NCBI GenBank assembly: GCA_900314495.1
Contig: OMVJ01000018.1
Location: 1 to 49,896 of the forward strand
Direction of reading: 5' to 3'
DNA length: 49,896 nucleotides
Source: an uncultured Olsenella sp.
GTDB taxonomy: Bacteria > Actinomycetota > Coriobacteriia > Coriobacteriales > Atopobiaceae
Below, piece by piece: positions 1 through 49,896 of the stretch. How positions within the stretch are numbered: position 1 is the stretch's first letter; each line of letters starts with the position of its first letter. The notes under the pieces are model-generated. The model saw only the letters and a program-made list of their open reading frames with translations. It did not search any database and was not told where the DNA came from. A program made the position numbers and the translations under genes.

Positions 1-36
1 GCCATCACCGCCGTCCAGGCCCAGATGGCCGAGTAA
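1..36 (+). CDS. C-terminal end of a CDS, possibly phosphate acetyltransferase
   Basis: The first 36 bases read in frame 1 as AITAVQAQMAE followed by TAA, with the GC-rich third positions typical of this genome. The short peptide resembles the conserved C-terminal helix of phosphate acetyltransferases (compare the family motif TVAITAIQAQ). Pta would supply acetyl phosphate to the acetate kinase encoded at 10805-11986. Only eleven residues are visible, so the family assignment is tentative and the rest of the gene lies outside the window. Confidence 0.4.
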   Translation, partial: AITAVQAQMAE

Positions 37-52
37 TGAGACACGGGGCCGA

Positions 53-83
53 ATGAGACAGGGGGACGTACCTTTCGTCTCAT
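53..83 (+). repeat. 31-nt GGGGGACG palindrome, copy 1
   Basis: A 31-nt unit with 7-bp inverted ends, ATGAGAC at 53-59 and GTCTCAT at 77-83, around a GGGGGACGTACCTTT core. The same unit recurs at 17293-17323, at 17494-17524 (inverted) and at 38457-38487. A partial copy (ATGAGACACGGGG) directly precedes it at 37-49. Short palindromes of this sort resemble REP sequences mobilised by RAYT (Y1) transposases; no such transposase is in the window. Confidence 0.8.
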
Positions 84-153
84 ATGAATGAGTGCCGTGC
101 CTGCGGCACCCATGCAATTGCTCGCCAAGTTCACCCAAGAGTCGCTTTGCCAC

Positions 154-186
154 GGGGCCCGCATCACGCGGGCCCCTTTCTTCTTT
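154..186 (+). terminator. Rho-independent terminator
   Basis: A perfect 9-bp GC stem (GGGGCCCGC at 154-162 and GCGGGCCCC at 168-176, loop ATCAC) is followed by TTTCTTCTTT. It points rightward and would end the transcript of the gene that stops at base 36. The rest of the 37-363 gap holds the palindromic repeat and no convincing gene; the long open frame that begins at 88 runs through this terminator and is not used as coding sequence. Confidence 0.8.
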
Positions 187-363
187 CCAAGCGGTGCGTC
201 TGCGTGCCGCGCCACCGTGCCCCGTCCCCGCATGCAGGAAAGCCAGCTGGGCGTGCGGCATTTGCGCCCAAATGCCGCGGTATATCGGCGCGTCCATCTC
301 GGCGAGGGGCTATCATGTGACACGGCAAGCAGCAAAGGCAGCCCGGCCCAAGGGAGACGCGAC

Positions 364-2331
364 ATGGATGCCACACCCCGCAAGATGATCAGCCTCATCA
401 GCGACGCCTACACCCGCTTTGTGGTGCCCGTGTACCAGCGGCCCTACTCCTGGGACATCAAGCAGTGCGTGCAGCTGTGGGACGACATCGTCTCTTGCGG
501 GCGCAACAAGACACGCGCGCACTTCACGGGCTCCATCGTCTCCATCCAGGACGGGTCCGTCTCGTCGCAGGGCGTGGCGACGCTCCTCCTCATAGACGGC
601 CAGCAGCGCACGGCCACCATGACCCTGCTGCTCATCGCCCTCGCACGCTACGCAGCGACACACCCGCAGGAGCGCCTAGAGTTCTCGCGGGAGGAGATCC
701 TGGCCTCCGGCTACCTCACCAACCAGTTCCGCACCGGGAACGACCACTACAAGCTCACCCTCTCCAAGGGCGACGATCCCACGCTGCGGTCGCTCATCAA
801 CAACCTTGAGGATCCCTCCGCGCCCATAGTGGATGACTCGCCCCGCCTGCTGGAGAACCTGGACTTCTTCCAGAACCGCATCAACGCCATCGCGGACGTC
901 AACGTTGTCTGGGAGGGCGTGCGCCGCATAGAGGTCGTCTCCATCGCCCTCACGCAGGGACAGGACAACCCGCAGGTCATCTTCGAGTCCATGAACTCCA
1001 CCGGCAAGGACCTTGCACCCGCGGACCTCATCCGCAACTTCGTGCTCATGAACTACCCCATGGCAACCCAGGCGGAGACCTACCGCATATACTGGCGCCC
1101 CATGGAGACCACGCTCCAGGCCACCACCTACGACCAGCGCTTCGACGACTTCATCCGTGCCTACCTGGCCGTTGAGCTGGCGCCGGAGTCGCTGGACGGG
1201 CGCGACATCTACCACGCCTTCAAGCGCTACGTGTACTCCCGCGGCTACCACCTGGGCGGCCGCATACAGAACCTGCTGCTGAAGATGAAGCGCTTCGCCG
1301 GCTACTTCGCCTCCGTAACCGTGGGTACCGAGAAGGACCCGCAGCTGCGCGCCGCCTTTGGGCGCTTGGCCCTCATCGGCGCCACCCCCATGAACCCGCT
1401 GCTGCTCTCCCTGTACGAGGCCTACGACCAGAAGGCATGCAGCCGGGACGAGTTCCTGGGCATGCTGGAGTTGCTGGAGAGCTACCTGCTGCGCCGCGCC
1501 ATCTGCGACTGCCCCGAGCGCATGCTTGCAGGCTTTGCCGCGTCGCTGGTGGCACGCATCGACGCCGTGCGCGAGGAGGGCGGCAACTGCGCCCAGGCGC
1601 TGCTTGCCATGCTGCTCAACGAGTCCGGCACGCCGCGCCGCTTCCCCTCCGACGCGGAGTTCTCGCATGCGCTCAAGACGCGCAACGCCTTCGACTGCGC
1701 CCAGGTGGTCTTCCTGATCACGGGGTTGGATACCGTCTCTCGCACGCGGGAGCTGGACCTCAGCAACGTGCATGTGGAGCGCATCATGCCGGCCGACGCG
1801 CTCAAGAGCGAGAAGTGGCTGCCCACACTGGGCGACGACCCGGAGCGCACCTTCGAGCTTGCCGTGAACAACCTTGGCAACCTGCGCCTCTCCACCGCGG
1901 GCGACACCGCGGAGAGCCCCGCCGGCTGGGGCCCCGCCGCCATTGCCGCCCACGCGGACGATCTTGCCGCCCGCGCCCTCTCCATCTGGCAGCTACCCAC
2001 CCTGCCCGAGAAGGTCTGCGAGGTGTACCGCTCAACCCGCCGCGCCGCGCCGACGGACGCCGCCTCCTTCGAGCTCCTGTTCAAGGAGGGCGTCATCAAC
2101 CCCGGCGACACGCTGGTTAGCGCAGACCCGGCCTACCCCGGCAGCGCAAACGTCACGGACATGGGCACCATCGTGCTGGACGGCGACCCGGACCGCGAGG
2201 CCTTCACCGGTCCCTCCGCGGCCTACGAGCGCCTGCTCAGCTCGCTGGGCGCCACCTTCTACGTGGCGGACGCGTGGTCGCGCTGGACGCTTGGCGAAGG
2301 CGGCCCCACCCTGGACAAGCTGCGGATGTAG
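364..2331 (+). CDS. DUF262/DUF1524 (GmrSD-like) restriction protein with C-terminal RAMA-like domain
   Basis: A protein of 655 aa. The N-terminus matches the DUF262 (GmrS-like, ParB/DndB fold) domain: the PVYQRPYSW segment is followed by the nucleotide-hydrolysis motif IDGQQR. A long helical middle leads to a DUF1524-like (GmrD, His-Me finger) region with ERIMP and later NLGNLRLS. The canonical motif is EHIMP, so the catalytic histidine appears as arginine here. The last 85 or so residues (from FELLFKEGVINPGDTL to SRWTLGEGGPTLDKLRM) look like a RAMA domain, often found on modification-dependent restriction proteins. The ATG at 364 follows GGGAG and gives the family N-terminus; an earlier in-frame start at 88 would run through a terminator. 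The protein is probably a solo type IV-like defence gene. It lies convergent with the Uma2 gene, with 20 bp between them. Confidence 0.85.
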   Translation: MDATPRKMISLISDAYTRFVVPVYQRPYSWDIKQCVQLWDDIVSCGRNKTRAHFTGSIVSIQDGSVSSQGVATLLLIDGQQRTATMTLLLIALARYAATHPQERLEFSREEILASGYLTNQFRTGNDHYKLTLSKGDDPTLRSLINNLEDPSAPIVDDSPRLLENLDFFQNRINAIADVNVVWEGVRRIEVVSIALTQGQDNPQVIFESMNSTGKDLAPADLIRNFVLMNYPMATQAETYRIYWRPMETTLQATTYDQRFDDFIRAYLAVELAPESLDGRDIYHAFKRYVYSRGYHLGGRIQNLLLKMKRFAGYFASVTVGTEKDPQLRAAFGRLALIGATPMNPLLLSLYEAYDQKACSRDEFLGMLELLESYLLRRAICDCPERMLAGFAASLVARIDAVREEGGNCAQALLAMLLNESGTPRRFPSDAEFSHALKTRNAFDCAQVVFLITGLDTVSRTRELDLSNVHVERIMPADALKSEKWLPTLGDDPERTFELAVNNLGNLRLSTAGDTAESPAGWGPAAIAAHADDLAARALSIWQLPTLPEKVCEVYRSTRRAAPTDAASFELLFKEGVINPGDTLVSADPAYPGSANVTDMGTIVLDGDPDREAFTGPSAAYERLLSSLGATFYVADAWSRWTLGEGGPTLDKLRM

Positions 2332-2351
2332 GGCGCAGCTTCTGCCGCGTG

Positions 2352-2903
2352 CTAGAGACCCGCGACGATGTCGCCACAGCTGATTGAGAAACCCTCGAAA
2401 ACTCTGGAGGGCACAGGCTCGGAGAAGGGGTAGACAGACGGCACCACATCGCTCTCGTCAAACTCATACACCATGGTTCGTTTCTTTTCTGGGTCACAAA
2501 TCCAGTACTCTCGAACACCCGCCTCTTGGTAGAGGTGGAGTTTGGTCACGTAGTCCATGCCCCCGTTGCTTGGAGAGACAATTTCGACAATAAAGTCAGG
2601 GGCACCTTCGCATCCGCGCTTGCTTAGCTTGCTGCGATCGCAAATTGCCAACACATCGGGCTCCACGAAGACTGTCTCGTCTGAGAAGAGATTCACGGCG
2701 AATGGCGCGGTGTATACCTTGCAAGAACCTCCCCGCTCCCTGACAAAGCCCCGCAACTCGGAACCCACTGAGATAGCAATCTCCTGGTGTTCCCTACTGG
2801 GGGCAGCAAGGTCCCACAGCTCACCATCAATCAGCTCCGCGCGAACCCCTTCAGGTAGGGCCCAGTAGTCGCTTGCCCCGTACTTGTGTTTTGGAACCGG
2901 CAC
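2352..2903 (-). CDS. Uma2 family (DUF820) endonuclease-fold protein
   Basis: A protein of 183 aa, the usual Uma2 length. The PD-(D/E)XK-type landmarks are visible: AELIDGEL near the N-terminus, VEPDVLAICDR in the middle, then PDFIVEIVSPSN and the EYWICDPEKK region. Function in this very widespread family is unproven; a nuclease is assumed from the fold. The start chosen is GTG at 2903, six bases after a GGAGG; upstream in-frame ATGs at 2957 and 2984 lack a good ribosome site. The gene's base composition is visibly less GC-rich than its neighbours, which hints at acquisition by transfer. It sits back-to-back with the GmrSD-like gene. Confidence 0.8.
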   Translation of the reverse strand: MPVPKHKYGASDYWALPEGVRAELIDGELWDLAAPSREHQEIAISVGSELRGFVRERGGSCKVYTAPFAVNLFSDETVFVEPDVLAICDRSKLSKRGCEGAPDFIVEIVSPSNGGMDYVTKLHLYQEAGVREYWICDPEKKRTMVYEFDESDVVPSVYPFSEPVPSRVFEGFSISCGDIVAGL

Positions 2904-3003
2904 TGTACACCTCCAAAGCCATGCTGTTTCTGCAATTGTATCAGCCGCATCGGCCATAGCAGCACGGCTGGACACCCCAAGCATTACACATGACGGCCCA
3001 TGG

Positions 3004-3543
3004 CTATACCGTCAGCGCATCCAGCAGCGACTGGCACCCTTCCAGCACGTCGCGGTACGTGGCATCAAAGTCGCCCGTGTACCAGGGGTCGGCAATCGCA
3101 CGGGGATGCGCGGACCAATCCAACAGCAGGTGGACCTTGCCGTCAGGGTCCGCCCTGCGAGCGTAGTCCTTGCTCACCGGGTCCCAGCTCCAGCCGTAGC
3201 CCGTCTCCCCTGCCAGCAGCCGGTACATGCCGGCAAGGTTCTCCTGGTCCATGCCAATGATGAGGTCGTAGCGGCCGTAGTCCTCCGCGGTCATCTGCCG
3301 CGCGCGGTGGTTGCCGCAAGGTATGCCCTGCTCGCGCAGCTTGCGCCGGGTGCCGGGGTGGACCCCGTTGCCAATCTCCTCACGCGAGGTGGCTGCAGAG
3401 TCAGCATGTATGTGGTCATCCAACCCGCGCCTGCGTACCAGCTCGCACATCACGTACTCCGCCATGGTCGACCGGCAAATGTTGCCGTGGCACACGAAAA
3501 GAATGCGCGTGGACGCCTCCCCGCGACTTGACTCCTCGGCCAT
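3004..3543 (-). CDS. Low-molecular-weight protein-tyrosine phosphatase
   Basis: A cytosolic phosphatase of 179 aa. The P-loop CHGNICRS (C-x5-R-S) lies at about residues 18-25, the order typical of LMW-PTPs, and the general-acid aspartate is in the DPWYTGDF segment near residue 145. Substrates may be phosphotyrosine proteins or, as for some bacterial members, sugar or arginine phosphates; the sequence does not decide. The ATG shares one base with the stop codon of the radical SAM gene upstream (TGATG), so the two are probably translationally coupled. The N-terminal ten residues (MAEESSRGEA) are an extension before the usual start of the fold. Confidence 0.9.
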   Translation of the reverse strand: MAEESSRGEASTRILFVCHGNICRSTMAEYVMCELVRRRGLDDHIHADSAATSREEIGNGVHPGTRRKLREQGIPCGNHRARQMTAEDYGRYDLIIGMDQENLAGMYRLLAGETGYGWSWDPVSKDYARRADPDGKVHLLLDWSAHPRAIADPWYTGDFDATYRDVLEGCQSLLDALTV

Positions 3544-4421
3544 CAGAACCCCACCATGCCCTCGGCGCCGCGCAGGGGACGCATGCCGAGCTCGTCCGCG
3601 TACTCCTCGCGCGTGGCTCGCAGCTTGGCCAAGAGCTTCTCGCGGTCCTTGTTCAGGCGCCCCTCCAGAAGAACGATGTTTGACGGATGCAGGCCGAAGA
3701 GCAGACAGTCATCCATGTTGAGGTCGCTCAGCAGGTCCTCCTCCTCGTCCAGGTACTCGCCCAGCGTGGGCTCCACGAAGGCGCCGGACTGCATCTCCGC
3801 GTGCAGAGGGCAATCGGGCTCCGTGTGGATGGTACCCGTGAAGATCAAGTTTGGTTGCGTAGCGTTGAGCAATTCCACGGTGGCATGCGCATTCTGACGA
3901 CCAAACCCCTCACCCGCGATGCCCAAGATGATGTTTGCACCCCAGTGGATGCCCGCCGCATTGAGGCGCAGCAGCTGCCTGCGCGCCTCCGCCGCCGTGT
4001 AGCCCTTGTTCATGTGGGCAAGCGCTGGGTCGTAGCCAGTCTCAATGCCAATGTTCAGGTCGTCGATGCCGGCCTCCGCCAGCGCGCGCAGCTCGGCGTC
4101 CGTCTTGGTTGCCACGTTCTTGACGGACGCGTACATGGCAATTGTGTTGACCACGGGCAGGTACTTGCGGACGAGCTCCGCAATGCGCAAGAGGCGCACC
4201 GCGCTCAGGGTGAAGGGGTCGCCGTTCTCCAAGAAGACGCGACGGGTACGAGGACGCAGTGCCGTACGCGCCCGCAGCTGGCGCACTACTTCGTCCTCCG
4301 GCAGGACCTCAAAGGGCACGTCACGGTACATGCTGCAGAAGGAACACCTGTTGTGCGAGCAGCCGCGCGTCACCTCCAGCAGGAAGGAGCCGGACTCGAA
4401 CGGCGGGCGGTACATGACCAT
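3543..4421 (-). CDS. Radical SAM protein (Elp3/COG1032-like)
   Basis: A protein of 292 aa from ATG 4421. The cluster-binding segment TRGCSHNRCSFCSMY carries a C-x4-C-x2-C arrangement rather than the classic C-x3-C-x2-C, as in Elp3/MiaB-like and COG1032 groups. It is followed by an ENGDPF segment (SAM-binding region) and IGIETGYD in the barrel. There is no B12-binding domain and no C-terminal auxiliary cluster, so the substrate cannot be inferred. An in-frame ATG also exists at 4415 and the open frame extends to 4505, but the family usually starts at (V)MYRPPFE. It is coupled to the downstream phosphatase, which suggests a shared but unknown role. Confidence 0.8.
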   Translation of the reverse strand: MVMYRPPFESGSFLLEVTRGCSHNRCSFCSMYRDVPFEVLPEDEVVRQLRARTALRPRTRRVFLENGDPFTLSAVRLLRIAELVRKYLPVVNTIAMYASVKNVATKTDAELRALAEAGIDDLNIGIETGYDPALAHMNKGYTAAEARRQLLRLNAAGIHWGANIILGIAGEGFGRQNAHATVELLNATQPNLIFTGTIHTEPDCPLHAEMQSGAFVEPTLGEYLDEEEDLLSDLNMDDCLLFGLHPSNIVLLEGRLNKDREKLLAKLRATREEYADELGMRPLRGAEGMVGF

Positions 4422-4509
4422 GGGGCATCCAATCAGTGGGGATCTGCGTGCGGGGCAAGCCCATACGTTACCAGAACGGTGCCCGGCGGCGGGGCCTGCG
4501 GCCAAACCC

Positions 4510-4625
4510 TACCCCACAACCGACATCCGCCGGTTGTGGGGTAATCCGCAACACCCCTGTCTACCTGCGGTTTTCTCGAAAAAACCAGCTACCCCACAAC
4601 CGAAGGCTTTCGGTTGTGGGGTAGC
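4510..4625 (-). repeat. Twin-hairpin repeat element, copy 1 (inverted orientation)
   Basis: Two hairpins flank a spacer of about 44 nt. Hairpin 1 (4510-4543) pairs TACCCCACAACCG with CGGTTGTGGGGTA around an 8-nt loop. Hairpin 2 (4588-4625) has a perfect 17-bp stem (4588-4604 with 4609-4625). The spacer, read on the minus strand, contains TTTTTCGAGAAAACCGCAGG, matching the spacers of the other copies at 26948, 28411 and 39689. It lies between the radical SAM gene and the 3' end of pckA. Confidence 0.85.
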
Positions 4626-4667
4626 CTTTGCTCGCTCGTGACGCCTACAACAGCGTGTCGCAGTCTC

Positions 4668-6260
<1,593 letters not shown>

Positions 6261-6705
6261 GTTTCCTCCTTGGCTAACGTCCGCGCACGATCGCGCGGCT
6301 TGGTAGTTGCCATCCATACCAGAACAGAGTGTAGGCCATACAGCCATTACGATGAGATTTTGTAACAAATCATGCGCCTAACCTGCACTTGGTTTCACAT
6401 CTAACCAACATTGCCGCGAAGCGTTGGACAACGGACAGCAGGTCAGGGGGCATGGGCGGCACACGTGGGCCCGCCCCCTCGCGCAAGATTGCAAAACTCA
6501 TTTGTTACAAGGCATAAGGCGCAGGTCACCGCGAGTGTTGCCGGAAGGCAACTCGCCCCCGCCCCACAACGGCGGCATGCCGGCCCGCCATGCGCCCCGT
6601 CGGATAGGCAAATGGGCCCGATGCGCGATGCCTGGGTTCGCCACGCCGTTTCCTGTTGCATGATGGTGGTTGGTGTGGGAATGCATCTCGACAGAAGGAG
6701 TGGGC
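6261..6705. promoter_or_regulatory. Divergent intergenic region with two TTGTWACAA palindromes
   Basis: This 445-bp gap separates the minus-strand pckA from the plus-strand epimerase gene and must hold both promoters. The palindrome TTGTAACAA occurs at 6360-6368 and its exact complement TTGTTACAA at 6502-6510, 142 bp apart. They are AT-rich islands in GC-rich DNA and may be regulator sites, but no regulator family can be named from them. An SD-like AGAAGGAG at 6693-6700 serves the downstream gene. No other gene or RNA was recognised here. Confidence 0.35.
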
Positions 6706-7584
6706 ATGTCAACCATTACGACCATCCGCAAGGGCAACCTGGAGGCAAGCATCGACTCCCAGGGCGCCCAACTCATGAGCGTCAAGCGCGACGGCGGCGA
6801 GTACCTGTGGCAGGGCGACCCCAAATGGTGGCCGCGCCGCGCACCCGTGCTCTTCCCCATCGTCGGCAACATCAGGAACGACGAGGCGGACTCCGCCCAG
6901 GGCAAGGTGCGCCTTGGCCGCCACGGCATCGCCCGCAACTGCGACCATGACATCGCTGAGGCAACGGAGAGCTCCGTCACCTACCAGCTGGTCTCCACCC
7001 CGCAGACGCGCGAGAAGTTCCCCTTCGACTTCAAGCTCAACATGACCTATGCGCTCACCGACGAGTTCCTGGTCCAGCGCTTCCAGGTCACCAACACCGG
7101 CGACGTCACCCTGCCCTTCACCCTGGGCGGCCACCCCGCCTTCAACGTGCCCGCACCCGGTGACGACGCGGACTTCTCCGAGTACGTGCTCAAGTTTGCG
7201 GAACCGTGGACCTTCTCCACCGGCACGCTGGTGGAGGGTGGCCTGTGGGATCTCTCCAACCGTATGCCGCTGCTGCAGGACTCCGACACCCTGCACCTGA
7301 CACACCAGCTCTTCGACGTTGACACCCTCATGTTCGAGAACGTGCCCCAGCGCACCGTGCAGCTGCTGGGCCCCGCGGGCCACGGGGTGCAGCTGGACTT
7401 TGACGGCTTTGACTACCTGGGCATCTGGAGCGCCGCCAACAACGCCCCCTTCGTGGCCGTGGAGCCCTGGCGCGGCCCCGCCACCTGCACGGACGAGGAC
7501 GACACCTTCGAGAACAAGCGCGGCATGGACCTGCTGGAGCCGGGCGAGGTCGCGGAGTACCAGTTCACCATCCGCCCCTTCTAG
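6706..7584 (+). CDS. Aldose 1-epimerase family protein (LacX-like)
   Basis: A protein of 292 aa of the galactose-mutarotase-like fold, closest in look to the LacX/YeaD-type group. Visible family features are GAQLMSVKRDGGEYLWQGD near the N-terminus, RRAPVLFPIVG, LGRHGIAR (a position where GalM carries an active-site His), TLGGHPAFNVP and FVAVEPWRG near the C-terminus. It likely interconverts sugar anomers in the cytosol; the sugar is not evident. The start is the ATG directly after AGAAGGAG; an upstream in-frame start at 6670 has no such site. The gene stands alone and is followed by a strong bidirectional terminator. Confidence 0.88.
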   Translation: MSTITTIRKGNLEASIDSQGAQLMSVKRDGGEYLWQGDPKWWPRRAPVLFPIVGNIRNDEADSAQGKVRLGRHGIARNCDHDIAEATESSVTYQLVSTPQTREKFPFDFKLNMTYALTDEFLVQRFQVTNTGDVTLPFTLGGHPAFNVPAPGDDADFSEYVLKFAEPWTFSTGTLVEGGLWDLSNRMPLLQDSDTLHLTHQLFDVDTLMFENVPQRTVQLLGPAGHGVQLDFDGFDYLGIWSAANNAPFVAVEPWRGPATCTDEDDTFENKRGMDLLEPGEVAEYQFTIRPF

Positions 7585-7622
7585 CGCGGGCAGGTAGCGC
7601 GGGCGCGCAACCGCGGCACAAC

Positions 7623-7665
7623 AAGGCGGGGCAGGCAATTTGGTAGCCTGTCCCGCCTTTGTTTC
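7623..7665. terminator. Bidirectional Rho-independent terminator
   Basis: A 14-bp stem (7623-7636 with 7646-7659, one G-T wobble) is followed by TTTGTTT on the plus strand, with TTGT on the minus side. It sits between the convergent epimerase gene and eno and can serve both. Confidence 0.8.
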
Positions 7666-7724
7666 ACTCTGTGCGGCAATCATGCCGCCCGGTACCCGCC
7701 TTGGCCTTGGGGCCCGTCGTAGCC

Positions 7725-9321
<1,597 letters not shown>

Positions 9322-9424
9322 GCCCTATTTCGGCTTTTCCTCAAAACTTTTCGTGTCCCTAACTGGCAGCAGACGAAGGCGGATTCCGACGATTGCCGCG
9401 GCGGGACGGCACGGGCAAGTTAGC

Positions 9425-10684
9425 CTAGTCCACTATGGGCTGCCACGCGTCGCCCGCGTCCAGCGCGGCAAAGCACATCTCCACCTGCGCACGCGTGGTC
9501 TTGGAGTCGTTCATGGGCGGAATCTGGTCCCGCGCGAAGAAGGCCCGGCCCAGGGTCTCGTCGTTGTCCCTGAACTCCCCGCCCAGGTTGCGGCACAGCA
9601 CGAAGCACTTGATGATTCCCCAGGGCTTGGGGTGCGCGTTGTGCAGGTTGTGTTCCTGGAGGGCAATTATGCGCTCGGGCACCACCTGCAGCCCCGCCTC
9701 CTCGCGTGCCTCCTTGGCCGCGTTGGAGAAGATCGTTTGCCCCTGGTCTATCCAGCCGCCTGGCATGGACCACGCCCCGTACTCCCTCACCAGGCAGATG
9801 CGGCCCTCCTCGTCGAAGACCGCAGCTCGGGAGTCCATCTTGGGCGTCTGGTAGCACTCCCCGTCGTCGAAGAGGTCCTCGATGCGCCGCAGGGGCAGGC
9901 CAGAGAGCCGGGACATGCACTCGTCGGCCATCTGCCTGATGCGCTGGAACCGCTCGAGGTCGAAGACGTCCGTGGTGTAGAACTCGCCTATCTGGCCGAT
10001 GGCCTGCAGCTCCCTGCACCAAGCGAGCCAGGGTTCCCGCTCTGCCGTGGGGGCCTCCAGCTCCGCCAGCTCCACCACGTGCCAGGGCGTCGGGCAGTAG
10101 GCGCGGGCGCGCACCGGCTCCCTCAGCGGCCGCTTGCGCCAGCAGGCCAGGGCAAAGTCGACCCCGGCCGCTGCGGCGCACTCGGCATCGCTCCTGCCGT
10201 CTCCCACGTACAGGGCCTCCTCCGGACGCGCACCCAGCAGGTCCAGGCAGTGCAGGAGGGGCTCCGCGTCGGGCTTGTTGTTCTTGGTGTCATCCGCCGT
10301 CACGGTGGCGGCGAAGCGGCCCATGAGGCCAAAGCGAGCGAATCCGTTGCGAATCTCGTACGCGGTGTCTGCCGTGACCAGGCCCAGCGTGCAGCCCCGC
10401 CCCCGCAGGGCGTCCAACATGGGCATGATTCCCTGGTAAAGGTCCACGTCGTCCCAGTGGTCGAACATGCGCGTCATCCACAGCTGGACGTTCTGCTCGC
10501 TCGGGGCCATGCCCATGGCCTCCAAGGCGCGCGGTGCGCTGAGGCCCTTGCCCCGCTCCGCCTCCGCATCCGTGAGGGGGCGGCCCAGCACCTCCCGTGC
10601 CATCTCCCTCAGGCCCAGGTCGATGGCCTCGGTGGAGTCGATGAGCGTTCCGTCTATGTCGAAGATCACGTACCTGTAGCGCAT
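9425..10684 (-). CDS. HAD phosphatase - NUDIX hydrolase fusion
   Basis: A protein of 419 aa with two catalytic domains. Residues 1-210 or so form a Gph-like HAD phosphatase: DIDGT (9-13), VTADT as motif II, the lysine in KNNKPDAEP and VGDGRSDAE as motif IV. From about residue 235, PWLAWCRELQAIGQIGEFYT begins the N-terminal helical domain (PF12535 type) that precedes a NUDIX domain. The NUDIX box reads GGWIDQGQ followed by KEAREEAGL; the usual first glutamate is glutamine, while the metal-binding REEAG glutamates remain. The start at 10684 follows GGGGAGGGG. The fusion suggests sequential hydrolysis of a nucleoside diphosphate derivative and then the released phosphate, but no substrate is shown. 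It is probably its own transcript. Confidence 0.88.
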   Translation of the reverse strand: MRYRYVIFDIDGTLIDSTEAIDLGLREMAREVLGRPLTDAEAERGKGLSAPRALEAMGMAPSEQNVQLWMTRMFDHWDDVDLYQGIMPMLDALRGRGCTLGLVTADTAYEIRNGFARFGLMGRFAATVTADDTKNNKPDAEPLLHCLDLLGARPEEALYVGDGRSDAECAAAAGVDFALACWRKRPLREPVRARAYCPTPWHVVELAELEAPTAEREPWLAWCRELQAIGQIGEFYTTDVFDLERFQRIRQMADECMSRLSGLPLRRIEDLFDDGECYQTPKMDSRAAVFDEEGRICLVREYGAWSMPGGWIDQGQTIFSNAAKEAREEAGLQVVPERIIALQEHNLHNAHPKPWGIIKCFVLCRNLGGEFRDNDETLGRAFFARDQIPPMNDSKTTRAQVEMCFAALDAGDAWQPIVD

Positions 10685-10729
10685 GTCCCCTCCCCGGTCA
10701 CCAGCACACGAGCTGCTGGTCCCTAGTTT

Positions 10730-10767
10730 CACACAAGAAGGGCGCCCCGTCTTGCGGCGGGGCGCCC
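10730..10767 (-). terminator. Rho-independent terminator of ackA
   Basis: A stem at 10740-10749 and 10758-10767 (GGGCGCCCCG with CGGGGCGCCC) is followed on the minus strand by TTCTTGTGTG. It lies 37 bp after the ackA stop codon. Confidence 0.8.
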
Positions 10768-10804
10768 AACAAAGCACTAGTCACGCGGTTGCGCCGAGGC
10801 CAGC

Positions 10805-11986
10805 CTACTTGCCCAGCAGCTCCTCGACGTCCAGGGCGATCATGAGCTCCTCGTTGGTCGGGACGACCAGCACCTTGATCTTGGAGTCGTCGGTGGAGAT
10901 CACGCGCAGCTCGTCGGAGCGAACCTTGTTCTTCTCCGGGTCGACCTTGACGCCCAGCCACTCCAGCTCCTTGGCCACGCCCATGCGCATGGTGGCGGAG
11001 TTCTCGCCGATGCCGGCGGAGAAGGCCATGGTGTCGAAGCCGTGCATGGACTGCGCCATCTCGGCAATGAGCTGGGAGGTACGGTAGTAGAACATGTCGA
11101 AGGCCATGATGCAGTTGGGGTCGCCCTTGTTCACGCCGTCCTCGATGTCGCGAGAGTCGGAGGAGATGCCGGAGAGGGCAAGCAGGCCGGACTGCTTGTT
11201 CATCATGGTGTCGACCTCGTCGATGGTGTAGCCACCCTCACGGACGAGGTAGCACACGGTGGCGGGGTCGATGGTGCCGCAGCGGGTGCCCATGATCAGG
11301 CCGTCGAGCGGCGTGAGACCCATGGTGGTGTCCATGTCCTTGCCGTCCTGGATGGCGGAGAGGGAGGCACCGGAGCCCAGGTGGCAGGAGACGAGCTTGT
11401 GCACGTCGTCACCGAGGAGCTCCTTGGTGGAACGCCAGATGTAGCGGTGGCTGGTGCCGTGGGCGCCGTACTTGCGAATGTGCAGCTTGTCCACCACGTC
11501 GCGCGGCAGGGCGTAGCGCCAGGCCTTCTCGGGAATGTTGTAGTGGAAGGAGGTGTCGGCCACGATCACGTTGCCGATGGAGGGGAACATCTCGCGGCAA
11601 ATCTCGATGACGTCGGCCTCTGCGTAGTTGTGCAGCGGGGCGAGCGGGGCAACCTCGCGCACCCAACCCAGCGTCTCGTCAGTGACGACCTTGGACTCGG
11701 GGAAGTACCAACCACCCTGAACGACGCGGTGACCAATGCCCTCGATCTTGTCGGTGTCGAAGCCAGCACCAGCAAGAATCTCGAAGACGTGCTTGATGGC
11801 CGTCTTGTGGTCGGGAAGCGCGACCTCCAGCTTCTGCTTGTCGCCGTCCTTCACGTTGTAGCCGATGAAGGAGCCGTCGATGCCGATGCGCTCGCAGTTG
11901 CCCTTGGCGTAGACCTCGCGGGTCTTGGTGTCGAGCAGCTGGAACTTGAGCGACGAGCTGCCGGCGTTGATCACCAGTACGTTCAT
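10805..11986 (-). CDS. ackA: Acetate kinase
   Basis: A protein of 393 aa converting acetyl phosphate and ADP to acetate and ATP, the substrate-level phosphorylation step of acetate fermentation. Family signatures: NAGSSSLKFQL at the N-terminus, HRVVQGG, FDTSFH as VADTSFHYNIP, the loop KYGAHGTSHRY and MGTRCGTIDP. The start at 11986 (MNVLVINAGSSS) follows GAGAGGGGATC; 14 extra codons upstream lack similarity. It is not next to pta, which may end at base 36 of this window, 10.8 kb away. Its promoter region carries a palindrome overlapping the expected transcription start. Confidence 0.97.
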   Translation of the reverse strand: MNVLVINAGSSSLKFQLLDTKTREVYAKGNCERIGIDGSFIGYNVKDGDKQKLEVALPDHKTAIKHVFEILAGAGFDTDKIEGIGHRVVQGGWYFPESKVVTDETLGWVREVAPLAPLHNYAEADVIEICREMFPSIGNVIVADTSFHYNIPEKAWRYALPRDVVDKLHIRKYGAHGTSHRYIWRSTKELLGDDVHKLVSCHLGSGASLSAIQDGKDMDTTMGLTPLDGLIMGTRCGTIDPATVCYLVREGGYTIDEVDTMMNKQSGLLALSGISSDSRDIEDGVNKGDPNCIMAFDMFYYRTSQLIAEMAQSMHGFDTMAFSAGIGENSATMRMGVAKELEWLGVKVDPEKNKVRSDELRVISTDDSKIKVLVVPTNEELMIALDVEELLGK

Positions 11987-12010
11987 TGGATCCCCTCTCA
12001 GGTTAGAGTC

Positions 12011-12056
12011 GCGGTTAAATAACCGCAATTATAATAACCTCACTCGGGGTGTGAGG
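12011..12056 (-). promoter_or_regulatory. ackA promoter with operator-like palindrome
   Basis: On the minus strand a perfect TATAAT lies at 12033-12028. Just downstream, covering the likely start site, is the palindrome GCGGTTATTTAACCGC (12026-12011), an operator-like position. Upstream, CCTCAC and GTGAGG (12056-12051 and 12043-12038) can pair and are followed by TTATTATAATT, which may act as a weak terminator for the HIT gene. No clear -35 hexamer was found. Confidence 0.55.
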
Positions 12057-12141
12057 CCAGCTCAAATGGATTAGCCTATCAAGACTTTACAGGCGGGCGC
12101 TCATCGGCCCTAACTGGAATGAATTGTGGAGAATCCACGTC

Positions 12142-12492
12142 CTAGCGCTGCTCGGGCAGGATGGCGGAACCGAGGAACTCGCCGCCAAGCACGTGCACGT
12201 GCAGGTGCTGAACCACCTGGTCGGCGTCCTTGCCGGCGTTGGACACCACGCGGAACCCCGTCTTGTCTATGCCCGTGCGCTTTGCCACCTCCCGGACGGC
12301 GTGCGCCATGGCAACCAGCACCTCGGCGGGAATGTCGTCCGCAAGGTTCACGTAGTGGGCCTTGGGCACCACCAGCACATGAACGGGAGCCTCGGGGCTT
12401 GCGTCCCTGAAGGCGCAGACCAAGTCGTCCTCGTACACGTACTCGGACTCGATCTCGTGGTTGGCAATCTTGCAGAAGATGCAGTCAGACAT
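12142..12492 (-). CDS. HIT family (histidine triad) hydrolase
   Basis: A protein of 116 aa of the Hint branch. The histidine triad HLHVHVLGG is near residue 97, and the N-terminal CIFCKI is typical of zinc-bearing Hint proteins. The family hydrolyses nucleoside phosphoramidates and related adenylates in the cytosol; the in vivo substrate is unknown. The start at 12492 follows GAAAGGAAAGG. It is upstream of ackA on the same strand, but the 155-bp gap contains the ackA promoter, so it is probably transcribed separately or by read-through. Confidence 0.93.
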   Translation of the reverse strand: MSDCIFCKIANHEIESEYVYEDDLVCAFRDASPEAPVHVLVVPKAHYVNLADDIPAEVLVAMAHAVREVAKRTGIDKTGFRVVSNAGKDADQVVQHLHVHVLGGEFLGSAILPEQR

Positions 12493-12558
12493 AGCCCTTT
12501 CCTTTCACTGCCAAGCCCTTGCGGGCAGGCAAGCCGCGATTCCGCACATGTCCAAAGT

Positions 12559-12825
12559 CTACTCGTCCACGTAGGCGGTAGAGGGTGCCGCCGTCGTGTC
12601 GGGCACGAAGTCCCCCGCCTCGGAGGCGTCCAGGAGCACGCGGACCTTCTGCTCCGCGTTCGAGAGCCGCTCCCGCAGGCTCTTCAGGAGCTCGACGCCC
12701 CTCGTGTACTGCGCCAGCGACTCCTCCAGCTCCAAGTCTCCCGCCTCCAGGGAGCGCACGATCTGCTCCAGCTCCGTCGATGCCTCCTTGAAGGTCATGT
12801 CCTCGATCTTCTTCACGTCTGCCAT
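12559..12825 (-). CDS. xseB: Exodeoxyribonuclease VII small subunit
   Basis: A protein of 88 aa. The central helix-turn-helix hairpin typical of XseB is clear: FKEASTELEQIVRSLEAGD followed by LEESLAQYTRGVELLK and a conserved C-terminal helix. It binds XseA and activates degradation of single-stranded DNA. The start at 12825 (MADVKKIED) is preceded by AGGAGGAGG; the open frame extends 14 codons further without a better site. It is the second gene after xseA, 50 bp downstream of its stop, in the usual order. Confidence 0.95.
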   Translation of the reverse strand: MADVKKIEDMTFKEASTELEQIVRSLEAGDLELEESLAQYTRGVELLKSLRERLSNAEQKVRVLLDASEAGDFVPDTTAAPSTAYVDE

Positions 12826-12875
12826 GTCATCCTCCTCCTGCGGCCCCGCCCAGGGGCCAACCCTCACAAGAATAG

Positions 12876-14228
12876 CTACTCGGTGGTCCCGCCCCCGGCA
12901 GTCCGGGTCTCGGTCACGCGGGCGGTTAGCTCGCCCGAGCCCAGCATCACGTCTATGTCCTGTCCCACCTGCACCGAGGCGGCGTTCGTCAGGACCTTCC
13001 CGTCCTTGTCGCGGGCAACCGCATAGCCGCGGGCAAGCACCCGCAGGGGCGACAGTGCGTCAAGCGAGGCCGCGGACCTTGCGAGTGAGGCCTCGTACGG
13101 CCGCAGCAGCCGCTCCCCCACCCCTTCCAGCCTGCGCGCCTCTCGGTCCAGTTCCTGCGACCTGCGTGCGAGGCCTCGCGGCATTGCGTCATGCAGGCGC
13201 TGCTCGCTTTGGAGCAGCTGGTTGGTGCGGTCCTCCACCATGGCTGCGGGGTCCTGGAGGCAGCGGTGCCGGGCCAGCGCCTCCACCGAGACGCGCTCCC
13301 GGGACAGCCGGGCGCCCATGGACCTGCCCGCGGCGTTGCCCAGTAGCTGCACCTGCTGCTGGTCGCGCTCGACAATGGCGGACATTGCCGCGCCAAGCCT
13401 CTCCCTGCGCCGCAGAATGGTCTCGTACACCTCGTCGAGGGCAGGCGCGACGGACTCCGCGGCGGCAGTGGGCGTGGAGCAGCGCTTGTCGGCAACCATG
13501 TCGCATATGGAGGTGTCGGGCTCGTGGCCTATTCCGGTGACCACGGGAACGGGACATGCCGCGACGGCACGCGCGAGCCCCTCGTCGTTGAACGTCATCA
13601 GGTCCTCGAAGGACCCGCCGCCGCGGACCAGGAGGATTGCCTCCGGCTGTGACGCGGCGGCGACCCTCAGGGCACGAATGATGGTCTGCGGGGCACCCGG
13701 ACCCTGCACCTGGGCGCCTACGCAATCCAGCTGCACCAGGGGGTTGCGCCGCCTGAGCGTGCGCTTGACGTCATCTATGACGCTGCCAGAGAGCGAGGTG
13801 ACGACGCACACGCGCATGCAGAAGCGAGGCACGGGACGCTTGCGGGCCGGGTCCATGAGGCCCTCGCGCTCCAGCTTGCGGGCCAGCTGGGCAACCTGTT
13901 GCCTGAGCAGGCCCTCGCCCGACGCGGTTATGGACTTGGCGATGAACGACAACCGCCCCGTGGCCGCATACACGTCGAACTTGCCGGTGAGAAGGACCTG
14001 CATTCCGTCCCGAAGCCGAATGCCCGAGCGCGCGTACGTGTTGCGCCACACTATGGCGTCCATGGCGCAAGAGTCGTCCTTCACCTGGAAGTAGCAGTGG
14101 CCCGACCGTGCGTTGGGGCCGCGGAAGCCCGTGACCTCACCCAGCACGACCATGGTGGGAATGCTCGTAACGGCACCCTTCGCGACGTTGACCGCCTGGC
14201 TGACCGTCAGTGGTGTCTGCTCTGCCAT
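12876..14228 (-). CDS. xseA: Exodeoxyribonuclease VII large subunit
   Basis: A catalytic subunit of 450 aa that degrades single-stranded DNA from both ends. The N-terminal OB-fold domain (residues 1-100 or so, with SGHCYFQVKDD) is followed by the catalytic core with RVCVVTS, RGGGSFEDL, FNDE and GIGHEPDTSICDMVAD, and then a long helical tail (coiled-coil with many Arg and Gln) that carries XseB subunits. The ATG at 14228 follows a GGGGGC-rich stretch. It heads an operon with xseB and lies 21 bp after the zinc protease gene. Confidence 0.96.
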   Translation of the reverse strand: MAEQTPLTVSQAVNVAKGAVTSIPTMVVLGEVTGFRGPNARSGHCYFQVKDDSCAMDAIVWRNTYARSGIRLRDGMQVLLTGKFDVYAATGRLSFIAKSITASGEGLLRQQVAQLARKLEREGLMDPARKRPVPRFCMRVCVVTSLSGSVIDDVKRTLRRRNPLVQLDCVGAQVQGPGAPQTIIRALRVAAASQPEAILLVRGGGSFEDLMTFNDEGLARAVAACPVPVVTGIGHEPDTSICDMVADKRCSTPTAAAESVAPALDEVYETILRRRERLGAAMSAIVERDQQQVQLLGNAAGRSMGARLSRERVSVEALARHRCLQDPAAMVEDRTNQLLQSEQRLHDAMPRGLARRSQELDREARRLEGVGERLLRPYEASLARSAASLDALSPLRVLARGYAVARDKDGKVLTNAASVQVGQDIDVMLGSGELTARVTETRTAGGGTTE

Positions 14229-14249
14229 GTGCGCCCCCGTCCGTTCCCG

Positions 14250-14942
14250 CTAGTTCCTGTCAGACCGCGAGATCAGGTACAGCAGCTGCAGGATGGACGT
14301 GAGCGCCGCTGCAACGTACGTGAGGGCCGCGGCCGTGAGCACCTGCTTTGCACCGCGCTTGTCCGTGAGGGCACCAGTGCTGCCAATGTAGTTGACGGCA
14401 CGGCGGGAGGCGTCAATCTCAACGGGAAGGGTGACCAGCTGGAAGACCACGGGTATGGCATACAGGATCACGCCGATTTGCATGAGGGTGTAGCCGCCAA
14501 TGGTGAAGAGGGGCATCACCATGCCTAGGAAGAAGACGACGCTCCACAGCTGCTGCGCCACGTTCACCACGGGAACTATGGCCGTCCTAATCTTGCCGGG
14601 CACGTACCCCTTGGCCGTCTGCACGGCATGACCGGCCTCGTGGCAGGCAACCGCCACGGACGCCACGCTTCCGCCCTGGAAGTTCTCGTCCGAGAGGTGC
14701 AGGTTGTTGTCACGCGGGTCATAGAAGTCCGTCAGGTGGCCGGCCACATGCGTGATGCCGACGTTCGATGCCCCGTTGGAGTCCAGCATGGAGCGGGCCA
14801 CGGATGCCCCCGACACGCCGAACGTGCCGGGCACCTCAGACCACTTTCCGTACTGGCGCTTGATGTAGGCCTGCGTGGCAAGACCGAGCACCAGTGAAAC
14901 GATGACGATGAACAGGTACAAGGGATCCCAGTAGTAGTACAT
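14250..14942 (-). CDS. Membrane zinc metallopeptidase (YugP/PF04298 type)
   Basis: A protein of 230 aa. An N-terminal membrane helix (YLFIVIVSLVLGLATQAYI) is followed by the zinc motif HEAGHAVQ near residue 107 and three further hydrophobic segments (SVVFFLGMVMPLFTIGGYTL, IGVILYAIPVVFQLVTL and LTYVAAALTSILQLLYL). The family is made of membrane-embedded neutral zinc peptidases whose substrates are mostly unknown. A conserved LPVEIDASRRA segment follows helix 3. The start MYYYWDPLY at 14942 fits the family N-terminus, though the ribosome site is weak. It lies between rnd and xseA on the same strand, 97 bp after rnd. Confidence 0.88.
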   Translation of the reverse strand: MYYYWDPLYLFIVIVSLVLGLATQAYIKRQYGKWSEVPGTFGVSGASVARSMLDSNGASNVGITHVAGHLTDFYDPRDNNLHLSDENFQGGSVASVAVACHEAGHAVQTAKGYVPGKIRTAIVPVVNVAQQLWSVVFFLGMVMPLFTIGGYTLMQIGVILYAIPVVFQLVTLPVEIDASRRAVNYIGSTGALTDKRGAKQVLTAAALTYVAAALTSILQLLYLISRSDRN

Positions 14943-15039
14943 GTCTGACCCAATCGATCGATGGCGGCCTGCGCGGCCCGCCGTCTGCGTAGTAGTTCTC
15001 TTGTACCCACGAAGGCGGGTTCGCAACCAACTTTCTGGG

Positions 15040-16170
15040 CTACAGAACCTCGATGCGGCCGTTCTTGACGGTCAGGCCAATCTGCCCGCCAAGGAGCTGC
15101 TCCAGCGAGCGCCCCACCAGCTCGTACCGCCATCCCTTCGCCAGCCTGCCGGAGCCCCCGTTGACGGCAAAGTGCGTGAGCTCGTCCCGGGTGGCTATGA
15201 GCTGGGGCGCAACGCCCGACTTCTCGGACTTCAGGCGCAGCATGGCGTTCATGAGGTCCACCACGCTCTCCGTCTCGGCCGCGGGGCGTGCATGTCGCTC
15301 CACGTAGGGCAGGTCATCCGGGTCGCACAGAAGGCCCTTCCTTATGGCCGCCACCAGCTCCTCCGCATCCCGCGCGGGAATCTGCTCCGTGCCGCGAATC
15401 CGCTTCAGGCGCTCCGCCGTCTTGGGAGTGTGCCTGCAAATCTCCACCAGCACCTCGTCCGAGCAGACCCACTTGCGGGGAATGTCCCTGTACGCCGCCT
15501 TCTGCTCGCGCCAGGCGCACACCTCGCGCGCGATGGCCATCTGCTTGCGGGTGAGGGACCCGGACCTCTTCAGGTGCCGGTAGGCCTCGCGCGGGTTGCG
15601 CTCGTACTTGGCCGGGTCGCAGAGGTCGTCCATCTCGGGCGTGAGCCAGGACAGGCGGTCCCGGGCAATGAGCTCATCCATCATGCGCTCGTAGATGCCG
15701 GGCAGGTAGCGAACGTCATCCTCCGCGTAGACCAGCTGCTCCCGGTCCAGCGGCCGCTGAGACCAGTCCGTCAGGGACTCCGCCTTGGGCAGGCGAACCC
15801 CCGTGTACGCCTCCACCAGGGCGCCATAGCCAAGCTGCATGCGAAAGCCCAGGAAGGCGGCGGCAAGCTGGGTGTCGAAGACGGGGGCGGGCACGCAGCC
15901 CAGGGCGTCACGAATGACCTCCAGGTCCTGGCCACACGCGTGGAAGACCTTCGTGATGCGGGTGTCGGTGAGCAAGTCCACCAGAGGGTCCAGGTCCTGG
16001 ATCAGTATGGGGTCAATGGCAGCAATCTCGTCGGCCGTGCCAACCTGGATGAGGCAGAGCTTGGGGTAGTACGTCTTCTCGCGCAGGAACTCCGTGTCCA
16101 CGCCAAGGACCCTCGCCTCACCAGCACGCTCGCAGAAGGCCGCAAGCGCATCAGCATCGGATATGTACAC
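15040..16170 (-). CDS. rnd: Ribonuclease D
   Basis: A protein of 376 aa with a DEDDy 3'-5' exonuclease domain and C-terminal HRDC domain. Catalytic motifs: GVDTEFLRE (Exo I), HACGQDLEVI (Exo II) and YAEDDVRYL (Exo III with the tyrosine position at DVRYL). The HRDC region spans about residues 210-290. RNase D trims 3' ends of tRNA and other stable RNA precursors. The ATG at 16170 starts the conserved fold directly (MYISDADALAAF). It is divergent from the lipid kinase gene, with a shared 157-bp promoter gap. Confidence 0.95.
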   Translation of the reverse strand: MYISDADALAAFCERAGEARVLGVDTEFLREKTYYPKLCLIQVGTADEIAAIDPILIQDLDPLVDLLTDTRITKVFHACGQDLEVIRDALGCVPAPVFDTQLAAAFLGFRMQLGYGALVEAYTGVRLPKAESLTDWSQRPLDREQLVYAEDDVRYLPGIYERMMDELIARDRLSWLTPEMDDLCDPAKYERNPREAYRHLKRSGSLTRKQMAIAREVCAWREQKAAYRDIPRKWVCSDEVLVEICRHTPKTAERLKRIRGTEQIPARDAEELVAAIRKGLLCDPDDLPYVERHARPAAETESVVDLMNAMLRLKSEKSGVAPQLIATRDELTHFAVNGGSGRLAKGWRYELVGRSLEQLLGGQIGLTVKNGRIEVL

Positions 16171-16327
16171 GCTGTCTCTCGATTCGTTCTCGTTGTGCGA
16201 TGCGGGAGGACAACGGTACTATGGAGTCTCACCCGCAAGGCGCGGCTCTGACCTGCGCCCCACATCATCATAACCAAGATGCCTCTTGTGGCGGCAAGCA
16301 CCGCCATATCACCGCAAGGAGACCGCG

Positions 16328-17296
16328 ATGCGCACCCTCATCATCCACAACCCCGCCTCGGGCTTCGGTTCGGACGCCATCTACGAGTTCCAGCGGGCCC
16401 TCCTGTGCGAGGGCGACGAGTGCGTCATTCGCGTGATCAGGGTTGACCAGCCCAGCGCGCCGCTTGTTGCCGACGCGGAGAGCTTTGACCTGGTGGTCAT
16501 CTCGGGCGGTGACGGCACCGTCACGAGCGTCCTGTACGACCTGCGCAACAGGGACGTGCTGACCTGCGTCTTCCCCTCTGGCACCGCCAACCTATTCGTG
16601 GCAAACCTGGGCAACGCGCTGGAGCCCGCAGCCATCGCGCGTGCGTGCCGCATGGGCCACTCCGCGCGAACGGACCTTGGCGAGGTCATGTGGCTGGACC
16701 AGAACGGCCGCCGCAAGCGCGCGGGGTTCGGCCTCATGGCGGGCCTTGGGTACGACGCCCTCATCATGCAGGCGGCAATGTCCTCCAAGAAGCGCATGGG
16801 CGAGGCCGCCTACTTCGCCGCGGCGGTAACCAACCCAAAGCCGCAGGTGCAGCGCTTCACCATCACGGTGGACGGGGTAACGTACGAGCGCACGGGAATC
16901 TCCTGCATAGTCGCCAACACAGACATGATACAGGGCGACATAGAGATAGTGCCCGACTGCGTGATGAACGACGGACTCATCGACATCATCATGGTGGAGA
17001 CGCAGGATGCCGTGCAGCTGCTGAAGCCCGTCTTCTTCGGCCTTGTGGACCGCAACGGCAAGAAGATTGGCCGGCCCCGCCTGGAGACCTTCCGCGGCAG
17101 GGAGGTAAGGGTGGAGGTCACCGGGGAGCTTGCAATGCAGGTGGATGGCGACGTGGTCTCGCCGGGCATCAACGCCTTCATCGCCCGCGTGCTTCCCAGC
17201 GCAAACAAGCTCGTGGTGGACAGCCTCAGCCGCTACCACTCCAGCGACGAGGGTTCGCTCTTCGGCGGCACGGACCAGCCCCTCTTCCCAAAATGA
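16328..17296 (+). CDS. Diacylglycerol/lipid kinase family protein
   Basis: A protein of 322 aa of the DagK/YegS/LCB5 kinase family. The nucleotide-binding GGDGT is at about residue 63 (VISGGDGTVTSV), followed by FPSGTANLFVANLGN and a C-terminal beta-rich domain with NDGLIDIIMV and MQVDGDVVSPG. It likely phosphorylates a lipid at the membrane face; diacylglycerol is the common substrate but others are known. The start MRTLIIHNP at 16328 follows AAGGAGA. The TGA stop at 17294-17296 lies inside a 31-nt palindromic repeat (ATGAGAC), so the repeat forms the end of this gene. Confidence 0.92.
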   Translation: MRTLIIHNPASGFGSDAIYEFQRALLCEGDECVIRVIRVDQPSAPLVADAESFDLVVISGGDGTVTSVLYDLRNRDVLTCVFPSGTANLFVANLGNALEPAAIARACRMGHSARTDLGEVMWLDQNGRRKRAGFGLMAGLGYDALIMQAAMSSKKRMGEAAYFAAAVTNPKPQVQRFTITVDGVTYERTGISCIVANTDMIQGDIEIVPDCVMNDGLIDIIMVETQDAVQLLKPVFFGLVDRNGKKIGRPRLETFRGREVRVEVTGELAMQVDGDVVSPGINAFIARVLPSANKLVVDSLSRYHSSDEGSLFGGTDQPLFPK

Positions 17297-17323
17297 GACA
17301 GGGGGACGTACCTTCTGTCTCAT
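17293..17323 (+). repeat. 31-nt GGGGGACG palindrome, copy 2
   Basis: ATGAGAC (17293-17299) and GTCTCAT (17317-17323) flank AGGGGGACGTACCTTCT. It differs from copy 1 by a few bases. The second to fourth bases of the unit are the stop codon of the lipid kinase gene. Confidence 0.8.
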
Positions 17324-17428
17324 AGCAGGGGGCTGTCATAGCAAGCGGCAATTGGCTACCGACCGGCGGAGCCACCGGGCCCGAGCCCGCACCCTGCGCA
17401 CCCTAGCCTCACCGCACAAGCACAAAGG

Positions 17429-17465
17429 GGGCCGCCCGTCGCGTGACGGGCGGCCCTCCTTTTTC
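17429..17465. terminator. Bidirectional Rho-independent terminator
   Basis: A perfect 12-bp stem (GGGCCGCCCGTC at 17429-17440 and GACGGGCGGCCC at 17445-17456, loop GCGT) is followed by TCCTTTTTC on the plus strand and CCTTTGTG on the minus strand. It separates the convergent lipid kinase and hydrogenase operons and is itself bracketed by two oppositely oriented 31-nt palindromes. Confidence 0.88.
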
Positions 17466-17493
17466 ATGCTCAGACAGGCAAGCGAACAGGGGG

Positions 17494-17524
17494 ATGAGAC
17501 AAAAGGTGCGTCCCCCTGTCTCAT
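17494..17524 (-). repeat. 31-nt GGGGGACG palindrome, copy 3 (inverted)
   Basis: The same unit in reverse orientation: the minus strand reads ATGAGACAGGGGGACGCACC and then TTTTGTCTCAT. It ends three bases before the hydA stop codon. Together with copy 2 it forms an inverted pair around the terminator. Confidence 0.8.
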
Positions 17525-17527
17525 GCG

Positions 17528-19306
17528 CTACCTGACGGCGGCGTCCTCTGCACCCTCGGCGGCGCGAATGTACTCGCTCGGCATCTTCCAGGCGTGCTGG
17601 TCGGTGTGGAGCAGCTCCTCGGCCTTCTCGGAGCAGGGCTTGCCAAAGAACTCGTCGTAGCAGCGCTTGATGGACGGGTTCTCATAGGAGTTGCGGTACA
17701 GCGCGACCTTGTCAAGGCCGTACAGCACCTTGCCAAGCTGGCCGGCAAGCTCCTCGCCGTCGTGGATGGGCTGGCCGCCGCCACCGACGCAACCGCCGGG
17801 GCATGCCATGACCTCCACGAAGTCGTACTTGACCTCGCCGTTCACGATGGCGCGGCAGAGCTCGTCCGCGTTGGCCAGGCCACTGGCAACCGCCACGCGC
17901 ACGGGCGTGCCGGCCAGGTCGAAGGTGGCCTCCTTCCAGCCCTTGAGGCCGCGGACGTCCGCGAACATGTCGTCCTTGGGGGCCTTGCCCGTCACCAGGA
18001 AGTGGGCGGTGCGCAGGGCGGCCTCCATGACGCCACCGGTGGCACCAAAGATGATGCCGGCGCCGGTGCCGTAGCCCAGGGGCTCGTCAAAGGCCTCGTC
18101 CTCCAGCTTGCGCGGGTCAATGTGGTCGGCACGCAGCATGCGGTCGATCTCGCGCACGGTCAGCACGACGTCCACGTCCGGGTCGCCGCAGGCATCGTTC
18201 ATGTTGGGATACGCGGCCTCCGCCTTCTTCGCCGTGCAGGGCATGACAGAGATGGAGAAGATCTTGTGCGGGTCAACGCCCAGCATCTCCGCGTAGTAGC
18301 TCTTCACCACGGCGCCGAACATCTGCTGCGGGCTCTTGGAGGTGGAGACGTCGTCCACCAGCTCCGGGTAGTGGGCCTTGATGAAGCGCACCCAGCCGGG
18401 GCAGCAGGAGGTGAACATGGGGTAGCCGGTCTTGGAGTTCTGCATGTGCTCCAGCAGCTCCGTGCCCTCCTCCATGATGGTGAGGTCGGCAGAGAAGTCC
18501 GTGTTCACAATGTAGTCGAAGCCCATGGGGCGCAGGGAGGCGACCAGACGGTTGACCGTGGCCTCCTTCTTGGACATTCCCCAGTAGTCGCCCCAGGAGG
18601 TGCGCACGGACGGGGCAATCTGCACGATGGTGATGGTCTCGGGGTCCGCCAGCGCGTCGTACACCTTCTGCACGTCGTCGCGCTCGCGCAGGGCACCCGT
18701 GGGGCAGTGCGTGATGCACTGGCCGCAGAGGGTGCAGTCCACGTCGCGAATGTCCAGGCCACCGGCAACGCCCACCTGCGTGTGCGTGGCGCGGTTGGTG
18801 AGACCCCACACGTGGGAGGCCTGGATCTTGTCGCACACCTGGATGCAGCGCATGCACTTGATGCACTTCTTGTTGTTGCGGATCAGCGGGAAGTCCTTGG
18901 GCCAGTCGTACTTGTCGAAGAGGCTGTCGTAGGGGAAGTCCACGATGCCCAGGTCGTTGGAGACCTTCTGCAGGCTGCAGTTGCCGGACCGCACGCAGGT
19001 GGTGCAGGCGGGGTCATGCTGGGACAGAAGCAGCATGACGTTCTCCCTGCGGGCCTCGCGCACCTTGGGGCTGTTGGTGAGGACCTTCATGCCCTCGCGC
19101 ACCACGTTGTTGCAGGAGGCGACCAGGCGGTCCTGCCCCTCGACCTCAACCACGCACACGCGGCAGGAGCCGATCTCGTTAATCTCCTTGAGGTAGCACA
19201 GGGTGGGGACGTCCGCGCCCGCCTTGCGGCAGGCGTCCAGAATCGTCGCGTCCGCACCAACGGTGACCTCTTTGCCGTCGACGGTCAGAGTCACGTCGTT
19301 GTTCAT
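17528..19306 (-). CDS. hydA: [FeFe] hydrogenase (monomeric M3-type catalytic subunit)
   Basis: A protein of 592 aa. Order of domains: N-terminal plant-type [2Fe-2S] ferredoxin (LCYLKEINEIGSCRVC), a His-Cys [4Fe-4S] site (HDPACTTCVRSGNCSLQ), two [4Fe-4S] ferredoxin motifs (CIKCMRCIQVC and CTLCGQCITHC), then the H-cluster domain with TSCCPGW (L1), MPCTAKKAE (L2) and ACPGGCVGGGGQP (L3), and a C-terminal small-subunit-like tail. This is the CpI-like layout that reduces protons or oxidises H2. The start ATG 19306 comes two bases after the stop of the flavoprotein gene upstream, so the two are co-transcribed. Maturation genes hydEFG are not in the window. Pairing with a GltD-like protein resembles HydDB group A2. 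Confidence 0.96.
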   Translation of the reverse strand: MNNDVTLTVDGKEVTVGADATILDACRKAGADVPTLCYLKEINEIGSCRVCVVEVEGQDRLVASCNNVVREGMKVLTNSPKVREARRENVMLLLSQHDPACTTCVRSGNCSLQKVSNDLGIVDFPYDSLFDKYDWPKDFPLIRNNKKCIKCMRCIQVCDKIQASHVWGLTNRATHTQVGVAGGLDIRDVDCTLCGQCITHCPTGALRERDDVQKVYDALADPETITIVQIAPSVRTSWGDYWGMSKKEATVNRLVASLRPMGFDYIVNTDFSADLTIMEEGTELLEHMQNSKTGYPMFTSCCPGWVRFIKAHYPELVDDVSTSKSPQQMFGAVVKSYYAEMLGVDPHKIFSISVMPCTAKKAEAAYPNMNDACGDPDVDVVLTVREIDRMLRADHIDPRKLEDEAFDEPLGYGTGAGIIFGATGGVMEAALRTAHFLVTGKAPKDDMFADVRGLKGWKEATFDLAGTPVRVAVASGLANADELCRAIVNGEVKYDFVEVMACPGGCVGGGGQPIHDGEELAGQLGKVLYGLDKVALYRNSYENPSIKRCYDEFFGKPCSEKAEELLHTDQHAWKMPSEYIRAAEGAEDAAVR

Positions 19307-19308
19307 CT

Positions 19309-21135
19309 CTACCACATGAACTCCCTTCCGCCGCGGAAGGCGCCAAAGCCAAAGTGGTCGCAGTGCAGGCACCGCGACGCCTCCTGCATGACCTCCTGCT
19401 TGGTGAGGCCGATCTCGATCTCGTTGAAGTCGTGCTTGCGCTCCTCCGCCTCGCGGAAGGTGGTCTCGCAGCGGCCGCACTCCGGGATGCCGCCGAACTC
19501 GACGGGCGGAATGACGACGTCCAGGCCGATCTTGTGGTCGAAGCCCAGGTAGTTGTCGATGTTGCCGGCGGCAACCTTGCCAGCGTTGACGGCGCGGATG
19601 ACGGTAGCGGGGCCGCTCTGGCAGTCGCCACCAGAGAAGACGCCGCTGAAGTTGGGCACCGCGGAGTCGCTGGTGACCTTGATCTTGCCGCGGTTGGCCT
19701 CGATGCCCTGCCCCTCGAAGGGTGCGGACTCGATGGCCTGGCCGATGGCGACCATGACGCGCTCGCAGGGAATGGTGACCTCGGGCGTGTCCGCGGCGTA
19801 CGGCGCCGGGCGGCTGCCCTTGTACTTGCCAATGACCTGGGGCTGGACAACCAGGCCGCAGACCTTGCCCTCCTCGTCGTGCTCGATGCGGACGGGGGCG
19901 TTCAGCTCCAGGAGCTCGCAGCCCTCGGCCTGGGCGCCGGCAATCTCCTCGTCCTGGGCCGTCATGTCTGCCGCGCGACGGCGGTACACGATGGAGACCT
20001 TCTCGGCGTTGCAGCGAACCGCGGAGCGGGCCACGTCCATGGCAACGTTACCGCCGCCGATGACGCAGATGCGCTGGCCCGTGTAGTCGGGCATGTCCTC
20101 GTCACCGATGGCGCGAAGCATCTGGACGGCGCTCTCCACGCCAATGGAGTCCTCACCGGGGAGACCCAGCTTGCGGTCGGCGTGCGCGCCGATGGCCAGG
20201 TACACGGCGTCGAAGTCGCGACGCAGGTCCGCCAGGTCGCCCTCGACCTTGTGCTCCAGCTCCACGTTGATGCCCAGGTCAGTGATCCACTTGATCTCCT
20301 CGTCCAGGCGCTCGCGGGGCAGGCGGTAGCTGGGGATGCCGTAGCGCAGCATGCCGCCCAGGTGCTTGCGGGCCTCGAAGATGGTGACGTCGTGACCCAT
20401 GAGCTTCAGGTAGTAGGCGCAGCTCAGGCCAGCCGGGCCGCCACCGACGACGGCGACGCGCTTGCCTGTGGGCTCCGCCATGTTGGGGCGGTAGTCGCTC
20501 TCCATATGCTCCGTGGCGTAACGCTTGATGGCGCGGATGTTGATGGGATTGTCAACCATGCCGCGACGGCAGTTGATCTCGCACGGGTGCTCGCAAACCA
20601 GGCCGCACACGACGGGCAGCGGGTTGTCCTTGCGAATGAGGCGCACGGCGTCGGCGTTGCGGCCGGCACCGACCAGCGCGATGTAGCCGGGAATATCCAC
20701 ACCTGCCGGGCAGCCAGAGACGCACGGAACCTTGGTGGACTGCGAGAAGCCGCAGGCGTGGTAGGTGACGTGGCTCACGAAGTCATCACGGAAGCCGCGT
20801 ACCGCCTTCAGCGCCATGGCGCCAGCCTCGAAGCCAATGGCGCAGTCGCTGGAAAGGTAGATGGTACGCGCCAGGCGCTCGATGTCGTCGATGGTCTGCA
20901 TGGTCGCACGCCCCTGCAGCACGTGGCTCAGCAGGTGGCGCAGGGTGCGCAGGCCGACGCGGCAGGGGGTGCACTTGCCGCAGCTCTGCGTGGAGCACAT
21001 GTCGACGAACGCCATCGTGAACTCGACTGGGCACGGTGCAAGGGAGCTGACGGCAAGCCGCCTGCCCACTGCAGCGTGCAGCTCGTCCATGATCTGCTGC
21101 TCCTCGCTGCGCTCCATAACATGAAGTCTAGCCAT
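19309..21135 (-). CDS. GltD/NfnB-like FAD-NAD(P) oxidoreductase with N-terminal NuoF-type Fe-S domain
   Basis: A protein of 608 aa. Residues 1-110 or so resemble the C-terminal [4Fe-4S] domain of NuoF/HydB (SCGKCTPCRVG at 51-61, fourth cysteine in SSDCAIG). The following 480 residues are a glutamate synthase beta-chain-like module: Cys-rich Fer4_20 segment (CVSGCPAGVDIPGY, CGLVCEHPCEINCRRG), FAD site GGGPAGLSCAYYL, a NAD(P) Rossmann motif VIGGGNVAMD and a terminal CGRC/CLHCDHFG pair. It likely passes electrons between NAD(P)H and the hydrogenase. The true FMN/NADH-binding part of NuoF is missing, so the module is not a standard bifurcating HydB. The start at 21135 follows GGGGAGAGGAAT. It is the first gene of the operon with hydA. 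Confidence 0.9.
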   Translation of the reverse strand: MARLHVMERSEEQQIMDELHAAVGRRLAVSSLAPCPVEFTMAFVDMCSTQSCGKCTPCRVGLRTLRHLLSHVLQGRATMQTIDDIERLARTIYLSSDCAIGFEAGAMALKAVRGFRDDFVSHVTYHACGFSQSTKVPCVSGCPAGVDIPGYIALVGAGRNADAVRLIRKDNPLPVVCGLVCEHPCEINCRRGMVDNPINIRAIKRYATEHMESDYRPNMAEPTGKRVAVVGGGPAGLSCAYYLKLMGHDVTIFEARKHLGGMLRYGIPSYRLPRERLDEEIKWITDLGINVELEHKVEGDLADLRRDFDAVYLAIGAHADRKLGLPGEDSIGVESAVQMLRAIGDEDMPDYTGQRICVIGGGNVAMDVARSAVRCNAEKVSIVYRRRAADMTAQDEEIAGAQAEGCELLELNAPVRIEHDEEGKVCGLVVQPQVIGKYKGSRPAPYAADTPEVTIPCERVMVAIGQAIESAPFEGQGIEANRGKIKVTSDSAVPNFSGVFSGGDCQSGPATVIRAVNAGKVAAGNIDNYLGFDHKIGLDVVIPPVEFGGIPECGRCETTFREAEERKHDFNEIEIGLTKQEVMQEASRCLHCDHFGFGAFRGGREFMW

Positions 21136-21472
21136 AGGATTCCTCTCCCCTGTTCTTGTGGGAAACCAGCAAGCCGCAAGGTTCCCCTCCTCGCAACTTG
21201 CCAACCCGTTCCAGACGGATGGTTCCATCTAGTACAGATGGAGTAATCATAATCGCGATGATGATTACCTTATGCATGCCAACGGTAAACGGATGAGAAT
21301 TGCCACCAACCGTTTGTGCCAGCATGCGAAGGAACGATTCCAGCCTATTTGGAACGTGGGACCCGCTGCGCGCTGATTTGGCGCTGCTATAAATGGTTTC
21401 GATAGCAGAATCGCGGCAGTGGTGCCCTCCGACGCCTCACGACGCACCCCATAGAACAGGGGGCCTAAGAAG
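21136..21472 (-). promoter_or_regulatory. Upstream region of the hydrogenase operon with two adjacent palindromes
   Basis: Within this gap lie CCATCT-AGTAC-AGATGG (21225-21241) and, one base further on, GTAATCAT (21243-21250) paired with ATGATTAC (21261-21268). They sit about 90-130 bp before the operon start and may be operator sites for a redox or metabolic regulator; neither matches the Rex consensus. No convincing promoter hexamers were identified. A 100-codon minus-strand open frame at 21265-21567 begins with TTG and has no recognisable features, so it is not called. Confidence 0.4.
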
Positions 21473-21567
21473 TTGTACACCTCAAGGCCATTCATAGCGT
21501 CAGCGCGAGCCATCCAACTGGCATTATCGCATATACAGGCGATGGTCACGCTCGTTGAGGTGTACAA
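21473..21567. repeat. 95-bp element with perfect 13-bp terminal inverted repeats
   Basis: TTGTACACCTCAA at 21473-21485 is matched by its exact reverse complement TTGAGGTGTACAA at 21555-21567, with 69 bp between. The interior holds a small hairpin ATCGC/GCGAT and no coding capacity. No flanking target duplication is obvious. It could be a miniature transposon, a pair of regulator half-sites or a large hairpin. The next gene stops at 21701; 21568-21700 shows nothing clear. Confidence 0.55.
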
Positions 21568-21700
21568 GAATTCGAGGGGTGTCTGGTATGGGAGCGCTCA
21601 CCCGTTATCGATGGCAAGGCACAGCGGCCACTAGTCCCTCACTGCGCCGTTCCGGACCTCAAAGAGCGCTCGCATGTGACTTCTTCCTGCGCCGTGGCGC

Positions 21701-22030
21701 CTAACCCGCAAGGTACACAAGGGCTCCATAGCAGACCATGCCCACCACTGCGCACAAGACAAGGGACTTGGTCTTCCTTGCCACGATGAAGACGATTGCC
21801 GCCGCCACAAGCGGAACCAAGGCCGCCACCGGGTCCGACGTCAGCGTTGCGGGCTGGATGAGGTCGTTGGCCACAAGGGCAGCAAAGGCGGCGGAGGGTA
21901 TTAGGCCGAGCGCACTCTCCATGCGCTCTGGCAGCTGACGGCCGCGCAGCAGCAGGATTGGTGCACAGCGCCACACCGCCATCGTCGCAAGAATGGCCAC
22001 ATACAGAAACAGAAACTCCTGCGTGCTCAA
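21701..22030 (-). CDS. azlD: AzlD family branched-chain amino acid transport subunit
   Basis: A small membrane protein of 109 aa with the AzlD pattern of hydrophobic segments: FLFLYVAILATMAVWRCAPI, then RxLPERMESALGLIPSAAFAALVAND, VAALVPLVAAAIVFIVA and LVLCAVVGMVCYGALVYLA. With AzlC it forms an exporter for branched-chain amino acids or analogues. The start is TTG at 22030, which overlaps the azlC stop (TTGA) and follows GGGGGGTGA at a good distance; a longer frame to 22303 would lie inside azlC and is not used. The overlap implies translational coupling. Confidence 0.88.
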   Translation of the reverse strand: MSTQEFLFLYVAILATMAVWRCAPILLLRGRQLPERMESALGLIPSAAFAALVANDLIQPATLTSDPVAALVPLVAAAIVFIVARKTKSLVLCAVVGMVCYGALVYLAG

Positions 22031-22725
22031 TGCCGCGTCACCCCCCGAAAGGCAAGTCCCGCGCACACACCCACGAGCGCCCCAACCAGGATGGCCACGT
22101 TCGAGAGGCCCGCCAGCTTGCAAACCACCACGCCGGCCACCGCGCCGAGCGCCGCGATGACATTGGATCTGCTCTCCTCTTGGCCCGCCAGCAAACAGAT
22201 GAAGATTGCAGTCATGCCAAACGAGAGTATGGCCACGGGCAGACTCACAACCGACCCCAGCAGCGCACCAGCAAGGTTTGCAAGCGCCCACGACGCCATG
22301 CACACCAGATTGGTCACCGTGGCATGCGCAACCGTCCAGTCCACACCCCTTGCAAAGAGGTCGAGGTTGACGCCGAAGCTCTCATCGGTGACGAACAGGG
22401 CGAAGAGGATGGTCTGGAACTTGCTGGCCTTCTTCACGTACGGCGCAAACGCCGCCGAATACAAGGCCTGCCGGGAGCTGACCAAGGCAACGCTCGCTGC
22501 AATGGCGGCCACGGGTGACCCCGCCGCCCACATTGAGGGAATCATGAACTGGCCGGCACCAGAATAGAACGTTGCGGAAAGCAGCAGGCACATCCAGGGC
22601 TTCAGGCCCACGCTCGCGCCCATGACGCCACAGGGCAGGCCAATGGTGAGGTAGCCGAGCACCACTGGCACGGCCGCCCGAGCCGATGGGCCGAGAATTG
22701 ATGTAAGCGTCGTCTTTTCCTTCAT
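22027..22725 (-). CDS. azlC: AzlC family branched-chain amino acid transporter permease
   Basis: An integral membrane protein of 232 aa. The N-terminus (AAVPVVLGYLTIGLPCGVMGASVGL) and the FYSGAGQFM segment are characteristic of AzlC, with VTDESFGVN in the middle and about six hydrophobic segments in total. AzlCD pairs export branched-chain amino acids or toxic analogues. The ATG at 22725 opens the conserved sequence; the purine-rich stretch before it is a poor ribosome site. It is followed without gap by azlD. Confidence 0.93.
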   Translation of the reverse strand: MKEKTTLTSILGPSARAAVPVVLGYLTIGLPCGVMGASVGLKPWMCLLLSATFYSGAGQFMIPSMWAAGSPVAAIAASVALVSSRQALYSAAFAPYVKKASKFQTILFALFVTDESFGVNLDLFARGVDWTVAHATVTNLVCMASWALANLAGALLGSVVSLPVAILSFGMTAIFICLLAGQEESRSNVIAALGAVAGVVVCKLAGLSNVAILVGALVGVCAGLAFRGVTRH

Positions 22726-22858
22726 GGTGCGCAGATTCTACAGCAAACGGGGCACGGCTCCAAACTCCGCGAGCGTGGCTGCCACACCAGACACCTTGTT
22801 TCGCCCAGTGTCATGTATTCGTTGGCAGGTCTGGCCGCAGGTCGCTCAATCGTGGCAT

Positions 22859-22874
22859 AGTTTCACGTGAAACC
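22859..22874. promoter_or_regulatory. parS centromere site (ParB binding)
   Basis: GTTTCACGTGAAAC at 22860-22873 is a perfect 14-bp palindrome and matches the core of the bacterial parS consensus TGTTTCACGTGAAACA; only the outermost base on each side differs (A and C here). ParB loads at such sites, which cluster close to the replication origin. It lies in the gap between the divergent azlC and thioesterase genes, 48 bp before the latter. An outer CATAG/CTATG pair extends the symmetry loosely. The remainder of the gap 22726-22921 shows no other element. Confidence 0.88.
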
Positions 22875-22921
22875 ACCTATGTTTGCCCCGCACTCGGACG
22901 CGGGCAAGATTGGAGCCACCC

Positions 22922-23635
22922 GTGTTCTCCTTTGACAGCACCGTTCGCTACAGCGAATGCGACGAAACCGGGACCCTCTCGATCCTTGGGATGATCGATT
23001 ACATGCAGGACTGCTCCATGTTCCACACGGAAAGCCTGGGCCACGGCTTCGAATACATGGCAGAGCACCACTTCGCCTGGTTCCTGACGGCCTGGCAAAT
23101 TGAGGTGGAGCGTCTGCCGCACTTCAACGAGCACATCACCGTCGGCACCAACTGCTACGACATGTCGCGCGCCCTCGCCTTCAGGAACTTCTCCATCAAG
23201 GACGCGGACGGAACCTACCTGGTCAAGGCGGACTCGCTCTTCTTCACCTTCGACACCAAGGCGGGCAGGCCCTGCCGCATCCCGGACTCCGAGAAGGTCT
23301 ACCTCTCCGACGACCCCAGGTTGGACCTGCCCAAGACCGACCGGCACGTCCGCTTTGAGGGGGAGGGGCGGCGCATGGACCCCATCGTGGTCAACGAACA
23401 GCACCTGGACACCAACCACCACGTCAACAACGCCCAATACGTGGCCATCGCAGACGCCATCGTCAGGAAGCTGGACGCGGACTTTCGGCTGCACAGAATC
23501 TGCGTGCAGTACAAGCAGATGGCACTGCTGGGCGACACCATGGTTCCCTGGGTCCACACCCGCGAGAACGGTTACGTCGTGAACCTGGCAAACGAGGCGG
23601 GCGACAGCTTTGCCGTGGTATCACTAGAGAGCTAG
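22922..23635 (+). CDS. Acyl-ACP thioesterase
   Basis: A protein of 237 aa with the double hotdog fold of the FatA/bacterial acyl-ACP thioesterase family (PF01643). The first hotdog begins with FDSTVRYSECDETG; the second carries the catalytic DTNHHVNNAQY segment with Asp, Asn and His in the expected order. It releases free fatty acids from acyl-ACP in the cytosol. The start is GTG at 22922, which follows TTGGAG; an upstream in-frame TTG at 22883 would add 13 charged residues outside the fold. It is the first gene of a plus-strand run with the NUDIX gene 12 bp downstream. Confidence 0.9.
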   Translation: MFSFDSTVRYSECDETGTLSILGMIDYMQDCSMFHTESLGHGFEYMAEHHFAWFLTAWQIEVERLPHFNEHITVGTNCYDMSRALAFRNFSIKDADGTYLVKADSLFFTFDTKAGRPCRIPDSEKVYLSDDPRLDLPKTDRHVRFEGEGRRMDPIVVNEQHLDTNHHVNNAQYVAIADAIVRKLDADFRLHRICVQYKQMALLGDTMVPWVHTRENGYVVNLANEAGDSFAVVSLES

Positions 23636-23647
23636 GAGTCAGGAAGC

Positions 23648-24070
23648 ATGGAGCGCAAGAACGTCCGCGCCGCGGCGGCAATCATCCAACACGACGGCAA
23701 GATCCTTGCCTGCCAGCGGGGCTATGGCCCCATGAAGGACGGCTGGGAGTTCCCCGGCGGCAAGATCGAGCCCGGCGAGACCCCGGAGCAGGCCTGCCGG
23801 CGCGAGATTCGCGAGGAGCTTGCCGTGGACCTTTCCACCATGTGGTACCTGGACACGGTGGAGTACGACTACCCGGACTTCCACCTGTCCATGGACTGCT
23901 TCGTGGCAACGCTCAAGCCGGGCCAGGAGCCCGAGTTCCTGGAGCACGAGAGCGCGCGCTGGGTCGGGCAGGACGAACTCCTGGACGTAGGCTGGCTTCC
24001 CGCAGACAAGGGGCTCGTCGAGTCCCTCGGCGGCCTGTGGGACCAGATCTTCTCGGCGGAGCATCTGTAG
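23648..24070 (+). CDS. NUDIX hydrolase (MutT/NudG-like)
   Basis: A protein of 140 aa. The NUDIX box is GGKIEPGETPEQACRREIRE followed by ELAVDL: the RE-EE metal-binding residues are intact, while the usual glycine after the box is alanine. WEFPGGK and the QRGYGPMKDGWEFP lead-in are typical of MutT and CTP pyrophosphohydrolase (NudG) relatives that remove damaged nucleotides from the pool. The ATG is preceded by TAGGAGTCAGGAAG. It directly follows the thioesterase gene in the same operon. Confidence 0.92.
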   Translation: MERKNVRAAAAIIQHDGKILACQRGYGPMKDGWEFPGGKIEPGETPEQACRREIREELAVDLSTMWYLDTVEYDYPDFHLSMDCFVATLKPGQEPEFLEHESARWVGQDELLDVGWLPADKGLVESLGGLWDQIFSAEHL

Positions 24071-24092
24071 GAGCACTTGGGGGATTGGGTAT

Positions 24093-24138
24093 CATGGGTC
24101 TTGTTGGCGTCGCGTGCCAGACGCCTGCAAGACCCATG
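24093..24138. other. Perfect 11-bp hairpin between NUDIX and membrane-protein genes
   Basis: CATGGGTCTTG (24093-24103) and CAAGACCCATG (24128-24138) are exact complements, with an inner GGCGT/ACGCC pair continuing the stem. No T-run follows on either strand, so it is not a standard terminator. It could be an mRNA processing or stability element inside the operon, or a protein-binding palindrome. Confidence 0.6.
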
Positions 24139-24206
24139 TCATCTCACAGCGGCGCAGCCACGACGCCACCAGCGCCCGACACCCCGCCGAAGAGAGGGAG
24201 GCAAGA

Positions 24207-25046
24207 ATGGATGCCAGTTCCCCCGCCAGCGACGCCAACCAGCAGGGCGGCAGCGCCAACGTCCCCGCGGTGGCCGCGAGGGTCATAGAGTCCGCCAGCG
24301 CCACGACGTCGCCCGACAACGCCAACTCGGGCAACGCCGCATACATCATCACGGGTGTGTGCCTGGCCATCATGGTGGCAATCAGCATGCTGTTCGCAAA
24401 CGCATTCGGAAGCGCGCTGGAGTTGATTGCCGGCGAGGTGGAGGATGACATCTACGACGACTACGGCATCGGCCTTCCGTCCACTCCCTATGACTCCTAC
24501 GGCCAGGACCCCTACGGCAGCCAGGGCATCCAGGGCAGCCTTCCCGTGTCTGTTGTGCTCAACATGAGCCTGGCCCCCTATACGGAGACCATAGACGCAA
24601 ACCTTCCTGCCACCGACTACTCTGGCACCCCCGCGGACGTGCGCGACTTCGTGAGGACCATCGTGAAGGATGACGGCACCTACGCCAGCCAGGTGGCGGA
24701 CGAGCTCAACGCCGCCGCCCGTGACGAGTCCGCGCAGGCGGAGCACCTGCAGAACGCACTGGCGGCATGCGATGCCGCCGTCAGCGACTTCTCCGCCCGC
24801 ACCGTGCCGGAATTCGACGTGCGAGATGCCGACACCGTGAACCAGAGCGCGACAACTGCCCTGGCGGACGTGACTTCCCGCTGGCAAGCCGTGAAGCAGG
24901 AGATTCAGCTCCTGGCAGACGCCTCCGGCAGCGGTTCCGAGGTCTCCGCGTCAGACCTGACCGATGCGGACTCCAGCGTTTCCGGCGCAACCTACGACGC
25001 CGCCGCCAGCCTGGACGACCTGCTTTACGCGTCCGCAGGCAATTAG
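24207..25046 (+). CDS. Single-pass membrane protein of unknown function
   Basis: A protein of 279 aa that I do not recognise. It has a short cytosolic N-terminus rich in Ala, Ser and Asn (about 45 residues), one membrane segment (AYIITGVCLAIMVAISMLFA), an acidic Tyr/Asp/Gly-rich stretch (EVEDDIYDDYGIG, then YDSYGQDPYGSQG) and an Ala/Asp-rich helical outer part that may form a coiled coil. There are no cysteines in the extracytoplasmic part except one. It looks like a membrane-anchored extracellular domain. The start at 24207 follows GAGGGAGGCAAG; an earlier in-frame start at 24114 would overlap the hairpin. It lies just upstream of thyA. Confidence 0.65.
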   Translation: MDASSPASDANQQGGSANVPAVAARVIESASATTSPDNANSGNAAYIITGVCLAIMVAISMLFANAFGSALELIAGEVEDDIYDDYGIGLPSTPYDSYGQDPYGSQGIQGSLPVSVVLNMSLAPYTETIDANLPATDYSGTPADVRDFVRTIVKDDGTYASQVADELNAAARDESAQAEHLQNALAACDAAVSDFSARTVPEFDVRDADTVNQSATTALADVTSRWQAVKQEIQLLADASGSGSEVSASDLTDADSSVSGATYDAAASLDDLLYASAGN

Positions 25047-25086
25047 CAACTCCCCCTCAACCACCCGAACGAAGCGAGCAGCACCC

Positions 25087-25935
25087 ATGAGCAAAGCCGA
25101 CAGCATCTTCATCCGCATGTGCCGCGACATCATTGACAACGGCACCACCACCCAGGGGCAGAAGGTACGCCCGCACTGGCCGGACGGCACCCCCGCGTAC
25201 ACCATCAAGCAGTTCGGCGTATGCAACCGCTACGACCTGCGCGAGGAGTTCCCCGCCATCACGCTGCGCCGCACCGCACTCAAGTCTGCCATGGACGAGG
25301 TGCTGTGGATTTACCAGAAGAAGTCCAACAACATCAACGACCTTCACTCCCACATCTGGGACGAGTGGGCCGACCAGACGGGGTCCATCGGCAAGGCCTA
25401 CGGCTACCAGATTGGCGTCAAGTCCCACTACCCAGAGGGCGACATGGACCAGATGGACCGGGTCCTCTTCGACCTGAGGCACAACCCCTTCAGCCGGCGC
25501 ATCATGACCAACACCTACACCTTCGCCGACCTGAGCCAGATGCACCTCTATCCCTGTGCCTACAACGTCATCTACAACGTGACGGACGCCGACGGCGACG
25601 AGCGCCCCACCCTGAACATGATGCTCGTCCAGCGCAGCCAGGACGTGCTTGCCGCCAACAACTGGAACGTCTGCCAGTACGCCATCCTTCTCATGATGGT
25701 TGCGCAGGTCAGCGGCATGGTCGCCGGCGAGCTCGTGCACTGCATCGCCGACGCCCACATCTACGACCGCCACGTCGCCGCCGTGGAGGAGCTCATCTCT
25801 CGCCCAACCTACCCCGCGCCCAAGGTGAGCCTCAACCCCAGCGTCACGAACTTCTATGCGTTCACCACGGACGACCTGATTGTCCAGGACTACAGCCACG
25901 GGCCGCAAATCAAGAACATCCCCATCGCCGTCTAG
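25087..25935 (+). CDS. thyA: Thymidylate synthase (ThyA type)
   Basis: A protein of 282 aa making dTMP from dUMP with methylene-tetrahydrofolate. Conserved segments: EFPAITLRRT, the arginine-containing NPFSRRIMTN, the catalytic cysteine in YPCAYNVIYNV, QRSQDVLAANNWNVCQYA and LVHCIADAHIYDRH. The catalytic cysteine is followed by alanine rather than the histidine of E. coli-type enzymes, as in a ThyA subgroup found in many Firmicutes. The ATG at 25087 begins MSKADSIF; the longer frame to 24964 lies in the previous gene. The product dihydrofolate is recycled by FolA, whose gene follows 52 bp later. Confidence 0.95.
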   Translation: MSKADSIFIRMCRDIIDNGTTTQGQKVRPHWPDGTPAYTIKQFGVCNRYDLREEFPAITLRRTALKSAMDEVLWIYQKKSNNINDLHSHIWDEWADQTGSIGKAYGYQIGVKSHYPEGDMDQMDRVLFDLRHNPFSRRIMTNTYTFADLSQMHLYPCAYNVIYNVTDADGDERPTLNMMLVQRSQDVLAANNWNVCQYAILLMMVAQVSGMVAGELVHCIADAHIYDRHVAAVEELISRPTYPAPKVSLNPSVTNFYAFTTDDLIVQDYSHGPQIKNIPIAV

Positions 25936-25987
25936 CACCGCTCGTCTAGCACCGCGCTGGCATGAGACTGACATTCCAAGGAGGGAC

Positions 25988-26506
25988 ATGGACGCCATAG
26001 TTGCCGTCTGCTCGGATTGGGCCATTGGCAAGGACGGGGGGCTCCTCGTCCGCAACAAGGAGGACATGCACCGCTTTGTGCAGCTCACACGCGGATGCAC
26101 CGTCGTTATGGGGCGCAAGACCTACGAGAGCTTCCCGGGCGGCCCGCTCAAGGGGCGCCGCAACGTCATCGTGACCCACGACGCGTCCTATGTGCCGCCC
26201 AAGGCGCAGAACCTGGCGGAGGGAACCTCCGTTGTGGTCGTGACCTCCCCCGAGGCAGCTTTGGCCGCCGCCCAGGGCGATGCCCAGGCCTGGCTCATCG
26301 GCGGCGAGTCGCTGTATCGGGCGCTTCTTCCCCAGTGCGCATGCTGCTTCGTCACGCTCAATAAGACGCAGGTAGATGGGGCAGACGCCTTCTTCCCCAA
26401 CCTAGACGAGGACCCGCGGTGGACGCTTGCCTCCCGCGACGGCGAGGGGGTCACCGCCGAGGGAGTACCGTTCGAGTTCGTAACCTACCAGCGCACCGCA
26501 CGCTAG
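25988..26506 (+). CDS. folA: Dihydrofolate reductase
   Basis: A protein of 172 aa reducing dihydrofolate with NADPH. Visible features: the N-terminal MDAIVAVCSDWAIGKDGGL, the VVMGRKTYESFPGGPLKGRRN NADPH and turn region split across residues 40-60, and IGGESLYRALLP before the C-terminal strands. The start codon follows AAGGAGGGAC. It sits directly after thyA, the usual functional pair, and 67 bp before a glutaredoxin-like gene. Confidence 0.94.
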   Translation: MDAIVAVCSDWAIGKDGGLLVRNKEDMHRFVQLTRGCTVVMGRKTYESFPGGPLKGRRNVIVTHDASYVPPKAQNLAEGTSVVVVTSPEAALAAAQGDAQAWLIGGESLYRALLPQCACCFVTLNKTQVDGADAFFPNLDEDPRWTLASRDGEGVTAEGVPFEFVTYQRTAR

Positions 26507-26573
26507 CCCGCCCAGCCCCGACCTGCGAACCCCCGCCCAGCGCACCACCGTCAAGCGCACACAGGAGGACACC

Positions 26574-26900
26574 ATGATCACCGTCTACGGCTCCGACCAC
26601 TGCCCCGACTGCCGGAACTTCAAGTTCAACCTCGCGGCGAACGAGATTCCCTACACGTACGTGAACATCACCGACTCCATGCCCAACCTCAAGCGCTTCC
26701 TGCACCTGCGCGACCACGAGGCCATCTTCGAGCCCGTTCGACTCGCAGGCAATGTGGGAATTCCCTGCATTGTGGAGCCTGACGGTGCCATGACGCTGGA
26801 CTGGGAGGCATGGCTGCGCGACAGGGGCATCACGCACATTCGCTATGAGGATGACGCCCCCGAGGGGGCAGCGTGCAGCCTCGACGGAACGAGCTGCTGA
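26574..26900 (+). CDS. Glutaredoxin-like thiol protein
   Basis: A protein of 108 aa. The thioredoxin-fold active site CPDC is at residues 10-13 (YGSDHCPDCRNF) and the cis-proline segment is GNVGIPCIVEPDG. A C-terminal extension ends in two cysteines (ACSLDGTSC), which is unusual and might bind metal or a second thiol pair. The family reduces disulfides or carries Fe-S clusters; the partner is unknown, though reductases such as ribonucleotide reductase fit the nucleotide-synthesis neighbours. The start follows AGGAGGACACC. It is the last gene of the plus-strand run and ends just before a twin-hairpin repeat. Confidence 0.8.
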   Translation: MITVYGSDHCPDCRNFKFNLAANEIPYTYVNITDSMPNLKRFLHLRDHEAIFEPVRLAGNVGIPCIVEPDGAMTLDWEAWLRDRGITHIRYEDDAPEGAACSLDGTSC

Positions 26901-26947
26901 ACGAGCGCGCCGCCGCGGATTGCCGAGCCCCTCTCTACAGCTCCGCA

Positions 26948-27064
26948 GCTACCCCACAACCGAAAGCCGTCGGTTGTGGGGTAGCGTGCTTTTCTATAGA
27001 AATCGCAGGTAAACACCCGTGTCTCGCTCTACCCCATAACCGAAAGGTGTCGGTTATGGGGTAG
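26948..27064 (+). repeat. Twin-hairpin repeat element, copy 2
   Basis: Hairpin 1 (26948-26985) has a 15-bp stem GCTACCCCACAACCG with an 8-nt loop AAAGCCGT. Hairpin 2 (27029-27064) has a 14-bp stem in which CATAACC pairs with GGTTATG, a compensated change from the CACAACC/GGTTGTG of other copies. The 43-nt spacer reads TTTTCTATAGAAATCGCAGG and then TAAACACCCGTGTC. The remaining gap to 27299 holds the palindrome TTGTGCACAA (27258-27267) and probably the promoter of the next gene; nothing else was recognised. Confidence 0.88.
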
Positions 27065-27299
27065 GCTTTCAGCGGAGACGAGCCGCTCCGAACCCCACCC
27101 GACGCGACTCGCGCCACGTATGGAACTCAGTTCTGTGGATACCATGACGTGGTTCAGGAGCCATACTTTCTGCAGCGACGCCAATCACGGAAGCGCACCA
27201 CTTGCGAGCGGCCTTGATAGCATGATGCCGCATCTTGTTGCAATGTTCACCAACGCCTTGTGCACAATAAGTGCAAGTAGGCACCGCTACCCTCAAGGC

Positions 27300-28379
27300 A
27301 TGGACAACAGCACAGTCATCCTTGCAGGTTCAAGCGCAACGCGACTTTACAGAAGCGCTTGCACCCCCGGGACAAAGAACAACCAAACGAGCGAGTGGGC
27401 ACTTTCCATAGGGCTGCGCATCGCCAATCCGGAAGGACTGCAGCTGAATGGTCAACCCGCAGCAGAGCAATCGCGGAGCGCAGAATGCGGGACGAATCCT
27501 GGGGAGGAGCTTCTTGACCACACCACCTGTAGCCCAAAGCAGATTGCGAAAGCGCTGGAAGCTCTGAACCTGCCATACAAGCTCAACGAGTCACAAACCG
27601 ACCTCCTGTTTTCATCACCAAACAAGAGGCCGCACCTGCCTGCCGTCAAGCCGCATGTATGGAGTGGCCCCGTTCCACAGGGGGCACTTATTCAACTTAG
27701 GGACGACGTTGCCGCCTGCTCGCCAGAGTTTCTTTTCCTGACCAGGTCACCGGAACTCGGATTCATCAAGACCATACGGCTGGGGTGCGAGCTTTGTGGC
27801 AACTACTCTCTGGACGCGAGCAAGAGGGGCTTTAACGAACATCCGCCGTTCACCACCACCGACAAGCTATGGAAGTTTGTGAACTCGTGCGGCGGAGCAT
27901 ATGGCGCCAAGGCGGCACGGAAGGCGCTCAGGTGGGTGGCCGATGGTCTCAGGTCGCCTGCCGAGTGCAATCAATACCTGTTGCTCGCTCTCCCAAAGGA
28001 GATGGGGGCGTACGGGCTCAGAGATTCCCTCGAGGTAAACGTAAAGATTCCGGTACCGAGAGAGCTGTGGCACCTCAGCGAGGTTCACGAGTACGAGGTT
28101 GACCTTCTGGGGCGCAGCGGTCCGGTCATCATCGAATATGACGGCGCAGACCACGATGACACGGAGCAGCAGGCCCGCGACATGGTCAAGACGCGAGTCC
28201 TGCAGCAAATGGGATACCTGGTAATCAGGGTCAACAAGGCAATTCTTGGCAGCCCCTACCGCTTCGACAAGGTTGGGCGCAGCATATGCGAGCAGGTCGG
28301 CGAGACCGTACCCACCTACAACACCGACTTCGCCAACAATCGCACTAAGCTGCGAAACCAGATCTTCGAGAAGTTCTAG
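27300..28379 (+). CDS. DUF559/VSR-like (PD-(D/E)XK-type) protein
   Basis: A protein of 359 aa. The C-terminal 100 residues resemble the DUF559/VSR nuclease-like fold: YEVDLLG, IIEYDGADH, then a helix with ARDMVKTRVLQQMGYLVIRV. The Asp, Glu, Asp-x-x-His and Arg pattern is what the fold needs for metal-dependent cleavage. The N-terminus (VILAGSSATRLYRS) looks like the short DNA-associated start of AbiEi-type or DUF559 proteins in actinobacteria. The start ATG 27300 fits this N-terminus; an open frame from 27120 adds dissimilar residues. Its DNA is visibly less GC-rich than its neighbours. It is bracketed by direct copies of the twin-hairpin repeat. Function is unknown; a role in defence or repeat mobility is only inference. 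Confidence 0.65.
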   Translation: MDNSTVILAGSSATRLYRSACTPGTKNNQTSEWALSIGLRIANPEGLQLNGQPAAEQSRSAECGTNPGEELLDHTTCSPKQIAKALEALNLPYKLNESQTDLLFSSPNKRPHLPAVKPHVWSGPVPQGALIQLRDDVAACSPEFLFLTRSPELGFIKTIRLGCELCGNYSLDASKRGFNEHPPFTTTDKLWKFVNSCGGAYGAKAARKALRWVADGLRSPAECNQYLLLALPKEMGAYGLRDSLEVNVKIPVPRELWHLSEVHEYEVDLLGRSGPVIIEYDGADHDDTEQQARDMVKTRVLQQMGYLVIRVNKAILGSPYRFDKVGRSICEQVGETVPTYNTDFANNRTKLRNQIFEKF

Positions 28380-28410
28380 GAGCCCGCGGAGTCCGTCTTA
28401 GTCCAATAGC

Positions 28411-28523
28411 CTTACCCCACAAACGAACGCCTCCGGTTGTGGGGTAAGAGGCCTCTTTGACAATTTCGCAGGTCAGAGGCATTGTATGAAACTGCCCACA
28501 ACCGAAAGCCGCCGGTTGTGGGG
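28411..28523 (+). repeat. Twin-hairpin repeat element, copy 3
   Basis: Hairpin 1 (28411-28448) pairs CTTACCCCACAAACG with CGGTTGTGGGGTAAG, one A-G mismatch, loop of 8 nt. Hairpin 2 (28495-28522) is reduced to a 10-bp stem CCCACAACCG with loop AAAGCCGC; its left outer arm is missing. The spacer holds CTTTGACAATTTCGCAGG. It has the same orientation as copy 2, so the DUF559-like gene lies between direct repeats. Confidence 0.85.
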
Positions 28524-28585
28524 TAGCCGACTTGCACGGCAAGGCCACCAGCCCAGCATGGCCATGCCGCACAAACCCGCAGCTG

Positions 28586-29731
28586 CTACCGCTTCGCTGC
28601 CTCCAGCGCCTTCTGTAGGTCTTCCAGCAGGTCATCAATGGCCTCGACGCCAACGGAGAACCTCAGCATGGTCTTTGTGATGCCAATCTGCGCCTGAAGC
28701 TCGGGCGAGTATTCCTCGTGCGTCATGGTCGCAGGGCAGCAGACCAGCGACTCTATGCCACCCAGGCTCACCGCCAGGTCAATGAACCTCAGCGCGTGGC
28801 AGAAGGCATCAAGATCGTACTCGTCCTTGAAGTCCACGGAGAGCACGGCGCCGTTACCGCGCGCTTGGCGCCTCTGCAGCTCGTAGCCGGGGTTACTGGG
28901 CAGGCCGGGGTAATACACGGCCTTGGCGGCACGGGACTCCTCGAAGAACTTGGCCACTGCCAGGGCGTTCTGCTCGTGCCTGTCCATGCGAAGCGGCAGC
29001 GTCTTTATGCCGCGCGCCACCAGGAAGGACGAGAAGGGATCCAGCATGCCACCCAGCGTCTTCTGGTTGAACTTGAGCTTGTCGAAGACCTGGTCATCGT
29101 TCAGAACCACCAGGCCGGCAATGACGTCGGAGTGGCCGGCGTAGTACTTGGTCGCTGAGTAGACGACCACATCCGCACCAAGATCAAGCGGCCTCTGCAG
29201 GTAGGAGGTCATGAAGGTGTTGTCCACGATCACGCGCCAGCCCTTGGCGTGTGCGCGGGCGGCGACGTCGGCGATGTCGGTGACCTCCAGCAGCGGGTTG
29301 GACGGCGTCTCCAGGAACACGGTGGAGACATTGCCCTCCACTGCGTCGAAGTCGCAGTTGGCAAAGTCGGTCACGATCTCGAAGTCGATGCCGCGGTCGC
29401 AGAACACGTGCGAGACGAAGTTACAGGTGCCACCGTACACGTTGCTGTTGATGAGCACCTTCTCGCCGGACTTGACCAGGGAGAATGCCAGCGCGGTGGC
29501 CGCCATGCCGCTGGACATTGCCAGGCCATGCTTGGCGCCCTCCAACTGGGCAACGAGCTGCTCCAGGTTGTCGCGCGTGGGGTTCTTGGAGCGGGAGTAC
29601 ATGAACTCGCGGAAGTCGTTGACCCCGTCCTGCGTGAAGGTCGAAGTCAGATAGATGGGGAAGCTCTCACCGCGAATCTGCTCCCCGCTCGTGTCGCGCC
29701 CACCATGAATCGCAGCAGTCTCGTACCTCAT
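28586..29731 (-). CDS. Cys/Met metabolism PLP-dependent enzyme (cystathionine gamma-synthase/lyase or methionine gamma-lyase type)
   Basis: A protein of 381 aa of the trans-sulfuration fold-type I family. Visible residues: SSGMAATALAF (PLP phosphate site), VYGGTCNF, ETPSNPLLEVTDI, VDNTFMTSY and the PLP lysine in VYSATKYYAGHSD. RFSVGVEAIDDL is near the C-terminus. The exact reaction (gamma-synthase, beta-lyase or gamma-lyase) cannot be fixed from the motifs. The ATG at 29731 follows GAAGGGAAGG. It is convergent with the DUF559-like gene across a twin-hairpin repeat. A shorter lysine-less relative is at 35566-36426. Confidence 0.92.
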   Translation of the reverse strand: MRYETAAIHGGRDTSGEQIRGESFPIYLTSTFTQDGVNDFREFMYSRSKNPTRDNLEQLVAQLEGAKHGLAMSSGMAATALAFSLVKSGEKVLINSNVYGGTCNFVSHVFCDRGIDFEIVTDFANCDFDAVEGNVSTVFLETPSNPLLEVTDIADVAARAHAKGWRVIVDNTFMTSYLQRPLDLGADVVVYSATKYYAGHSDVIAGLVVLNDDQVFDKLKFNQKTLGGMLDPFSSFLVARGIKTLPLRMDRHEQNALAVAKFFEESRAAKAVYYPGLPSNPGYELQRRQARGNGAVLSVDFKDEYDLDAFCHALRFIDLAVSLGGIESLVCCPATMTHEEYSPELQAQIGITKTMLRFSVGVEAIDDLLEDLQKALEAAKR

Positions 29732-30074
29732 GCCCCACGCCTTCCCTTCCTCGGCAGCAATGTCCGCACCCTAACAGCACACGATATGTTGACCGTTTAA
29801 GTCATCAGGCCGCAGGATCGCGATTAGCTTTTTCAGACACTCATTGTCACCGTTCTCAACGCCAACCGCAATACCGTTCCCTGACCGTTGGCCATCACAA
29901 AGGGCGCGGCTGAACCTGCTCGCACGAGGTCCCAGCGGTACGAGCCAGCGTGGAATTCCTGTCCCGCACGGTTGATAAGCTCCCTCCAGTTCCAGACGGA
30001 ACCCAAGCCAATGGAGGGTGATGCATATGTTGAGGCTGGTTGGCATGAGCACGCGCGTGGGCGACAGGTGCCCC
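29732..30074. other. Gap with a possible degenerate coding remnant
   Basis: No intact gene is supported here. On the minus strand the stretch read from about 29880 to 29771 (IAVGVENGDNECLKKLIAIL) looks protein-like and ends in a stop, as if the tail of a decayed gene, but its upstream part runs into the zinc-ribbon gene on the other strand. The promoter of the PLP enzyme at 28586-29731 should also be in this gap; no clear hexamers were found. Confidence 0.25.
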
Positions 30075-30281
30075 ATGGGCGTGGTAAGCGTGGATTCGCG
30101 TTGGAGCCGTTGCGCGTCCAAGATGTCGTACCCATCCAAGGGGGTGGCCATAATGGCGGCATCCCACGGCTGCACCATAAGCCAGAGCTCGACCATGCGC
30201 CCTTACAAATGCCCCTACTGTCACAGGTGGCACCTCATATCCTGCAGCGGAGGAGGCCGTTCCTGCGTCCTGCAGGCATAG
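30075..30281 (+). CDS. Small zinc-ribbon protein (YKCPYC-WHL type)
   Basis: A peptide of 68 aa from ATG 30075. It follows the pattern of small phage- and plasmid-type zinc-ribbon peptides: C-x-S-K, then YPSKG with an Ala-rich helix (VAIMAAS), then RPYKCPYCHRWHLIS. The CASK cysteine, CPYC and the His of WHL can make one zinc site. The start is uncertain (ATGs at 30018, 30045 and 30075, and nearby GTGs) and there is no strong ribosome site. Proteins of this pattern are usually encoded on mobile elements, and the surrounding gap looks decayed, so it may be a leftover. Confidence 0.5.
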   Translation: MGVVSVDSRWSRCASKMSYPSKGVAIMAASHGCTISQSSTMRPYKCPYCHRWHLISCSGGGRSCVLQA

Positions 30282-30397
30282 CCGCGCGGGCCGCGCAAAA
30301 GCGAGGGGCCACCCAACGCTCACCAACTTCGTCCAAGATGATCCGCCATGCGTGGTATCGTCACTCCCATATACAAGGCCGCGCGGGATTGGTGGGC

Positions 30398-31060
30398 ATG
30401 ATGGTCATCACTTTTTGGTCGGACATAGCCTGTTCCTACTGCTACATCGGCCTTGCCCGTCTGAAGCGTGCGCTCCGTGCGGTCGGCATGGACCAGTACA
30501 CGGAGCTGCGCTTTAGGGCCTACCAGCTGGACTCCAAGACTCCGGACGTCACCATGGACACCATGAAGGAGCACCTGAAGAAGGAGTACCACCTGGGCGA
30601 GAACCGCGTTACCAGCGTCATGTCCTGGATGGACTTCTCGGCCCAGGAGGAGGGCCTGGGCATGAACATTGCCCAGGCCAGGCCAACCAACACGCTGAAT
30701 GCTCTCCGTCTTGTGAAGCTCGCTCAGACGAAGGGCGATCCTGGCCTGACAGACAGCGTGCTGCAGAGCCTGTGGCGTGCCCACTTCGAGGAGTGCAAGA
30801 ACACCGCCGTCAACGCGGTGCTGCACGACGCGGCTACCAGGGCCGGCCTCTCTGGCGCGGAGGTGGACCAGGTACTGGCATCGCGGCAGTTCGAGCGAGA
30901 GGTTCTGTTGGACGAGTGGTACGCCCGCAGGCGCGGCATCACGGGCCTGCCCTACTACCTCATTGACGGTCAGTTTGACATTCGCGGGGCGCAGTCCTTC
31001 GACACCATGGTCGCAACGCTGCAGACGGTGCTCGAGCAAGGGCCAACGTACGCGAACTAG
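30398..31060 (+). CDS. DsbA family oxidoreductase (FrnE-like)
   Basis: A protein of 220 aa with the DsbA thioredoxin-helical fold. The N-terminal active site is CSYC in FWSDIACSYCYIGLARL (the family often has CPWCYIG). Conserved features include the RFRAYQLDS strand, RPTNTLNALRL and the cis-Pro region GITGLPYYLIDG. There is no signal peptide, so it acts in the cytosol like FrnE proteins, on unknown thiol substrates. The start is the ATG at 30398 or the adjacent one at 30401, after GGTGGG. It is followed by a terminator. Confidence 0.9.
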   Translation: MMVITFWSDIACSYCYIGLARLKRALRAVGMDQYTELRFRAYQLDSKTPDVTMDTMKEHLKKEYHLGENRVTSVMSWMDFSAQEEGLGMNIAQARPTNTLNALRLVKLAQTKGDPGLTDSVLQSLWRAHFEECKNTAVNAVLHDAATRAGLSGAEVDQVLASRQFEREVLLDEWYARRRGITGLPYYLIDGQFDIRGAQSFDTMVATLQTVLEQGPTYAN

Positions 31061-31118
31061 GGCCACTCCGCCCGTGGCCACGCGCCACCCAGCACTCCGA
31101 GGTATGGATTGCAAATGA

Positions 31119-31145
31119 GAACGCCCCGCCGCCGGGCGTTCTTGC
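31119..31145 (+). terminator. Rho-independent terminator after the DsbA-like gene
   Basis: GAACGCCC (31119-31126) and GGGCGTTC (31134-31141) form a stem closed by CCGCCGC, followed by TTG. The T-run is short, so it is a modest terminator. Confidence 0.55.
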
Positions 31146-31198
31146 CGCCGCTACCCATAAACTGGTGGGCATTCGTCAGTTCGGAAAGGACCTCACGC

Positions 31199-31687
31199 TT
31201 GGACGCCTTCATCACATGGTTCTCCACCCACCTCGGGTTTCTGTCCCCGCAGGCGGCCGTCACCTTCGTCAGCATGCTGCCCATCATCGAGCTGCGCGGC
31301 GGCATCCCCCTGGCACGGCTGCTCAAGCTGCCCGTGGAGCAGGCAATCTTCTTCTCCGTGCTGGGAAACGCGATTCCCATCCCCTTCATCCTGCTGCTCA
31401 TAAACAAGATCTTCGACTGGCTGCGCCCCACCAAGGTCTTTGGCCCCCTCGTCCGCAAGCTGGAGGCCCGCGCCATGTCCAAGTCCGAGGGCGTGCAGAA
31501 GGCGGAGTTCTGGGGCCTGGTCGCCTTTGTCGGCATTCCCCTGCCCGGCACCGGCGGCTGGACGGGCTCCCTCGTGGCGTCGCTGCTGAAGGTGGACCTC
31601 AAGAAGGCCTTCCCAGCCGTCTTCCTGGGAATCGCCGTTGCCGCCACCATCATGGGGCTCATCTCGTACGGCATCTTCCACATGTAG
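31199..31687 (+). CDS. Small multidrug export-like membrane protein (COG2426 type)
   Basis: An integral membrane protein of 162 aa. The order of features fits the COG2426 family: FVSMLPIIELRGGIPLA, the membrane segment IFFSVLGNAIPIPFILLLIN, then FVGIPLPGTGGWTGSLVAS and FLGIAVAATIMGLISYGIF. The ELRGGIP and PLPGTGGWTG motifs are the signature. Transport activity is assumed from the family name and is poorly tested. The start is TTG at 31199, eight bases after GGAAAGGA; the upstream frame crosses the terminator of the previous gene and is not used. Confidence 0.85.
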   Translation: MDAFITWFSTHLGFLSPQAAVTFVSMLPIIELRGGIPLARLLKLPVEQAIFFSVLGNAIPIPFILLLINKIFDWLRPTKVFGPLVRKLEARAMSKSEGVQKAEFWGLVAFVGIPLPGTGGWTGSLVASLLKVDLKKAFPAVFLGIAVAATIMGLISYGIFHM

Positions 31688-31729
31688 TTGGTGCGGGCAA
31701 GACCCGTAGCAAACAGCCAGAGCACGAAA

Positions 31730-31762
31730 AAGGGACCCCGACCAAGCCGGGGTCCCTTCCTT
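31730..31762. terminator. Bidirectional Rho-independent terminator
   Basis: AAGGGACCCC and GGGGTCCCTT (31730-31739 with 31749-31758) form a perfect 10-bp stem followed by CCTTTG on the plus strand and by TTTTCG on the minus strand. It separates the convergent exporter and kinase genes. Confidence 0.85.
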
Positions 31763-31793
31763 TGTCGCTTGGACTGGGCAGCCGTTACCAGAC

Positions 31794-32570
31794 TTACTCG
31801 TAGTCGGTGGAGGCGTTCACGAAGCTGAGCAGCATGTCCTCGCGCGCCTTGCGGCCGCGGGACAGCTCCGCCGCAGCCACGACGGGCAGCCAGTAGTTGA
31901 TGACCTGCTTGGGCGTGTCGGAGCGCTTGGAGTAGGTGTCCAGGTACATCTCCGCGAACTCCGGGTGCTTCACGTGGAAGAGCAGGTAGGTGGTGGCGGC
32001 GTCCACCACAGGCAGACCGGCGGTGACGTGCGCCCAGTCGCACACGTACAGCTCGCCGTCGTCGCCCAGGATGACGTTGGACTGGATGAAGTCGCCGTGG
32101 CAGACCTTGTTGCCGGGCTTCATGCCGTCGATGCGCATCTCAAGCTCGTAGCGAATGGACGGGTCGATGATCTTCACGTTCTTGACCATGCGGAGCAGCT
32201 TGTCCTTCTGGCGGGTGACGGCGGGAGCGTCGACCGTCTGGATGGCAATCTGCAGGTCCACGAAGCGGTCCATGTGCTTCTGGGCGTGCTCGGGGTCGTC
32301 CGTGACGGCGGTCCAGGCGTTGATGCCGGGGACGTAGCTGGTCGCCAGGGCCCACTGGCCGCGCTCGGCGCCGTCGTCGATGCGGGACACCTCGCGAATG
32401 CGCGGGACCTTGATGCCGGTCTCCTGGACGCGGGCGATGTTCAGCGCCTCGTTGAAGACGTCGGAGGCGGGCTTGTTCTCGTTGAAGACCTTGACGATGC
32501 GGTCGCCGTCCTGGTACACGACCTTGTTGTGACGGCGGACGATCTCTACCTTGCTATCGGAAAGCTTCAT
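31794..32570 (-). CDS. Aminoglycoside phosphotransferase (APH)/choline kinase-like protein
   Basis: A protein of 258 aa with the APH kinase fold. The catalytic loop HGDFIQSN (H-x-D-x4-N) and the following metal-binding aspartate in YVCDWAHVTAG are present; the N-lobe contains DRIVKVF with a likely ATP-binding lysine. The short length and the lack of resistance-specific features suggest a metabolic small-molecule kinase rather than an antibiotic resistance gene. The start follows GGGGGAGTGG. It lies 90 bp after adhE on the same strand; the gap holds a GC-rich inverted repeat (GGCCCCGCAC-type) without a T-run, so partial read-through from adhE is plausible. Confidence 0.85.
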   Translation of the reverse strand: MKLSDSKVEIVRRHNKVVYQDGDRIVKVFNENKPASDVFNEALNIARVQETGIKVPRIREVSRIDDGAERGQWALATSYVPGINAWTAVTDDPEHAQKHMDRFVDLQIAIQTVDAPAVTRQKDKLLRMVKNVKIIDPSIRYELEMRIDGMKPGNKVCHGDFIQSNVILGDDGELYVCDWAHVTAGLPVVDAATTYLLFHVKHPEFAEMYLDTYSKRSDTPKQVINYWLPVVAAAELSRGRKAREDMLLSFVNASTDYE

Positions 32571-32660
32571 ATTTCCACTCCCCCTTTGGGTGAGAATCCA
32601 TTGCTTGCAACCTCAGGTGGCCCCGCACCCGCACCGGCGCGTGCGGGGCCCACGGAAGGC

Positions 32661-35291
32661 TTACTCCTCGCCAACCTCGTAGAACTTGGCGGGACGGCCG
32701 TAATAGGCGTCCAGGTAGAGCTCCTTGATCTCGCTGATCAGCGGGTAGCGCGGGTTGGCGCCGGTGCACTGGTCGTTGAAGGCGTTCTCGGACATCTCGT
32801 CCAGCGTGTCCAGGAAGTACTGCTCGTCCACGCCGTACTCGGCAATGGTGTGCTTGACGCCCACGTGGTCGAAGAGCTCTGCGATCTTCTGCAGGAACTT
32901 CTCGAACACGTCGCGGTCGTCAGTGCCCTCCACGCCGCAGAAGCGGGCGGCCATGGCGTAGCGGTGCATGGTCTGCGGGTACTGGTACTGCGGGAAGGTG
33001 CCCATGCGGGTCGGGATCTCCGCCGCGTTGTAGCGCATGACGCGGGTGAGGATGACGGCGTTGGCCCAGCCGTGCGGAATGTGGTGGTAGGCACCCAGCT
33101 TGTGGGCCATGGAGTGGTTAACGCCCAGGAAGGCGTTGGCGAAGGCGAGGCCGCCCAGGCAGGAGGCGTTGGCCATGTGGTCGCGGGCCTCGACGTCGTT
33201 GGGGTTGTCGTAGGCGCGCGGCAGGTAGTCGAACACAAGCTTCATGCCCTGCAGGGCGAAGGAATCCGTGTAGTCGGACCGCATCATGGAGACGTAGGCC
33301 TCAAGGCAGTGCGTGAGGACGTCCACGCCGGAGGCGGAGGTCAGGCCCTTGGGCTGGGTCATCATGTTGTCGGTGTCCACGATGGCCATGTTGGGCATGA
33401 GCGCGTAGTCAGTGACGGGCCACTTGATGCCGGTCTCCGCGTCGGTGATGATGGCGAACGGCGTAACCTCGGAGCCCGTGCCGGAAGAGGTGGGGATGGC
33501 CACGAAGTAGGCCTTCTTGCCCATGGGCGGGAAGTCGTACACGCGCTTGCGGATGTCCATGAAGTCCATGGACATGTCCTCGAAGCGCTCGTCAGGGTTC
33601 TCGTACATGGACCACATGATCTTGCCCGCGTCCATTGCGGAGCCGCCGCCGATGGCGATGATGGTGTCGGGCTCGAAGGCGCGGAGAAGCTCCAGGCCCT
33701 TCTGGGCGTCCTGCAGCTTGGGGTCGGGGCTGATGCTCCAGAAGCTAGCGTGAGCGATGCCCATCTGGTCCAGCTTGTCCTCGATCTTCTTGGTGAAGCC
33801 GGACTTGTAGAGGAAGGAGTCGGTGACGATGAAGGCACGCTTCTTGTGCATGACGGTGCCGAGCTCGTCCAGGGCGGTGGACATGCAGCCCTTCTTGAAG
33901 TAGATCTTCTCGGGGGTACGCACCCACAGCATGTTTTCCCGCCTTTCCGCGACGTACTTGTAGTTGAGCAGGTTCTTGGGGCCGACGTTGCCGCAGACGG
34001 AGTTGCCGCCCCAGGAGCCGCAGCCAAGGGTCAGCGAAGGCGGAACCTTGAAGTTGTAGAGGTCACCGATGCCGCCCTGGGAGGTGGGGGTGTTGATGAG
34101 GATGCGGCAGGTCTTCATGGCCTCGGCGTGCTTGTGGATCTTCTCCTTCTGGCTGGGGTCAATGTAGAGGCCAGAGGTGTGGCCGTAGCCGCCGTCCGCA
34201 ACCAGGCGCTCCGCCTTGGAGATGGCGTCATCAAAGTCCTTGGCGCGGTACATTGCCAGCGTCGGGGAGAGCTTCTCGTGCGCGAACTCCTCCGCCGGGG
34301 TGACGTCCTCCACCTCGCCGATGAGAACCTTGGTGCCCTTGGGCACATCGACGCCCGCGAGGGCGGCAATGGCGTCCGCCGGCTGGCCGACGACCTTGCG
34401 GTTGACGGCGCCGTTGACGATGAGCGTCTTGCGGACGCGGTCCAGCTCCTCGCCCTCCTTCAGGAAGTAGCAGCCGCGGCGGGCGAACTCGGCCTTCAGG
34501 GCGTCGTACACGTCGTTCACCACGATGACGGAGTTCTCGGACGCGCAGATCATGCCGTTGTCGAAGGTCTTGGAGTGGATGATGGAGTTGGCCGCCATCT
34601 TGATGTCAGCGGTGGAATCGATGACGACTGGGGTGTTGCCGGGGCCGACGCCCAGGGCGGGCTTGCCGGAGCTGTAGGCAGCCTTGACCATGCCGGGGCC
34701 GCCGGTGGCCAGGATGATGTCCGCGTCGTGCATGAGCTCGTTGGTGAGCTCCAGCGTGGGGACGTCAATCCACGAGATGATGCCCTTGGGCAGACCGGCC
34801 TTCTCCGCGGCCTCGCGCACGATGCGGGCGGCCTCGATGGTGCACTTGCCGGCGCGCGGGTGCGGGGAGATGATGATGGCGTTGCGGGTCTTCAGGCAGA
34901 CCAGGCACTTGAAGATGGCGGTGGAGGTGGGGTTGGTGGTGGGGATGACCGCGGCGACGATGCCGATGGGCTCCGCCACGCGCCTGAAGCCGTTGGCCTC
35001 GTCCTCCTCGACCACGCCGACCGTCTTCATGTGCTTGTACTTGTTGTACACGTACTCAGAGGCGTAGTGGTTCTTGATGACCTTGTCCTCCACAAGGCCC
35101 ATCCCCGTCTCCTCCACGGCCATCTTGGCCAGGGGGATGCGGGCCTTGTTCGCGGCAAGGGCCGCCTCGTAGAAGATCTTGTCGACCTGCTCCTGGGTGA
35201 ACGTCGCGAACTCCGCCTGAGCGACGCGCATGTCTCCCATGCGCTCAGTCAGCGCGTCCACGCTGTCGATGACCTTGTCGAAATCGGCCAT
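32661..35291 (-). CDS. adhE: Bifunctional acetaldehyde-CoA/alcohol dehydrogenase
   Basis: A protein of 876 aa. The N-terminal half is a CoA-acylating aldehyde dehydrogenase (catalytic cysteine in NGMICASENS near residue 245; PTTNPTSTA). The C-terminal half is an iron-dependent alcohol dehydrogenase (GGGSAMDAGK for NAD, GTGSEVTPFAIITD, and iron-binding histidines in GVDVLTHCLEA, NHSMAHKLGAYHHIPHG). It converts acetyl-CoA to ethanol with two NADH and forms spirosome filaments. The ATG at 35291 follows AGGAGGAAG. A 9-bp inverted repeat lies about 90-130 bp upstream. Confidence 0.98.
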   Translation of the reverse strand: MADFDKVIDSVDALTERMGDMRVAQAEFATFTQEQVDKIFYEAALAANKARIPLAKMAVEETGMGLVEDKVIKNHYASEYVYNKYKHMKTVGVVEEDEANGFRRVAEPIGIVAAVIPTTNPTSTAIFKCLVCLKTRNAIIISPHPRAGKCTIEAARIVREAAEKAGLPKGIISWIDVPTLELTNELMHDADIILATGGPGMVKAAYSSGKPALGVGPGNTPVVIDSTADIKMAANSIIHSKTFDNGMICASENSVIVVNDVYDALKAEFARRGCYFLKEGEELDRVRKTLIVNGAVNRKVVGQPADAIAALAGVDVPKGTKVLIGEVEDVTPAEEFAHEKLSPTLAMYRAKDFDDAISKAERLVADGGYGHTSGLYIDPSQKEKIHKHAEAMKTCRILINTPTSQGGIGDLYNFKVPPSLTLGCGSWGGNSVCGNVGPKNLLNYKYVAERRENMLWVRTPEKIYFKKGCMSTALDELGTVMHKKRAFIVTDSFLYKSGFTKKIEDKLDQMGIAHASFWSISPDPKLQDAQKGLELLRAFEPDTIIAIGGGSAMDAGKIMWSMYENPDERFEDMSMDFMDIRKRVYDFPPMGKKAYFVAIPTSSGTGSEVTPFAIITDAETGIKWPVTDYALMPNMAIVDTDNMMTQPKGLTSASGVDVLTHCLEAYVSMMRSDYTDSFALQGMKLVFDYLPRAYDNPNDVEARDHMANASCLGGLAFANAFLGVNHSMAHKLGAYHHIPHGWANAVILTRVMRYNAAEIPTRMGTFPQYQYPQTMHRYAMAARFCGVEGTDDRDVFEKFLQKIAELFDHVGVKHTIAEYGVDEQYFLDTLDEMSENAFNDQCTGANPRYPLISEIKELYLDAYYGRPAKFYEVGEE

Positions 35292-35382
35292 TCTTCCTCC
35301 TTACGTAGGCTAACGCGACGCCCCCGCGCCGCGCCTCCGGACCTGAGCCTAGATTAGCGAAAACGGCATAGCTTGTCTTCCC

Positions 35383-35421
35383 GCGTTTCATGAGTTATGG
35401 GGAATCGTGATGATGAAACGC
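35383..35421. promoter_or_regulatory. Inverted repeat upstream of adhE
   Basis: GCGTTTCAT (35383-35391) and ATGAAACGC (35413-35421) are exact complements separated by 21 bp, in the 274-bp gap before adhE. A related CGTTTCA occurs again near 35500. The spacing (about three helical turns centre to centre) suits two bound dimers or a looping regulator; it does not match the Rex operator consensus. No other element was recognised in 35292-35565. Confidence 0.4.
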
Positions 35422-35565
35422 CAGTTGACGGCCATAGTTGGTCATTTGAAGCAGCGGAAGCCAATCCGTGAGCGGTGTTGTTTCGACGGTTAACGCTTTC
35501 GTTTCAAAAGTTCTTCACAGGATTTTACTGACGAATCGCAACCTAAATGGTCGTGGCTTCGAAAG

Positions 35566-36426
35566 CTACAGAGGACGAAACAGAGCCTCCAGCTGCATTG
35601 CGAGCTCCTTGGAGTCGCCCGTACCGCACCACAGCCGGTACCACTCGCCATCCTCGCTGGTAATGGAACCCAGGGGTTGCAGCCGCGACGCCTCGCCGCC
35701 AGGCACGAAGGCGTCCCCGCACAGGACCCTGGCCTCCGCGTTCAGCCGGTAGGTCGGACCCAGCGCGAAGTCAACAACGGGGCCAAAGCCGTTGCGAAGC
35801 TGCTTTGCCGCCGCCTCATGGGAGTGGTCGTGCGGAAGGCCGGGGTACGAGACGTGATGCACCTTTGGGTGGCACATCAGGAAGAGGGCAATGACCTGCG
35901 CCACGTCGTTTGCCTTGCGGCGACGCACGTTGAAGGTGCGAAGGGCCTCCCCCACCTGCGCGCCCCGCTCGTCGCTGATGCCCGGCAGGGCATCCAGGCT
36001 CTGGCGCACGCCGTTGCAGTAGGCGACGGCATCCTTGGCATAGCTCACGGCGAAGGCACCGCACATTTCCTGGCCCAGCACGTAGTCCAGCGACTCTATG
36101 ACCATGTGGGCGCCCAGCTGGATTGCGGGGCACCCGAACGAGGTGGGAATGCTGTTGTCCACAACGAAGAACTCGTTGCCGTTGCGCGCAAGGTTCCCGT
36201 ACTGGCGAAGGTCGGTGAAGCGCAAGGGTTCCCCGCCCAGGGCGGGCATGAAGAGCGACGGCACGCCCAGGTTCAGACTGGCGAAGACCTGGCGGGCGGA
36301 AGTGCCCTCCACCAGCCTTGTGTGCGCGCTCCGCAGCCGGTGGGAAAAGCTGTGGCGGGCGCGGTCTGCCTGCGCCGCACGATCCTCGGGCCCGTTCGCA
36401 ACTGGTTCGACCTTACCCGTGCCCAT
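35566..36426 (-). CDS. Degenerate Cys/Met PLP-dependent enzyme homologue lacking the PLP lysine
   Basis: A protein of 286 aa, about 100 shorter than active family members. The match to the trans-sulfuration enzymes starts near FFVVDNSIPTSFGCPAIQLG (compare VDNTF) and continues through PGLPHDHSHEAA to the C-terminal domain, but the position of the PLP lysine (SATKY in the paralogue at 28586) reads SLDYV here. The N-terminal PLP-phosphate motif is also gone. It is therefore unlikely to be a PLP enzyme and may be a pseudoenzyme, a binding protein or a decaying gene. The frame is intact, which argues against simple decay. The ATG 36426 is preceded by GGGG; a GTG at 36435 is possible. It lies between adhE and the thrS terminator on the minus strand. 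Confidence 0.75.
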   Translation of the reverse strand: MGTGKVEPVANGPEDRAAQADRARHSFSHRLRSAHTRLVEGTSARQVFASLNLGVPSLFMPALGGEPLRFTDLRQYGNLARNGNEFFVVDNSIPTSFGCPAIQLGAHMVIESLDYVLGQEMCGAFAVSYAKDAVAYCNGVRQSLDALPGISDERGAQVGEALRTFNVRRRKANDVAQVIALFLMCHPKVHHVSYPGLPHDHSHEAAAKQLRNGFGPVVDFALGPTYRLNAEARVLCGDAFVPGGEASRLQPLGSITSEDGEWYRLWCGTGDSKELAMQLEALFRPL

Positions 36427-36597
36427 GCTCAGCACCCCGTTCCGAATAGCGTTCTCTTCTGCGGCTCGGCGGCAATGCGACCGAGGTTGTGTCTATTGTG
36501 CGCTGCCCGCAAACCCCACCGCGACGCAGACCTTGGCCGCTTCCGCAAACGGTACGTCCATGACAGGCCGCGAACGTACGACGCCCTTGCAAGGCAA

Positions 36598-36634
36598 GAA
36601 GAACGCCCCGCGCGGCGAGTTCCGCGCGGGGCGT
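36598..36634 (-). terminator. Rho-independent terminator of thrS
   Basis: ACGCCCCGCGCGG (36603-36615) pairs with CCGCGCGGGGCGT (36622-36634); the minus-strand transcript then reads TTCTTCTT. It is 34 bp after the thrS stop codon. Confidence 0.85.
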
Positions 36635-36667
36635 CGTCAGTGGCGCGATGGAGGCTCGCATGACGGG

Positions 36668-38431
36668 CTAGCCGCGGCGCTCCTCAATCTCGGCCGTGAT
36701 GTCGGCAATGAAGGCATTCAGCTCGGCCGCCTTAGTCTCGTTCGTGCGGTCACGCACGGAGATGTTGCCGGCCTCCTTCTCCTTCTCGCCAAGAATCAGC
36801 ATGTAGGGCACGCGGTCGATGGAGCGGGCCTCGCGAATCTTGTAGCCAATCTTCTCGTCGCGGTCGTCCAGCTTCACGCGGATGCCGGCGTCGCGCAGGC
36901 TCTGCGCAACCTGCTCCGCGTAGTCGCGGGTCTTCTCGGAGACGGGCAGGACCTTGACCTGGCAGGGGGCCAGCCAGGTGGGGAACTTGCCCTCGTACTG
37001 CTCGATCAGCATACCAATGAAGCGCTCGAAGGAGCCGAAACCGGCGCGGTGAATCATGATGGGGCGCTGCTTGGAGCCGTCCTTGTCCGTGTACTCCAGC
37101 TCGAAGCGCTCCGGCAGCTGGAAGTCAAGCTGAATGGTGCCGCACTGCCACTCGCGGCCCAGGCAGTCCTGCAGGTGGAAGTCGATCTTGGGGCCATAGA
37201 AGGCGCCGTCACCGGGGTTGAGCACGTAGTCAACGTGCATGGCCTCCAGAGCGTCCTTCAGGCCCTGCTCGGCGAGCGCCCAGTCCTCGTCGGAACCCAT
37301 GGAGTTGTCCGGGCGGGTGGAGAGCTCAACGCGGTAGGGGAAGCCGAACTGCTTGTAGTAGGCGGTGATCAGGTGGGCGACGTCCGTGACCTGCTCGGTG
37401 ATCTGGTCGCGGCGAATGAAGAGGTGGGCGTCGTCCTGGGTGAAGGAGCGCACGCGGAAGAGGCCGTGGAGTGCGCCCTTGAGCTCGTGGCGGTGGTCCT
37501 TGCCGGCCTCCGCCAGCTTGAGGGGCAGGTCACGGTAGGAGCGCGGGCGGGACTTGTAAATGAGGCAGGCACCGGGGCAGTTCATCGGCTTGATGGCAAA
37601 GTCCTCGTCGTCGATGGACGTGGTGTACATGTTCTCCTTGTAGTGGTCCCAGTGGCCGGAGGTCTCCCACAGCTTGCGGGACAGGATGATGGGCGTGTCC
37701 ACCTGCTCGTAGCCGTACTTGGTCTGCATCTCAATCCAGTACTGCTTGAGGGCGTTGTAGACCTTCATGCCATTGGGCAGCCAGAAGGGGAAGCCCGGGC
37801 CGAAGTCCGAGAACATGAAGAGCTCCATCTCCTTGCCGATCTTGCGGTGGTCGCGCTTGGCGGCCTCCTCAAGCAGCTTGAAGTGGGCGTCCATCTCGTC
37901 CTTGTTGCGGAAGGCGACGCCGTTGATGCGGGTGAGCATCTTGTTGTCCTTGTCGCCCTTCCAGTAGGCGCCACTGACGCCCGTGAGCTTGAAGGCCTTA
38001 AGGGCCTTGGTGTACATGATGTGCGGGCCAACGCACATGTCCACGTACTCGCCCTGCTGGTAGAAGGTGATGCGGGCGTCGGGGTCAAGGTCGCCGATGT
38101 GCTCCACCTTGTAGTCCTGGCCGCGCTCCTTCATGAAGGCCACGGCCTCGTCGCGCGGCTTCTCGTACACCTGGAACTTCAGGTTCTCCTTGCAGATCTT
38201 CTTCATCTCGTCCTCGATGGCGGGGAAGTCCTCCTCAGAGATCTTCTTGTCACCAAGGTCGACGTCGTAGTAGAAGCCGTTGTCCGTAGCGGGGCCATAG
38301 GCGAACTTGGCGCCGGGGTACAGGCGCTCGATGGCCTGGGCCATGATGTGCGCGGCGGAGTGGCGGATGACGTGGAGCTCCTCGTCCTCGGGAATCTCGT
38401 CCACGTGGCCGTCGTTGAAAAGTGCCTTCAT
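36668..38431 (-). CDS. thrS: Threonyl-tRNA synthetase lacking the N-terminal TGS domain
   Basis: A class II synthetase of 587 aa. The editing domain is present (RHSAAHIMAQA with the HxxxH pair, and VDMCVGPH), as are motif 2 and the zinc ligands (MNCPGACL, FRVRSFTQDDAHLF), and the anticodon-binding domain (from about residue 485). The first 15 residues (MKALFNDGHVDEIPE) lead straight into the editing domain, so the TGS (N1) domain of the 640-aa E. coli-type enzyme is absent. The start ATG at 38431 follows AGGAGAGG. The leader carries palindromic repeats and a 9-10-bp hairpin at 38554-38597; no T-box sequence was found. Confidence 0.95.
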   Translation of the reverse strand: MKALFNDGHVDEIPEDEELHVIRHSAAHIMAQAIERLYPGAKFAYGPATDNGFYYDVDLGDKKISEEDFPAIEDEMKKICKENLKFQVYEKPRDEAVAFMKERGQDYKVEHIGDLDPDARITFYQQGEYVDMCVGPHIMYTKALKAFKLTGVSGAYWKGDKDNKMLTRINGVAFRNKDEMDAHFKLLEEAAKRDHRKIGKEMELFMFSDFGPGFPFWLPNGMKVYNALKQYWIEMQTKYGYEQVDTPIILSRKLWETSGHWDHYKENMYTTSIDDEDFAIKPMNCPGACLIYKSRPRSYRDLPLKLAEAGKDHRHELKGALHGLFRVRSFTQDDAHLFIRRDQITEQVTDVAHLITAYYKQFGFPYRVELSTRPDNSMGSDEDWALAEQGLKDALEAMHVDYVLNPGDGAFYGPKIDFHLQDCLGREWQCGTIQLDFQLPERFELEYTDKDGSKQRPIMIHRAGFGSFERFIGMLIEQYEGKFPTWLAPCQVKVLPVSEKTRDYAEQVAQSLRDAGIRVKLDDRDEKIGYKIREARSIDRVPYMLILGEKEKEAGNISVRDRTNETKAAELNAFIADITAEIEERRG

Positions 38432-38456
38432 CTGAATACCTCTCCTGAGACATGGG

Positions 38457-38487
38457 GTGAGACAGGGGGACGCACCTTTTGTCTCAT
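38457..38487 (+). repeat. 31-nt GGGGGACG palindrome, copy 4
   Basis: GTGAGAC (38457-38463) and GTCTCAT (38481-38487) flank AGGGGGACGCACCTTTT. A partial copy (TGAGACATGGGG) precedes it. It lies only 25 bp upstream of the thrS start, so it is inside the thrS mRNA leader. Confidence 0.8.
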
Positions 38488-38496
38488 TTTCTTTCC

Positions 38497-38783
38497 GTGA
38501 CAAGAGGGGACGTTTCCCTTTTGACACGCATTCTTGTTGGACTCACGGATTACGGCGTCTGCCGCACGGACCTGGCCGCAGCAAAAGGGCAGACGCCTAC
38601 CTAGTGGCCGTAGGGCGCGAGGCCCGGGTTGTGGGAGAAAGCATTCAAGACCTCCGCAACGCTTCACATGCGGCAATAGTTTAGCACTACCCAACGGGAG
38701 GGCACGCCTTTGCCCCGACGCATACAATGAGACAGCAGCGCAACCGCGGGACGTGTCATTAGGGAAACGTCCCCTTCTGACAC
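38497..38783. repeat. Pair of related GGGGACGTTTCCCT repeats and a leader hairpin
   Basis: Near 38497-38529 the plus strand reads GAGGGGACGTTTCCCTTTTG flanked by GTGACA and TGACACG. At 38753-38783 the inverse form occurs with exact ends GTGTCA and TGACAC around AGGGAAACGTCCCCTT. Both share the GGGGACG core of the 31-nt family and look like diverged relatives. Between them a perfect stem GGCGTCTGC/GCAGACGCC (38554-38562 with 38589-38597) lies in the thrS upstream region. The 379-bp gap between thrS and the HD gene otherwise shows nothing clear. Confidence 0.6.
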
Positions 38784-38810
38784 CCTTCTGACACGCGGGA
38801 GGAAGCCACA

Positions 38811-39605
38811 ATGCAGATCGACAGGAACCACGCCGGGCAGGCCTTCACCACCTACGTGAGCGCGTACGACCCCACCGACCCCAAGATCGCCCTCAAGGTC
38901 CAGCACACCTGGCGCGTGGCGGACCTCTGCCAGAGGATTGCGCAAAGCCTGGGCCTCTCCCCCGCCGACGTGGACCTTGCCTGGCTTCTTGGGCTGCTTC
39001 ACGACGTTGGCCGCTTTGAGCAGGTGCGCGTGTACGGCACCTTCGAGGACGGCAAGTCCGTGAGCCACGCCGCCCTGGGTGCCAAGGTGCTCTTCGACGG
39101 GTACGCGGGCCAGCCGCCCACCATCCGCAGCTACGTGGACGACCCAAGCGGAGACGAGCTCATACGCACGACCATAGAGCTCCACAGCTCATGGCGGCTG
39201 CCGCAAGACCAAGACGAGCGAACGCGCACCTTCTGCCAGATCCTGCGCGACGCGGACAAAATCGACATCCTCAAGGTCAACTGCATCTGCTCCGTGGAGT
39301 CAATCTACGGCATCTCCTACCAGCAGATGCTTGAAAGCCAGCTCTCACCAGAGACCGAGTCCTGGTTCTGGCGCCACTCCTGCGTGCCGCGCGGGGCGCG
39401 CCACTTCCCCGCCGACGTCCTGCTTGGGCACATCTGCTTCATGTGGGAGCTCGTCTACCCCGAGAGCATCCGCGCCGCCGTGGAGCAGGGCTACGTCTTC
39501 CAGATGCTGGAGCGGCCATGGACGCGTCCGGAGACGCTGGCGGAGTTCCAGCGCATGGACGCGCACCTGCGCGGCTGGCTGCGTGAGAACGGCTACTTGG
39601 AGTAG
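38811..39605 (+). CDS. HD domain phosphohydrolase
   Basis: A protein of 264 aa. The metal-binding pattern of HD hydrolases is visible: the first His in QHTWRVADLC, the HD pair in LLGLLHDVGRFEQV, a later His in SVSHAALGAKVLF and the Asp in DADKIDILKV. The family hydrolyses phosphate esters of nucleotides or similar; the substrate is not indicated. The ATG follows GGGAGGAAG. It is divergent from thrS, with the palindromic repeats in the shared upstream gap, and is followed by a twin-hairpin repeat. Confidence 0.9.
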   Translation: MQIDRNHAGQAFTTYVSAYDPTDPKIALKVQHTWRVADLCQRIAQSLGLSPADVDLAWLLGLLHDVGRFEQVRVYGTFEDGKSVSHAALGAKVLFDGYAGQPPTIRSYVDDPSGDELIRTTIELHSSWRLPQDQDERTRTFCQILRDADKIDILKVNCICSVESIYGISYQQMLESQLSPETESWFWRHSCVPRGARHFPADVLLGHICFMWELVYPESIRAAVEQGYVFQMLERPWTRPETLAEFQRMDAHLRGWLRENGYLE

Positions 39606-39688
39606 GCGCTCGTCTTAGAGTGCCGCCTCGCCGGAGGCCCCACTTTTCTTGGAGCGCCACCACTCTTGGCGCGTCACCAAACCCCCGA

Positions 39689-39806
39689 CGCCACCTCACA
39701 ACCGACAGCTTCCACTTGTGAGGTGGCGCGATTTCTTGACAAACCCGCAGTTAAACGGCCACGTGTCGCTCTACCTCACAACCGAACAACGTCGGTTGTG
39801 AGGTAG
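39689..39806 (+). repeat. Twin-hairpin repeat element, copy 4
   Basis: Hairpin 1 (39689-39728) has a 13-bp stem CGCCACCTCACAA; hairpin 2 (39771-39806) has a 14-bp stem CTACCTCACAACCG with loop AACAACGT. Both hairpins carry CCTCAC/GTGAGG where other copies have CCCCAC/GTGGGG, so pairing is kept. The spacer has TTTCTTGACAAACCCGCAG and ends ACGTGTCGCT as in copy 2. It lies between the convergent HD and surface-protein genes; the rest of the 39606-39906 gap holds a terminator and nothing else. Confidence 0.88.
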
Positions 39807-39830
39807 CAGGCTTGCCCCCTATGACCCGCA

Positions 39831-39867
39831 TAAAAAGGGCCCCGACGCACCGGATGCGTCGGGGCCC
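39831..39867 (-). terminator. Rho-independent terminator of the surface protein gene
   Basis: GGGCCCCGACGCA (39837-39849) and TGCGTCGGGGCCC (39855-39867) form a perfect 13-bp stem; the minus-strand transcript then reads TTTTTATGCG. It is 40 bp after the stop codon. Confidence 0.9.
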
Positions 39868-39906
39868 ATGAGGAGGCGTCCAACTCTGCAGGGCAGCCCC
39901 TGAAGG

Positions 39907-42900
39907 CTAGTCCTTCAGCCCAAGGCGCTTCTTAGCGGCAACGAGCAGCGCTGCACCGCCTGCAAGGAGGCCGGCAGCGACGCCGTTGTTGGTGGCGTCG
40001 CCTGTGGCGGGCGTCGCGCTCTTCGCCATGGCAGCCTTGGCGGGGGCGGACTTGGCGACTGCCTGCTTCACCGGAGTCTCTGCGGACTTCTGCGCTGCGG
40101 GCTTCGTCGGCTGCACGGGCTGCTCGGGCTGCGCCGGCTGGTCGGGCTGCGCCGGAGCCGAAGGCTGATCGGGCTTAGCGGGCTGGTCCGGCGTATCCGG
40201 CTGGTCGGGCTTGCTGGGCTCGGGCTTCTTGTCCCACTGGGCAATGATCTCCACGTCGCCGTGGAGCTGCTGGCTGGGGTCGAAGTCCTGGCCATCGGCC
40301 GTCTTCCAGCCCTTGAAGTCATAGCCGTCGCGGGTGGGCGTTTCAACGCTGACCTTGTTGTCATCGCCAGCGGTGATGACCTTGGTTTCGTTCTTGCCAT
40401 CGCCATCGGCGTCGTAACCGTAGTCCACGGTTGCCTGCGGCACGGGCTCGACCTGGATAGTGTCATTCGAAGCGGGAGCAGCCTCGGCAACCTCGGCAAC
40501 CGCCATCGCACGCATGTGGCGCGGCGCAGCCTTGGCGGCAGAAGCCTCCGCCATGGTCCAAGCGCGCTTGCGCGGGCGGGAAGTCATGTCGTAGACGAGC
40601 TCGTAGGTGACGTCGGGCGAGCCAGCAACACGACGGTAGGTACGGCCCATCGCGGCACTGTACTTGGCGATGTAGGCGTCGTAGTCCGTGAGCGTGATGG
40701 TCGTGCGGCAAGTGCCCGTGGCATCGTCGTAGGCAATCGCGGAGTGGTCGAAGGTACCCTGTGCCAGGTCGTACTCCTTGGTGGTGGTGCCGTCGGACAC
40801 CTTCACCTTACCAGTGATGGGCGCCACGTCCCACACGGCGATCTGGTACTGGCCCACGGAGGAGAGGCCCCACTTGCCGTCCTTGTACTCAAGGTCGTAG
40901 CTCAGTGGCACTCTGGTCAGGCCGTTCTCGCTCACGTAGAACTTGCCGGGGTTCTCAGAGTTGAGCTTGTCGATGTAAGCCTGCTGGCCCTGGCCCACGA
41001 TGGTGAGGTGCGCGTGGGTTCCGTCGTACTCAACGGTGTAGGTGTCGGGCAGGATGTTGTAGGTCGCGAACGTCTCCTCGACGTCACGATCCACCAGGTA
41101 GACCGCAGGCTCACCCATGGCGGCGTTCACGTCGTCAGTCGTGAGGGTGATGTCCTTCACCCAGATGTACTGGTCGGGCTCGAAGGTGCTCACCCACTTG
41201 CCGTCGCGGTAGTACAGGTAGAAGCGGCGGCTGGTGTTGTCGGGGTTGTTGAGGTTGACGTAGTGCTTGCCCTCAGACTCGCCGTTCAGCTTGTCGATGT
41301 AGGGCTGGGTGCCCTCGTCGCCCTTCTTGATGACGATGGAGGCGCTGATGCTGCCGTTCCTGCCCTGGGAGACCTTCACGTCGTAGGTGCCGTCGATGAG
41401 GCCGTACTTTGCGACCTCAGGCGTGTTGCGGCGACCCTTGTACTCGCGCATGGTGATGGCGGCGTTGTTGATCGCGGCGTTGATCGTGGCGGTGCTGGGC
41501 GTGAGGTCCTTGACGTAGATGTACTGGTCGGTGAAGCGGTTGGTCCACTCGCCGGTGGCGGGGTCGTAGTACACGACGAAGGACAGGCGCGTGTTGTCCG
41601 GGTTGTTGAGGTTCACGTAGAACTTGCCCTCGGCAACGGGCAGCTTGTTGAGCGCGTCGACGTAGGCCTGGTGGGCGTCCTGGTTGATGACGATGGTCGC
41701 GCTGGACTTGCCGGTCTTGGCGTTGGTGCCGTAGCTCACCGTGTAGGTGCCGTCAATCAGCGGGATGTTGGCGATCTCGGGCGTGTTGCGGCGGCCCTTG
41801 TACTCGCGCATGGTGACCGCGTTGTCCTTGATGGCCTGGTTGATCTGATCCGTGGTGAGGGAGTTGTCCTTGACCCAGATGTACTGGTCGGGCTCGAAGG
41901 AGCTGGTCCACTTGCCGTCGCGGTAGTACAGGTAGAAGCGGCGGCTCGTGTTGTCGGGGTTGTTGAGGTTCACGTAGCACTTGCCAGCAGCGGCATCCGA
42001 CTTGTTGAAGGCGTCGATGTAGGCCTGGTGCTCGTCCTGGTTGATCTTGATGCTGGCGCTGATGCCGCTGGTACCGTTGCCCACGGTGACCGTGTACGTG
42101 CCGTCGAGCAGGCCGACGGTACCCAGGTCCTTGCCCTTGGCGTCGCGGATCCTGATGCCGGCGTTGTTGATTGCGGTGTTAATCTCGTCCAGTGTGGGGG
42201 CGTCGAGCTTCTTTACGATGATGTCGGACGGGACGGGATCGAAGATTCCCCACGCGTCCTCATCCTCGCTGTACTCGAGGGTCAGGTCGTAGGTGATGTT
42301 CTTCCACTCGCCATCGAGCGCGTAGGCACCGCCCTTGGTCTTGGCGTACTTCTGCACGTAGGGATAGGGGTTGGTGATGGTGACGGTCACCTTGTAACGG
42401 TTGCCAAGGTCCTGGACGTCACCGATCTTGTAGGAGTAGCGAAGGATGTCGTAGGTCTCCTGTGTATCGGTATCAACCCAGTCGTAGTCCTCATAGCGGA
42501 GGCCCACGTTCACGACCTGCCTGAGCTCTGCCTCCACCTGCTTCTTGGTGGGCTTTGCAGGGATGACCTTCTTCAGGTCGATAACCAGCGCGTTGTCGTC
42601 CTCGTTGGCAGCGAACCAACCGGCGGGATCCCAGTCAGTAGCTTCCCTGTAGATGAGGTCGAACACCTTCTCCTTGAAGGCACCCGCCGCGACATGCTTG
42701 CCAAGGATGGAGCGATACTCCTCGTTGAAGGCATCCACGTAAGCCTGCTGGCCGTCGGCCTTGATGGTCAGGGCGGAGTGATAGGTGCCGTCCTCGGCCT
42801 TGGTCACCGGACCGAACTCGAGCTTGCCCTTGTCGATGGAAGGCTCCACGTAATAGCCGTTGCCCTGGGTCTGGACGTGCACGTACACGTCGTTCACGGT

Positions 42901-43398
42901 CTCGGCGGTGGGAGCACTCGGGGCGTCATCCTCGACGGGTGTGACCACGATGACGTCAGAGTTCTTGTTGGCGTCTGCCGGTGCCTTGGCCGGCGCTTCA
43001 GCCGGCGCCTCCGCAGGAGCGTCGGCCGCCGACTCAGCCGGAGCCTCGGCGGGCGTTACCTCCGCCGGCTTCTCCTCTGCCGTGGCCGTGCTCGCATCCG
43101 CGGTAGCCGCGGACTCCGCCACCGTTTCGGCGGCAGGCTCTGCAGCGACCTCTTTTGTGGCAACGGGCTCGGCAGCGGGCTCGGCCGCCGGCTCCGCAAC
43201 GGGCTCGGCAGCGGCCTCTACCACAGCCGTGGGCTCGACAACAGCCATGTGCTGCGGCTGGGCCTTCTCCTGCTCAATGGCAACGGGCTCCACCGCGGCA
43301 GCGGTATCGGCCTCCTCGGCGAGTGCGGGCACAACGCCGACGCTGAACGACAGCGCTGCCGCGATGGCGGCCGCGGCAATCTTACCGTGAACGTTCAT
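39907..43398 (-). CDS. Large repeat-containing cell-wall surface protein
   Basis: A secreted protein of 1163 aa. An N-terminal signal peptide (KIAAAAIAAALSFSVGVVPALA, residues 6-27 or so) is followed by about 120 residues rich in Ala, Glu and Pro, then several modules of about 115-120 residues that each contain NLNNPDNT, a YYRDGKW-like strand, DQYIWVKD, MREYKGRRNTPE and LIDGTYTV. Near residue 990 is a calcium-loop-like YDADGDGKNE, then an InlB/Flg_new_2-like repeat (GYDFKGWKTADGQDFDPS), a Pro/Gln/Asp-rich wall-spanning tail (PDQPDTPDQP) and a sortase-like signal TPATGD with a hydrophobic stretch and KKRLGLKD end. The motif is a variant of LPXTG. It is probably an adhesin. The start at 43398 follows AGAAGGGAT. 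The upstream gap 43399-43685 shows no clear promoter. Confidence 0.9.
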   Translation of the reverse strand: MNVHGKIAAAAIAAALSFSVGVVPALAEEADTAAAVEPVAIEQEKAQPQHMAVVEPTAVVEAAAEPVAEPAAEPAAEPVATKEVAAEPAAETVAESAATADASTATAEEKPAEVTPAEAPAESAADAPAEAPAEAPAKAPADANKNSDVIVVTPVEDDAPSAPTAETVNDVYVHVQTQGNGYYVEPSIDKGKLEFGPVTKAEDGTYHSALTIKADGQQAYVDAFNEEYRSILGKHVAAGAFKEKVFDLIYREATDWDPAGWFAANEDDNALVIDLKKVIPAKPTKKQVEAELRQVVNVGLRYEDYDWVDTDTQETYDILRYSYKIGDVQDLGNRYKVTVTITNPYPYVQKYAKTKGGAYALDGEWKNITYDLTLEYSEDEDAWGIFDPVPSDIIVKKLDAPTLDEINTAINNAGIRIRDAKGKDLGTVGLLDGTYTVTVGNGTSGISASIKINQDEHQAYIDAFNKSDAAAGKCYVNLNNPDNTSRRFYLYYRDGKWTSSFEPDQYIWVKDNSLTTDQINQAIKDNAVTMREYKGRRNTPEIANIPLIDGTYTVSYGTNAKTGKSSATIVINQDAHQAYVDALNKLPVAEGKFYVNLNNPDNTRLSFVVYYDPATGEWTNRFTDQYIYVKDLTPSTATINAAINNAAITMREYKGRRNTPEVAKYGLIDGTYDVKVSQGRNGSISASIVIKKGDEGTQPYIDKLNGESEGKHYVNLNNPDNTSRRFYLYYRDGKWVSTFEPDQYIWVKDITLTTDDVNAAMGEPAVYLVDRDVEETFATYNILPDTYTVEYDGTHAHLTIVGQGQQAYIDKLNSENPGKFYVSENGLTRVPLSYDLEYKDGKWGLSSVGQYQIAVWDVAPITGKVKVSDGTTTKEYDLAQGTFDHSAIAYDDATGTCRTTITLTDYDAYIAKYSAAMGRTYRRVAGSPDVTYELVYDMTSRPRKRAWTMAEASAAKAAPRHMRAMAVAEVAEAAPASNDTIQVEPVPQATVDYGYDADGDGKNETKVITAGDDNKVSVETPTRDGYDFKGWKTADGQDFDPSQQLHGDVEIIAQWDKKPEPSKPDQPDTPDQPAKPDQPSAPAQPDQPAQPEQPVQPTKPAAQKSAETPVKQAVAKSAPAKAAMAKSATPATGDATNNGVAAGLLAGGAALLVAAKKRLGLKD

Positions 43399-43685
43399 CA
43401 AGTCATCCCTTCTCTGGCACATAACTCACAGGCGGAAAAACACGCCTACCAGAGTAGGGGCAGCTTGAACGCTCCCTGAAATGTTCCTGTCATGCCGCCG
43501 TAACGCACGGTGATGCCTTGGTAAGTTCACCAGCGATTTGTGTAATGAGTGGCACCTGCAAGGCACGACACGTGACATCTGAACAACGAAGAAAAGAGGA
43601 AAGGCCACGGCAAACTGCGACCTTCCCTAGAGACGACCATCAATTTGTGGCCGAGTGGGCCCTCGCGAACCCCCTTGCCCAGCGC

Positions 43686-44117
43686 CTACTGAATGCGCGT
43701 GCGGCAGTAGGGGCAGACCTTCCAGTCCGCGTTCAGCGGGCGGTGGCAGGTGGGGCAAACGTTACGCACCTGCGTGTTGCAGATGGGGCACACCACGAAG
43801 TCACGGTCGATGGGGGCACCGCACTTGGGGCAGATGCCGTAGTGCGAGAGCTGATGCTCCCGCAGGGCAATGTCCAGGTCCTGCTCCTCCCGGTCCACCA
43901 AGTAGGAGCTGGGGCGCAGAATCACGTACGCCAAGAGGCCGATGATGGGAATGACGGAGATGATGGCCCACAGCCACCAAGGCTCCGCGCCACGGCGCTG
44001 TGCGTCGCGGACAACGTACACGATGGAGAGCACGTACAGCATGACCACGCAGAAGGCCATGAGCATGAGGACGATGCGAACCTCGGGGGTGAGAATCTGG
44101 TCGAGAAGATCTGCCAT
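43686..44117 (-). CDS. Membrane protein with C-terminal double zinc ribbon
   Basis: A protein of 143 aa. Two N-terminal hydrophobic segments (VRIVLMLMAFCVVMLYVLSIVYVV split from WWLWAIISVIPIIGLLAYVIL) are followed by a cytosolic tail with four CxxC knuckles: CPKC, CPIC, CPTC and CPYC, a double zinc ribbon. The function is unknown; such proteins may bind RNA, DNA or partner proteins at the membrane. The start ATG at 44117 follows AAGGAAGT. It lies alone between the surface protein and queD genes; a weak hairpin with T-rich tail near 43598-43626 may terminate it. Confidence 0.8.
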   Translation of the reverse strand: MADLLDQILTPEVRIVLMLMAFCVVMLYVLSIVYVVRDAQRRGAEPWWLWAIISVIPIIGLLAYVILRPSSYLVDREEQDLDIALREHQLSHYGICPKCGAPIDRDFVVCPICNTQVRNVCPTCHRPLNADWKVCPYCRTRIQ

Positions 44118-44246
44118 GGGGCGGCACTTCCTTTGTGTATCAAGAACGCGGCACATCGCTGGCACGAAGCTGCCACGAAGCATGCATTGATGGTGTGCCA
44201 AAGATTGTAGCAAAGGCATGCGCCTATGGCAGGTCTGGTTTGTTGC

Positions 44247-44672
44247 CTACCGCACGAAGTACGTGGCGCAATTGAGGGGCGTCTCGTAGCAGTCCACCTG
44301 CGAGACGGGCAGGCCGCGCTCCATAAGCCGCTCCGCGAAGTAGCGGGCCAGATTCTCCGCCGTGGTACGGAAGGGCAGGATGGTCAGCGTAAAGCCCTCG
44401 TCCTCCGTGAGCGCGCGGACGGTGCCCGGCTTGAGCGACCCCTCCTCCACCAGGAAGGTGTGGTCAAGCTTGCCCACCTCCTCGCGCACGATGCGCTTGA
44501 ACTCGCCAAAGTCCAGCACCATGTCCCGCCCCGTACCGTCTGAGCCCAGCTCCTCCTGCTGGATGTAGGCCACCACCCGCCAGCGATGACCGTGCAGGTT
44601 CTCGCACTTGCCGTAGTAGTCCGTCAGGAAGTGGGCGCCGTCAAAGCTCGCCTCCGTCTTCAGTCCGTACAT
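44247..44672 (-). CDS. queD: 6-pyruvoyl-tetrahydropterin synthase/QueD family protein
   Basis: A protein of 141 aa. Zinc ligands are in GAHFL and NLHGHRW, the catalytic cysteine is in GKCENLHGH, LDHTFL carries the conserved Asp-His, and ETPLNCATYF the C-terminal glutamate. QueD makes 6-carboxy-tetrahydropterin, the first pathway step after GTP cyclohydrolase I (FolE, encoded 2.5 kb upstream) toward queuosine. QueC and QueE are not in the window, so a folate or other pterin role is also possible. The ATG 44672 lies one base after the folC stop, and its GGAGG site is inside the folC end. Confidence 0.87.
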   Translation of the reverse strand: MYGLKTEASFDGAHFLTDYYGKCENLHGHRWRVVAYIQQEELGSDGTGRDMVLDFGEFKRIVREEVGKLDHTFLVEEGSLKPGTVRALTEDEGFTLTILPFRTTAENLARYFAERLMERGLPVSQVDCYETPLNCATYFVR

Positions 44673-44673
44673 G

Positions 44674-46158
44674 CTAGGCCTCCACACCCTCGTCTACCTG
44701 CGCGGCATTGCGCGTGATGTCCTCGCCGCCACGCGCGTTCTGCACGCCCGGACGAAGAATCGCCGCAACCTCGCCCGCCGTGGTAATGGAGCCGCAGGCC
44801 ACGAAGGGCACGTCGGCAAGGTCTTCCACAGCCTCCCCCACAGAGGCGAACACCGCCAGGGGCGACTTGCCAGCAGCTTCGAACAGCCTGCCGAGCTCCC
44901 CCGCCGGCAGCGCGCGCGGCGAGGACGTCTGCGTAACGTACACCTGGGGAAACTCCGGGGCAAGCAGCCGCACGATGCCCTCCACGTCCTTGTCGGCCAG
45001 GACGGCGCACAGGAGTGCCGGCCGGTCGGCCACCTTGGGCTGGACGCTCCGCACCGCGGTGAGGAAGGTCTGCACGCTCTGCGGGTTGTGGCACGCGTCG
45101 ATGAGTGCCACCGGCTTGGGTCGCAGCACGTCGAAGCGGCCCGGCGTGGGGCAGCGAACCACGGAGTCGAACAAGGCGTCCTCATCTAGCGGGTGGCCCA
45201 GGAATTGTTCGCACAACTCCACCGCGCATGCAATGTTTGCCGCCTGGTAGGACGGCTTCAGCGCAGAGAGCTCCCGATACGTAGCTCCAGAGTCGGTGGT
45301 GACGTCCAGGATGAGTGGGCCGCCTACGCGGCTGGGGTGCTGTGTTATCGCGTAGCTGGCGCGGGGCAGGTCTGCGTGCTCGCGGGGCTGGCCGGCATGC
45401 ATCTCCCCCGCTGCGTCCTCGAGCCTCTGCGGACGCAGCAAGACCGGCGTCACACCGGAAGCCTCGCAATGGCCCAGGAACACGTCCTCCACGCTGTCCG
45501 GCGTCGCCGTCCCCACGCCCAGCACACAGGTGCGGCCTGGCTTGATGACGGCTGCCTTCTCCGACGCAATCTTCTCCAGCGTGTCACCCAAAATGCGCAT
45601 GTGGTCCAGGCCAACGCCCGTCACGGCCACGCTCTGGATGGAGCCAAAGGCGGACGTGGCGTCCCAACGGCCGCCCATGCCGCATTCCAGCACCGCCACG
45701 TCTATGCCAGCCTCCGCAAAGATGACGGCAGCGGCCACCGTCAGCGTGTCGAACTCCGTTATGTCGTAGGGTCGCTCGCCCGCCGCGGACCGCCGCGCGT
45801 TCACCCGCTGACCCGCCACCGTTGCAGCACTGATGCCGCGCGCAAAGGCGTCCTGGCAGACGGGCCTGCCGTCCACCTCCATGCGCTCCGTGTAGCTCAC
45901 CAGCTCCGGAGAGGTGTAGAGCGCGGCCTTGAGCCCCTCCCCCATGAGGATGGCAGCCGTATAGCGTGCCGTTGAGGTCTTGCCGTTGGTACCTGCAATC
46001 TGGATGCTCCGGAAGCAGCGGTCGGGGTTGCCCAGCTCCGCCAGCATGTCCTCCACGCTCTCCAGCATGGGTTGAATGCCAAAGCGCAGCGCAGAGTGCA
46101 GCTGCGCCAAAGAGTCCGCATAGGTGATTGTTGGTACGTCGAACGGAATCCGGTACAT
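44674..46158 (-). CDS. folC: Bifunctional folylpolyglutamate synthase/dihydrofolate synthase
   Basis: A protein of 494 aa, somewhat longer than typical (about 430). The Mur-ligase-like ATP-binding loop is AGTNGKTS, followed by YTSPELVSYTERM, ECGMGGRWDATS and the C-terminal DACHNPQSV where most members have DGAHN. It adds glutamate to dihydropteroate and to folates in the cytosol. Extra length lies around residues 120-135 and 245-275. The ATG at 46158 begins MYRIPFDVPTITY. It is coupled to queD downstream. Confidence 0.92.
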   Translation of the reverse strand: MYRIPFDVPTITYADSLAQLHSALRFGIQPMLESVEDMLAELGNPDRCFRSIQIAGTNGKTSTARYTAAILMGEGLKAALYTSPELVSYTERMEVDGRPVCQDAFARGISAATVAGQRVNARRSAAGERPYDITEFDTLTVAAAVIFAEAGIDVAVLECGMGGRWDATSAFGSIQSVAVTGVGLDHMRILGDTLEKIASEKAAVIKPGRTCVLGVGTATPDSVEDVFLGHCEASGVTPVLLRPQRLEDAAGEMHAGQPREHADLPRASYAITQHPSRVGGPLILDVTTDSGATYRELSALKPSYQAANIACAVELCEQFLGHPLDEDALFDSVVRCPTPGRFDVLRPKPVALIDACHNPQSVQTFLTAVRSVQPKVADRPALLCAVLADKDVEGIVRLLAPEFPQVYVTQTSSPRALPAGELGRLFEAAGKSPLAVFASVGEAVEDLADVPFVACGSITTAGEVAAILRPGVQNARGGEDITRNAAQVDEGVEA

Positions 46159-46182
46159 TGTAAGATCTTTCGTCTTTCGCTC

Positions 46183-46213
46183 AAAGGCGCCCGGGGCTCA
46201 CGCCTCGGGCGCC
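46183..46213 (-). terminator. Rho-independent terminator of focA
   Basis: GGCGCCCG (46186-46193) pairs with CGGGCGCC (46206-46213), with the minus-strand transcript reading TTTGAGCG after the stem. It lies just after the focA stop and before folC. Confidence 0.65.
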
Positions 46214-46237
46214 CAGTCAATGGTTCTTCTTAGTTTC

Positions 46238-47062
46238 CTACTTCTTGCCGCCCTTGAAGGCAAGCCAGTAGCCGCAGCCAATCAGCACGACGCCACCCAG
46301 CAGGTTACCCAAGGTCGCCGCAGACAGGTTGTAGAGGAAGCCGCCCACGTTCAGGCTGGCAATGGCGGCACCCTCCGGCGCAAAGCCCATGGAAGCGGCC
46401 ACGATGCCGACGGGAATGAAGTACATGTTGGCCACGCAGTGCTCAAAGCCGCATGCCACGAAGGCGGCCACCGGCAGCGCCGCACACACAAGCTTGTCGA
46501 CGGTGGAGTGCCCACCGAAGCTCATCCACACCGCAAGGCAGACCAGCATGTTGCAGAGAACACCCCTGAAGAAGATGTTCCACCAGGGCATGCTCACCTT
46601 GCCTGCCGCCACCTTAACCATGGCTGCGCCAACGGCACCGTCGCCCATGGTGGCAATGCCGGAAAGGGTGACCAGCAGCACCAGCAGTAGAGACCCCACC
46701 AAGTTGCCCACGTACACGACACCCCAGCTGGAGAGCAGCTCGCCCACGGAGTAGCGCCCGGACAGGCGACCGCAGATCATGAGGCTGTTACCCGTGAAGA
46801 GCTCGGCCCCCGCGCACAGCACCATGAAGAGGCCAAAGCTGAAGGCCAGGCCACCCAGGAGCTGTGACGTGGCAAACGAGAAGGTTCCGTCCGCCTTGAC
46901 GAACGTCATGAACACCGCACCGAAGCCGATGAAGACGCCCGCCATCATGCCCAGGATGAACTGGCGCAGCCGCGGCATCCGCGCCTTGCCCGTGCCGATA
47001 GTCTCTGCCTTCTCTTCAATCTGCCCGGGTGCCAGTGCGTCTACGGGATTGGGTTCTGCCAT
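46238..47062 (-). CDS. focA: Formate/nitrite transporter (FocA-like channel)
   Basis: An integral membrane protein of 274 aa of the FNT family with six hydrophobic segments. Signature segments: ELFTGNSLM in the first half, then FRGVLCNMLVCLAVWM and CGFEHCVANMYFIP in the second. The central-pore histidine region is in the latter. FNT channels move formate, nitrite or hydrosulfide; formate is favoured here because fhs and one-carbon genes are upstream. The ATG at 47062 follows AGGAGGTCATC. It lies 78 bp after folE on the same strand. Confidence 0.93.
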   Translation of the reverse strand: MAEPNPVDALAPGQIEEKAETIGTGKARMPRLRQFILGMMAGVFIGFGAVFMTFVKADGTFSFATSQLLGGLAFSFGLFMVLCAGAELFTGNSLMICGRLSGRYSVGELLSSWGVVYVGNLVGSLLLVLLVTLSGIATMGDGAVGAAMVKVAAGKVSMPWWNIFFRGVLCNMLVCLAVWMSFGGHSTVDKLVCAALPVAAFVACGFEHCVANMYFIPVGIVAASMGFAPEGAAIASLNVGGFLYNLSAATLGNLLGGVVLIGCGYWLAFKGGKK

Positions 47063-47140
47063 GATGACCTCCTAGGTAACGATTTCCTCTCGGTTCCCAC
47101 CAATATAGGATTCGCTGATGAGACGAAGGTGAACGCCGCG

Positions 47141-47731
47141 TTACAGGCCCAACAGCCGCATGGCCTCCGCCCGCGTTCGCAGGTCCTTCTTGAAGGTACC
47201 GCGCACCGCCGAGGTCACTGTCTGGGCACCTGCCGCCTTGATGCCGCGGATGGTCATGCAAGTGTGCTCCGCCTTGATGACCACCAGCACGCCCAACGGG
47301 TCCAGTTCCTGCACCATGGCATCGGCCACCTGCTGCGTCAGACGCTCCTGCAGCTGGGGCCGGCGGGCATAGCCGTTCACGCAGCGGGCGATCTTGGAGA
47401 GGCCCGTGATGCGCCCCTGCCGCGGAATATAGGCAACGTTCGCCGTGCCCTGGAAGGGCAGGATGTGGTGCTCACACATGGAGGCGAAGGGGATGTCACG
47501 CACGATGACCATCTCCTCGTTGTGGTCCTCCTGGAACTGCTTGCGCAGGTAGGCGGCAGGGTCCTCCTGCAGGCCGCCGAAGATCTCCTCGCAGGCGCGG
47601 GCGACGCGGTCCGGCGTACCCTGCAGGCCAGCCCGGTCCGGGTCTTCGCCGATGCCAATGAGGAACTCACGCACGGCTGCCTCGATGCGCGGCTTGTCAA
47701 TCTGGTTGTAGTTTAACTCCTCGGCTGCCAA
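47141..47731 (-). CDS. folE: GTP cyclohydrolase I
   Basis: A protein of 196 aa producing dihydroneopterin triphosphate, the first step to folates and the precursor of QueD's substrate. Zinc ligands CEHH ([10 protein letters not shown]) and the later cysteine in EHTCMTIRG are present, with GTPDRVARA and TSAVRGTF. The start is TTG at 47731, one base after the folD stop (TAAGTTG), with AAAGGACGG upstream inside folD; no ATG is available near the family N-terminus. It is translationally coupled to folD. Confidence 0.95.
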
Positions 47732-47732
47732 C

Positions 47733-48587
47733 TTACGCTACCGTCCTTTCGGCTGCCTGGACCACATGACTCATCAGAACCGCGGTCGTAACGGAACCCA
47801 CACCGCCCGGAACGGGCGTGATGCCGCCTACGATGGGCTCCACAGCATCGTAATCCACATCGCCCACGAGTTTCTGCGCCTCTTCGTCCCAGTTGATGCC
47901 CACGTCGATGACAACCTGCCCGGCGCGCACCGCGTCCGCGCCCACCGTCTTGGCGTGGCCCGCCGCGGCAACCAACACCTCTGCCTGCTGGCACTTTGCC
48001 GGCAGGTCACGGGTCTTAGTATGGCACATGGTCACCGTGGCATTGGCGGCCTGCAGCATCATGGAGACGGGCTTGCCAATAACCAGCGAACGGCCCACCA
48101 CCGTGACATCTGCACCGCGCAGGGGCACGTCGTAGAACTTGAGCAGCTGCATCACGGCCTCCGCCGTGCAAGGCGGGAAGCCCTTGGGACGGTTGGCAAA
48201 GACGCCGAAGAGCGACCCCTCGGTGATGCAGTCCACGTCCTTGGCTGGGTCCAGCGCAGCGCAGGCTCCGTCCTCGTCCAGCGTCTTTGGAAGCGGACGG
48301 AACATGAGGCAGCCGTGGATGGAGTCGTCCTCGTTGATGCGCGCGATGGCGGCCATCAGGTCGTCCTGCGAGCAGTCTATGGGAAGCACTACGTTCTGCA
48401 CTGCGACCCCGCACTTCTCGGCGCGCTTGGTGGCGCCGCGCTCGTACGAGAGGTCGTCAGCTCGCTCCCCCACGCGCAGAATCGCCAGCTTTGGAGAAAC
48501 TCCCTTGGCCTCGAGAGCCGCAACGCGCGCCTTGACCTCCTCGGTCAGCGCGTCGGCAACCGGCTTGCCCCTTAGTGCTTTGCCCAT
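47733..48587 (-). CDS. folD: Methylene-tetrahydrofolate dehydrogenase (FolD family, cyclohydrolase residues replaced)
   Basis: A protein of 284 aa. The FolD fold is clear: [19 protein letters not shown] with GFPPCTAEA, the NAD(P)-binding [11 protein letters not shown] and [13 protein letters not shown]. Compared with E. coli FolD (IYVASKRKACEEVG), the local sequence is [14 protein letters not shown], so the tyrosine stays but the catalytic lysine is alanine. The glutamine of LVQLPLP is phenylalanine (LMFRPLP). These residues carry the cyclohydrolase reaction, so this protein may be a dehydrogenase only. Start ATG 48587 follows GAGGGGGATC and overlaps the fchA stop by 16 bases. Some Firmicutes share this variant. 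Confidence 0.9.
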
Positions 48588-49210
48588 CTGATCCCCCTCT
48601 CCACCGCGAGGTAGGTCCGGTCCGCATTCTGGCATCCGTCATCCAGAAGCGTCTGCGTCTTGGCAACAAGCTCGTCCGCGTAGTCGCGGTCCTTCATGGA
48701 CTTGGCGTTGATGAAGACGTTGAGGCTGGCACCCTTGAGGGCGGCGGAGGCAAAGGCCGCGCCCGCGCCCACGTCGCTGATGGCGATGCGGGTGCCAATC
48801 TTTGAGAGCTCCGCAAGCAGGTCGACGACCTGACTGATGGTCTCCATGATCTGGTACGGCGGCTCGCACGCCGTGCGCAGCGCGGCCTCCATGACCTGGG
48901 CCTTGTGCGCCTGCTCCTCCGGCGTGGACTTGGGGAGGCCATACGCCTTGGAAAGGGGCGCGAAGGCCGCCGCGTCGGCGTCTGCAAGTTCAAGTAGCTT
49001 GTCTCGCAAGGCCTCGAGCTGGGGAATTATCTCGTCAATGCGACCCTGCACGTCGGCATACTTCTTGTTGCCACTGGTAAGGTTGGCCACCATGGCACCC
49101 AGGGACGCAGCCATGGCACCCGCCATGGCAGAGGCACCTCCACCACCGGGAGTAGGAGCCTTGGAAGTGAGCTCACCCAAGAAGCCCTCAACGGTCTGTT
49201 CGCGCAACAC
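48572..49210 (-). CDS. fchA: Methenyl-tetrahydrofolate cyclohydrolase/formimidoyltetrahydrofolate cyclodeaminase
   Basis: A protein of 212 aa of the FTCD-C (cyclodeaminase) family. The diagnostic SKAPTPGGGGASAMAGAM is at residues 16-33, and DVGAGAAFASAALKG is near the C-terminal third. In Clostridia FchA hydrolyses methenyl- to formyl-tetrahydrofolate. It would provide the activity that the neighbouring FolD seems to lack. The start is best read as GTG at 49210 (V-LREQTVEGF), after GGAGAGGGG; GTG at 49219 is also possible. It sits between fhs and folD. Confidence 0.9.
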   Translation of the reverse strand: MLREQTVEGFLGELTSKAPTPGGGGASAMAGAMAASLGAMVANLTSGNKKYADVQGRIDEIIPQLEALRDKLLELADADAAAFAPLSKAYGLPKSTPEEQAHKAQVMEAALRTACEPPYQIMETISQVVDLLAELSKIGTRIAISDVGAGAAFASAALKGASLNVFINAKSMKDRDYADELVAKTQTLLDDGCQNADRTYLAVERGIRWAKH

Positions 49211-49359
49211 GAAACCCACCCCTCTCCAAGAGGTTCAAGTTCAACACGGGTTATTGCTTGGATTGAATCCTCTTGAGGCGCGCGGGCGAGAGGCAGGCAC
49301 CGCCCGCGCGGCCAGACAAGGAGCATGGGCCCAGGCAACCGCCCAGACCCTGCAAGAAC

Positions 49360-49896
49360 CTAGAACAGGCCCACGATCTTGCCGTCGGGCGTGACGTCGA
49401 TCTTCTCTGCCGCGGGGACCTTGGGCAGACCGGGCATGGTCATGATGTCGCCCGTCAGCGCCACCACGAAGCCTGCGCCAGCGGAGACCTTGACGTTGCG
49501 GACGGTGATGCGGAAGCCTTCCGGGGCGCCCAGCTTGGTCTGATCGTCCGTGAAGGAGTACTGGGTCTTGGCCATGCAGACGGGCATGTTGCCAAAACCA
49601 AGGTCCTCGAGCTCCTTGATCTGCTTGGCAGCCTTGGGCAGGTAGTCAACGCCGTCGGCGTGGTAGATCTTGGTGGCAATGTCGTTGATCTTGTCCTTGA
49701 GGGACTCGTCCAGGCTGTAGGCAAACTGGAAGTCGTTGGGCTCGTCGCACAGGCGCACGACCTCCTGGGCCAGGGCCAGGCCGCCCTCGCCGCCCTTGGC
49801 CCACACCTCGGAGAGGGCCACGTTCACGCCAAGCTTCTTGCACTCGTCCTCCACGAGCTTGAGCTCGGCCTCGGTGTCCGTGGGGAAGGCGTTGAT
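49360..49896 (-). CDS. fhs: Formate-tetrahydrofolate ligase (C-terminal part)
   Basis: The window edge cuts this gene; 178 C-terminal residues are present. The segments ALSEVWAKGGEGG, YSLDESLKDKINDIATKIY, MPVCMAKTQYSFTDD and the terminal GFVVALTGDIMTMPGLPKVP are characteristic of Fhs. It makes 10-formyl-tetrahydrofolate from formate and ATP. The 149-bp gap to fchA contains a GC-rich inverted repeat (GCGCGGGCG with CGCCCGCGC near 49280-49308) without a T-run. The start and N-terminal half lie beyond base 49896. Confidence 0.95.
   Translation of the reverse strand: MNAFPTDTEAELKLVEDECKKLGVNVALSEVWAKGGEGGLALAQEVVRLCDEPNDFQFAYSLDESLKDKINDIATKIYHADGVDYLPKAAKQIKELEDLGFGNMPVCMAKTQYSFTDDQTKLGAPEGFRITVRNVKVSAGAGFVVALTGDIMTMPGLPKVPAAEKIDVTPDGKIVGLF

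Follow-up and report, generated by a model that had tools for sequence, protein, structure and literature searches.

Twin-hairpin elements bracket a single gene in the window

Within the 49,896-nt stretch of DNA analysed here (the window), a gene for a 359-aa protein (27300-28379, + strand) lies between two copies of a twin-hairpin element (TH), one to its left (26948-27065, + strand) and one to its right (28411-28527, + strand). A preliminary description made from the letters alone had proposed that copies in the same orientation flank a single gene, and this was borne out, although their lengths were 118 and 117 nt rather than the 115 bp given there. TH comprises two stems of 10-15 bp (consensus GCTACCCCACAACCG-N8-CGGTTGTGGGGTAGC) with a pitch of ~80 nt (80 nt in the left bracket), and the linker between the hairpins is asymmetric and contains CGCAGGT (core ATCGCAGGTAAA in the left bracket and TTCGCAGGTCAG in the right). 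Two further copies, at 4508-4625 (− strand) and 39690-39807 (+ strand), stand without a nuclease gene, again as first described; the latter carries compensated C-to-T stem changes (ACCTCACAACCG / CGGTTGTGAGGT). Repetitive stretches with 9-nt and 357-nt spacing were also seen at 40091-42061, inside a large gene (39907-43398, − strand).

The hairpin pattern matched five times in the window against 0.01 matches expected, and single-strand folding compared with shuffled sequence gave z-scores of −9.7 and −5.4 for the two brackets. Across TH copies, eight stem pairs had changed on both sides versus 1.9 ± 1.1 in shuffles. The two brackets share only 68% identity, which is the average for the TH family; they are therefore not the product of a recent duplication, and the locus gives no sign of recent activity. 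The palindrome noted earlier in the gap upstream of the gene (TTGTGCACAA, 27258-27267, no strand assigned) is present, but its significance is weak, since 5/100 shuffles also contain TTGTGCACAA, and we give it little weight. An Rfam scan of the window matched nothing, and 0 families matched from the PADLOC models of known anti-phage defence systems.

The bracketed gene encodes a DUF559 protein

Both properties originally ascribed to the gene, a lower GC content and a PD-(D/E)XK-like product, were confirmed. Its GC content was 57.5% versus 63.7% for the window (GC3, 0.70 versus a mean of 0.87), and the C-terminal part of the protein matched Pfam PF04480 (DUF559; E = 6e-8, 32.9 bits, cut-off 20.6), a Vsr-type PD-(D/E)XK nuclease domain. 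Conservation across 80 homologues was 100% for D268, 95% for E279, 97% for H285 and 88% for D294, all four of which are found in the window protein, and column 297 is R in 86% of the homologues and K in the window protein. Such near-invariance of D268, E279 and H285 makes it probable that the enzyme is active.

Weaker matches were obtained with Pfam MTES_1575, in 11/14 family members, and in an hmmsearch of the family profile against solved structures. The latter returned 3hrl (an endonuclease-like protein, E = 0.0005) and 3r3p ('Mobile intron protein', E = 0.009), which we take to be the EDxHD homing endonuclease I-Bth0305I. The N-terminal two thirds of the protein matched no Pfam family, and a possible resemblance of this region to AbiEi was rejected for want of Pfam support. 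There was no match to the HUH transposase family Y1_Tnp in the window protein. A single-sequence AlphaFold model of the protein had a pLDDT of 33 and was set aside.

Distribution of TH in the source genome and its relatives

A covariance model of TH, built from 14 copies, identified, between the genes of the 2.8-Mb source assembly, ~23 complete copies along with a few lone hairpins. In 21/22 contexts the element followed a stop codon at a distance of ~30-100 nt, and both orientations occurred; by comparison, 28% of the window's intergenic bases lie at such distances. A T-rich stretch commonly comes after hairpin 1. A simple terminator role was rejected, as the T-run is found on only one hairpin and orientation is mixed.

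The TH stem was absent from two genomes of the same genus and from the other relatives tested outside a genus designated g9, and no comparable TH family occurred among 139 other genomes of the family, g9 excepted. Searching 84,980 species genomes, from which records of the source genome were possibly left out, for the exact stem pattern returned only two unrelated single hairpins, and viral contigs and phage records returned none. We found no clean pair of empty and filled sites, with a footprint, for a TH-only insertion, and no target-site duplication was established for the elements. Twin hairpins with other stems and the linker GCAGGTAGA were seen in two convergent gaps, argF/trpS in G005 (L049) and thrB/livF in G007 (L050); neither stretch read contained a DUF559 gene.

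Bracketing is frequent among DUF559 homologues

We surveyed 80 DUF559 loci, picked by protein similarity. At each, 500 bp upstream together with 150 bp of the open frame, the latter added because start codons are uncertain, was compared on both strands with 500 bp downstream, and scores of at least 40 bits were taken as a match. A matched flanking pair was present at 37/80 loci, comprising 30/52 loci in the family of the source genome and 7/28 in the other families of the order; 25 pairs were direct and 12 inverted. Among control genes, 1/124 was bracketed, and that one was a RAYT, a known repeat-bracketed transposase. The difference between DUF559 and other genes (Fisher test, P = 4e-17) is an upper bound on its strength, since related loci are not independent. 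The preliminary description had linked the nuclease to the hairpins, and the flanking of homologues beyond chance largely favours a link of this kind; most homologues, however, have other arms or no detectable bracket rather than this particular hairpin.

The matched stretches were mostly 75-280 bp long and mostly had inverted-repeat ends, the arms of which differed by gene lineage. Unbiased k-mer counting placed CGCAGGT as the top 7-mer, at 14/37 loci versus 0.7 expected. Element similarity rose with protein similarity (Mantel test, 0/2000 permutations), a covariation confounded by the contribution of orthologous loci. One match (L177) spans only 41 bp and may be false. At another locus (L144, G138:C8), the DUF559 gene sits between inverted 94-bp elements that are 96% identical, with arms GACTGACCACAACCTTTCT. 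Detectable brackets were missing at over half of the tested homologues, including nearly all of those in G031, and within the source genome 5/11 DUF559 paralogues were bracketed and 6/11 were not. A Collinsella aerofaciens homologue also lacked a bracket. Homologues without a bracket may have lost their elements, may have more diverged ones or may never have had them.

Dispersed element families and bracketed toxin-antitoxin modules

Another DUF559 gene of the source genome, on contig C29, has a separate bracket with TCCCAAAAAATTGACAA arms, five solo copies of which occur at C35, C54, C15, C57 and C42. Toxin-antitoxin modules were also bracketed. On C55 (L051, C55:7501-27000, positions 15968-16985), a MazE/AbrB-type antitoxin and a PIN toxin lie between two TH copies that are identical over 98 bp, with identity stopping in the loop of hairpin 2. 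On C42 (L052, C42:43500-54500, positions 7903-8892), a small gene and then a PemK/MazF-type toxin have one lone TH hairpin on one side and a complete TH on the other.

In genus g4, a GGGTATGTACACCCC element found in about a dozen copies per genome brackets a DUF559 gene beside hisS. Here, G116 and G110 (L220 and L222, the HicAB state) are arranged as element-HicAB-element-DUF559-element, and G120 (L221, the state without HicAB) as element-DUF559-element. On alignment of G116 with G120, the flanks were ~92% identical and the difference was HicAB plus exactly one element.

The two RAYT-type Y1 transposase genes of the source genome, on C50 (L024) and C55 (L025), are flanked by TGACAAAAGGGGACGTTTCCCTTTTGTCA-like repeats and make up a REP-like system of their own. 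RAYT was rejected as the mobiliser of TH because both Y1 genes carry these other repeats. No candidate recombinase was seen adjoining the elements, and no integrase was noticed among the genes called around element loci.

Orthologous loci with and without the nuclease gene

Genus g9 was found through weak covariance-model matches, and its TH-like element has a 63-nt pitch and the stems ACTCACAACC. The order TH-DUF559-TH was present in five g9 species (G010, G142, G147, G150 and G154), the DUF559 genes of which were 64-88% identical among three compared and 65-69% for two more, and element and gene co-occurred in the genus (Fisher test, P = 0.02). In a sixth species, G145, a single TH, with no nuclease gene, separates a GH1 gene from the gene that also lies downstream in G010. 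The outer hairpins of G010 carry the stem variant of the G145 element, and its inner ones carry a different variant. Recombination of a TH-gene unit into a solo TH would leave such a pattern, which is suggestive only. One filled/empty comparison was also available at the GNAT/RpiB gap (G142 versus G010), where the gap without TH holds other hairpins.

The idea, put forward in the preliminary description, of a mobile or domesticated cassette was partly supported; the empty-site comparison in relatives largely agrees with it, G145 having one TH at the place where G010 has TH-DUF559-TH. This presence/absence of gene plus TH is observed, whereas mobility and an action of the nuclease on the hairpins are what we infer. 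Two findings go beyond that description: the repeats are gene-lineage-specific (the window TH is found here only, and g9 has one that resembles it), and brackets also surround toxin-antitoxin modules.

Explanations for the arrangement

The window locus is one member of an order-wide arrangement in which a DUF559 gene is flanked on both sides by a palindromic miniature element of its own. These elements have gene-lineage-specific inverted-repeat arms and the recurring core CGCAGGT, and solo copies are dispersed in the families tested, namely the window TH, the second family of the source genome and those of genera g4 and g9. Gene-plus-one-element presence/absence is observed for DUF559 with TH (G010 versus G145) and for HicAB with its element (G116 versus G120). 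We think it somewhat probable that the DUF559 nuclease acts on its own flanking cognate elements, with binding, cleavage and mobility presumed. The arrangement would then be like that of RAYT/REPIN, but with a nuclease that is not homologous to RAYT. The DUF559 protein would recognise its cognate element and nick or cut the element DNA. Repair or copying after the cut would then spread solo elements between genes, and the same processes could carry the gene, together with one element, into a solo copy, yielding element-gene-element; toxin-antitoxin modules between element copies would travel likewise. More tentatively, the arrangement may represent a new mobile-element class, in which a Vsr/EDxHD-type nuclease, and no transposase, mobilises its own palindromic elements together with nuclease and toxin-antitoxin cassettes.

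We regard it as rather unlikely that the elements are instead recombination sites or MITEs worked by another enzyme, or substrates for homologous recombination between dispersed copies, with DUF559 and toxin-antitoxin genes accumulating between the copies as selfish or defence cargo in an integron-like manner. The bracketing of three different toxin-antitoxin modules (MazE/AbrB with PIN and the PemK/MazF type in the source genome, HicAB in g4) would fit such accumulation, as would the gain or loss of HicAB and one element with DUF559 retained. However, bracketed DUF559 lineages own separate element families, and the families that were tracked occur in genomes that carry either the cognate gene or the corresponding site without it. 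Bracketing was also far commoner for DUF559 than for other genes, no candidate recombinase lies beside the elements and the two RAYTs have other repeats.

A regulatory or structural role seems less probable again. TH would then be terminators or 3'-end RNA elements spread by gene conversion, which DUF559 at most binds, for example in regulating its own locus. The regular placement of TH past stop codons (21/22 copies, against 28% of window intergenic bases), the T-rich stretch that often follows hairpin 1 and the presence of TH, in one gap, at the place of a relative's ordinary hairpins are all compatible with this, but the mixed orientation relative to genes and the restriction of the T-run to one hairpin count against it. 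Moreover, each pair has one of its elements upstream of the DUF559 gene, and the linker core recurs among families that have unrelated arms and are lineage-specific and dispersed. Chance placement of a nuclease gene between copies of an unrelated dispersed repeat is highly improbable, for although other TH copies lack a nuclease gene and the two window brackets resemble each other only to an average degree, the arrangement recurs at 36 further DUF559 loci with mostly unrelated repeats (P = 4e-17 versus other genes).

These genomes commonly encode DUF559 proteins, on whose function here we found no open-access paper; of the open-access papers mentioning DUF559, none appears, by title and abstract, to describe the bracketed arrangement. 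The pattern looks like a selfish or mobile gene system of a kind not described before. If DUF559 nucleases do act on their cognate elements, dozens of natural gene/target pairs would be available for comparing protein specificity with DNA target, and the precise gain and loss of toxin-antitoxin and nuclease cassettes in gut actinobacteria (Coriobacteriia) would have a mechanism.

Comparison with known systems

Like MITEs and composite transposons, the arrangement consists of short inverted-repeat elements that flank genes and have dispersed solo copies. It differs in that no known transposase was found with such arms, no target-site duplication was established and the gene between the elements is from a nuclease family. 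Integron cassettes are similar in placing single genes and toxin-antitoxin modules between sequence-variable hairpin sites (attC), with a module and one site gained or lost. In contrast to integrons, no integrase was noticed around the element loci, the sites are scattered over the genome rather than gathered in one array and a third of bracket pairs are inverted (12/37). The attC R-box also differs from the core CGCAGGT.

A resemblance to EDxHD homing endonucleases, such as I-Bth0305I (PMC3943268), possibly lies in chemistry, given the weak match of the family profile to the catalytic domain (E = 0.009). By analogy, the exchange of gene plus one element would be accounted for if an element lacking the gene were cut and repaired. 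Here, however, no intron or intein was seen, two complete palindromic elements flank the gene, the elements are dispersed and the N-terminal region of the DUF559 protein differs, with no Pfam match.

The likeness to RAYT/REPIN systems, REP-associated tyrosine transposases with their hairpin doublets (PMC3116915, PMC2817692), extends to several features. A single gene adjoins copies of its own palindromic doublet, with one element family per gene; solo copies are dispersed extragenically (~23 for the window TH, and likewise in the C29, g4 and g9 families); and several distinct gene/element pairs may share a genome. The elements described here differ in their length of 75-280 bp, their CGCAGGT core and the bracketing of toxin-antitoxin modules, and the RAYTs of the source genome carry repeats other than TH. 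The enzyme is a DUF559/Vsr-type nuclease rather than an HUH Y1 transposase and, being unrelated to RAYT, places the DUF559 arrangement outside the RAYT family. If each bracketed DUF559 gene acts on its own element, the arrangement would be a second, independently evolved solution of the RAYT/REPIN type, based on a restriction-type nuclease.
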